Shown here: positions 1 through 41,151 of the stretch, one piece after another
Layout: the number at the start of each line of letters is the position of its first letter
How positions within the stretch are numbered: position 1 is the stretch's first letter
Assembly (NCBI GenBank): GCA_002281535.1
Contig: NCGD01000022.1
Coordinates: 1-41,151 of the forward strand
Direction of reading: 5' to 3'
From: Sphingomonas sp. 28-63-12
Lineage (GTDB): Bacteria; Pseudomonadota; Alphaproteobacteria; Sphingomonadales; Sphingomonadaceae
DNA: 41,151 nucleotides
Notes under the pieces: model-generated
What the model saw: only the letters and a program-made list of their open reading frames with translations
Told to the model about the DNA's origin: nothing
Database searches by the model: none
Translations under genes and position numbers: made by a program

Positions 1-20
1 AGGAGAGTTTTGGCTTTATC

Positions 21-431
21 ATGCAGCCCAACAGCATCGAATCAAGAACGGTCTACATCGCGCCCTTTCCGCCAGACTTTCATGGCCCCCTCCGTCTTGA
101 AGGCCTTTTATGCGCCAAGCTAACGGGAACGGATTGGAGGGGGAATGATACAGGAGCGACCCAGGAAATTGCGCTTATTAACATAGATACACCCGCCCAA
201 AGCGGGAAAACCGAAGATATCCGCGTTAACCAAATCACAAATATTGTCGGAAGCGAACGAGCGCCCAATCGAGAAATGCACCTACTGGGGCCATTTCATT
301 ACGTCCCGCAAACCCATTCGGAGCAGCCGAAGGTCCCCGCGCATCAGAACACGCCAGTTCCAAGTATAGGAAGTATCGAGCCGACGAGAAATGAAGAGGC
401 GCCGCAGGCGGTTCCACGTTCTGCGCGCTAG
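21..431 (+). CDS. doubtful hypothetical protein
   Basis: This is a 136-residue open frame with no family resemblance I recognise. A purine-rich AGGAGAG lies 13 bases before the ATG, a rather long spacing for a ribosome binding site. The protein is hydrophilic, with no signal peptide or membrane segment, and its Pro/Glu/Arg-rich tail looks unstructured. The DNA is lower in GC than the rest of the window, so codon-bias arguments are weak. It could be a real accessory gene whose neighbours lie to the left of the window, or a chance frame. Confidence 0.25.
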   Translation: MQPNSIESRTVYIAPFPPDFHGPLRLEGLLCAKLTGTDWRGNDTGATQEIALINIDTPAQSGKTEDIRVNQITNIVGSERAPNREMHLLGPFHYVPQTHSEQPKVPAHQNTPVPSIGSIEPTRNEEAPQAVPRSAR

Positions 432-831
432 GGTACTGATGATGGGGAGTGACAACGGGCCAAACGGACCAGCCGGGCGATCCTCAGTTCGTTGCAGGAC
501 CGGCGAATTGACCGGCTCCGAATCGCGTCCAGGAACCCTCAGGAAAACGGCGACGCCGCGAGCTCCAATGGAAGATTGTGCGACGAATGCCTGAACGAGA
601 CGCTGCTTGCGTCGTTGCGCTCCCCCTGCAAATGGCCGTTTACCACCGAGAACTTCCAGAACCCGTTGGGCAGTACTTTGCCCAGTTACATGCTCCTAGC
701 CGTTTCTGAACGACTGTCCGGCTTCAAGTTACGGAATTGGCGGTCGAATGACCGCAACTGAGGCGATAGGCCCCATTCGCTTTGAGTTGCGTCGTCGCGG
801 TTGCCAACCAGATAGAGCTATCGTCGCCGCC
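432..831. other. intergenic stretch, no supportable gene
   Basis: All open frames here are short and have no recognisable composition or start signal. One small hairpin (TGGGCA / TGCCCA, about 665-683) is visible without a T-tract. The MATE gene stops at 832, so this is its downstream flank. Confidence 0.5.
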
Positions 832-2235
832 TCACCCCGGCACCAACCCCGACCGCTCGCGCCCAACCCACCGCCACAACAGCATCGCCGAAACCGCCGC
901 CAGCCCCGCCGCCAACCCCAGCCAGATGCCCACCCCTTCCCAGTGCAGCCCAAAGCCGAGCAGGCAGGCGGTGCCGAAGCCCACTACCCAATAACCAAAG
1001 CCCGCAATCACCATCGGCATGCGCGTGTCCTGCAGACCGCGCAGGGCGCCTGCCAGCACCACCTGCGCGCCGTCGAACAGCTGGAACATCGCCGCGACCA
1101 TCAGATAGCTGAGCGCCAGCGGGATGGTCTGGGCGTTGGCGGGGGCATTGAGATCGAGATAGGCGCTGACGAACAGCGTCGGCGCAAACCAGATAGCGCT
1201 CGCGGTCAGCCCCATCACGCCGGTGCCCAGCATGATCGCGCACCAGCCGGCGCGTGCCATCCAGGCGGGATCGCGCGCGCCAAAAGCCATGCCGACGCGG
1301 ATCGTCGCCGCCTGGCCGATGCCGAGTGGAATCTGGAAGGTGATTGCGGCAATGTTGAGCGCAATGGCGTGCGCCGCGACCGCCGTCACGCTGATCAGGC
1401 CCATCAGCACCGCCGCGCCACCAAACAGCGATCCTTCGAGCGTGAAGCCGATCGCGATCGGCAGGCCAAGCGTGAAGATCTGGGCGAGGCGCGGCCATTC
1501 GGGCCGCCACCAGCGACCGAACAGGCGGAATCGCCGCAGCCGGGGATCGAGCAGCAGGATCGCGATAAAGGCGAGCAGCATCGCCAGCGTGGTAACAACG
1601 CTGGCGATCGCCGAGCCGATCAGTCCGCGTGCGGGGAAACCGAGATGGCCGAACACCAGCGCCCAGTTGCCGATGATCGCAAAACCCAGCGCCATCAGCG
1701 TGACGACAAGCGCCCAGCCCGGGCGCCCCAGCGCTGCGGCAACGGTGCGCATCACGCCGGCGGTAATGCTCGGTACCAGCGCGATCAGCAGCACATCCAA
1801 AAACTGGCCGGCGCGCGCCGCCACGTGCGGGTTTTGGCCGGCGAGCAGGAGCAGTGTCTCGCCATGCGCGAGCAGGAGCAGAAAGGGCAGCCCGCCAAGT
1901 ACCGACAGCCATAAGGCCATCCGGAACGACCGCCTGACCTCGCGCACGGCGTGGCGGCGCTGCCCGAGTTCGGCGGCGATGATCGGCGCGCAGGCGGTCG
2001 TCAGCCCCAGCATCGCCCACAGCACGACGCTGTACAGAAATACCCCGAGTGTCGCTGCCGCGAAATCGACCGGATCAAGGCGCGCGACGAAAATCACGTC
2101 GATCGCATAGACTGCCATCTGCACCAGATTGGCACCGACCAACGGCCCGGCGAGTCGCACCAGCGCACGCGCTTCGTCTGCCATGCTCCCGGGGGCATGG
2201 TCTGCGGCGATTATCGGGGCGATCGGTATCGTCAT
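832..2235 (-). CDS. MATE family multidrug/cation antiporter
   Basis: A 467-residue polytopic inner-membrane protein of the multi-antimicrobial extrusion (MATE) family, which exports drugs or metabolites in exchange for Na+ or H+. About 12 hydrophobic segments fall into two similar halves, and the length fits the family (about 450). The first helix region (LVRLAGPLVGANLVQMA) and an early aspartate helix (YAIDVIFVARL) resemble NorM/DinF members. The frame stays open up to 2391, but residues before the MTIPIAP start are not membrane-like, so I use ATG 2235; ATG 2184 is also possible. It diverges from sppA across about 130 bases. The substrate cannot be inferred from sequence. Confidence 0.9.
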   Translation of the reverse strand: MTIPIAPIIAADHAPGSMADEARALVRLAGPLVGANLVQMAVYAIDVIFVARLDPVDFAAATLGVFLYSVVLWAMLGLTTACAPIIAAELGQRRHAVREVRRSFRMALWLSVLGGLPFLLLLAHGETLLLLAGQNPHVAARAGQFLDVLLIALVPSITAGVMRTVAAALGRPGWALVVTLMALGFAIIGNWALVFGHLGFPARGLIGSAIASVVTTLAMLLAFIAILLLDPRLRRFRLFGRWWRPEWPRLAQIFTLGLPIAIGFTLEGSLFGGAAVLMGLISVTAVAAHAIALNIAAITFQIPLGIGQAATIRVGMAFGARDPAWMARAGWCAIMLGTGVMGLTASAIWFAPTLFVSAYLDLNAPANAQTIPLALSYLMVAAMFQLFDGAQVVLAGALRGLQDTRMPMVIAGFGYWVVGFGTACLLGFGLHWEGVGIWLGLAAGLAAVSAMLLWRWVGRERSGLVPG

Positions 2236-2369
2236 CCGCCGTGCCCTATCGGCACATTGTCCTGCCGTCACGCCAATCGGCACGGCCGTTAAGGCGTATT
2301 GCTGAAACCAGACACTAAAGGCTAATGAGGAGTCCTGGCGCAGCGCGCGCCCTGGTGGAGACTGACGAC

Positions 2370-4247
2370 GTGAAATTGGTACGCGGCGCATGGAAATTGT
2401 TGGTCGGCATCAAGGACGCGCTCGTCCTGCTGGCGATGCTGTTGTTCTTCGGGGCGCTGTTTGCCGCGCTGTCGGCGCGGCCCAATCCGCGCGGCATCAA
2501 GGATGGCGCGCTCGTGCTCGATCTCGCCGGCGTGATCGTCGAACAGCCGGCCGAGGCGCAATTGAGCTTTGGCGGCGATAATGGTCCGCGCGAAATCCGG
2601 CTGCGCGATCTGGTCCGCGCGATCTATGCCGCCAAGGACGACAAGCGCGTCAAGGCAATCGTGCTTGATCTCGACAGTTTCGCCGGCGGCTATCCCGCCG
2701 CGGTCAGCGAAGTGGCGACGGCGCTTGGCCGGGTGCGCGCCAGCGGCAAGCCCGTGCTGGCCTATGCCACCGCCTATACCGATTCGGGCTATCGCCTCGC
2801 CGCCAATGCCAGCGAGATCTGGATGAACCCGATGGGTGGCATTCTGTTCAGCGGCCCGGGCGGCTCGCAGCTTTATTATAAGGGGCTGATCGACAAGCTC
2901 GGCGTCAATGTTCACGTCTACCGCGTCGGCAAGTTTAAATCGTTCGTCGAACCCTATACCCGCAGCGATCAATCGCCCGAGGCGCGCGCCGCGAGCGAGG
3001 CGCTCTACGGATCGCTGCTCGCCGACTGGAAGGAACAGATCGGCAAGGCGCGCCCCAAGGCACAGGCTGCCCAGTTCCTCGCCGGCCCCGGGGCAGCGGT
3101 TGCCGCCACCCAGGGCGATATCGCCGCAGCCAACATCAAGGCTGGGCTGGTCGACAAGCTTGGCGACCGCACAGAATTCAACAAGCGCGTCGTCGCCTTG
3201 GTCGGCCAGCAGAGCGGCAAGGCAGCGGGCAGCTTCAATGCGATCCGGTACCGCGATTTCGTCGAGGCCAACCCGCTGCCAACCAGCGGCGACGCGATCG
3301 GCGTGATTACCGTTGCCGGTGATATCGTCGATGGCAGCGCCGGGCCGGGCAAGGCAGCAGGCGATACGATTGCCAAGCTGGTGCTCGACGGGCTCGCCAA
3401 GAACAAGCTCAAGGCGCTGGTCGTCCGCGTCGATTCGCCGGGCGGTTCGGCGCTCGCCTCGGAAACGATCCGCCGTGCGATCCTGGAGGCCAAGGCGCAG
3501 CGGCTGCCGATCGTCGTGTCGATGGGGTCAGTGGCGGCCTCGGGCGGCTATTGGGTGGCAACGGCGGGCGACACGATTTTCGCCGAACCCAATACCATCA
3601 CCGGATCGATCGGTATTTTCGGTATCATCCCGACCTTTGAGAACAGCCTGAAAAAGCTCGGTATCACCGCCGACGGCGTGAAGACCGCGCCGCTCAGTGG
3701 CCAGCCCGATGTGGTTGGCGGCACCAATGCGGAGGTGGACGGCATCCTGCAGGCCGGCATCGAGCATGGCTATCGCCAGTTCCTCTCACGCGTCGCCACC
3801 GCCCGCAAGATGACGCCGGCCAAGGTCGACAGCATCGCGCAGGGCCGCGTCTGGGATGGCGGCACCGCGCATCAGATCGGCCTGGTCGATCGCTTCGGCA
3901 ATCTGCAGGACGCGATCTACGAAGCCGCGCGCCGCGCCAAGCTGGATCCGGCCAAGGTCCATGCCGACTATCTCGAAAAAAAGCCGAGCTGGTTCAATCG
4001 GCTGGTCGCCGATTTCGGTCGCAAGGATGACGATGAAGAGGAGAGCGCCCCATCGGGCGATGCCTTTTCGCGGATCGCGCAGCAGCGCCGGGCGATCTTC
4101 GCCCAGGCTCTGGGTGATGTCCGCCGGCTGGCGAGTGGCGCGGCGGTGCAGGCGCGCTGCCTGGAATGTGGCGGCTTCGTGCCCGCGGCGGCCAGTGGCG
4201 ATGATCTGACGCTGATGCATATCGTGCTGGCGCGCGTCGGCCTGTGA
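2370..4247 (+). CDS. sppA: signal peptide peptidase SppA, 67K type
   Basis: A membrane-anchored serine protease of about 625 residues (S49 family) that degrades cleaved signal peptides at the inner membrane. One N-terminal transmembrane segment (about residues 12-32) is followed by two tandem S49 domains, as in E. coli SppA. The catalytic lysine candidate is in YRVGKFKSFVEPYT, and the nucleophilic serine in SMGSVAASGGYW in the second domain. I chose GTG 2370 because a GGTGGAG box lies about 11 bases upstream and the protein then begins with the usual short basic n-region. An ATG at 2325 in the same frame is the alternative. The C-terminus carries an extra charged tail with a CLECGG pair. Its stop overlaps the next start by four bases. 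Confidence 0.93.
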   Translation: MKLVRGAWKLLVGIKDALVLLAMLLFFGALFAALSARPNPRGIKDGALVLDLAGVIVEQPAEAQLSFGGDNGPREIRLRDLVRAIYAAKDDKRVKAIVLDLDSFAGGYPAAVSEVATALGRVRASGKPVLAYATAYTDSGYRLAANASEIWMNPMGGILFSGPGGSQLYYKGLIDKLGVNVHVYRVGKFKSFVEPYTRSDQSPEARAASEALYGSLLADWKEQIGKARPKAQAAQFLAGPGAAVAATQGDIAAANIKAGLVDKLGDRTEFNKRVVALVGQQSGKAAGSFNAIRYRDFVEANPLPTSGDAIGVITVAGDIVDGSAGPGKAAGDTIAKLVLDGLAKNKLKALVVRVDSPGGSALASETIRRAILEAKAQRLPIVVSMGSVAASGGYWVATAGDTIFAEPNTITGSIGIFGIIPTFENSLKKLGITADGVKTAPLSGQPDVVGGTNAEVDGILQAGIEHGYRQFLSRVATARKMTPAKVDSIAQGRVWDGGTAHQIGLVDRFGNLQDAIYEAARRAKLDPAKVHADYLEKKPSWFNRLVADFGRKDDDEEESAPSGDAFSRIAQQRRAIFAQALGDVRRLASGAAVQARCLECGGFVPAAASGDDLTLMHIVLARVGL

Positions 4248-4807
4248 TTGCGATCCGCGCGGCGACGCCTGACGACGCAGGCGCGATTGCGGCGATCTAT
4301 GCGCCGTTTGTGCTGACCGGCACGGTATCCTTCGAGACCGAAGCGCCCGATGCCCGCCAGATGCGCGCCCGGATGGCCGGCGCAGATGGTCTCTATCCCT
4401 GGATCGTTGCCACCAATGGCGATCCTGACGGCGGCGGCGTTCTCGCCTATGGCTATGCCAGCCGCTTCCGCGATCGGCCGGCCTATCGCTATGTCGTTGA
4501 GACATCGATCTACGTCGCCGGGCCGGTCCAGGGGCAGGGCACCGGGCGGCTGCTTTATGAGGCGCTGCTCGATACAGTGCGCACCCAGGGCTTCACCCAG
4601 GCGATCGGCGCGATCGCGCTGCCCAATGATTATTCGATCCGCCTCCACGAAGCCGTCGGCTTCCGCCGCGCCGGGGTCTATCGCGACGTCGGGTACAAGC
4701 AGGGCCAGTGGATCGATGTCGGCTTCTGGCAATGCGAACTCAACGCGCCAAGCGTACCCCCAGTCGAGCCGCGCCCGTTCAGCGACGTGGGCGTGGTGCG
4801 GGAATAG
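4244..4807 (+). CDS. GNAT N-acetyltransferase, phosphinothricin/methionine sulfoximine type
   Basis: A 187-residue cytoplasmic acetyl-CoA-dependent N-acetyltransferase. It resembles the Pat/Bar/YncA group, which acetylates phosphinothricin, methionine sulfoximine or related amino acids. Visible motifs are the ETSIYV strand, the acetyl-CoA pyrophosphate loop GQGTGRLLYEALL, NDYSIRLHEAVGF and the typical C-terminal DVGYKQGQWIDVGFWQ. The GTG start overlaps the sppA stop (GTGA), suggesting translational coupling. The true substrate is unknown. Confidence 0.87.
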   Translation: MIAIRAATPDDAGAIAAIYAPFVLTGTVSFETEAPDARQMRARMAGADGLYPWIVATNGDPDGGGVLAYGYASRFRDRPAYRYVVETSIYVAGPVQGQGTGRLLYEALLDTVRTQGFTQAIGAIALPNDYSIRLHEAVGFRRAGVYRDVGYKQGQWIDVGFWQCELNAPSVPPVEPRPFSDVGVVRE

Positions 4808-5012
4808 CCAGTTTGGCTGGGGCTTTCCGGACACCGGCGGGTGAAGGGAGTAGCGGGGCGCATTTGGCAAGCCGAGGAATTATGAAGTAGTTGTGATGGG
4901 GGCGACCGCCTTTCCCCATAATTGCGGTCATTTATAAGACAACAAGCCGTGCCCGAACGCCGCCGCTGTTAAGCAAGGCTCCCTCCGCCGGTCAGCAGTA
5001 TCCGCGCAGGAA

Positions 5013-5867
5013 TCAGGCGACACTCCCTGCAGCACCAAATCTTTCGAAAAACACGCCGTCATCGAGTGTGTCGCTCATTGCGATCCATGCCTCGTCCGTC
5101 ATGCTGTTACGCAGCGCCAGAAATGATGTGGCGTCCGGGCCACAGAGCGTCCGGAATGCCGTGATCCGGCCGTTCACAATATTGCCGACAGTCTCTGCAA
5201 CGACCGACGGCGGGGGCCCCGAAACGCCGGTATCCGCGTAAAAGGCCACCATGCGCTTGCCATGAGGATAGGCGCTGTCGACACGCGGGCTGGGCAGATT
5301 CCCTACCGCCATGTCGGTTGCGATAATCCCGGGTTCAACCAAGGCGACGCGAACACCGAAGGGCGCCAGTTCTTGTGCTAAAGCTTCGCTCGCAGCTTCA
5401 AGGGCATATTTTGACGCGCAATAGGCGCCCTGCCCGAAGGGGGTCATTCGCCCTGCGATCGACGAGATGTTGATGATCAGCCCGCTTCCACGCGCGCGCA
5501 TCGCTGGAACCACGGCCTTCATGCACCTGACCGCCCCGAAAAAATTGGTGTTCATGATCGCCTGCATATCGGCGATGGTCTCATCCTCGATGGCATTGAT
5601 CGACAGGATGCCGGCATTGTTGATCAGGACGTCAATGGGTTCGGCATCGGCCGCGAATTTTGCAAAAACGTCGCTGACGGAGCCATCGTCGTCAACATCA
5701 AGGCTGGCCACAATGATTGAAAGCTTCTCACTGCCTGCGATCTCCGTCAGATCGCAGCGATCGGTGTTGCGCATCGTCGCAATCACTGTGTGGCCAGCGC
5801 GGGCCAGTATAAGGGCGATTTCACGACCGATTCCGCGTCGTGCCCCCGTAACCAATACTCGTGCCAA
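5013..5867 (-). CDS. short-chain dehydrogenase/reductase (classical SDR)
   Basis: A 284-residue NAD(P)-dependent oxidoreductase. The N-terminal Rossmann motif TGARRGIG is at residues 7-14, NNAG near 83, the catalytic serine near 136, and Y149-x-x-x-K153 in the sequence YCASK. The basic residue after the second strand (TMRNTDR) suggests NADPH preference, which is inference. I prefer the TTG start at 5867 because a strong GGAGGGG box sits about four bases before it on the leftward strand. The ATG at 5894 would place that box inside the gene and adds a poor N-terminus. It stands alone, so the substrate is unknown. Confidence 0.88.
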   Translation of the reverse strand: MARVLVTGARRGIGREIALILARAGHTVIATMRNTDRCDLTEIAGSEKLSIIVASLDVDDDGSVSDVFAKFAADAEPIDVLINNAGILSINAIEDETIADMQAIMNTNFFGAVRCMKAVVPAMRARGSGLIINISSIAGRMTPFGQGAYCASKYALEAASEALAQELAPFGVRVALVEPGIIATDMAVGNLPSPRVDSAYPHGKRMVAFYADTGVSGPPPSVVAETVGNIVNGRITAFRTLCGPDATSFLALRNSMTDEAWIAMSDTLDDGVFFERFGAAGSVA

Positions 5868-6060
5868 ATGACCCCTCCATTCCATATTGTGCACTAGCTA
5901 CCGGCCGTCGGCACCGCACGATGTCTGTGACCGTCTCGTCGATCACATCAACACCTGCTCGCCTGATCGAAGCTGCACATCAATGGCCCACTGTGCAAGT
6001 CGGAACGGACACGAAAGGGGGGATGACGAAAACCGCCCGCCCAACCGGTGCATCCAGCCC

Positions 6061-6696
6061 TTATCCCCGCCCGCGATATGACGGCAGCGCCAGTTTCCAG
6101 CCAATTGCCGCAGCGCGCAGGGCAAATCCTGCCAGGGCGGCGATGATGGCGGCCGGTGCGACGGGCACGCCCAGCGAAATCAGTCCGACATAGAGCGATG
6201 CCGCCAGCGCGGCGGCGGTTACATAAATTTCCGGGCGCATGATGATCGATGGCTCGCCCGCCAGCACATCGCGGATGATGCCGCCGACGCAGGCGGTCAC
6301 CACCCCCATCAGCGCGGCGGGCACGGGGGGAATGCCAAAGGTCAGCGCTTTGGCAGAGCCGAATATGGCATAGGCGGCAAGCCCCAGCGCATCGAACCAG
6401 GCAAGCGCCTGCCCCCGCCACCAGCGTTCGGGAGTCATCCAGATGACAAGGGCGATAATCAGGCAGACGCTCGGCGCCCGGCTGTCATGCACCCAGAACA
6501 CCGGCGCTCCGATCATCAAGTCGCGCACCGTGCCGCCGCCAACGCCCGTGACCAGCGCGAAAAACGTCATCGTCACGATCGTCTGCCCCTGCTTTGCGGC
6601 GGCGAGCGCGCCCGAGGCGGCGAACACCGCGAGGCCAAGCAGATCGAGCCACGGGCCGATCGCGAGGGGAACATGGCTGAGATCAGGGGGCAACAT
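6061..6696 (-). CDS. trimeric intracellular cation (TRIC) channel family protein, UPF0126
   Basis: A 211-residue inner-membrane protein with about seven hydrophobic segments built from two similar halves. Each half carries the family glycine/arginine signature: GVGGGTVRDLMIG in the first and CVGGIIRDVLAGEPSIIM in the second. Bacterial members (YicG-like) form trimeric K+-permeable channels. The upstream frame is open to 6876, but those residues are basic, low-complexity and overlap a terminator hairpin, so ATG 6696 (MLPPDLSHVP) is chosen. No good ribosome binding site is visible. Confidence 0.87.
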   Translation of the reverse strand: MLPPDLSHVPLAIGPWLDLLGLAVFAASGALAAAKQGQTIVTMTFFALVTGVGGGTVRDLMIGAPVFWVHDSRAPSVCLIIALVIWMTPERWWRGQALAWFDALGLAAYAIFGSAKALTFGIPPVPAALMGVVTACVGGIIRDVLAGEPSIIMRPEIYVTAAALAASLYVGLISLGVPVAPAAIIAALAGFALRAAAIGWKLALPSYRGRG

Positions 6697-6774
6697 GGGC
6701 AGGGGATAGCCCGGCTTGGCCACGCAGGCGAGGGCTGGCTGGCGTCGGCGATGGCGACGAACCGAAGGACCCCA

Positions 6775-6809
6775 ACGCAAAATGGGGGCCGGCATTGCTG
6801 CCGACCCCC
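6775..6809 (-). terminator. Rho-independent terminator (leftward)
   Basis: Read leftward, GGGGGTCGGC (6809-6800), a six-base loop and GCCGGCCCCC (6793-6784) form a 10-bp GC-rich stem with one G-T pair, followed by ATTTTGCGTT. This is a standard intrinsic terminator. All three leftward frames run straight through it, so it does not end a recognisable protein gene. Confidence 0.65.
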
Positions 6810-7140
6810 GGTCGCCGGACTTCGATCCGCTTGGCTTGCCTTTCGGTCCACCCGCGCCTTCTGGTTTCGGCGGCATGCTCGGCCAATGCCGCGGGGGGCA
6901 TCAGGCTTCGCTTTGCGGTTGGTGATTGCCGACCGGCCGATGATCCTTGCGGACCCGCCACCCATCAACTCTCGCCCAACCCGATCCGCGTTGCTCTTTC
7001 GAGCGCTTCGAACCGTTAGCAGTCGGCCCGTTCTCGCCGACCTGCCCGCTTGCGCACACAGGCCATCTGCAACGATCGACCACCGACCCGATCTTCCCAC
7101 GGTTTCCTTGCGGCACCGGCGGGAAATCCTGGTCTAAGCT
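6810..7140 (-). ncRNA. candidate untranslated leftward transcript ending at the 6809 terminator
   Basis: About 330 bases lie upstream of a leftward intrinsic terminator and contain no convincing reading frame on either strand. Short frames exist, including a 71-codon GTG-started one at 7116-6901, but they have no SD box or recognisable family. I looked for the conserved cores of RNase P RNA, tmRNA, SRP RNA and 6S RNA and did not see them. A small regulatory RNA is the best explanation for the terminator. The 5' end is a guess. Confidence 0.3.
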
Positions 7141-7241
7141 GCTGATCTATCTGCAGTTTCCTGCATTTCGATCCGCTGCTTACAGTCATGATGCTGTCAC
7201 TATATCCGAGTCGCGCCAAGCCCAAACTGACGTGATTGGCC

Positions 7242-7268
7242 TGTGGATAACGTGGATAACGTGGACAG
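7242..7268 (+). repeat. three contiguous DnaA-box-like 9-mers
   Basis: TGTGGATAA (7242-7250), CGTGGATAA (7251-7259) and CGTGGACAG (7260-7268) follow each other without spacers. The first is the exact complement of the canonical DnaA box TTATCCACA, the second differs in one base and the third in three. They sit in a non-coding stretch next to a locally AT-richer segment (7140-7210). They could bind DnaA as a regulatory site, a titration site or part of an origin. Confidence 0.5.
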
Positions 7269-7403
7269 ATTCGGCTGGGCGAGATAGGATCGCGCGCCGG
7301 GCCTAACGCGGCTGAACGGATTGTTGTTTCGGGTTCATGAAACTCGGACCGCTACCGCAGCGTTACCCCCTCAGTCCTAATCCAAGGCAAGGGAGATTTT
7401 CTG

Positions 7404-7709
7404 ATGCGTAAGTTTTTGATGGCGCTGACCGCCGTTTCGCTCGTCGTACCGGTTGCCGCCGTTTCGTTCCCGACCCAGGCCGAAGCGCGCAAGAAACATT
7501 ACGAGCCACGCGTCTATAAGCGCAACGGCAAGACCTATTGCCGCCATTCCGATGGCACGACCGGCCTGATCGCCGGTGGCGTTGGCGGCGCGGTTGTCGG
7601 TAACGCGCTGGGTGGCGGCCTGCTCGGTACGGTTGCCGGTGGCGTCGGCGGTGCCTTTGCCGGCCGTGCGATCGATCGCACGATCACCGCCAAGAAGCGC
7701 TGCCGCTAA
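7404..7709 (+). CDS. exported glycine-zipper (2TM) protein
   Basis: A 101-residue exported protein. A signal peptide (about residues 1-27, cut near TQAEA) precedes a short basic segment and a YCRHSDGTTGL motif. Then comes a glycine-zipper domain (about residues 54-92) of the kind found in SlyB/OmpA-type envelope lipoproteins and small outer-membrane proteins. The protein ends in RCR. A clear AAGGGAG box precedes ATG 7404. No lipobox is present. It is paralogous to the next gene over the YCR-SDGTTGL to Cys-Arg end part. The likely site is the periplasm or outer membrane; the role is unknown. Confidence 0.85.
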   Translation: MRKFLMALTAVSLVVPVAAVSFPTQAEARKKHYEPRVYKRNGKTYCRHSDGTTGLIAGGVGGAVVGNALGGGLLGTVAGGVGGAFAGRAIDRTITAKKRCR

Positions 7710-7736
7710 CTCGCTATCGTTTGCCGACGCAAAACA

Positions 7737-7765
7737 GGGCCTGGCGGCGACGCCGGGCCCTTTTT
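7737..7765 (+). terminator. Rho-independent terminator
   Basis: GGGCCTGGCG, loop GCGA, then CGCCGGGCCC and TTTTT: a 10-bp stem with one T-G pair. It is nearly identical to the terminator after the next gene. Confidence 0.88.
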
Positions 7766-7876
7766 CGTAACCTGCGCCACTGTGTCTGGACGATGAATGC
7801 GGTGTAGTTTCCTGTTCACGCAACTCGCCGGGCTGCCATCCGTTCTTTCCTTGTCTGCAACTTCAAGGAGAAGATG

Positions 7877-8431
7877 ATGCGTATTGCCATTCTGGCCGCC
7901 GCGATGGCGGCGATCGCCCTGCCGGCGATCCCGGTCGCTGCCCAAACGCCCAACCAGGCCTATCGTCACGATGTGCGCGATGCCCAAAAAGATCGCCGCA
8001 ATGCCATTGCCCACGCCGATTCGCGTCGCGATGTCCGCAAGGCCAACAAGGATTATCGCGCCGATTTGCGGGATTCTCGCAAGGATCGCCGCAATCACGT
8101 CCGTGATTGGCGCGACTATCGTCGCTACGACTATAATCGCCTCCCTGCCGGCCAACGCGCATATTATGCCGACCAATATTACCGCGACGGCAGCAGCTAT
8201 CGGACGCGTCGGCTGACCCGCAATGACCGGATCTATCGCGGCCGGGATAATCGGTATTATTGCCGTCGTTCGGACGGGACAACGGGGCTGATCATCGGCG
8301 GCATTTCCGGCGGTGTTCTGGGCAATTCGATTGCCGGGGGCGGATCGAGGACGCTGGGCACGCTGCTCGGCGGAACAATCGGGGCGTTGCTCGGTCAGTC
8401 GATTGATCGCGGCAAGGTCATCTGCCGCTAA
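7877..8431 (+). CDS. exported glycine-zipper protein with charged repeat region
   Basis: A 184-residue protein. A signal peptide (about 1-23, ending in PVAAQ) precedes a highly charged Arg/Asp/Lys-rich segment (about 30-110) with repeated RDxRKDRR-like units. A YCRRSDGTTGL motif and a glycine zipper follow (about 134-178), ending in VICR. The charged part resembles RcnB-like periplasmic proteins of proteobacteria, but only loosely. AAGGAG lies six bases before ATG 7877, so I prefer it to the ATG at 7874. It is clearly a paralog of the preceding gene in its C-terminal half. Function unknown; an envelope role is inferred. Confidence 0.85.
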   Translation: MRIAILAAAMAAIALPAIPVAAQTPNQAYRHDVRDAQKDRRNAIAHADSRRDVRKANKDYRADLRDSRKDRRNHVRDWRDYRRYDYNRLPAGQRAYYADQYYRDGSSYRTRRLTRNDRIYRGRDNRYYCRRSDGTTGLIIGGISGGVLGNSIAGGGSRTLGTLLGGTIGALLGQSIDRGKVICR

Positions 8432-8454
8432 GCACGTCGCGATGTGAAAACGAA

Positions 8455-8481
8455 GGGCCTGGCGGTGACGCCGGGCCCTTT
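8455..8481 (+). terminator. Rho-independent terminator, twin of 7737-7765
   Basis: GGGCCTGGCG, loop GTGA, then CGCCGGGCCC and TTTG. It differs from the terminator of the paralogous gene in one loop base. Read leftward it is followed by TTCGTTTT, so it may also end the convergent gene at 8488-8709. Confidence 0.8.
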
Positions 8482-8487
8482 GTCGCT

Positions 8488-8709
8488 TCAGATGAAGCCG
8501 CCGCCCAGAAACAGTCGGAAGCCGCCAAAGATCAGCACCAGCACGTTCAGATTGCGGCCCGACTTGCTGTCGGACAGCATTCCAAGCGCGGCGCCAACCA
8601 CCGCAATCGGCAGCGCCAGCCAGTTGAGCCAGCCTAATAACGGCACAAGGCCGACCAGCGCGATGACAAAGGCAACGAGGCCGACCAGAATTGAGAGAAT
8701 ATTGAACAT
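8488..8709 (-). CDS. small hydrophobic membrane protein
   Basis: A 73-residue protein that is almost entirely hydrophobic. Two or three membrane segments (about 3-24, 28-45 and 56-72) are separated by a short polar turn, SDSKSGRN. I do not recognise a named family; it resembles the many small inner-membrane proteins of unknown function. It lies convergent to the glycine-zipper gene, whose terminator lies seven bases away. The frame extends far upstream, but those residues look like a shadow, so ATG 8709 is chosen. Confidence 0.65.
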   Translation of the reverse strand: MFNILSILVGLVAFVIALVGLVPLLGWLNWLALPIAVVGAALGMLSDSKSGRNLNVLVLIFGGFRLFLGGGFI

Positions 8710-8840
8710 CCGGCGAGCATGCCGAGCTGTATTACATATGTCAAGCACCTCTCGCCCACGCCGCGTTCGGCCCCGCCCTGCCAAACCCTTCCTTAACCCC
8801 TTTTCGGCCATAAACCGCCCGATCCTTCCGGGAGTTTCTA

Positions 8841-9623
8841 ATGGTTCGTCGCGGCATCTGTGCCTTATCCAGCGCCGGTCTGGCGGCACTAATGCTGCCA
8901 CTTGCGCTGGCCGCGTGCAGTGATGGCAGCGCCGCGGACCGCAATCTCGATTCGCTCGATGCCGAACTGGCCGATGGCAACAGCGGCAGCACAGCGAGCG
9001 ATCCGGCGGCAATGAGCGCGCTGCAAGCGCAGATCATGGTCGATCCGGCACTGGCCAGCCAGGCCAATCACGATGCCATCCGCCCGCCGGCTCAGCCTTA
9101 TTCGGCGCAAATTCCCCCCGACATGATGGCGCCAGGCCAGGGGACGAGCGCGGCGGCGACCAGCGAAACGCTCAAGGCAGCGCCCGCCCCGGTCAGCGGG
9201 CAGGGTTGCCCGCAATGCAGCGCGGCGCGCGAGTCGCTCACACTGGGCGGCCTCGTCGAGCGACAGGCAAATCCCGGCGCCCGCGCCTGCGCTGGCACGA
9301 TTACCTATTCAACCCGCTGGGCGAATCGCTTGCCGTCGTCCGTACCGCTCTATCCCGATGCGCGCGTCAGCGAAGCGGCGGGCAGCGAGGCCGGGTCATG
9401 TGCGCTGCGCGTCGTCAGTTTCGCCAGTGCCGCGCCACTGCAAACTGTGCTCGACTGGTATTATACGCGCGTCAGCAAGGCGGGCTATTCGGCCGAACAT
9501 CAGGCTCAGGGGGACGAACATGTCCTCGCCGGCACGCGCGGGGATGCTGCTTATGCAGTGTTTGCGACGGTGCGTGCCGATGGCGGCACCGATGTCGATC
9601 TGGTCGCCAACCAGGGCAGCTAG
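8841..9623 (+). CDS. putative lipoprotein of unknown function
   Basis: A 260-residue secreted protein. The N-terminal hydrophobic segment ends in a lipobox (LALAAC, Cys at about 26), so it is probably lipid-anchored. A low-complexity Ala/Ser/Asp/Pro-rich linker (about 27-120) is followed by a globular half with a CPQC pair. The segment WYYTRVSKAGYSAEHQ, followed by an AVFATV strand, is typical of small sphingomonad envelope proteins. No enzymatic motif is visible. It is followed after 55 bases by crcB in the same direction. Confidence 0.8.
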   Translation: MVRRGICALSSAGLAALMLPLALAACSDGSAADRNLDSLDAELADGNSGSTASDPAAMSALQAQIMVDPALASQANHDAIRPPAQPYSAQIPPDMMAPGQGTSAAATSETLKAAPAPVSGQGCPQCSAARESLTLGGLVERQANPGARACAGTITYSTRWANRLPSSVPLYPDARVSEAAGSEAGSCALRVVSFASAAPLQTVLDWYYTRVSKAGYSAEHQAQGDEHVLAGTRGDAAYAVFATVRADGGTDVDLVANQGS

Positions 9624-9678
9624 ATCCCCGTATTGGCAGCCGGGTTCTCTTTGGCGCGCTTTCGCGCTAGGGCACTGC

Positions 9679-10053
9679 ATGTTTTCACTTCCACTTGTGA
9701 TGATCGGCGGGGCGCTGGGCGCCGGTGCCCGGTATCTGGTCGGCCGCTGGCTGCTCGTCCTGATGGGGCCGGGCTATCCCTGGGGCACGCTTGCCGTCAA
9801 TTTGCTCGGCGGCCTCGCGATGGGCGTATTGATCGGTGTGCTCGCGCGGATTTCCGCTGGTGAATCGGTGCGCCTGTTCCTCGCGGTGGGCCTGCTTGGG
9901 GGCTTCACGACCTTTTCCGCTTTCTCTCTCGACATTGTCGCGATGATTGAGCGCGGCGCGGCAGTGGCGGCGATCGGCTATGCGTTGATGTCGGTCATCG
10001 GCGCGGTGGTCGCGCTGTTTGCCGGGATGGCCGCCGTTCGGGGGCTGGCATGA
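9679..10053 (+). CDS. crcB: fluoride ion channel/exporter CrcB (Fluc)
   Basis: A 124-residue inner-membrane protein with four hydrophobic segments. The family signatures are GGALGAGARYLVGRWL, WGTLAVNLLGGLAMG and GLLGGFTTFSAFSLD. Fluc proteins form dual-topology dimers that let F- leave the cell. The open frame extends upstream to 9358 inside the lipoprotein gene, but ATG 9679 gives the proper start. Its stop overlaps the next start (ATGA). No fluoride riboswitch is seen upstream. Confidence 0.92.
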   Translation: MFSLPLVMIGGALGAGARYLVGRWLLVLMGPGYPWGTLAVNLLGGLAMGVLIGVLARISAGESVRLFLAVGLLGGFTTFSAFSLDIVAMIERGAAVAAIGYALMSVIGAVVALFAGMAAVRGLA

Positions 10054-11171
10054 GCGAGAAGAGCAAGCCTGCGACCAAGGGCAATGACGTCCGCCAGTTT
10101 ACCGTTGGCGCCGATGATGATGGCATCCGCCTTGATCGCTGGTTCAAACGGCATCTCGACGGCACCAGCTTTACCACTGTCGCCAAATGGGCGCGGACCG
10201 GGCAGTTGCGCATCGATGGCGCGCGCGCGACGCCGGGCGACCGGCTGGTCGCCGGGCAGGTGTTGCGCGTCCCGCCCGCCGAACCCGTGCATGCCGATGC
10301 GCCCAAGGCAAAGGTCCGCGATCGGACCCCGCTGACGGCGGACGAGGAATCCTTTATCCAGGAACTCGTCATCCACAAGGATGCGCAGGCGATTGTGATC
10401 AACAAGCCGCCCGGTCTGGCAACGCAAGGCGGCACTAAGACCACCGAGCATGTCGACGGCCTGCTCGATGGTCTGTGCTTTGAAAGCGAGGGACGACCAA
10501 AGCTGGTCCACCGGCTCGACAAGGATACCAGTGGCGCGCTGCTTGTGGCGCGCAATGCGCGCGCCGCAGGGCATTTCGCTAAGGCATTCTCCAGCCGCAC
10601 GGCGCGCAAGGTCTATTGGGCGCTGATCGTTGGCGTCCCCGATATCCATGACGGCATTGTCGATCTGCCGATCGGCAAGCAGCCGGGATCGGGCGGTGAG
10701 AAGATGCATGTCGATGAGGCCAATGGCTCCCCGTCGCGGACCCGCTATCGCGTGATTGAGCGTGCCGGCAATCGTGCCGCCTGGGTCGAGCTGCAACCCT
10801 TTACCGGGCGTACCCATCAATTGCGCGTGCATATGAATGCGATCGGCCACCCGATCGTCGGTGACGGCAAATATGGCGGCGCGGCGTCATTCCTGACGGG
10901 CGGCGTCAGCCGCAAGATGCACCTCCATGCGCGTCGCATCCGGATCGACCACCCCGATGGCGGCCAGATCGACGTAACCGCTGCATTGCCCCAGCATTTC
11001 GCCGAAAGCCTGAAGCTGCTCGGGTTTGACGAGAAACTGGGCGATGCGATGGTGCTCGACGAGGTCAAGTTCAGCGAAACCGCTGAAGGCAAGCGCCGTG
11101 CGGCAGCCGCCATCGCCAAATCGCGACGGCAGGAGCGCAAGGGCGAACGACGCGGGCGGCAGCGGGGATGA
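10050..11171 (+). CDS. RluA-family 23S rRNA pseudouridine synthase (RluC/RluD-like)
   Basis: A 373-residue cytoplasmic enzyme that isomerises uridines to pseudouridine in rRNA. An S4 RNA-binding domain (about 17-75) precedes the catalytic domain. The signature HRLDKDTSGALL carries the catalytic aspartate (D157), and FTGRTHQLRVH is the second motif. A Lys/Arg-rich C-terminal tail follows (about 340-373). The layout fits RluC or RluD; which uridines are modified cannot be read from sequence. It overlaps crcB by four bases and is probably cotranscribed with it. Confidence 0.92.
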   Translation: MSEKSKPATKGNDVRQFTVGADDDGIRLDRWFKRHLDGTSFTTVAKWARTGQLRIDGARATPGDRLVAGQVLRVPPAEPVHADAPKAKVRDRTPLTADEESFIQELVIHKDAQAIVINKPPGLATQGGTKTTEHVDGLLDGLCFESEGRPKLVHRLDKDTSGALLVARNARAAGHFAKAFSSRTARKVYWALIVGVPDIHDGIVDLPIGKQPGSGGEKMHVDEANGSPSRTRYRVIERAGNRAAWVELQPFTGRTHQLRVHMNAIGHPIVGDGKYGGAASFLTGGVSRKMHLHARRIRIDHPDGGQIDVTAALPQHFAESLKLLGFDEKLGDAMVLDEVKFSETAEGKRRAAAAIAKSRRQERKGERRGRQRG

Positions 11172-11496
11172 ACGGCGGCAACCGGGGTTTGTTGGCTATT
11201 AATCTGTTTTCAGGGGCGAACAGCAGGTGAGCGGCGATGCCATCCTCCTGTCTGCCCTTATCGGTTGTCGACCATTAACATTTGTTAACTCGGCTTTGCG
11301 GCTGACAGCCCTTGGCCGATTTCCAGCGAGGGCTATGATGGCACCCGATTACTGGACTCGACACAAGCCCAAGACCATGAACGATATTTGAAAAGCGGGT
11401 AAGCAAATCCTGCCAACATGTGAAAGACCACTGAAGCGATCAGCTGTTTCCAATTCCGATTTATGATGGTAATCGAATGATGTTACTGTTCTTGCT
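11172..11496. other. intergenic stretch upstream of the GT4 gene
   Basis: No gene is supported. There is an inverted repeat TTAAC-ATTT-GTTAA (11275-11288) and AT-rich sequence just before the start at 11497, which probably holds the promoter. No clear -35/-10 pair can be named. Confidence 0.4.
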
Positions 11497-12672
11497 ATGA
11501 AAATTTCCGATCTCCGCGTTGCGCTGTTGAGTGGAAACTATAATTATACCCGCGATGGCGCCAACATGGCACTCAATCGCCTGGTCGGCTTTTTGTTGTC
11601 GCAAGGTGCGGCCGTGCGCATCTATTCGCCGGTTGTCGATAAGCCTGCCTTCCCTGCGGTCGGTGACCTGATTGGCGTTCCGGCGCTGCCGATTCCGGGC
11701 CGATCCGACTATCGGCTGGCCTTGGGCATGGGCGGCCGCCTCAAGCGCGATCTGCACGATTTTGCGCCCAATATCATGCATATTTCGGCGCCCGAAACGC
11801 TGGGGCACTGGGGCGTATCTTACGCCAGGCGCCACGATATCCCGGTCATGGCATCGGTGCACACCCGCTTCGACACCTATTTGCGCTATTATCGTCTTGG
11901 ATGGCTTGAGCCGTCGCTGACCGCCTTGTTGCGGCGATTTTACCAACGGTGCGACGCGATCGTCGCCCCGTCGCAATCGATGGCCGAGATCTTGCACAGC
12001 CAGCACATGAATGACGAGATCGGGATCTGGCCGAGCGGCGTTGATCACGATGTCTTCACCCCGGCAGCGCGCTCGCTGGAATGGCGCCGGTCGATCGGCA
12101 TTGAAGATGACGAGGTCGTGGTCGGCTATTTCGGCCGGCTCGTCCTCGAAAAGGGCCTGGGGGTCTTTTGCGATACGATCGACGAGTTGCACCGGCGCGG
12201 TGCGAAGCTGCGCGTGCTGGTCGTCGGCGACGGCCCGGCCCGCGAATGGTTCGCCAATCGTTTGCCGCAGGCGGTATTCGCCGGTTTTCAAAGCGGTCCT
12301 GCCCTGCCGCGCGCGCTTGCGTCGATGGACATTCTCTTCAATCCCAGCATCACCGAAACCTTTGGTATCGTGACGCTTGAAGCGCTGGCCTGCGGGCTGG
12401 CGGTGGTGGGTGCCGATGCGCCCGGCACAGCGAGCCTGATCGACAGCGGCGTCACCGGCGTCCTCGTCAAGGCCGGCGATGTGCGCGGGTTCGCCGATGC
12501 GATCGCGCATTATGCTGATAACCCGGCTGATCGCGCCGCCGCCGGTGCCGCCGGGCAGATTGCCGCCGCCGCCTATAGCTGGGACGCCGTCAATCGTGCG
12601 CTTGCCGACAATTATCTGCGGGTCATCGATCATCATGCCACCGCCGGCCCAAGGACATCGGGCTCGGTCTGA
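11497..12672 (+). CDS. GT4-family glycosyltransferase
   Basis: A 391-residue retaining glycosyltransferase with the GT-B fold. The N-terminal acceptor domain (NYNYTRDGANMALNRLV, then HTRFDTYLRYY) precedes the donor domain. The donor side shows FGRLVLEKG, VVGDGPAR and the nucleotide-sugar signature PSITETFGIVTLEALACGLAVVGADAPG. It resembles the PimB/SQD2/MgtA group of mannosyl- or glucosyl-type transferases. It lies in the same 6-kb region as a GDP-mannose-forming enzyme, which makes a mannosyl donor plausible, but this is inference. Confidence 0.88.
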   Translation: MKISDLRVALLSGNYNYTRDGANMALNRLVGFLLSQGAAVRIYSPVVDKPAFPAVGDLIGVPALPIPGRSDYRLALGMGGRLKRDLHDFAPNIMHISAPETLGHWGVSYARRHDIPVMASVHTRFDTYLRYYRLGWLEPSLTALLRRFYQRCDAIVAPSQSMAEILHSQHMNDEIGIWPSGVDHDVFTPAARSLEWRRSIGIEDDEVVVGYFGRLVLEKGLGVFCDTIDELHRRGAKLRVLVVGDGPAREWFANRLPQAVFAGFQSGPALPRALASMDILFNPSITETFGIVTLEALACGLAVVGADAPGTASLIDSGVTGVLVKAGDVRGFADAIAHYADNPADRAAAGAAGQIAAAAYSWDAVNRALADNYLRVIDHHATAGPRTSGSV

Positions 12673-12763
12673 CCGGGCCACAGCATCAGGCCTAAAGTGA
12701 TTGTGCCGGTTCGAGCTGTCACTGCGGGTATTTTGCGGCTGGGAAGCATGCGATGCAGCTTAG

Positions 12764-12901
12764 CAGGCCGGCGATGTCGCGCTGATTGCCTGGGCCGCAC
12801 AAGCCGGCATTGCGTTTCTTTTCATTGTCAGCAGCGACGGGGAGATGGCCGCCCTGGCGCCAATCGTGCAGGGCGGCGGGCGTGCGGCGTCCGTCCGCTG
12901 A
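12764..12901 (+). pseudogene. possible oxidoreductase C-terminal fragment
   Basis: A 45-codon open stretch starts right after an in-frame TAG and has no start codon of its own with an SD box. Its translation (AGDVALIAWAAQ, then GIAFLFIVSSDGEMAALAPI) loosely resembles the end of zinc-independent quinone reductases of the MDR superfamily. No upstream part is visible. It may be a decayed remnant or a chance frame. Confidence 0.2.
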
Positions 12902-12917
12902 TTAGGAATCGATTCGA

Positions 12918-13457
12918 TCAGTTCTTATCGTCGTCCGCAGGTAGCTCGGGCCGGTCGTTGATCGAGGCCTTGCGGGGCGCGCCCGGCGGGCCGCAGCGTT
13001 TCGACAGGCCAAGCCCCTTCAGATAGCCGCGACGGACCGATCCGGCATAGACTGCGGCTTCGGCACGCCGCTGGGCCTTGTCTGCGCCGGTAATCACGCG
13101 AACCAGGCCCAGGCCGGGGATCAGCGTATTGACGGCGGCGCGCGCCGCCGCTGCGGCGACCGCAGACCCTTCGCCCTTTTGCTGTGCCGGCACATCGACA
13201 TCGGGGCCCAGCGCCTCGGTCAGTTGCCGCACTTCGCGCGTGATGGCGGCACAGCTGCGGGTGTTGACCGAAGAATAGGGAGCAGTCGCGGCAAGCAATA
13301 GAATCTCGGGAATCTTGTCCTGTCTGATTCTGGTGTCGCGCAGCGGCTGGGTTGCCGCGCGCCCGACGGAGTTGTCCTGGCGTTGCCCGGCCTCCGCAGC
13401 CATTGCGATCGAGCCGGCGATGAGCGGCGTTGCTAGCAACAGGGTCGTCAGGCGCAT
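12918..13457 (-). CDS. exported protein of unknown function
   Basis: A 179-residue protein with an N-terminal signal peptide (MRLTTLLLATPLIAGSIAMA, cleaved near AAEAG). ATG 13457 has a GGAG box seven bases upstream, unlike the longer frame to 13487. The mature part is mostly polar with a central Ala-rich helix and a Gly-rich hydrophobic patch (NTLIPGLGLVRVITG), then a basic segment with one Cys. This could be a single membrane-associated or hairpin segment. I do not recognise a family. It stands alone, leftward, between the glycosyltransferase and the MarR-GNAT gene. Confidence 0.7.
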   Translation of the reverse strand: MRLTTLLLATPLIAGSIAMAAEAGQRQDNSVGRAATQPLRDTRIRQDKIPEILLLAATAPYSSVNTRSCAAITREVRQLTEALGPDVDVPAQQKGEGSAVAAAAARAAVNTLIPGLGLVRVITGADKAQRRAEAAVYAGSVRRGYLKGLGLSKRCGPPGAPRKASINDRPELPADDDKN

Positions 13458-13507
13458 CTTGATCTCCACTGATATTGCTGCACCCAACGCTTCTAGCGGC
13501 GCATTGT

Positions 13508-14479
13508 TCAGCGATCTACGCAGACGGCGCGTTCGGAGACCGATTGGGGGCGATAGCGCATCGCCACGTCGCAGCGGGCATATCGCGCGCCAAAATCGCG
13601 CATGATCGCCGCATCATGGACGAAGCCGAGCTTTTCATAGAGGTGAATGGCCGGGGCGCAGATGGCGTTGGTCAGCAAATAGAGCGTCTCGGCGCCCATC
13701 GCCTCGGCCTTGGCAATGATCGCGGCGAGCAAAAACTCGCCGGCCTTGCGCCCCTGCGCGCTTGGCCGGACCCCCATCTTGGTCAGCTCGAACTGGTGCT
13801 CGCCGGTCTTCTGGAGCGCGCAGGCGCCTACGATACCCAGTCCGGCTGCCTCGACGAACAGGATTGTCCCGCCGGCATCGATGATGCGCGCGCGCGGATT
13901 GCGCAGCACGTCGCGATCGGTCTCCTCCATCCGGAACATGGTATCGATCCATTCGGCGTTGATGTCATGGAAATCGCCGGCCAGCGCGTCGCTGAACGGG
14001 CGGATCACCAGCCCGGCGCCGCGCTTGTCGAGCGGTGTTGCGAGCAGCGCCGCCTCGATCGCCGCAATCTGATCGATGAGCGGCCCTGTCAGGCCGGCGC
14101 ACAGATCCACTACCGCCGATTCGACGCGCGGCCACACATCGCGCTTTGAGCGGGCGATCATGTCAGTCCCCTGGGCGCTCAGGGTGACCGTCTTTTGACG
14201 CTGGTCGCGGCCGATCCGTGCGATGGTGACAAGATCAAGCGCGGCGAGGCGGGCGAGGATGCGCGTCACCGCCGGCTGGCTTAGCCCCATGGCCTCGACC
14301 AGTTGACCGATCGTCATCGGGCCATCGCGATCGAGCGTCGCGAGCAATGGATATTGACTCGGCTGGATCGGCAGGCCGGCGGCCGCCACGATCCGGCTAA
14401 CATCGCCCTGCATCCGCTCGGCCAGCCGTTTCAGCCGGCTGCCAAGGAAAAGCGTGCCTTGATCAGCCAGAATATCCAC
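13508..14479 (-). CDS. MarR-type regulator fused to a GNAT acetyltransferase
   Basis: A 323-residue two-domain protein. Residues about 1-145 form a winged-helix MarR domain, with recognition helix MGLSQPAVTRILARLAAL and wing DQRQKTVTLSAQG. Residues about 160-310 form a GNAT fold with LTKMGVRPSAQGRKAGEFLL as the acetyl-CoA loop and the typical ALHLYEKLGF-type end. The GTG start at 14479 has a GGGAGG box five bases upstream; the longer frame to 14554 would run through the operator-like palindrome. Such fusions are known in proteobacteria, and the acetyltransferase substrate is unknown. Autoregulation through the palindrome is inferred. Confidence 0.87.
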   Translation of the reverse strand: MDILADQGTLFLGSRLKRLAERMQGDVSRIVAAAGLPIQPSQYPLLATLDRDGPMTIGQLVEAMGLSQPAVTRILARLAALDLVTIARIGRDQRQKTVTLSAQGTDMIARSKRDVWPRVESAVVDLCAGLTGPLIDQIAAIEAALLATPLDKRGAGLVIRPFSDALAGDFHDINAEWIDTMFRMEETDRDVLRNPRARIIDAGGTILFVEAAGLGIVGACALQKTGEHQFELTKMGVRPSAQGRKAGEFLLAAIIAKAEAMGAETLYLLTNAICAPAIHLYEKLGFVHDAAIMRDFGARYARCDVAMRYRPQSVSERAVCVDR

Positions 14480-14495
14480 CTGCACCTCCCGATTA

Positions 14496-14511
14496 ATATA
14501 ACATGATATAT
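14496..14511. promoter_or_regulatory. AT-rich palindrome, likely MarR operator
   Basis: ATATAACATGATATAT (14496-14511) is a 16-bp inverted repeat with only the central-flanking A/T pair breaking symmetry. It lies 17 bases upstream of the regulator start, in a strongly AT-rich island (TATAAT at 14509-14514 on the plus strand) within a GC-rich genome. The position and symmetry fit a MarR dimer site. Confidence 0.55.
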
Positions 14512-14592
14512 AATAAGGTATATGATGACGCAAGATGGAGTTGATGGGCTGCAATTAACCAGACTGCAGCACAGCGATGCTAGGCGGGATTC

Positions 14593-16224
14593 GTGCTTGG
14601 TCGATTCATCCGGAGCTGCTCGCTGATCGCGATCGCGCTGCTGGCGTTTGCGGCGTGGGTGCATCTTGCCATTCTCGATCCCACCAATGTCGGCTGGCTG
14701 TTGCGGGGGCAGGATGTCGGGCAGAATGCGCTCGGGCTGGCTGCCTATTTGCGCGTCGGGAACTGGCCAGGCACGCATCAGGCGATGCTGTCGGCACCTG
14801 AGGGCACAAATTTACTGTTTACCGACAGCAATCCGCTGCTCGGGCTGGTCCTGTGGCCGTTCGCGCGGTGGATGCCGCCGGGGATTCAGGTGATCGGGCT
14901 CTGGCTGCTGGGTTGCCTGATGCTGCAGGTGCTGTTCGCCTGGCTGCTGGTGCGGCGTGCGGCACCTGATTTTCTGGCCACATGGCTGGGCACCGCGTTG
15001 CTGACGGTGGTGCCCATCCTGTTCGACCGCATCGGCCACAGCAATTTATGTGCGCATTGGCTGATCCTTTGGGCGTTATGGTTGTTCGTCGATTCGTATC
15101 GCGCGCGATCGCCCTGGTGGTGGGCGGCGGTTCTTGGTGTGGCCGCGCTGGTGCACCCTTATCTGCTGGTGATGGTGGCAGCGATCTGGGCCAGTGCGCT
15201 CTTGGCGACGCTGATCGAGCGGCCGCGCGAAATAGTTGGTGTCGTGTTTGGCCATGGGTTGGTGGTCGCGCTGGTAGTGGGGTTGATGGCCGCAAATGGC
15301 GTGTTCGCCGGCTGGTTCGAATCGACCGGCAGTTTCGGTGCCTTTCCCATGGCGATCGATGCCTTGGTCAACCCGGCCAACCCTTCCTACACCGCGCTGA
15401 TGCCCTCGACGCCCGAGGATCATGGCCGGGCGTTTGAGGGGTTCCAATATCTGGGTGCCGGGTTGCTTTGCCTGTTGGCGGCGGCGGGGCTGATCTTGCT
15501 GCTGGTGCGCGCGCCGCTGTTCGACCAGGCAAGGCTTGCGCGCTTTTGCTGGCTGATCCCGGCGGGAATCATGCTGACCGCGCTGGCGTTGAGCGACCAT
15601 CTCATGTTTCGTGGGGCGCTTGTCATGCACTTGCCGCTTGGCGAACAATGGGTTGATCGGCTCGATCCGCTGCGCGCGAGCGGGCGACTCCTCTGGCCGG
15701 TCGCCTATAGCCTGGGGCTGATCGCCATCCTCGCTGCCTATCGTCTCCACCCGGGACGGGCACGGCTGCTGCTGGCTGCGGCGCTGGCGCTGCAGTTGAT
15801 CGACATCGCGCCTATGCTGGCGGCGGTCCGTACGATCACCGCATCAGCCGAGGATCGCCGGATTTTTGTGCGCACGCCCGATCCGCGCTGGCCGTCGATT
15901 GTCGCCAAGGCGTCGGCGATCGAGTTCCATCCGCCTAACAGCATCAGGGATATGGCGTTGCTGGAAGAAATCAGCTGGCGCGCGATGCTGGGCTGCCGGG
16001 CGACCCGGTTTAGCTATACGGCGCGCAAGTCGGCGGTAACGCGCGCGCGCCTCGCCGACGACGCGCGCCGGCTGGCGGCGGGGATGATTGACCCTCGCCA
16101 CCTGTATATCCTGTTGGATCCAGCCGTTGTGCCGCCCGCGCTGCGCTCACGGATTGAACGAATCGACGGAATCGCGTTCCTCCCCGCCAGCATGCCTGGA
16201 CAGCCCATCGCCGGCTGCCGCTAG
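14593..16224 (+). CDS. multi-pass membrane protein, DUF6311-like
   Basis: A 543-residue protein with about ten or more hydrophobic segments in its first 400 residues and a soluble C-terminal domain (about 410-543). The N-terminal half (NVGWLLRGQDVGQNALGLAAY, then FTDSNPLLGLV and HSNLCAHWLIL) resembles the DUF6311 family. These proteins look like membrane glycosyltransferases of the GT-C type, but function has not been established. GTG 14593 follows an AGGCGGG box. It diverges from the MarR-GNAT gene and ends in a 4-bp overlap with the convergent guanylyltransferase gene. Confidence 0.75.
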   Translation: MLGRFIRSCSLIAIALLAFAAWVHLAILDPTNVGWLLRGQDVGQNALGLAAYLRVGNWPGTHQAMLSAPEGTNLLFTDSNPLLGLVLWPFARWMPPGIQVIGLWLLGCLMLQVLFAWLLVRRAAPDFLATWLGTALLTVVPILFDRIGHSNLCAHWLILWALWLFVDSYRARSPWWWAAVLGVAALVHPYLLVMVAAIWASALLATLIERPREIVGVVFGHGLVVALVVGLMAANGVFAGWFESTGSFGAFPMAIDALVNPANPSYTALMPSTPEDHGRAFEGFQYLGAGLLCLLAAAGLILLLVRAPLFDQARLARFCWLIPAGIMLTALALSDHLMFRGALVMHLPLGEQWVDRLDPLRASGRLLWPVAYSLGLIAILAAYRLHPGRARLLLAAALALQLIDIAPMLAAVRTITASAEDRRIFVRTPDPRWPSIVAKASAIEFHPPNSIRDMALLEEISWRAMLGCRATRFSYTARKSAVTRARLADDARRLAAGMIDPRHLYILLDPAVVPPALRSRIERIDGIAFLPASMPGQPIAGCR

Positions 16225-17279
16225 GATTTTTTCATCGCTTCCAACAGCCGCTTGACCTCCTGCGATCGGCCGCGCGGAACGATCAGCACGTCATTGCCGC
16301 TGGCCACCACGATCATATTGCTGAGCCCAACCGTCGCGATCCGCACCCCGTCGCTGCGCACCAGGCAATTGCTGCTGTCGAGCACCACCACGTCGCCCTG
16401 AATGCTGTTGCCCTTCGTATCATGGGGGCTGAGCGCATGCAGCGCATCCCAGCTGCCGACATCGCTCCAGCCCATACAGACCGGGACCACGGCGACCTGA
16501 TCGGCCTTTTCCATCACCGCATAATCGATCGATTGGGCGGGGGAGGCGCCAAAAGCAGTCGCATCGGGGGTGATCCGGGTGCCGTCGCGCTCGGCGGTAT
16601 CCATCGCGCGCTGGGCTGCCGCCAACATCGACGGTGCATGCGCGGCGAGAGCGGCCAGATAAACATCGGCGCGGAACAGGAAGATGCCGCCATTCCAGTA
16701 ATGATCGCCCGCGGCGAGCATCGTCGCTGCCCGGTCGAGCGGCGGTTTTTCAATAAAATGGAGAACTTTGTGGACGCCTTTGCCAATGCGCTCGCCGGTC
16801 TTGATCCAGCCATAGCTGGTGTCGGGCGCGTGCGGATCGATGCCGAAGGTGACGAGCCAGCCCTGCTCGACGATGGGCCGCGCTCGCTCGATTGCGGTAT
16901 GGAAGGCAGCGACGTCATCGATGACATGATCGGATGGCATCACGAGCAGTGCGCGATGGCCGCTACCGGCTGCGATCGCCGCCAGCGCGATGGCCGGCGC
17001 ACTGTTGCGGCCAACCGGTTCCAGAATCAGCGCCCGGGGTTTGACATTGATCGCGTCGAGCTGCGCCTCGACCAGGTCGGCATGCCGCGCATTGGCGACG
17101 ATGATCGGTGCGCTGAAGCGATCATTGCCGGCTGTGCGCTGGGCGGTAAGTTGGAGCATCGTTTCGGCGGCGGTCAATGCCAGCATCTGCTTGGGCAGGT
17201 CAGGCCGCGACATCGGCCATAATCGCGTGCCCGCGCCGCCCGAAAGGATGACTGGGATGATGGACGCGCCGTCGGACAT
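16221..17279 (-). CDS. manC: mannose-1-phosphate guanylyltransferase (GDP-mannose pyrophosphorylase)
   Basis: A 352-residue nucleotidyltransferase that makes GDP-mannose from mannose-1-phosphate and GTP, for surface polysaccharides. The N-terminal signature GGAGTRLWPMSR (about 14-25) includes the catalytic GxGTR. MPSDHVI, FIEKPP, YWNGGIFLF, AVMEK and CMGWSDVGSWDAL follow as in the ManC/CpsB family. It lacks the C-terminal mannose-6-phosphate isomerase domain that makes many relatives bifunctional, so length fits the monofunctional form. AGGAGA lies six bases before the ATG. Confidence 0.93.
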   Translation of the reverse strand: MSDGASIIPVILSGGAGTRLWPMSRPDLPKQMLALTAAETMLQLTAQRTAGNDRFSAPIIVANARHADLVEAQLDAINVKPRALILEPVGRNSAPAIALAAIAAGSGHRALLVMPSDHVIDDVAAFHTAIERARPIVEQGWLVTFGIDPHAPDTSYGWIKTGERIGKGVHKVLHFIEKPPLDRAATMLAAGDHYWNGGIFLFRADVYLAALAAHAPSMLAAAQRAMDTAERDGTRITPDATAFGASPAQSIDYAVMEKADQVAVVPVCMGWSDVGSWDALHALSPHDTKGNSIQGDVVVLDSSNCLVRSDGVRIATVGLSNMIVVASGNDVLIVPRGRSQEVKRLLEAMKKS

Positions 17280-17441
17280 CGATTTCTCCTATAGCCCCGC
17301 GATAGACCGAGCCCTGCAAGAGGGAAACTGTCCAAGCGGCCAAGCGTCGCATCGACGCGCAGGTTTTTTCTGTAATGCGTCGGTGCCACCGCGTGAGCAT
17401 GTCGGAATTGTTTACACTTGCTGGGCTAGAAGCGCAGGGCC

Positions 17442-18830
17442 ATGATCAGATTATTCAAGCATTATGTCCCAAACGCGGTGCTGCTCCTCGCGATTCTGGA
17501 CATCATCCTCCTGCTCGTATCGGGCGAACTCGGCTGGGTGTTCCGGATGGGGCAGCTTGGCAAGGCGGTGATGCCGATCAGCACCCGGTTGCCACAACTG
17601 ATTTGCTTTACCGCCACGCTTGAAGTCGCGATGATCGCGGTCGGCGTCTATGGTGCCAATGCACTGCAATCCTTGCGTTATGCCACCGCCCGGCTGATCG
17701 TCGCGGTCTCGCTGGGGATTATTTTGCAAAGTGCGATCTTCTATCTGGTGCCCGCGCTCGATTTCTGGCGTTCCAATCTGCTGTACGGCATGGGCCTCGC
17801 GGTCGTTGCCCTCATCTCGCTGCGCATTCTGCTCGGCAAGACATTGGGCAGCCAGGCGTTCAAGCGTCGCATCGTCGTGCTCGGCGCCGGGTTGCGCGCC
17901 CAACGGCTGAAGACATTGGCGCAGGCCCCGGGTGCCGCCTTTGTCGTTGTCGGCTATGTGTCGATGAGCGAAGCCAATCGGGTGATCCCCGAAGCGATTG
18001 CGCGCGACGCCATCTATAATCTGGCCGATCACGTCGTGCTGCTCAACGCCAGCGAAGTGGTGCTCGCGCTCGAAGAACGGCGCAACGCCCTGCCGCTCAA
18101 GGACTTACTGCGGATCAAGACCACCGGGGTACACGTCAACGAGATTTCGACCTTTTTGGAGCGGGAGACGGGCCGCGTCGATCTCGACAGCGTCAATCCC
18201 AGCTGGCTGATCTTTTCCGATGGATTTTCCTCCGGGCGGATGCTGTCCGGCGTTTTCAAGCGGCTGTTCGATATTGCGGCCAGCGTCAGCCTGATCCTCC
18301 TGACTGCCCCGCTGATCGTCATCACCGCGCTCGCGATCAAGCTGGAGAGCAAGGGCCCTGCCTTTTATCGGCAGCGCCGCGTCGGCCTCTACAATGTCGG
18401 GTTCGATATCGTGAAGCTGCGCTCGATGCGTCAGGATGCCGAGGTCAACGGCAAGGCCGTCTGGGCCGAGAAGGACGATCCGCGCATCACCCGCATCGGC
18501 CGGCTGATCCGCAAGACGCGGATCGACGAGATTCCCCAGGCCTGGAGCGTGCTGAAAGGCGAAATGAGTTTTGTTGGCCCGCGGCCGGAACGGCCGCAAT
18601 TTGTCGATGATCTCGAACAACAGCTGCCCTATTATGCCGAGCGCCATATGGTGAAGCCGGGCATTACTGGCTGGGCGCAAATCAACTATCCCTATGGCGC
18701 GTCGATCGAAGACAGCCGGCAGAAGCTGGAATATGATCTTTATTACGCCAAAAATTACTCCCCCTTCCTCGATCTGCTGATCCTGCTGCAGACGATCCGC
18801 GTCGTACTGTGGCCAGAAGGGGCGCGGTGA
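17442..18830 (+). CDS. EpsB-type sugar transferase (polyprenyl phosphoglycosyl transferase), PEP-CTERM/XrtA-associated
   Basis: A 462-residue membrane protein that likely transfers a sugar-phosphate from a nucleotide sugar to undecaprenyl phosphate, the first step of exopolysaccharide repeat-unit assembly. Four N-terminal transmembrane segments (about 8-120) precede a Rossmann-like CoA-binding domain (about 145-250). The C-terminal catalytic domain has one more membrane segment, FYRQRRVGLYNVGFDIVKLRSM, DEIPQAWSVLKGEMSFVGPRP and PGITGWAQINYPYG. This arrangement matches the EpsB family coupled to exosortase systems. Its stop is four bases before prsK, and the next four genes read as one operon. 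Confidence 0.92.
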   Translation: MIRLFKHYVPNAVLLLAILDIILLLVSGELGWVFRMGQLGKAVMPISTRLPQLICFTATLEVAMIAVGVYGANALQSLRYATARLIVAVSLGIILQSAIFYLVPALDFWRSNLLYGMGLAVVALISLRILLGKTLGSQAFKRRIVVLGAGLRAQRLKTLAQAPGAAFVVVGYVSMSEANRVIPEAIARDAIYNLADHVVLLNASEVVLALEERRNALPLKDLLRIKTTGVHVNEISTFLERETGRVDLDSVNPSWLIFSDGFSSGRMLSGVFKRLFDIAASVSLILLTAPLIVITALAIKLESKGPAFYRQRRVGLYNVGFDIVKLRSMRQDAEVNGKAVWAEKDDPRITRIGRLIRKTRIDEIPQAWSVLKGEMSFVGPRPERPQFVDDLEQQLPYYAERHMVKPGITGWAQINYPYGASIEDSRQKLEYDLYYAKNYSPFLDLLILLQTIRVVLWPEGAR

Positions 18831-18834
18831 CGTC

Positions 18835-20904
18835 GTGATCGCGACGCTGATCCTCTGGGCGCACGCGCTGGCGGCCTTGTTGTTCGGGGCGCTGGCGCTG
18901 TCGCAGATCCAGCGCGCGGGGACCGCGCTGCCGCGGCTGGCGTTTCTGGTCGCGCTTTCAGCGACAGCCTTATGGGCGCTGGCGATTGCCGGCATCGGTG
19001 CGGGCGATCTGATGAGCTGGATTGCCGAATCGGTGCGCAACATCGCCTGGCTCGCCTTCATGGTGGCGTTGGTGCGGCGTAACCATGGCGCCCCGGCTGG
19101 TACGGCAGTCGGTGTGATCTATGGAATCGTGCTGATCGTTGTGGTCATGGGGGGCGGCCTTTCGGTCCTGTCGGTCGCACTCGCTGGCTCGCCGGATCAT
19201 GCCGGGATCGAGCAAGTCGCGATGATCATGCGGATGCTGGTGGCAGTAGCTGCGCTGGTGCTGGTCGACCATCTCTATCAATCGGTTGCGCCGGCCGCGC
19301 GGGACGGAATCCGGCTTGCCGCGGCTGCGCTGGCGGGCATGTGGATACTCGACCTCGGGCTATACACCCTTGCTTATCTGGGGATCGGCGAAGCACCGAC
19401 GCTGACATTGATCCGCGGCGCGGCGATGGTGGTGCTTGCGCCGCTGTTTGCCGTCGCCGTGCACCGCAATGGCGATTGGACGCTGCATCTCTCGCGGACC
19501 GTTGCTTATCAATCGCTCTCGATGGCCGCCGTCGGGCTCTATATTCTGGCGATGGTGCTGGGGACCAGCGCGCTGGGCGCGATCGGCGCGCCTTATGGCC
19601 GGATTGTGCAGACTGCCTTTGTTCTCGGATCGACCACGGCGATCGTCACGATCCTGTCGACGCCATGGCTGCGTGCCTGGATCAAGGTAAAGCTCGCCAA
19701 GCATTTCTTCAGCCACCGTTATGACTATCGCGCCGAATGGCTGCGCTTCACCGATACGCTCGGCAAGCCGGGCGACGGCGCCGCGCCGCTTGAGGTGCGC
19801 ATCGTCAAGGCGGTGGCTGACCTGACCGATTCACCCGCCGGCTTGTTGTTGGTGCCCGACGGATCGGGGTTGGGGCAGGGCGCGGCCTGGAACTGGGACG
19901 CCGCCGCCGTGCCCACGCAAAGTGGGGAAGCCGGGCTTGCGCGCTATCTGGAATCGACCAGTCGGATCATCGCGCTCGATGCGGTCCGCGGCAATGCCGC
20001 CGAAGCCGCTGAGATGACGAGCGTGCCCATCTGGATGCTCGATCGTGCCGATGCGTGGGTGCTGGTGCCGCTGGTGCATTTTGGCAAGCTTGCCGGCGCG
20101 ATCCTGCTCGCTCGTCCGCCGATCGATCGCCGCCCCGATTGGGAGGATCTCGATCTGCTGCGCATCGCCGGACGGCAAGTCGCCAGCTATCTCGCCGAAG
20201 CCCGCGCGCAGGAGGCACTTTCCGACGCTCAGCGTTTCGACGAATTTAATCGCCGCTTTGCCTTCATCATGCACGATATCAAAAATCTGGTGAGCCAGCT
20301 CAGCCTGGTTGCCCGCAATGCCGAGCGCCATGCCGACAACCCCGAATTCCGTGCTGACATGGTCGCCACTTTGAAGGACTCGGCAGCGCGGATGAACGAT
20401 CTGCTCGCGCGGTTGTCGCAGCACAACACGGCCCGGCCCGATGCACTGGCGCCGGTCGAGATCGTCCCGCTGATTGAGCGCGTGGCGGCGTTGCGGCGGG
20501 TGCAGCACCCCATCGCGACTGCGGGCTTGCGCGACGCGCTCGTCTTGGCTGATCCGGTCCGGCTTGAGCAATTGCTGGGCCATTTGCTCCAGAATGCGAT
20601 CGAGGCGAGCCCGCCTGGCGATCCGATCACCGTGATGGTCGCGCAGCTTGGCGAGACGATTGCGATCGATGTTGTCGATCACGGCTGCGGGATGAGCCCG
20701 GTGTTCATCCGCGACAAATTGTTCAAGCCCTTCGTTTCGTCCAAGGTCGGTGGTTTCGGGCTCGGTGCTTTCGAGGCACAGCAACTGGCCGAGGCGATGG
20801 GCGGCCGCGTCGAGGTCTTCAGCCGTGAGGGCGAGGGGACGCGGTTCCGCGTGTCGCTGCCCCAGGCTCGCACGGGCGCCGGACGGGTGGAGCGGGCAGC
20901 ATGA
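18835..20904 (+). CDS. prsK: XrtA/PEP-CTERM-type sensor histidine kinase PrsK
   Basis: A 689-residue inner-membrane sensor kinase. About eight hydrophobic segments fill residues 1-280, followed by a GAF-like sensor domain (about 300-460). The dimerisation/phosphotransfer helix carries FIMHDIKNLVSQ, with H480 as the phosphorylated histidine. The HATPase domain shows LLQNAIEASPPGD, DHGCGMSP and GGFGLGAF. Length and domain order match PrsK, whose partner is PrsR. GTG 18835 follows closely on the sugar transferase and its stop overlaps prsR by four bases. Confidence 0.92.
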   Translation: MIATLILWAHALAALLFGALALSQIQRAGTALPRLAFLVALSATALWALAIAGIGAGDLMSWIAESVRNIAWLAFMVALVRRNHGAPAGTAVGVIYGIVLIVVVMGGGLSVLSVALAGSPDHAGIEQVAMIMRMLVAVAALVLVDHLYQSVAPAARDGIRLAAAALAGMWILDLGLYTLAYLGIGEAPTLTLIRGAAMVVLAPLFAVAVHRNGDWTLHLSRTVAYQSLSMAAVGLYILAMVLGTSALGAIGAPYGRIVQTAFVLGSTTAIVTILSTPWLRAWIKVKLAKHFFSHRYDYRAEWLRFTDTLGKPGDGAAPLEVRIVKAVADLTDSPAGLLLVPDGSGLGQGAAWNWDAAAVPTQSGEAGLARYLESTSRIIALDAVRGNAAEAAEMTSVPIWMLDRADAWVLVPLVHFGKLAGAILLARPPIDRRPDWEDLDLLRIAGRQVASYLAEARAQEALSDAQRFDEFNRRFAFIMHDIKNLVSQLSLVARNAERHADNPEFRADMVATLKDSAARMNDLLARLSQHNTARPDALAPVEIVPLIERVAALRRVQHPIATAGLRDALVLADPVRLEQLLGHLLQNAIEASPPGDPITVMVAQLGETIAIDVVDHGCGMSPVFIRDKLFKPFVSSKVGGFGLGAFEAQQLAEAMGGRVEVFSREGEGTRFRVSLPQARTGAGRVERAA

Positions 20905-22250
20905 CCGGCCTGCGCAAGCTCCTAATCGTCGAGGATGATCCCGGCCTGCAGCGTCAGCTGCGATGGGCCTATGACGGCTATCAGGTGTTCGTCGCCAGCG
21001 ATCGCGCCGAAGCGATCGATCTGCTGCGGGCCGAGGCGCCTGATGTGGTGACGCTCGATCTGGGCCTCCCGCCCGATCCCGATGGCGTGACCGAGGGTTT
21101 TGCAACGCTTGATGCGATCCTGTCGCTCAAACCCGACACCAAGGTCGTCGTCGCCTCGGGCCACGGCGCGCGCGAAAGTGCACTCAGGGCGATCGAGCAT
21201 GGCGCCTGGGATTTTTACCAAAAGCCGATCGATATCGATCAGCTCGGCCTGATCGTTGCACGCGCCTTTCACGTCCACGCGCTCGAGCAGGAAAATCGCC
21301 GGCTAGCCGACACAATGGTGGCCGCCACGGCACTGGGCGGGATGATCACTGCTGCGCCTGAAATGCTCAAGGTCACCCGCACGATTGAACGCGTCGCGCC
21401 CGCCGATGTGTCGGTGATGCTGCTCGGGGCGAGCGGTACCGGCAAGGAATTGCTCGCGCGCGGGCTGCACGAGGCGAGCCGGCGGCGCGGCGCCTTTGTC
21501 GCGATCAACTGCGCGGCGATCCCCGAAACCCTCCTGGAATCCGAGCTGTTCGGGCATGAAAAGGGCGCCTTCACGGGTGCGATCAAAACCACCGAGGGCA
21601 AGATCGAACAGGCGCAGGGCGGCACATTGTTTCTGGACGAAGTCGGCGATATCCCGCTGCCGCTGCAGGTGAAGTTGCTGCGCTTCCTGCAGGAACGGGT
21701 GATCGAGCGGATCGGCGGGCGCAAGCCGATTGCGGTCGATACCCGAATCGTCTGTGCGACCCATCAGGATGTCGATTCGATGATCGCCGATGGGCGGTTT
21801 CGCGATGACCTTTACTATCGCTTGGCCGAGATCGTTGTGCGAATCCCGTCACTGGCAGAGCGAACCGGCGATGCCGGCTTGCTCGCGCGCCATTTCCTCA
21901 AGAAATATGCCAAGGCGATGCAATCGGGGGTGACGAGCCTGGCGCCGGACGCGCGCGCAGCAATCGATAGCTGGGGCTGGCCGGGCAATGTCCGCGAGCT
22001 CGAAAACCGGATGAAGCGCGCGGTGATCATGGCAGAAGGCAAGGCAATCACCGCAGCTGATCTCGATCTGGCGGGCGATGCGCCGGCCGAACCACTCAAC
22101 TTGAAGGCGGTGCGCGAAACCGCCGATCGCGCGGCGATCCGCCATGCGCTGTCGCGGGCCGAGGGCAATATCTCGAACACCGCCAAGCTGCTCGGCATTA
22201 GCCGGCCAACACTCTATGATTTGCTGAAGTCCTATGACCTTCAAGCCTAG
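20901..22250 (+). CDS. prsR: sigma-54-dependent response regulator PrsR
   Basis: A 449-residue transcription activator. The receiver domain (about 5-125) has acidic residues ED at 11-12 and phospho-acceptor D53 in TLDLGLP. The AAA+ domain (about 145-390) has Walker A GASGTGKE (176-183), the sigma-54-contact loop GAFTGA (222-227) and Walker B GGTLFLDEVGD. A Fis-type helix-turn-helix ends the protein (NISNTAKLLGISRPTLYDLL). The unmistakable GAFTGA shows it opens RpoN-dependent promoters. Length and the unusual TLDLGLPPDPDGVTEG receiver fit PrsR of exosortase systems. Direct partner of the adjacent PrsK. Confidence 0.94.
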   Translation: MTGLRKLLIVEDDPGLQRQLRWAYDGYQVFVASDRAEAIDLLRAEAPDVVTLDLGLPPDPDGVTEGFATLDAILSLKPDTKVVVASGHGARESALRAIEHGAWDFYQKPIDIDQLGLIVARAFHVHALEQENRRLADTMVAATALGGMITAAPEMLKVTRTIERVAPADVSVMLLGASGTGKELLARGLHEASRRRGAFVAINCAAIPETLLESELFGHEKGAFTGAIKTTEGKIEQAQGGTLFLDEVGDIPLPLQVKLLRFLQERVIERIGGRKPIAVDTRIVCATHQDVDSMIADGRFRDDLYYRLAEIVVRIPSLAERTGDAGLLARHFLKKYAKAMQSGVTSLAPDARAAIDSWGWPGNVRELENRMKRAVIMAEGKAITAADLDLAGDAPAEPLNLKAVRETADRAAIRHALSRAEGNISNTAKLLGISRPTLYDLLKSYDLQA

Positions 22251-24291
22251 GATTCTGGGCCTTGCCCTGGCTGGGCTGGTGCTGGGGGCGGTGGGGCTGG
22301 TCGGCGTGGCGCGATTGGCCCCGGCGCGGGCGGATGCCGCGACCGCGCGGCAGCAGCTCGCCCAGAGCCTGACGCTGTTTGCGCAGGGCAATGCGACTGC
22401 CGCGCGAAGCCATGCGCTCAAGGCCGTCAATCAGGATCAAAGCTGGGGGCTCGCGCACACCGTACTTGCCCGCACCTATCTGGCGCTCGGCGAAGGCCAG
22501 GCGGCCGAGGGAGAATTGCGCCGCGCGCGCGATTCCGGGTTCGACATGGCGCGCGCGCATCAACTTTATGCCGAAGCCTGGCTGTTGCAGGGCGATCCCC
22601 AGCGGGCGCTTACCGAAGCCGCACAAACAACGCCGCGTTATCGGCTCTATGGCCTGCGGATCGCCGCGCGCGCGCTGGCGGCCCAGGGCAAGTTACCGCA
22701 AGCGCAGCGCCTGCTCGCCACTGTCCTGCGCGCGACCGATGGCAGAGACGGCCGTGCCTGGACCGATCTTGGCCGGGTTCGCCAGCAATCGAGCGACCTT
22801 GGCGGCGCAATCGAGGCGGCTGATCGGGCGCTGGCAATTGATCGCGGCAATGTCGATGCGCTGGTGCTGCGCGGCGAGCTGGTGCGTGGCCAATATGGTC
22901 TGATCGCTGCCTTGCCCTGGTTCGAGACCGCGCTGAAGGTCGATCCCTGGCGGCATGATGCGCTGATCCAATACGCCGCCACCCTGGGCGATGCCGGGCG
23001 CTATTCGGCGATGCTCGAGATGACGCGGCGCGCGCTGGCGGCGCGGCGCGGTAGCCCGCAGGCGCTGTATCTGCAAGCAGTGATGGCCGCCCGCGCGGGC
23101 AATGACGATCTGGCGCGTAGCCTGCTCCAGCGCACCAATGGCGCACTGGCCGGGCAGCCGGGCCTGTTGCTGCTCGGCGGGATGCTCGATTACCGGGCGG
23201 GCGCCTATCAGCAGGCGATCGATCAATGGCGCGGGCTACTCAGCCTGCAACCGATGAACCTCGATGCGCGCCGGCTGCTCGGCGCGGCACTGCTCAAATC
23301 GGGTGATGCGCGCGGCGCGCTCGACACCGTGCGTGCGATTGCAGTGCGCGGCGATGCCGACAGCTATGTGCTGGGCCTGGCCGGACGAGCGTTTGAGCAG
23401 ACTGATGAGCGGGATTGGGCGGCGCGGCTGCTCGATCGTGCGGCAATCCCTGCGCGCGACGATACGACTCCGTTTGGCAGTGATTCGCCGGTCGCCGATG
23501 CGGCGGGGGCGCTCGATCGCCGGCCCAACGATCCGCTATTGGCTGTCGCCTATATTCGCGGCCTGATCGATGACGGGCGGCCCGGCACGGCGCTGGCCGA
23601 AGCGCAGCAGCTTGCCCGGCAATCTCCGGGCGCGCCGCAGGCGCATCTGCTGGTTGGCGATTCGCTGATGACGATGGACCGGTTTGACGCTGCGGCCGCT
23701 GCCTATGCGCGCGCCGCCAATCTGCGTTTTGACGAGGCAACGATGCTTCGCGCGGTTGAGGCGCTAGATCGGGCTGGTGATCGGCGCAAGGCGGCGACCA
23801 CGCTTGCACTGTTCCTGTCGCAGAACCCGCAGAATATCACCGCGCTGAGGCTTACCGGGCATTGGCAGATCGCCAGTGGCGATTGGGATGCCGCGATCAC
23901 CACGCTGGAGGGCTTGCGCGCCCGGCTCGGCAACCGCGATGCAGCGTTGCTTGCCGAACTGGGCATTGCCTATGCCGGCGCCGGGGATGTCGATACGGCG
24001 CGGCTCTATGCGGCGGCGGCCTATCGGCTCGCCCCGCTCAACCCCGCCGCGACCGATGCCTTTGGCTGGGCGTTGTTCCGGGCCGGCGAAAACAAGGGTG
24101 CGCTCGAACTGATGCGCAAGGCGGTGTCGATCGCGCCGGACCATGCCGGCTTGCGCTGGCATATCGCCCAGGTCGAAGCCGAACTGGGGCTGCAAGATTC
24201 GGCGCGCGCCGATATCGCGCTCGCTCTCGCTGACCCGCGTTTTGCCGATGCGGCGGCGGCGCGGGCATTGCTGGCCAGCCTGAAGGGATAG
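22234..24291 (+). CDS. TPR-repeat protein of the PrsK/PrsR operon
   Basis: A 685-residue exported TPR protein. The N-terminus has one hydrophobic segment (about 7-30) and could be a signal peptide or anchor. The rest is built of about 15 helical TPR-like repeats. It overlaps prsR by 17 bases. PEP-CTERM systems often include a TPR lipoprotein (PrsT), but this one has no lipobox cysteine and is shorter than the usual PrsT, so I call it PrsT-like only by position. TPR proteins of this kind help assemble or export polysaccharide. Confidence 0.85.
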   Translation: MTFKPRILGLALAGLVLGAVGLVGVARLAPARADAATARQQLAQSLTLFAQGNATAARSHALKAVNQDQSWGLAHTVLARTYLALGEGQAAEGELRRARDSGFDMARAHQLYAEAWLLQGDPQRALTEAAQTTPRYRLYGLRIAARALAAQGKLPQAQRLLATVLRATDGRDGRAWTDLGRVRQQSSDLGGAIEAADRALAIDRGNVDALVLRGELVRGQYGLIAALPWFETALKVDPWRHDALIQYAATLGDAGRYSAMLEMTRRALAARRGSPQALYLQAVMAARAGNDDLARSLLQRTNGALAGQPGLLLLGGMLDYRAGAYQQAIDQWRGLLSLQPMNLDARRLLGAALLKSGDARGALDTVRAIAVRGDADSYVLGLAGRAFEQTDERDWAARLLDRAAIPARDDTTPFGSDSPVADAAGALDRRPNDPLLAVAYIRGLIDDGRPGTALAEAQQLARQSPGAPQAHLLVGDSLMTMDRFDAAAAAYARAANLRFDEATMLRAVEALDRAGDRRKAATTLALFLSQNPQNITALRLTGHWQIASGDWDAAITTLEGLRARLGNRDAALLAELGIAYAGAGDVDTARLYAAAAYRLAPLNPAATDAFGWALFRAGENKGALELMRKAVSIAPDHAGLRWHIAQVEAELGLQDSARADIALALADPRFADAAAARALLASLKG

Positions 24292-24380
24292 CGTCACACG
24301 CCAGCGCGGCTGGAGACGGCGTCCGGTACTTTGCACCCCGGTGCTCGCGGGCGCGCGATCCGGACAGACTGAAGCTGCGG

Positions 24381-26165
24381 CTATCGCAGCGCTTCGACTT
24401 GTTCCGCCAATTCCAGCCAGCGTAATTCGGCCGCTTCCTTTTCGGCGCGCTCGCGCTCGATCGCGTTGGTCAGCGCCTGGAAGCGGGCAAAGTCGCGCGT
24501 ATAGAGCGTCGGATCCGCGAGCAGCGCCTCGTTGCGCTTGATTACGGTGTCGATCTCCTCGATCCGCTTGGGCAGCAGATCATATTCACGCTGGTCCTTA
24601 TAGCTCAGCTTGGCGCGCGCTGTCGGGGGCGGGGCTGATGCCGAAGATCCCTTCGATGCAACGGCGCGTTTCGGCGCGACCCGCTCGCTGCGCTGGCGTT
24701 CCCAGTCTTCATAGCCACCCGCCACGACATCGACATGGCCGCTGCCATCGAGCCCAAGGGTGATTGTAACGGTGCGATCGAGGAAATCGCGATCATGGCT
24801 GACGATCAGCACGGTGCCATCATAATCGCCGATGACTTCCTGCAGCAGATCGAGCGTTTCGAGATCGAGATCGTTGGTCGGCTCGTCGAGCACCAGAAGG
24901 TTCGACGGCCGCGCAAATTCGCGCGCCAGCAACAGCCGGGATCGTTCGCCGCCCGACAAGGTGGCGATCCGCGCCTCGGTCATATTGGGATCGAACAGGA
25001 ATTCCTTGAGATAGCCCTGGATGTGCTTTTTGACGCCCTGCACCTCGATCCACTCGCCGCCGTCGCACAACACGTCGCGGACCGTCTTTTCGGGTGACAT
25101 CAGGCTGCGCTGCTGATCGATGACGATGCCGTTGAGCGTCTTGGCCAGGCGGATATGGCCGCTATCGGGCGCGACCTCGCCGGTCAGCAGCTTGAGCAAG
25201 GTGGTCTTGCCGGCGCCGTTCTTGCCGACAATGCCGATCCGGTCGCCCCGCGTGACGCGCAGCGAGAGATTGTCGATAATCGTCCGGTCACCGAATGCCT
25301 TGCTGACAGCCTTGACGTCGATCACCGTCTTGGTGCGGACATCGTCGGTGCCAATCGACAGATTGGCGGCACCTTGCGGCCCCAGCATCGCGGCACGGGT
25401 GGCGCGCATTTCCTTCAGTTTGGCGAGCCGGCCCTGGTTGCGCCGCCGCCTGCCGGTAACGCCGCGCAGCAACCAATGTTCTTCGAGCTTGAGCTTGGCG
25501 TCCAGCCGTTCGGCATTGCGCGCCTCTTCGGCATAAACGGTCTCCGTCCAGGCTTCGAAGCCACCAAAGCCGATTTCGGCGCGGCGGATCGAACCCCGGT
25601 CGAGCCAAAGGGTTTGTTTGGTCAGTCGCGTGAGGAAAGTACGGTCATGGCTGATCACGACAAAGGCGCCGCGAAAACGGGCGAGCCAGTTTTCGAGCCA
25701 CTCGATCGCGGCGATGTCGAGATGATTGGTCGGCTCGTCAAGCAGCAGGACATCGGGGTCCTGCGCCAGCGCCCGGACGATCGCGGCGCGGCGGCGCTCG
25801 CCGCCTGAAGCGCTGGCAGCGTCGCGCGACAGGTCGATGCCAAGCTGATCGGCGATCGCTTCTGCCTCGTGTTTTTCGGGGGCATCGTCGCCGGCCATCA
25901 CGAAATCGGCCAATGTGGCGAAGCCGGTGACCTGTGGATCCTGTTCGAGCAGGATCACGCGGGTGCCGGGCACGATCGTGCGCCGGCCTTCGTCGGCGTC
26001 GATCCGGCCGCCGAGCAATTTCAGCAAGGTCGTCTTGCCGGCGCCGTTGCGCCCGATCAGCGCGAGCCGGTCGCGCGCGCCGATGTGAATATCGAGATCG
26101 CGAAAGAGCCAGCCCGAGCCCTGGACGAGGCCGAGATGTTCATATGCGAGGATTGGTGCTGCCAT
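24381..26165 (-). CDS. ABC-F family ATPase (Uup-like)
   Basis: A 594-residue soluble ATPase with two ABC domains and no membrane segments. Walker A motifs GRNGAGKTT and GKNGAGKTT, signatures SGGERRRAA and LSGGERSRLL, and Walker B LLLDEPTNHLD and LVLDEPTNDLD are present. A basic interdomain linker (about 220-290) and a C-terminal coiled coil (about 530-594) with PKRIEEIDTVIKRNEALL fit the Uup/Etta-type ABC-F proteins, which act on the ribosome or in recombination control. I choose ATG 26165 (MAAPILAYEHLGL); the longer frame to 26225 is less likely. Confidence 0.92.
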   Translation of the reverse strand: MAAPILAYEHLGLVQGSGWLFRDLDIHIGARDRLALIGRNGAGKTTLLKLLGGRIDADEGRRTIVPGTRVILLEQDPQVTGFATLADFVMAGDDAPEKHEAEAIADQLGIDLSRDAASASGGERRRAAIVRALAQDPDVLLLDEPTNHLDIAAIEWLENWLARFRGAFVVISHDRTFLTRLTKQTLWLDRGSIRRAEIGFGGFEAWTETVYAEEARNAERLDAKLKLEEHWLLRGVTGRRRRNQGRLAKLKEMRATRAAMLGPQGAANLSIGTDDVRTKTVIDVKAVSKAFGDRTIIDNLSLRVTRGDRIGIVGKNGAGKTTLLKLLTGEVAPDSGHIRLAKTLNGIVIDQQRSLMSPEKTVRDVLCDGGEWIEVQGVKKHIQGYLKEFLFDPNMTEARIATLSGGERSRLLLAREFARPSNLLVLDEPTNDLDLETLDLLQEVIGDYDGTVLIVSHDRDFLDRTVTITLGLDGSGHVDVVAGGYEDWERQRSERVAPKRAVASKGSSASAPPPTARAKLSYKDQREYDLLPKRIEEIDTVIKRNEALLADPTLYTRDFARFQALTNAIERERAEKEAAELRWLELAEQVEALR

Positions 26166-26246
26166 GTGGGAGCCGTTAGGGGTCTTGTTGCGGCGCGGCA
26201 AGTTTCTGTTGCCTGACAAGCGCATTCACAGGCTGTTCAAGCCGCG

Positions 26247-26567
26247 ATGGCTATGCCAACTTCCATGAACATGAAGTTTCCCCTCGCATTAGCCGCCTGT
26301 GCGGTGCTCGCGTCATGCGGCCACGCCCATGCCCAGCGGCGCGGCGATCAGATCGAAGTGTTGGTCCAGATGCGCAACGGGCGGCTGCTGCCGCTCCGTG
26401 AAATCGAGCGGCGGGTGCTGCCCACGATGGGTGGCGCGCAATATATCGGCTTTGATTTCGATTCGGACAGCGGGATTTACACGTTGAAGTTCCTGCGCAA
26501 TGGCGATGTGATCTGGGTCGATGTCGATGGCCGTTCTGGCCAGATCATCGGCCGGACCGGCAATTGA
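26247..26567 (+). CDS. exported PepSY-domain protein
   Basis: A 106-residue protein with an N-terminal signal (MKFPLALAACAVLASC), where LASC can be a lipobox and AHAQ a normal cleavage site. The rest is one PepSY domain (LREIERRVLPTMGG, then IYTLKFLRNGDVIWVDVDGRSGQIIG). PepSY proteins bind or inhibit peptidases and often sit next to OmpR-type two-component systems, as here. Start choice among ATGs at 26247, 26265 and 26271 is uncertain. It lies 38 bases upstream of the response regulator. Confidence 0.82.
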   Translation: MAMPTSMNMKFPLALAACAVLASCGHAHAQRRGDQIEVLVQMRNGRLLPLREIERRVLPTMGGAQYIGFDFDSDSGIYTLKFLRNGDVIWVDVDGRSGQIIGRTGN

Positions 26568-26605
26568 CCCGCGTCGCGGACGCGACCGAGCAGGGGGAAG
26601 AGATA

Positions 26606-27271
26606 ATGCGCGTTTTGATCGTCGAAGACGAGCCGAGCCTGGGCCAGCAGCTCAAGAACACGCTGGAAGGTGCAGGCTATGCCATCGATCTCGCCACGGA
26701 TGGCGAGGAAGGGCTCTTTCTCGGCCAGACCGAAAGCTATGACGCAGTGGTGCTCGATCTCGGTCTGCCCGAGATTGACGGGCTGACGGTGCTCGATCGC
26801 TGGCGCAAAGAGGGCAAGGTAATGCCCGTGCTGGTGCTCACCGCGCGCGACAGCTGGTCGGACAAGGTCGCCGGGCTCGATGCCGGTGCGGATGATTATG
26901 TCGCCAAGCCGTTCCAGTCGGAGGAGTTGATCGCCCGGCTGCGCGCGCTGATCCGCCGTGCATCGGGCAATGCGTCGTCCGAACTGACTGCTGGCGATAT
27001 CCGGCTCGACACCCGATCCGGCAAGGTTACCAAGGCCGGCGAACCCGTTAAGATGACCGCGCAGGAATATAAGTTGCTGAGCTATCTGCTGCACCACAAG
27101 GGCAAGGTCGTCAGTCGTACCGAGCTGATCGAACATATCTATGATCAGGATTTCGATCGCGATTCGAACACGATCGAAGTGTTTGTCACGCGGATCAGGA
27201 AAAAGCTCGGCCAGGACGTGATCACAACGATTCGCGGGCTCGGCTACAGTCTCGAAGACCCCGATGCCTAA
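26606..27271 (+). CDS. OmpR/PhoP-family response regulator
   Basis: A 221-residue DNA-binding response regulator. The receiver domain has E7/D8 in VLIVEDE, phospho-acceptor D51 in VVLDLGLP, T78-region LTARDSW and K in AKPF. A winged-helix effector domain (about 125-215) follows, with TAQEYKLLSYLL and VEVFVTRIRKKL. The pattern resembles PhoP of the PhoPQ pair. GGGGGAAGAG precedes ATG 26606. The kinase starts 59 bases downstream. Confidence 0.92.
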   Translation: MRVLIVEDEPSLGQQLKNTLEGAGYAIDLATDGEEGLFLGQTESYDAVVLDLGLPEIDGLTVLDRWRKEGKVMPVLVLTARDSWSDKVAGLDAGADDYVAKPFQSEELIARLRALIRRASGNASSELTAGDIRLDTRSGKVTKAGEPVKMTAQEYKLLSYLLHHKGKVVSRTELIEHIYDQDFDRDSNTIEVFVTRIRKKLGQDVITTIRGLGYSLEDPDA

Positions 27272-27330
27272 GACACCGGGCGGCCGCGCGATACCCGCTC
27301 CTGCGGGATGGACGACAAGAGGCTAGCCGC

Positions 27331-28734
27331 ATGGCCGACGCGCCTTCGCCCAGCGAGATTGCCGCCAGCGAGTCCCCCGGGCCGCAGCGCGCCATCACCC
27401 GCACCACCGGCTCGCTCAGCCGCAGGATGATCGTGATTGCCGCGGTGTGGATTACCGTGCTGCTGACCGGCGGCGGCTATGCGCTTGACCGGGTGCTGAC
27501 CAATGCGGTGACGCGCAGCTTTGACGATCAGCTCGAATATGTCCTCACCGCACTGATCGCCTCGGCTGAAATCGGGCCAGATAAAGAGGTGATCTTCAAC
27601 CGCGAGCCTGCAGATCAGCGCTTTCTGGAGGCCTATTCCGGTCTGTACTGGCAGGTCAGCGGCAAGCAGAGCGAGGACTTTCCCTCGCGGTCGCTGTGGG
27701 ATCGACGGCTGCGCTATGGCGGCAACCACCAGGATCTACGCATCCATATCTATGACAGCGACCAGTTTCCCGAAGAGAAATTGCGCGTGGTCGAGCGCGA
27801 TGCGCGGCTGCCGGGCTCCCCGGTGCGATGGCGCTTCCAGGTCGCAGGCAGCCGGGTGGGCCTCGACGAACAGATCAGGGCGCTGCGCCAGACGCTGTTG
27901 ATCAGCTTTGCCTTGCTCGCGCTCGGCTTGATCGGAATGGCGGGGTTGCAGGTCTATTACGGCCTGTCGCCGCTGCGCCGGCTGCGCGAGGAGATCGCCA
28001 AGATGCGGGCTGGCGAATCGCGCCAGATCGATCGCGCCATGCCGGTCGAGGTGGCGCCGATGGTGGAGGAGTTGAATGGCCTGATCGCGCATAATGAACG
28101 CCAGGCCGAAGAAGCGCGGCGCCATGCCGGCAACCTTGCCCATGCGCTGAAGACGCCGCTCACCGTCATCATGAACGCCGCGACCGCCAATGCCGATGAT
28201 CTCGGGCCGACGGTGATCCGCGAAGCGACAACGATGCGGCGTCAGGTCGATCATCACCTCGCGCGCGCGCGCGCGGTGGGCAGGCGGGGGAACGCGCATA
28301 GCCGCGCTGACGTCTGGCCAAGCCTCGAATCGGTCGAGCGCGCCGTCGGTCGGCTCTACAGCCATGTCCGCTTCGATCTCGATGGGCCCAAGGATCTGAA
28401 GGCACATGTCGAGCGCCAGGACCTTGACGAAATGCTCGGCAATCTCATCGAGAACGCCGCCAAATATGGCGGCGGCAGCGTGTTCGTGACGGTCAAGGCA
28501 CAGGCTGGCTTTGTCGAATTTCTGGTCGAGGATGACGGGCAGGGTATTCCCGAAAGCGAGCGGCTGCGGCTGTTCGATCGTGGCGCGCGGCTCGATACCG
28601 GCAAGCCGGGCACGGGGCTGGGGCTCGCGATCGTCCGCGATGTCGCCGAAATCTATGAAGGCACCGTCAGTCTGGAAGAGAGCGAGGATCTTGGTGGCTT
28701 GTTGGTGCGGTTGCGCCTGCCGGCGGCCAGCTGA
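27331..28734 (+). CDS. PhoQ-like sensor histidine kinase
   Basis: A 467-residue sensor kinase. Two transmembrane segments (about 33-54 and 187-207) bracket a periplasmic sensor domain, followed by a HAMP-like linker. The phosphotransfer site is H271 in NLAHALKTPLTV, with lysine rather than arginine in the usual HELRTPL pattern, as in PhoQ relatives. The ATPase domain has LGNLIENAAKYGGG, EDDGQGIPESE and GTGLGLAIVRDV. Its cognate partner is the adjacent regulator. It ends about 175 bases before the Reb operon. Confidence 0.92.
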   Translation: MADAPSPSEIAASESPGPQRAITRTTGSLSRRMIVIAAVWITVLLTGGGYALDRVLTNAVTRSFDDQLEYVLTALIASAEIGPDKEVIFNREPADQRFLEAYSGLYWQVSGKQSEDFPSRSLWDRRLRYGGNHQDLRIHIYDSDQFPEEKLRVVERDARLPGSPVRWRFQVAGSRVGLDEQIRALRQTLLISFALLALGLIGMAGLQVYYGLSPLRRLREEIAKMRAGESRQIDRAMPVEVAPMVEELNGLIAHNERQAEEARRHAGNLAHALKTPLTVIMNAATANADDLGPTVIREATTMRRQVDHHLARARAVGRRGNAHSRADVWPSLESVERAVGRLYSHVRFDLDGPKDLKAHVERQDLDEMLGNLIENAAKYGGGSVFVTVKAQAGFVEFLVEDDGQGIPESERLRLFDRGARLDTGKPGTGLGLAIVRDVAEIYEGTVSLEESEDLGGLLVRLRLPAAS

Positions 28735-28751
28735 ACGCAAGTCAGCCACAA

Positions 28752-28838
28752 TCAACGTTGACGTCCTTATTTGCGTTGACGGCTTTTTTACTGTGATATC
28801 GACGAAATATATGCCCAATTGCCGATTTTCATTTGACG
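28752..28838 (+). promoter_or_regulatory. three TTGACG boxes upstream of the Reb promoter
   Basis: TTGACG occurs at 28758-28763, 28776-28781 and 28833-28838. The first two are part of CGTTGACG repeats 18 bases apart, and TCAACGTTGA (28752-28761) is a perfect palindrome. They lie about -111, -93 and -36 from the predicted start, the usual distance for activator sites of sigma-54 promoters. The region between is AT-rich. Confidence 0.45.
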
Positions 28839-28841
28839 ATT

Positions 28842-28858
28842 TTGGCCGAAACGTTGCA
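28842..28858 (+). promoter_or_regulatory. sigma-54 promoter of the Reb operon
   Basis: TTGGCCGAAACGTTGCA has the invariant GG (28844-28845), exactly ten bases, then GC (28856-28857) inside TTGCA. Transcription should start near 28869, giving a leader of about 40 bases before the first Reb gene. It is the only good match I found in the intergenic spaces of this window. Confidence 0.6.
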
Positions 28859-28909
28859 TATTCTCTGCGGGCAGGTCGTTGACCGAAGCCGATCAGCAGG
28901 AGAGCGATG

Positions 28910-29194
28910 ATGGCGATTCCTACCCCTGTTAATGGACAGATCACCGATGCGATAACCCAGGCCAATGTGTCGGTGCTTGGGGATGCGCCGGCGATGGCGC
29001 TTGCCAGCCTCTATCAGGCGACGGCCCAGGCAATGGCCAATGCGGCGCACAACGCCACCAATGCACAGCAGCAATCCTATGTCACCGCGCAGGCAGCGAC
29101 GACGATGGGCGTGGCGACTCTCTATTCGATCGATTCGGCGGGTATCGGCGCCACGACCAGCGCCGTTCTCCACGATAAAGCGCCCGGCGTCTGA
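28910..29194 (+). CDS. rebB: RebB-family R-body protein 1
   Basis: A 94-residue structural protein of refractile bodies (killing-trait family). The conserved core QITDAITQANVSVLGDAPAM, LASLYQATAQAM and NAQQQSYV with ATTMGVATLYSI is intact. R-bodies are long protein ribbons coiled into a hollow roll that can unroll in response to pH in the Caedibacter prototype. AGGAGAG is followed by two ATGs; the second (28910) has the better spacing. First gene of a five-gene operon led by a sigma-54 promoter. Confidence 0.93.
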   Translation: MAIPTPVNGQITDAITQANVSVLGDAPAMALASLYQATAQAMANAAHNATNAQQQSYVTAQAATTMGVATLYSIDSAGIGATTSAVLHDKAPGV

Positions 29195-29206
29195 GGCCGG
29201 TCGGCA

Positions 29207-29428
29207 GTGGCAGAGTCCGCAGCGGAGGGCGTTGGCAGCGCCTTGCACCTGGCGCTTGGCAGCTTGTTTTCCGCAACCACGCTGGCGATGCAGCACGCCG
29301 CCGAAAATGCTGCCTTTGCCCAGCAGCAGAATAATCGGGTGGCGGCGGCGGCAACCGATGCCGGAATCAGAATCCTCAACGCCATTGCGGCACCGGCGGC
29401 CGACTCCGGCCGGAAGGAAGGGCAATGA
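29207..29428 (+). CDS. RebB-family protein 2, shortened
   Basis: A 73-residue paralog of the first Reb protein. It keeps LGSLFSATTLAMQHAAEN and AFAQQQNN but lacks the N-terminal QITDAITQ segment. The GTG start follows a GAGG box about nine bases upstream. It overlaps the next gene by four bases (ATGA). It may be a minor or accessory R-body component; a shortened member is unusual. Confidence 0.78.
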   Translation: MAESAAEGVGSALHLALGSLFSATTLAMQHAAENAAFAQQQNNRVAAAATDAGIRILNAIAAPAADSGRKEGQ

Positions 29429-29703
29429 CCCAGTCAACGATCAACGACCAGATCACCGATGCCGCGGCCGGCGCGGCGCTGCTCGCCGCTGGCCATGCAC
29501 CGGCGATTGCCTTTGCCATGCTCGATCTCGCCATGGCCGAAACCCTGGCGGCATCGATGCGCAACGCGGCCTTGCGCCAGCAATTGTCGAGCCTGTCGGC
29601 CTCCGCTGCGACGACGATGGTCTGCGCGCGTCTGCTGGGCGCACCTGTAACCGACATCGTACCGACCGAGCCGGGCGCGCCGAAAGGGGCCGATCATGGA
29701 TGA
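29425..29703 (+). CDS. RebB-family protein 3
   Basis: A 92-residue Reb paralog. INDQITDAAAGAALLAAGHAP aligns without gaps to the first protein, as does LAMAETLAASMRNAALRQQ and SAATTMVCARLL. Its sequence is more diverged from the RebB core than protein 1. It overlaps protein 2 by four bases and protein 4 by eight bases, so the four are probably cotranscribed and coupled. Confidence 0.85.
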   Translation: MTQSTINDQITDAAAGAALLAAGHAPAIAFAMLDLAMAETLAASMRNAALRQQLSSLSASAATTMVCARLLGAPVTDIVPTEPGAPKGADHG

Positions 29704-30079
29704 ATCCGTCGCTCCCGATCCATCGTGCGACGCTGACGCGATGGCGATCGATCCCGCGATCGTCGACGCCATCGCCCAGTTGCAGGCAGCAACGATGGGG
29801 CCGGACGCGGTGCGCACCAGCGCCGTCGGCAAGGCCTATCAGCTTGTCGCACAGTCGGCGGCGATTGCCGTGCTCGATGCGACCGACCATCTGCGCAATA
29901 GCGCAACGATCGCATCGACCGCGTCGGGCGTTGCCCTCGCCAATTTCATGACGACGGGCGACATCCGTTATGCCCAGGCGATCGTCATGGCGCAGGAATC
30001 GATGAAAGGCGCAGTCGCCGATTATCAGGCGATCGTCGCCGCCGCTGCGCGCACCGTGGCCGAGTTTCCATCGGGGTGA
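29696..30079 (+). CDS. RebB-family protein 4, long form
   Basis: A 127-residue protein. Its centre (IDPAIVDAIAQLQAATMGP, then VGKAYQLVAQSAAIAVLDAT and TIASTASGVALANFM) follows the Reb pattern. The family core is extended by an acidic N-terminal segment and a C-terminal helical part (VMAQESMKGAVADYQ). In known R-body loci, proteins of different size are all needed; this could be a regulator or capping subunit. ATG overlaps protein 3's end by eight bases. Confidence 0.82.
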   Translation: MDESVAPDPSCDADAMAIDPAIVDAIAQLQAATMGPDAVRTSAVGKAYQLVAQSAAIAVLDATDHLRNSATIASTASGVALANFMTTGDIRYAQAIVMAQESMKGAVADYQAIVAAAARTVAEFPSG

Positions 30080-30103
30080 GTGTCCCCGCTGCAGGAGAGC
30101 GTC

Positions 30104-30280
30104 ATGACCGACCATCCACCGCGACCCGCCAGAATGGCAAAAGCCGGCAAGGAAGCCCCGCCGGCCGATAAAGGTGCGCTGCAGCCCGTGTCGGAGGCCC
30201 ACCCCGAACAGGCGATGATCGACGCCGAAGCCGGCATGGCCGCGCTTGACCAGCATTTGGGTGGCTTGCTGATCAGCTGA
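30104..30280 (+). CDS. small protein of the Reb operon
   Basis: A 58-residue protein. The same GCAGGAGAGCG ribosome binding site as in front of the first Reb gene lies before ATG 30104, in place of the longer frame from 30080. The N-terminal half is basic and Pro-rich, and the C-terminal half is an acidic helix ending LGGLLIS. I see no known family. Its place and RBS suggest it belongs to the R-body operon. Confidence 0.6.
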   Translation: MTDHPPRPARMAKAGKEAPPADKGALQPVSEAHPEQAMIDAEAGMAALDQHLGGLLIS

Positions 30281-30355
30281 TCTGTGGATGTTGCGGGACG
30301 CCCATAAAATTTGTTGGTGCGGAAGCGATAGTCGGTTGCAGACCGACCCCACCGT

Positions 30356-30449
30356 GCGTCACGCCGGACTTGCGCCCGGGCCTATGGGGCCTCAATTGAC
30401 TCGCCGGCGGGTGGAGAGGTGGACCCCGGCGCCCGTTCAAGGGTGACGC
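30356..30449. repeat. REP-like palindromic element 1
   Basis: A 94-bp element bounded by perfect 7-bp inverted ends GCGTCAC and GTGACGC, with GC-rich arms (GCCGGACTTGCGCCCGGG and CCCCGGCGCCCGTTCAAGGG). This looks like the short palindromic repeats common in intergenic DNA of sphingomonads. It occurs once in this window. Confidence 0.5.
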
Positions 30450-30491
30450 GCAGAATAAGTGCCAGCTGATGCCCCGATTGCGTTGAAGAAG

Positions 30492-30545
30492 TTGCGCCCC
30501 CGCGAAGCTGGGAGCCCAGTCTGGGTCCCCGCCTTCGCGGTGACA
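30492..30545. repeat. REP-like palindromic element 2
   Basis: CGCGAAG at 30501 pairs with CTTCGCG at 30533-30539, and GGGAGCCCAG with CTGGGTCCCC, giving a long GC-rich hairpin around 30520. It is a second, unrelated palindrome beside element 1. Confidence 0.55.
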
Positions 30546-30696
30546 CCGGCGATTGTGTACAGACCGCTTCCCACGCACGCTCAGTCTTTCCCAGATGCGC
30601 GAGCCCATCGTCGAGTTCCACGAAGCGCGGCTTCGTAACCTTGCCGACCGCTCCGCCGAAAACCAGCTATGGCCGCTTTGGCAAGGGACACAATTA

Positions 30697-31395
30697 ATGG
30701 CAGGCAAGGACAGGGCACCCCCCGGCGTGAGCCGGCGCGAACTGATGATCGCGGCGGCGGTAGCGGGCGTGCTGCCAGCCGGTGCGGTCCGGGCGGCGCT
30801 GCCGGTTGGCTGGCGCGAACTCGGCTTTCCCTTGCTGCGCGCCAACAGATTTGACGATATCGGCGGCGGCGTCATCCAGATCGATGGCAAGCGCGCATCG
30901 TCGATCCTTTATCGCCCCATCGCGATCGATCTTGGCAAGACACCGCGGTTGAGCTGGCGCTGGCGGGTCGATAGCGGCCCGCCCGCCACTGATCTGGCGA
31001 TCCGCGGCACCGATGATCGCGCGCTTGCGGTGATCATCGGCTTTCCATTCGATCCGGCCACCGCGAATGCGGCCGAGCGCAGCCAGCACCGTGCGATGCG
31101 CTTTCTGCTGGGGCGCGCGGCGCCTGGACGCAGCCTCCATTATGTCTGGGGCAGCGGCTTGCCGCGCGGCAGCGTGATCCGCCCGGCCAAAACCACCGCG
31201 CACCGTTTCGTCATCCTGCGTCCGGCAAGCGAGCTCCCGGGCATGTGGCACACCGAGAGCGTCGATGTCGCTGCCGATTATCGTCGAATCTTTGGCGAAT
31301 CGCCGCCGCGCGCGGTCCAGCTAGCGATCTCCAGCGATGGCGATGACACTGGTTCGATCGTTCATGCCGCAATCGGCGGCTTTAGGTGGGATTGA
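30697..31395 (+). CDS. Tat-exported DUF3047 protein
   Basis: A 232-residue protein. The N-terminus has SRRELM followed by a hydrophobic stretch ending AGAVRA, a twin-arginine (Tat) signal. The mature part is a DUF3047-type domain with the segment PRLSWRWRVDSGPPATDLAIRG and WHTESVDVAADYRRIFGE. Function is unknown. AAGGGAC precedes ATG 30697; the frame is open farther upstream but lacks a signal and start site. Confidence 0.85.
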   Translation: MAGKDRAPPGVSRRELMIAAAVAGVLPAGAVRAALPVGWRELGFPLLRANRFDDIGGGVIQIDGKRASSILYRPIAIDLGKTPRLSWRWRVDSGPPATDLAIRGTDDRALAVIIGFPFDPATANAAERSQHRAMRFLLGRAAPGRSLHYVWGSGLPRGSVIRPAKTTAHRFVILRPASELPGMWHTESVDVAADYRRIFGESPPRAVQLAISSDGDDTGSIVHAAIGGFRWD

Positions 31396-31484
31396 GGCGG
31401 AAGCGGCGAAAGATCATTTCCAAAATCGCCCCAAAAGGCGTAATATTCTGCCAGCGACTCGGCCCGAATTTTTTTCTGGGAGTG

Positions 31485-31700
31485 ATGTCCGTGCAGACAA
31501 GCAAAGACCGGCAATATCTCCGGCAGCGGGCGCTGCAGGAGCGCGACATGTCCACCCGGGCAGCCTGTGTTGAAGCCGCTGTCGCGCATGACATGCTCGA
31601 ACATTATTATGTCGAGGCGTGCGCGATGTGCGAGCATGGCCGCACCCAGGAATGCACTGACTGCGAGATGCAGGCGCGGTGCGAGATCGCCACGCAATAG
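31485..31700 (+). CDS. small Cys-rich DRQY-type protein
   Basis: A 71-residue protein. Its N-terminal half (DRQYLRQRALQERDMS) matches a small protein type I know from sphingomonads. The C-terminal half has ACAMCEHGRTQECTDC with two CxxC pairs and a further Cys, like a zinc-binding fold. ATG 31485 is preceded by GGGAG three bases away; ATG 31548 has a better AGGAG box but would remove the conserved part. Function unknown. Confidence 0.6.
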   Translation: MSVQTSKDRQYLRQRALQERDMSTRAACVEAAVAHDMLEHYYVEACAMCEHGRTQECTDCEMQARCEIATQ

Positions 31701-31712
31701 CCGCCAGGCCGG

Positions 31713-32711
31713 CTACGCTGCGGCCTGCAGCTCACGCATCGCGCCGGCGGCGATCGACAGACTGTGTTTGCGTGCGGCATGATCATAGATTGAGCTGGTC
31801 AGCATTAATTCGTCTGCCCCGGTCCGCGCAATAAAGGCGCTGATCGCGCGCGCTACCTTGGTCGGGCCGCCCACCGCCGAACATTGCAGGACATGATCAA
31901 GGGTTGCTGCACCTTGGGCCCCCAGGCTGGCGCGATAGCCGGCGACCGGTGGCGGCAGCTGGCGTGGATTGCCGGTGCGCAGCGCAACGAAAGCTTGTTG
32001 CTGTGAGCTGGCAAGATATTCGGCTTCCTCGTCGCTATCGGCGCCGAACACATTGAACCCGGCCATGAAATGCGGCCTGGCAAGGGCGGCAGAAGGCCGG
32101 AACTGGCGGCGGTAAATCGCGGCTGCCTGGTCGAGCGCGTCCGGCGCGAAATGCGAGGCAAAGGCATAGGGCAGGCCGAGCGCGGCGGCGAGCTGCGCGC
32201 CGAAGGTGCTTGAACCGAGAATCCAGATATTGACCTTCGCGCCCGCACCCGGGGTAGCGCGGATTCCCGTCTGGCCGTCATCGGCAAAATAGCTTTGCAG
32301 CTCGAGCACGTCCTGGGGGAACGCGTTGGCGTCGGTCTCCAAAGTCCGCCGCAGTGCGCGCGCGACCTTCATGTCCGATCCCGGCGCTCGGCCGAGGCCC
32401 AGGTCGATCCGGCCCGGAAACAGCGCATCAAGTGTCCCGAATTGTTCGGCGATCACCAGCGGGGCATGATTGGGCAGCATGATGCCGCCGGCACCGACCC
32501 GGATGTGGCGGGTCGCGGCCGCGACATGGCCGATCACCACGGAAGTCGCGCCGCCCGCGATGCCTGCCATGCCGTGATGCTCGGCGATCCAATAGCGGCT
32601 AAAGCCAAGTGTTTCGGCATGGCGCGCCAGATCGGCGGCATTGGCAAAGGCCTGAGCGAGGGTGCCGCCTTCGACGACGGGGACAAGATCGAGCAGAGAA
32701 TAAGCGGTCAT
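31713..32711 (-). CDS. LLM-class flavin-dependent oxidoreductase
   Basis: A 332-residue luciferase-like monooxygenase with a TIM-barrel fold that uses reduced [59 protein letters not shown] and [11 protein letters not shown] are typical of the MsnO8-type family. The substrate is unknown. The start at ATG 32711 (MTAYSLLD) has a GAGAGG run one base upstream; the open frame reaches 32888 but overlaps the next gene. Confidence 0.88.
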
Positions 32712-32766
32712 ACCTCTCAAGATGGGGCCGCCGCATCGATTCCGCCAGCCCGCCCGATGGCTCCAA

Positions 32767-35139
32767 TCAAAAGCCGAGCGAATATCGCAGCGCGAGGCCG
32801 TAATCATTGGCGATCGTGGCGACATTGCCGGGATTGCGGCGCATAAACAGGTTGGTCTGCACCAGCCCGGTGGCGAACGGCACCGCATAGCGCATTTCCA
32901 GATCGAGTTCGCGACCCGTCGGCGCCAGGTTCAGCCGCTGCGTTTCAAAGGCGCTCACGGTGCCGGTGCCATAGTCGAAATAGCTTGGCAGCCGCAGATC
33001 GAGGCCGCTGCCACGGGTCACGCGCAGTGGTTGCGACAGCCTGATCCCGAAGCTGTCCTGACCCGCAAAAATGCCGTATTTGTTGACATCGGCGGCAAAG
33101 GCTTCGCTGCCGATTACGCCCGATCCGGCAAAGGCGGTGCGGGTATGCGCCATCGTCCAGCCGCGCCGATAGGCTGCGCCGATCGTCCAGCCGCCGCCAG
33201 CGTCGAACCGCGCCGCCGCATCGACAAACCAGCTTGCCGCCTGGGACGCGCCCAGCCCCTCCCCAAAGCGGGCGCCGAGCACCGTGGCGTGCTCGCGCAG
33301 ATGGCTTGCGGTCAGCATCGTGCTCAAGCCTGCGAACCGCCGGTCAAGCGCGACCGAAAAACGGTCATAACTCGATCGCTGCCAGCGCGATTGCAGGCCG
33401 ACCAGCCGGTTCGTTCCGGGCGCCAGGACCGCGCCATTTTCGGTGGCCAGCGTCAGCCCGAATCGGCCGAAGTCGCGCCGGACCGCAATCGCCGAGACAA
33501 TGTCGCTGGCAAAGCCCTGTTCCTGATCGGGTGCGCTCGCCACCAGAAAGGCAGGGTCGCTGCGGCCGGCAAGCTGGGCGCCGATCGCCGACGCGCTTTG
33601 CGAAAAGCCGATCGCGAATTCCGCCCGGCGGCCTAGGCGGCTAGTGATCGTCGCTGCCAGGGTGCGCGCCCGGTCGGCGTCGCCGGGCGAGAGCAAAAGC
33701 CGCTCGACCTGCGCCTGATCGCGGCCAGGCGCGATCGTGACGGCAATCGCGGTCGTGCCGGTGCTGATGCTATAGTGGCGCTGGCGGCTGGTCAGCGCCC
33801 CGCGCAGCACTTGCTGCTGGCGAGCGGCGTTGGCGATGGTGCCCCCCAGGTTGAGCGTATAGGCACGGTTGAAACGATCGAGGATTACGGTGCCCAGCGC
33901 CGATTGGCGCGCATCGCCCATCGCGGGGGACAAGGTGGCATTGTTGGTTTGCGATACGGGCACCTGCGTGCCCGCCATCGATGTCTGCCCGATCGGCGCA
34001 AAGGCGCGGGTGAGATCGAGGATGCCGCGCCCATAGATCGGATCGACCCCGGCGGCGCCGGCATCACGCGCACTGCTGTACAAAATGTCGACCAGCTGCG
34101 CCCCGGTCAGCGTGGGAAAGGCCTGGGCAAGCAGCGCGATCGCCCCGGTGATCTGCGGCGCCGAAAAGGACGTGCCACTCCACAGGAACGGCACATTATT
34201 CTGGTCGGGCGCGCGGACTCGCTCGCCGACGGCGGCCAGGAAGAAATTGGCGCCGGTGCCGGCGCGGTCGCTGAAATCCGAAATCGCGTCGGTTGCGCCA
34301 ACCGAACCGGCAATGATCACCAGCCCGCGCGACACCGCCGTGTTGAGCGCGATGCCGGCAAAGGGATCGGGGTCCGCGGTACCGTCATTGCCGGCGGCGA
34401 TGACGATGACGATGCCCGCGGCGGTCGCCCGGTTGATTGCCTGGACCAATGTGTTCGACGGGGCAGAGCCGCCCAGCGAGATGTTGACGACACGCGCGCT
34501 GTTGGTCCTCGCCAGATCGAGCGCAGCGGCGATGTTGCGATCGTCATGGCTGCACCCGCTGTCGTTGCCCATGGTGACGGCGCAGGTTCCCGGCGTGTCC
34601 GTCCTGAACACCAGCAGCGTGGCATCAAAGGCGATGCCATGGGTGCCGACATCATTGCGCCGGCCGGCGATGGTGAAGGCGACGGCCGTGCCGTGGCCCG
34701 ATTCGTCATCGATGGTGCTGTTGCCGGCGGTGCTGGCCGATGCCGGATCGATCCTGGTGCCGAATTCGCCGCTCTGCAGGTCGATGCCGCTATCAATCAC
34801 GCCCACCTTGATCCCGGTGCCAATCCCGCCGCGCTGATAGGCTGCAAGCGCATTGGCCGAAACCGCACCAACCGTGGCGCGATACTCGGCCGTATCATAG
34901 GCGCTGGGGGTTGGGGTCGGTGTCGGTGCTGGTGTTGGTGTCGGCGTTGGTGTCGGTGTGGGGGTCGGTGTCGGGGTCGGAGTTGGCGTTGGGGCCGGAG
35001 CTGGAGCTGGAGCTGGAGCTGGAGCTGGAGCCGGGGTGGTCGGCATCCCGCCGGTGCCGCCCGTCGAGCATGCGGCCGTGGCGATTACCGCAATTAGGGC
35101 TGCAGATCGGCGTAGACTCCTCGACAAATTAGCAACCAT
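32767..35139 (-). CDS. subtilase autotransporter, lipoprotein-like (NalP-type)
   Basis: A 790-residue secreted serine protease. A signal with a weak lipobox (ATAAC, Cys 24) is followed by a Pro-Ala/Pro-Thr stalk (about 36-79). The S8 domain has the triad D116 (VIDSGID), H149 (SGHGTAV) and S324 (GTSFSAP), with N251 in AAGND. From about residue 520 comes a C-terminal beta-barrel-like region ending in LALRYSLGF, with a terminal Phe as in outer-membrane barrels. The overall shape resembles NalP, a lipoprotein autotransporter. GAGGGT precedes the start. Confidence 0.88.
34903..35034 (-). repeat. Pro-Ala/Pro-Thr coding repeat
   Basis: About 132 bp encode 22 Pro-X dipeptides (seven PA, ten PT, one PA, three PT, one PS). 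The first part has exact copies of CCAGCT on the coding strand, so it is prone to slippage and length change, while the PT part has varied codons. It forms a stalk between the lipid anchor and protease domain. Confidence 0.75.
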
Positions 35140-35244
35140 GATCCACCCTCTGCCCTACGCGGTTGTGCCCGGAATGCGCCGTGCGGCGATCGATTGTGGC
35201 GCTTGCCTTGCCCCCTCCGTCGCGCAAGCTTAGAGGTCCCGGCC

Positions 35245-35910
35245 ATGCTCGCGCGTCTTGACCATATCCGCAACTGGATTTTCGACCTGGATAATACCCT
35301 GTATCCGGCGAATATTAACCTTTTCACTCAGGTCGATCAGCGCATTACCGACTATATCGCAGATCGTTTCGGGCTTGATCCGGTCGCAGCCCGGCTCAAG
35401 CAAAAGGCCTATTTTCACGCCCGCGGCACAACCCTCGCTGGGCTGATCGACGACCATGGCACCGATCCGCATGATTATCTGGATTATGTCCATGACGTCG
35501 AGATGGACGTCCTCGAGCACAACGCGCCGCTGGTCGCTGCCATTGCGCGATTGCCCGGGCGCAAGCTTGTTTTCACCAATGGCGACGCGCCATATGCGCG
35601 CAAGGTACTCGACCGGATCGGGCTGTCAGAAAGCTTCGAAGCGATCCATGATATTCACGCCACCAACTACGTCCCCAAGCCCGAACCCGCTGTCTATGCA
35701 GGGTTTTGTGCAGCTTATGATATCGATCCGGCGACGAGCATCTTCTTCGAGGATATGGCGCGCAATCTGAAACCCGCCAAGGCGATCGGCATGACGACGG
35801 TGTGGATCGACAATGGTTCGGAACAGCATCACGACGATGATCGCGGGTTTATCGATTTCACGATTGCGGACATCACCGCCTGGTTGCACGAGATAATGGA
35901 GGAAGCATGA
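35245..35910 (+). CDS. HAD-superfamily pyrimidine 5'-nucleotidase
   Basis: A 221-residue cytoplasmic phosphatase. FDLDNTLYP has the nucleophile pair D14 and D16; [25 protein letters not shown] and [13 protein letters not shown] are motifs II-IV. This pattern is typical of the Sdt1/Phm8-type 5'-nucleotidase family. TTAGAGG precedes ATG 35245. The stop overlaps dapD by four bases, suggesting coupling. Confidence 0.88.
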
Positions 35911-36752
35911 GCGAAGAGCTGCAGGGCCTGATCGAGGGCGCATGGGAAAAGCGCGATGCGATCAACACCGCCACCAAAGGGGCGGTGCGCGACGCGGTGG
36001 ATGCTGCGCTGCAGTTGCTCGATTCCGGTCTGGCGCGGGTCGCCGAACCGGTGGCGGATGGCTGGCAGGTTAACCAATGGCTCAAAAAAGCCGTGCTGCT
36101 GTCGTTCCGGTTGAACGACAATGCCCTGGTCAAGGCCGATTCTGACTTTGCCGGCCAAGGTCCGAGTCTTGGCACCTGGTGGGACAAGGTGCCCTTGAAA
36201 TTCGATCGCTGGACCGAACAGGAATTCCGCGCCGGCGGGTTTCGCGTGGTACCGGGCAGCATCGTGCGGCGCGGCGCGTTCATCGGCAAGGGCGCGGTGC
36301 TGATGCCCAGCTTCGTCAATATCGGCGCCTATGTCGGCGAGGGTACGATGGTCGATACCTGGGCGACCGTCGGCAGCTGCGCGCAGATCGGCAAAAATGT
36401 CCATTTGTCGGGCGGCGCCGGCATTGGCGGCGTGCTCGAGCCGCTCCAGGCCGGGCCGGTCATCATCGGTGACGGCGCGTTCATCGGCGCACGCGCCGAA
36501 GTCGCGGAGGGCGTACGCGTTGGCGAAGGCGCGGTGCTGTCGATGGGCGTCTATCTCGGCGCATCGACCAAGATCATCAATCGCGCGACCGGCGAAGTGC
36601 ACCGCGGCGTCGTGCCGCCCTATGCCGTCGTGGTACCCGGCAGCATGGGCGGCGGCGATGGCAAGCCGGCACTCTATTGTGCGGTTATCGTCAAGCAAGT
36701 GGATGCGCAGACCCGGTCGAAGACCAGCATCAACGAACTGCTGCGCGATTGA
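35907..36752 (+). CDS. dapD: tetrahydrodipicolinate N-succinyltransferase DapD
   Basis: A 281-residue enzyme of lysine and diaminopimelate synthesis that adds a succinyl group from succinyl-CoA to tetrahydrodipicolinate. An N-terminal helical domain is followed by a left-handed beta-helix (hexapeptide repeats such as [20 protein letters not shown] and [11 protein letters not shown]), and the C-terminus shows [14 protein letters not shown]. Length and motifs match the DapD family. It probably works as a trimer. It overlaps both neighbours by four bases. Confidence 0.96.
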
Positions 36753-37534
36753 TCCGCCTATTGATCCTGGTAGCAGCGCTGCTGCTGCTCGGCGCCGCCG
36801 ATCAGCCACAGCGCATCCCGGCCGAGGCGGCGACGATCGTGCATGTCTATCCGCACGACAAGACCGCCTTTACCGAGGGCCTGTTTTTCCGGGACGGCTA
36901 TCTTTACGAGAGTACCGGTCAAGTCGGCCATTCCTCGATCCGCAAGGTCGCGCTCGATACCGGCAGGATCGTCCGCGAGGTGACGGTGCCCGCGCCCTAT
37001 TTCGGTGAGGGGATCATCGCCTGGGGCAAGCAGATCATCAGCCTGACCTGGCAGCACCAGACCGGCTTTCGCTGGAGCCTCGATGGCTTCAAGAAGCTGG
37101 GCAGCTTCCACTATCCCGGCGAAGGCTGGGCGCTGACGAGCGATGGCAAGGCGATCATCATGTCGGACGGCACGCCCGAGCTGCGCTTTCTCGATCCTGT
37201 GACGCTCAGGGAGCAGCGGCGGCTGCAGGTGACGATCAATGGCCGTCCGGTGACGCAAATTAACGAGCTCGAGTTCGTCGATGGCGAGATCCTCGCCAAT
37301 ATCTGGCAGACCAATTTCATCGTCCGGATCGATCCCGCCAGCGGCCACGTTGTCGGGGTGATCGACCTCACCGCGCTCACACGTTCGGTCAACCCGACCG
37401 ATTCGAATGCCGTGCCCAACGGCATCGCCTGGGACGCCGCGCGCCGTCGGCTTTTCGTGTCCGGGAAATTATGGCCGGTGTTGTTCGAGATCACGCCGCC
37501 CAAGGGGGGCCAGTCCATCCCTGCGCAACGCTGA
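36749..37534 (+). CDS. glutaminyl-peptide cyclotransferase
   Basis: A 261-residue exported beta-propeller enzyme that forms pyroglutamate from N-terminal glutamine. A signal peptide or anchor ([18 protein letters not shown]) is followed by [35 protein letters not shown] and PNGIAWD, the marks of the plant/bacterial glutaminyl cyclase family. The TTG start at 36749 overlaps the dapD stop (TTGA). Other in-frame starts lie within dapD. Confidence 0.88.
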
Positions 37535-37610
37535 TCCGCTACGACAGTTGCTCGACAAGCCTCTATCTGCGGCCTATCCGCCACTCCATAACCTAATCGA
37601 GGAATGACTG

Positions 37611-38579
37611 ATGCCAAAGGCAAGCAAAGTCCTGGACCGCGTTCTTGTGCTCGAAATGGTGCGCGTGACAGAGGCCGCCGCTGTCGCCGCCGCCAAGCTG
37701 GTCGGCAGGGGCGATGAAAAAGCGGCCGATGCTGCCGCCGTCGAGGCAATGCGCGCCGCCCTCAACGAGCTCTATATGGACGGCACCGTGGTGATCGGCG
37801 AGGGCGAGCGCGACGAGGCGCCGATGCTCTATATTGGCGAAAAAGTCGGCTCCGCGATCGGCAAGGGCCCCAAGATCGACATTGCGCTCGATCCCTTGGA
37901 AGGCACGACGATCACCGCCAAGGCCGGCCCCAATTCGCTCGCCGTGCTGGCGATCGCCGAGGAAGGCTGTCTCCTGAACGCGCCCGACGTCTATATGGAC
38001 AAGATTGCGGTGGGGCCGGGCTATCCCAAGGACATCATCGACCTCGACAAGACCCCGACCGAAAACGTCAAGGCGGTCGCCAAGGCCAAGGGTGTCAAGC
38101 CGCGCGACATCGTTGCTTGTGTGCTCGATCGACCGCGCCACGAGAAACTGATCGCCGAGCTGCGCAAGCTGGGGTGTGGCATCATGCTGATCCCCGATGG
38201 TGACGTTGCCGGGGTGATCGCGACCACCAATCCCGATACCCAGATCGATATCTATATCGGCCAGGGTGGCGCGCCGGAGGGCGTGCTGGCGGCGGCCGCG
38301 CTCCGCTGCGTCGGCGGTCAATTCAAGGGCCGTCTGGTATTCCGCAACGATGACGAACGTGCCCGCGCCGCCAAATGGGGCATCAAGGATCTCGACAAGC
38401 AATATGACCTGAAGGAACTCGCCAAGGGCGACTGCATCTTCGCGGCCACCGGCGTGACTGATGGCTCGCTGCTGGCCGGCGTCAAGCGGATGAAGGGCAA
38501 GATGACCACTGAGAGCGTGGTGATGCGTTCAAGCTCGGGCACCGTCCGCTGGGTCAAAGGCGAGCATCGCCTGGATTGA
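37611..38579 (+). CDS. glpX: class II fructose-1,6-bisphosphatase GlpX
   Basis: A 322-residue cytoplasmic enzyme that removes the 1-phosphate of fructose-1,6-bisphosphate, in gluconeogenesis. GEGERDEAPMLYIGE and DIALDPLEGTTITAK are the metal-binding signatures of the class II family. GAGGAATGACTG lies before ATG 37611. Its end overlaps the convergent HupE-type gene by 26 bases. Confidence 0.95.
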   Translation: MPKASKVLDRVLVLEMVRVTEAAAVAAAKLVGRGDEKAADAAAVEAMRAALNELYMDGTVVIGEGERDEAPMLYIGEKVGSAIGKGPKIDIALDPLEGTTITAKAGPNSLAVLAIAEEGCLLNAPDVYMDKIAVGPGYPKDIIDLDKTPTENVKAVAKAKGVKPRDIVACVLDRPRHEKLIAELRKLGCGIMLIPDGDVAGVIATTNPDTQIDIYIGQGGAPEGVLAAAALRCVGGQFKGRLVFRNDDERARAAKWGIKDLDKQYDLKELAKGDCIFAATGVTDGSLLAGVKRMKGKMTTESVVMRSSSGTVRWVKGEHRLD

Positions 38580-39807
38580 GGCGCGCACGCGTCGTCACGA
38601 ACGCGATGGCCGCGAATAGCGTCAGCGCGGCTACCCCATAGCCGGCCTGCGCCAGTCCGGTGTCGATCGCCTCGGCGACCGGGTTGGGCGTGCCGGCGAT
38701 TCGTTCGATAATCCACGCGACCGCCGCGAAACCGGCACAGCCCGCACCAACCGCGCGAAACCCGGCAAAGAAGCGGGTGTTGGCGAGCATCATCAACGCT
38801 GGCATGATCGCAATCACGACGAGCAGCTGCACGATTTCGATGCCGAGGTTGAACCCCAGAATTGACGCCGCCTTTTCTCCCATGCCGAGCCCAAAGCGCG
38901 ACACCACCGTTGCAAAGGCAAGGCCGTGGACAAGGCCGAACAGGCCGGCCACCAGTGGTTCGCGGCCCGGAAAGAGTGGGCGCCAGGCGTGGATCGCCGA
39001 AATCAGGATCGATAACGCGATCCCTATCTCCACGGGTCGCGCCGGCAATTGCCAGCCGAGAAACGCCGCGCCGATCAGGGTGAGGCTGTGACCAATCGTA
39101 AACGCCGTGACGATCCGGGCGAGGGTGATCAGCGTCGCGCGCGCACCGCGCCGACCTCGCCACATCCCAGCGACCGCCAGCGCCGGCGCCGGCAGCAGCA
39201 GCGCGATCAGGAACAGCAGATGATCATGCCCTTCGACGATATGCTGCATGCCAAGCGCGATGGCTGCGCGAAATCCCTTCAGGCTATCGGCCTTGCCCCG
39301 GTCGATCGCCAACCGGCGCTTGTCGCCCTGCAAGGCACCAAGGATGACGCGCCGGTCATCGAGCTTGCCGGCCGCGAAATCGCTGCGCGCGACGAACAGC
39401 ACGAAATGATTGGGCACCTGATCAATCACTGCAGACCAGCTGATCGCCAGCCGCCGCGCATCATGGCCAGGGGCGGGGGTGAAGGTCGCGATGGCATGCA
39501 GATCCGGGGGACCGGCAATCTGGGCGAAGTCCAGACGATCGATCACCATTGTCCATGCCGCACGATCGGGACTGGTCAGACGGACATGGCCTGTCAGAAA
39601 CGCCCTGGCGCGACTGAGCGCGATCGCAGTGTTGCCGACCGGGTTACCAGTCGCAAAGCCATATTCGCCCTGGGGAATGATGATATCGGCGACGATCTCA
39701 TGCTGGCCGAAATCTAGGTTGACCTCGGAATTAGGTGTCAGATGCGCAGCGGCAGGGATGGCGATCAGAACGGTCGCCAACAGTAGCAGCCCTCCAACCC
39801 AGCGCAT
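38554..39807 (-). CDS. HupE/UreJ_2-family membrane protein
   Basis: A 417-residue protein. A signal peptide (about 1-20, AAAHLTP) and an exported domain (about 20-190) precede about seven membrane segments. GMQHIVEGHDHLLFLIALLL is the hallmark His/Asp motif of the HupE/UreJ family, and HSLTLIGAAFLGW follows. The HupE and UreJ members are nickel/cobalt permeases, so metal uptake is possible, but the role of the exported form is unknown. Its start overlaps the stop of the TPR gene by one base. Confidence 0.85.
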   Translation of the reverse strand: MRWVGGLLLLATVLIAIPAAAHLTPNSEVNLDFGQHEIVADIIIPQGEYGFATGNPVGNTAIALSRARAFLTGHVRLTSPDRAAWTMVIDRLDFAQIAGPPDLHAIATFTPAPGHDARRLAISWSAVIDQVPNHFVLFVARSDFAAGKLDDRRVILGALQGDKRRLAIDRGKADSLKGFRAAIALGMQHIVEGHDHLLFLIALLLPAPALAVAGMWRGRRGARATLITLARIVTAFTIGHSLTLIGAAFLGWQLPARPVEIGIALSILISAIHAWRPLFPGREPLVAGLFGLVHGLAFATVVSRFGLGMGEKAASILGFNLGIEIVQLLVVIAIMPALMMLANTRFFAGFRAVGAGCAGFAAVAWIIERIAGTPNPVAEAIDTGLAQAGYGVAALTLFAAIAFVTTRARLNPGDARL

Positions 39808-40727
39808 CAATGATGGCCGAACCAGAGCATCGGCACGGCCGGATCGAGCGCGCGCGGATTGATCTGAAGCGCTGCGGCCCGCGCTGCATCGCTTCCCGCG
39901 CTGTCGCCAAGCATCGCATCGGCCTCGGCCAGCGCGACAAATTGCTGGGCGGTCCGCCACGGCGTCCGGTTGAGCGCGTCGAGGGTTGCACGCGCCTCGG
40001 CGGCGCGGCCATTCGCCAGCAGCGCCCACCCCAGCAGCGTCGCCGAATCGCCATAGGGGCGAGCCGCCATGTTGCGCCGCGCCAGATCGAGCGCTCGCGC
40101 AGGATCACCGAGCACCAGTTCATGATCGACAGCATGGGCATAGGCTGCCTCGGGCAGTTGCTGAAGCCGCCGTGCCCAGATCGCTCCAGATATTGCCGCC
40201 CAGTGGCGGCTGGCGGGCGCATTGCCCTGCGCGCGGTACAGGGCAGCAAGCGCGTCGATCACATTGGGCTGCCTGGTGCGCGCAATGATTGCCAGATAGC
40301 GGCGTTCGGCCCCCTTCAGGTCGCCGCGCAGGGCCAGCATCTGCGCGCCATGGGCCTCGGTTAGCCAATAGCCCGGAAAACGGGCATCCGCGCTTGCGAA
40401 TAGCTGCTCGGCGGCAGGCCAATTGCCGCGCTCCAGCTCGATGACGCCCGATTGAAGCAGGACATTGGCGATGAATTGCGCGGTTCGCCCGGTATTGATC
40501 TGGGCGGCGCGGGCAAAGCTCGCCAGCGCCGCGTCTGGCTGGCCGGTCTTTTTCTGCCATTGCGCGATCCGGAACAACGTGCCCGGCCCGTCGGCGAGCC
40601 GGCGCGCATCGCGATACAGGCCGATCGCCTCTCCATACCGGCCGCCATAAAAGGCGATGTCGCCCCGCAGCGCGAGCACTTCGGCCCGGTCATCCACGCT
40701 GGCCGGGATGGCGGAATGATCCGGCAT
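39807..40727 (-). CDS. TPR-repeat protein upstream of the HupE-like gene
   Basis: A 306-residue helical repeat protein (about seven TPR-like units such as GDIAFYGGRYGEAIGLYRDAR and AALASFARAAQIN). No signal peptide is seen at ATG 40727, and an in-frame TGA lies 12 codons upstream, so a longer start is excluded. It probably forms a two-gene operon with the HupE-type gene (one-base overlap). Function not known. Confidence 0.8.
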   Translation of the reverse strand: MPDHSAIPASVDDRAEVLALRGDIAFYGGRYGEAIGLYRDARRLADGPGTLFRIAQWQKKTGQPDAALASFARAAQINTGRTAQFIANVLLQSGVIELERGNWPAAEQLFASADARFPGYWLTEAHGAQMLALRGDLKGAERRYLAIIARTRQPNVIDALAALYRAQGNAPASRHWAAISGAIWARRLQQLPEAAYAHAVDHELVLGDPARALDLARRNMAARPYGDSATLLGWALLANGRAAEARATLDALNRTPWRTAQQFVALAEADAMLGDSAGSDAARAAALQINPRALDPAVPMLWFGHH

Positions 40728-40755
40728 TATGTAGCAATTGCACCAATGCGTAGAT

Positions 40756-40797
40756 GGCTGTCATCCCTTGCGGTGGCGGCTGTCATCGTTTGCGGTG
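40756..40797. repeat. tandem 20-bp direct repeat between genes
   Basis: GGCTGTCATC-CCTTGCGGTG (40756-40775) and GGCTGTCATC-GTTTGCGGTG (40778-40797) match at 18 of 20 positions with a 22-bp period (two helical turns). They lie 29 bases upstream of the TPR start, within the likely promoter region. Confidence 0.5.
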
Positions 40798-40814
40798 CTA
40801 GTGGGGCGCGGGCT

Positions 40815-41151
40815 TCAAGTGGCGTGAATTCCGTTGCTCTTAGCCAGCAACGACCAAACATAGTCATATTTACCGCTCTCAATCACTGGTTGTCGGAACG
40901 GGCGAGCTTCGGCGTTCTTTTTGTCCCTCTGCCCCAAATAATGGCGAATACAGGTACGGGCCGTACGATCACCGGCCTTATATTCGACGCGCACGAACGA
41001 CCACGCATAGTGTGGCCCGTCCGCAACGCACGCCTGCACGTGAGCGTAATCAAGGTCGTGCAGCATAACGCCGGGCACTTCATCAGTGGGCAAAACAGTG
41101 CCTACGTCTTGCACAAGAAGGCCGCTTTTGCCTTCGCAAAAATCCTTCCAA
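40815..41151 (-). CDS. hypothetical protein, cut by the window end
   Basis: The frame is open from the right edge of the window to the stop at 40815, at least 112 codons. Near the edge it reads WKDFCEGKSGLLVQDVG, with typical coding composition; GTG 41114 would be an internal start and is not preferred. Other parts include VQACVADGPHYAWSFV and YLGQRDKKNAEARPF. I do not recognise a family. The N-terminus lies beyond the window. Confidence 0.6.
   Translation of the reverse strand, partial: WKDFCEGKSGLLVQDVGTVLPTDEVPGVMLHDLDYAHVQACVADGPHYAWSFVRVEYKAGDRTARTCIRHYLGQRDKKNAEARPFRQPVIESGKYDYVWSLLAKSNGIHAT

What the first reader, a model, noticed from the sequence alone, without database searches (positions are those of the whole stretch)
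28910..30280. R-body (refractile body) operon in a sphingomonad-like genome
Four RebB-family proteins of different length (94, 73, 92 and 127 residues) and one small protein lie in a tight, overlapping operon. Gapless resemblance of proteins 1 and 3 (QITDA...GDAPA / QITDA...GHAPA) and of 1 and 2 (NAQQQ / FAQQQ) shows they are paralogs. R-bodies are known from Caedibacter as coiled ribbons linked to paramecium killing, and homologs occur in other proteobacteria, where their role is mostly unexplained. The divergence of the four copies suggests distinct structural parts.
Basis: partly seen in the sequence, partly recalled or inferred. Interest (0 to 1): 0.85.

Follow-up and report, generated by a model that had tools for sequence, protein, structure and literature searches.

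The report
Stripped-down R-body operon in Sphingomonas
A Sphingomonas bacterium carries a shortened set of genes for R-bodies, coiled protein ribbons that some bacteria use against the cells that host or eat them; the kind is known, but this copy has one main ribbon gene where most relatives have three or four, so it could show how little is needed to build one.

Summary
The operon is real and the R-body reading is right in kind. Proteins 1, 2 and 3 pass Pfam RebB (99, 30.8, 51.7 bits). Protein 4 does not, but belongs to a 110-120 aa family that in this genus occurs only in RebB carriers (11 of 295 genomes), and profile comparison makes it a distant Reb relative. Protein 5 is an orphan. The commonest order in relatives is three or four primary Rebs, a small Reb, a Reb with a proline-rich tail, the protein 4 family, then a ~356 aa protein, HP1.1. 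The window keeps the order but has one primary Reb, no tail, and no HP1.1 found in its genome. RebB occurs in 16 of 295 genomes of the genus; the flanks differ from those of the other 15, and close relatives show the site without it. Other Sphingomonas clusters are contracted in other ways, one apparently broken. Protein 1 shows ordinary constraint, proteins 3 and 4 less. Most likely it makes a simplified ribbon; decay is the serious rival. No ribbon has been observed. Verdict: new variant of a known kind.

The parts
28833..28862 (+). sigma-70-like promoter site in front of the operon (weak)
   Evidence: TTGACG-18-CATATT, 9 of 12; 1 found in 28600-30700 against 0.6 expected in shuffles, so not significant alone
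28907..29194 (+). P1: the only full primary Reb, with QITD and QQQ; likely main ribbon subunit
   Evidence: Pfam RebB 99 bits, E 1.6e-28; predicted as one long helix, pLDDT 82, pTM 0.39; S in place of the K of KxxxD/E
29207..29428 (+). P2: half-length Reb without the QITD region, in the place of the small Reb (S1/HP1.4-like) gene
   Evidence: RebB 30.8 bits; primary profile 38.0 bits, small-Reb profile 17.2 bits
29425..29703 (+). P3: Reb of the S2/HP1.3-like class, with QITD, without the proline-rich tail
   Evidence: RebB 51.7 bits; S2-type profile 115 bits; keeps 16 of 18 well-conserved columns
29696..30079 (+). P4: member of a reb-linked family of about 116 aa (S3/HP1.2-like), distant Reb relative
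   Evidence: No Pfam hit; relatives to E 1.6e-32; profile comparison with primary Rebs score 39.7 against at most 21.5 in 100 shuffles
30080..30280 (+). P5: small orphan frame (58 aa from ATG 30104), where HP1.1 stands in relatives
   Evidence: No family hit; not similar to the P3-type tail or HP1.1 beyond shuffles; weak hits only in the genus
28735..31395 (+). block present here and missing in relatives: reb operon plus a DUF3047 gene (30553-31395)
   Evidence: Flanking kinase and luciferase-like genes lie together without it in 7 of 12 relatives fetched; DUF3047 not in other reb loci

Best explanation
This is a contracted 'group 1' reb operon, probably acquired by horizontal transfer into the gap between a core sensor kinase gene and a luciferase-like gene. 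Shown: the gene classes, their order, the missing parts, the patchy spread, the site without it in relatives. Inferred: P1, predicted as one long helix, is the main subunit of a protein ribbon that coils inside the cell; P3 and half-length P2 are co-subunits; P4 is an assembly-associated Reb-like protein. As in studied R-bodies the coil would unroll when conditions change (for example acid in a grazer's food vacuole; recalled, not from a call) and breach membranes. Without HP1.1 the ribbon may differ in size or lack a partner needed for killing. That it is a reb operon is near certain (about 0.97); that it still makes a ribbon-like polymer is the committed, unproven step, and the confidence given is for that.
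For: RebB matches for P1-P3. Same gene order as clusters in many bacteria. P4 family in 11 of 295 genus genomes, all among the 16 RebB carriers, and a distant Reb relative. All frames intact, with gene-like composition. P1 under ordinary constraint: ratio of codon-position 1+2 to position 3 differences 0.39, against 0.42 in complete clusters. P3 keeps 16 of 18 well-conserved columns. A P3-type protein of 90 aa occurs in an otherwise complete cluster (L077), so loss of the tail is not in itself decay.
Against: Only one full primary Reb, whereas the systems described in the papers read used at least two: RebA+RebB+RebC in Caedibacter (PMC3583457), three of four Rebs plus AZC_3784 in Azorhizobium (PMC5527310), rebP1P2 (deleted together) in PA14 (PMC8322103). 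HP1.1 not found in the genome (genome about 95% complete). P1 and P4 keep fewer well-conserved columns than most relatives: only 2 of 27 and 1 of 43 rows are lower. P4 evolves faster than in complete clusters (0.61 against 0.47), and window-private changes at codon positions 1+2 exceed every control used for P1, P3 and P4. P1 lacks the K of the KxxxD/E motif. No expression or microscopy data.
Confidence: 0.58

Rival explanations
1. A decaying remnant: a full group 1 cluster was acquired, HP1.1 and two or three primary Rebs were lost, and what is left no longer forms R-bodies.
For: Missing parts; long branch of P4 in its tree (1.41 against a median of 0.075); private changes above all controls; in the same genus one cluster looks broken (G513) and lone Rebs occur; contracted G230/G599 genes have dN/dS 0.46-0.70 against 0.03-0.15 in a complete pair.
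Against: Five open frames with tight spacing and start signals before several of them; P1 constraint ordinary; P3 well conserved in its class.
Confidence: 0.28
2. A repurposed cluster: the Reb-like helices form short filaments or a small complex with some other role, not a coiled R-body.
For: One primary Reb, altered KxxxD/E motif, faster P4 and P3, and a two-gene form with a Reb-half/P4-domain fusion in two related genomes that has stayed open.
Against: P1 keeps QITD, QQQ and ordinary constraint; no evidence for any other function was found.
Confidence: 0.12
3. Chance resemblance of alanine-rich helical frames to RebB.
For: The proteins are short and alanine-rich; P4 and P5 have no Pfam hit.
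Against: E-values to 1.6e-28, exact motifs, and the gene order shared with many genomes.
Confidence: 0.01

Closest known systems
Group 1 reb clusters (Raymann et al. 2013: Rebs with HP1.1-HP1.4; Dorr et al. 2026: group 1 with S1-S3)
   Same: Primary Reb of the same type, a small Reb, an S2/HP1.3-like Reb, and a P4 relative, in the same order. The mapping onto the papers' labels is mine, from sizes, order and the motifs they describe; their seed sequences were not compared.
   Different: One full primary Reb (3 or more in 67 of 78 clusters compared), no proline-rich tail on P3, no HP1.1 (missing in 8 of 78), and an orphan frame in its place.
Caedibacter taeniospiralis R-body genes (pKAP298)
   Same: RebB-family proteins; P1 is 46.5% identical to one of them over 75% of its length, and the P4 profile weakly reaches them.
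   Different: No P4-type or HP1.1-type gene scored there among the frames tested; different gene order.
Azorhizobium caulinodans and Pseudomonas PA14 reb operons
   Same: RebB-family operons in bacteria that are not Paramecium symbionts; R-bodies shown in the cited papers.
   Different: Dedicated regulators (RebR, PraR; RcgA, FecI2) are described there; none was found next to this operon. Their sequences were not fetched.

Membership tests
RebB family (PF11747) | Score above Pfam's curated cut-off (24 bits) | tested here: met
   P1 99, P2 30.8, P3 51.7 bits; P4 and P5 none
RebB family, primary type | QITD and QQQ motifs | tested here: met
   P1 has both; P2 QQQ only; P3 QITD and QQ; P4 neither
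RebB family, primary type | KxxxD/E motif in domain 1 (PMC13430693) | tested here: not met
   P1 has S...D; K...D/E in 24 of 27 aligned relatives. Not universal: 180 of 279 distinct primary frames by a rough pattern
Group 1 reb cluster | HP1.2-, HP1.3- and HP1.4-type genes beside the Rebs | tested here: met
   P4, P3 and (weakly) P2; label mapping by size and order
Group 1 reb cluster | HP1.1 (~360 aa) in the cluster | tested here: not met
   Absent from the window and not found in the genome; strong matches in 7 of 16 RebB-carrying genomes searched, of which 4 supplied rows to the profile
Functional R-body operon | At least two different full primary Rebs, as in the systems of the papers read | tested here: not met
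   One full primary Reb. That two are needed in group 1 clusters is not itself established
R-body | SDS-resistant coiled ribbon that extends | not testable with these tools
   Needs expression and electron microscopy

The most novel reading that the evidence does not exclude
A natural minimal R-body: one primary Reb with two short Rebs and one distant Reb (P4) builds a working ribbon without HP1.1. Sphingomonas would then be a genus in which R-body clusters are cut down step by step and kept in use, which would separate the genes needed to build the ribbon from those needed for its other effects.
Probability: 0.3. Interest if true: 0.62.

Novelty: new variant of a known kind. Interest (0 to 1): 0.4.

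Why it matters
Which Reb proteins build the ribbon and what the conserved partners do is still open; the 2013 survey names taxa with only one reb copy as targets for study (PMC3583457, passage) and the 2026 survey leaves the role of the 'secondary' Rebs unsettled (PMC13430693). A natural cluster with one primary Reb, and relatives in one genus contracted in other ways, makes a ready comparison set. The evidence that the P4 family is a distant Reb protein gives it a likely place in the system. The search 'R-bodies' + 'Sphingomonas' found no paper, and 'sphingo' does not occur in the main text of either survey; their supplements were not read.

Tried and rejected
P5 as the detached tail of P3: the tail profile gives 3.3 bits and 49 of 200 shuffles do as well or better; the HP1.1, P4-type and P3-type profiles also give nothing. 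P5 relatives in the genus: 3 weak hits in 294 other genomes (E 0.0016-0.0074), in long frames, taken as chance. A link to the upstream two-component genes: the kinase is in 23 of 24 other same-genus genomes searched, none of which had RebB, so it is core. DUF3047 as a partner: not in the other reb loci held then. Phage carriage: no tblastn match of P1 in 50,697 phage records; one 159 kb viral contig with a 28% relative; P1 does match PHROG 32040, function unknown. RNA families at 26000-32000: none. PDB by sequence: nothing convincing (best E 0.039 and 0.0051). Fold search with the P4 model: no match at E <= 0.001. A P4-family tree to find the donor: poorly resolved; nearest by path to Azospirillum, in no starred group. 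The EspG hit of P3 (E 0.042) taken as chance.

Full report
What is there. Five frames on the + strand run from 28907 to 30280. P1-P2 are 12 nt apart, P2-P3 overlap by 4 nt and P3-P4 by 8 nt. Third-position G+C is 0.72-0.77 in all five. Own-frame codon usage beats the other two + frames in each; a reverse frame scores higher for P2 and P5. Pfam RebB is passed by P1, P2 and P3, not by P4 or P5; NCBIfam has nothing. The genome holds no other RebB match.

P4. P4 has relatives in 71 of the 79 named reb loci, to E 1.6e-32. In the genus its relatives occur in 11 of 295 genomes, and all 11 are among the 16 with RebB. Profile comparison of 44 P4-type proteins with 28 primary Rebs gives probability 88.7 and score 39.7; 100 column-shuffled versions reach at most 21.5, a reversed one 9.5, the HP1.1 alignment 12.1. 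In a class-wide search the P4 profile matched 12 of 385 genomes: 11 matches lie in reb clusters, 4 of them on QITD-bearing primary Rebs, and the twelfth is a fragment with no Reb neighbour in the 3.2 kb seen. So P4 is a distant Reb protein that Pfam does not reach. Its predicted structure has three helices, pLDDT 91.

Comparison set. One scan for P1 relatives in named genomes gave 79 loci (203 stretches passed, the best 80 were kept), so clusters with P1-like genes are favoured. The usual order in them is primary Rebs, small Reb, tailed Reb, P4 type, HP1.1; some, such as the Pedobacter and Desulfatibacillum loci, have another order. With 15 genus loci and the window added and 4 duplicates removed, 78 clusters hold a P4-type gene. 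Full primary Rebs (90 bits or more) per cluster: 0 in 2, 1 in 2, 2 in 7, 3 in 14, 4 in 44, 6 in 4, 7 in 4, 11 in 1. Those with at most one are the window, L056, G230 and G599. HP1.1 is missing in 8 of 78: window, L034 (its locus ends 130 bases after the P4-type gene), L095, L100, G230, G513, G599, G635. A search of the 16 RebB-carrying genomes of the genus found HP1.1 strongly in 7 (G310, G472, G473, G554, G579, G581 and, far from its lone Reb, G403), weakly in G513 (E 0.055, taken as chance), and not in the other 8, the window's included; four of the seven supplied rows to the profile.

The genus series. The other 15 RebB carriers range from full sets (G579, G581), through two or three primaries with HP1.1 (G310, G472, G473, G554) and two primaries without it (G635; G513, where the second primary loses its match part-way and looks broken), to a two-gene form with a half Reb and a fusion of a Reb half with a P4-type domain (G230, G599) and lone, partly partial Rebs (G380, G403, G474, G609, G620). 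The window stands in the middle. In G230 and G599 the flanks are 81-83% identical in DNA, yet the two small genes share 18 of 67 and 86 of 191 residues, dN/dS 0.46-0.70; in the complete pair G472/G473 the P4-type gene has 0.03-0.08 and HP1.1 0.09-0.15. One contracted pair is thus less constrained than one complete pair, but its frames are open.

Selection on the window genes. The ratio of codon-position 1+2 to position-3 differences is 0.39 for P1 (12 pairs) against 0.42 in complete clusters (55 pairs), and 0.61 for P4 (13 pairs) against 0.47 (55 pairs), in a set that I chose; pairs are not independent and third positions are near saturation. Window-private changes at positions 1+2, at sites invariant in the three or four relatives used, are 13 of 148 for P1, 24 of 143 for P4 and 36 of 126 for P3, above every control. 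P1 keeps 35 of 41 well-conserved columns (2 of 27 rows lower) and P4 20 of 24 (1 of 43 lower); P3 keeps 16 of 18 (20 of 60 lower) (the P3 line belonged to another row and is not used). P1 has S for the K of the KxxxD/E motif. P1 is thus constrained much as usual, if somewhat diverged; P3 and P4 are more diverged.

Origin. RebB is in 16 of 396 genomes drawn from the order and in 16 of 295 of the genus. None of the window's flanking genes tested is found in the 15 other genus reb loci (9 to 11 kb each). The upstream kinase and the downstream luciferase-like gene lie together without reb in 7 of 12 relatives fetched, about 46, 138 and 170 bases apart (between alignment ends) in three; in 5 of 12 the luciferase-like gene was not found in the stretch. 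G019, the closest by kinase sequence, has other sequence in the gap. The reb operon with its DUF3047 neighbour is therefore an insertion in the window's lineage or was lost in the others; transfer is my inference from the patchy spread. DUF3047 has relatives in 5 of 61 genomes searched, in this genus only in the window's own. No dedicated search for integrases was made.

Mechanism. According to the papers: RebA, B and C of Caedibacter suffice for R-bodies in E. coli but not for killing (PMC3583457; abstract, two sections, passages); in Azorhizobium three of four Rebs plus AZC_3784 are needed (PMC5527310; abstract, two sections); in PA14 rebP1P2 is needed and RapA is found with R-bodies (PMC8322103; abstract, one section, passages); groups and motifs come from PMC13430693 (abstract, Results, first part of the Discussion). 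From this I infer P1 as main ribbon subunit, P3 and P2 as co-subunits, P4 as an assembly-associated Reb-like protein. Whether one primary Reb is enough is the open step; I give 0.58 that a ribbon-like polymer is still made.

Verdict. What deserves follow-up is the contraction: one primary Reb, no HP1.1, in a genus where several stages of contraction coexist.

Noticed in passing
L135:4122-4909 (G230) and L146:4034-4949 (G599): At one shared locus (flanks 81-83% identical) two Sphingomonas genomes carry a two-gene reb cluster: a half Reb and a fusion of a Reb half with a P4-type domain; the genes diverge far faster than the flanks.
   Followed up: partly
L140:4877-5179 (G513): The second primary Reb loses its match part-way and ends in an unrelated arginine-rich stretch, as if frameshifted; described only.
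   Followed up: no
L220:1501-2562 (G403): An intact HP1.1 relative (353 aa) lies over 300 kb from the genome's one partial Reb.
   Followed up: no
L229:1492-2070 and L230:1198-1836: Reb clusters of other alphaproteobacteria have a P4-type domain behind a long low-complexity N-terminal stretch, much as the 2026 survey describes group S4 (not compared with its sequences).
   Followed up: no
G099 C20:67914-72769 and G114 C42:36572-41311: Two genomes of another family in the order have 11 RebB matches each in one 5 kb cluster.
   Followed up: no
window 28735-31712: The gap between the sensor kinase and the luciferase-like gene varies in content: reb plus DUF3047 here, a 493-aa frame on the other strand in G019 (not identified by a call), nearly nothing in G006, G003 and G021.
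   Followed up: partly
window 28756-28781 and 28833-28838: GTTGACG twice, 20 bases apart, in a terminator-like hairpin, and TTGACG again in the promoter-like site before P1.
   Followed up: no
L241 (IMGVR_UViG_3300031541_000012): A 159 kb viral contig encodes a distant Reb relative, 28% identity.
   Followed up: no
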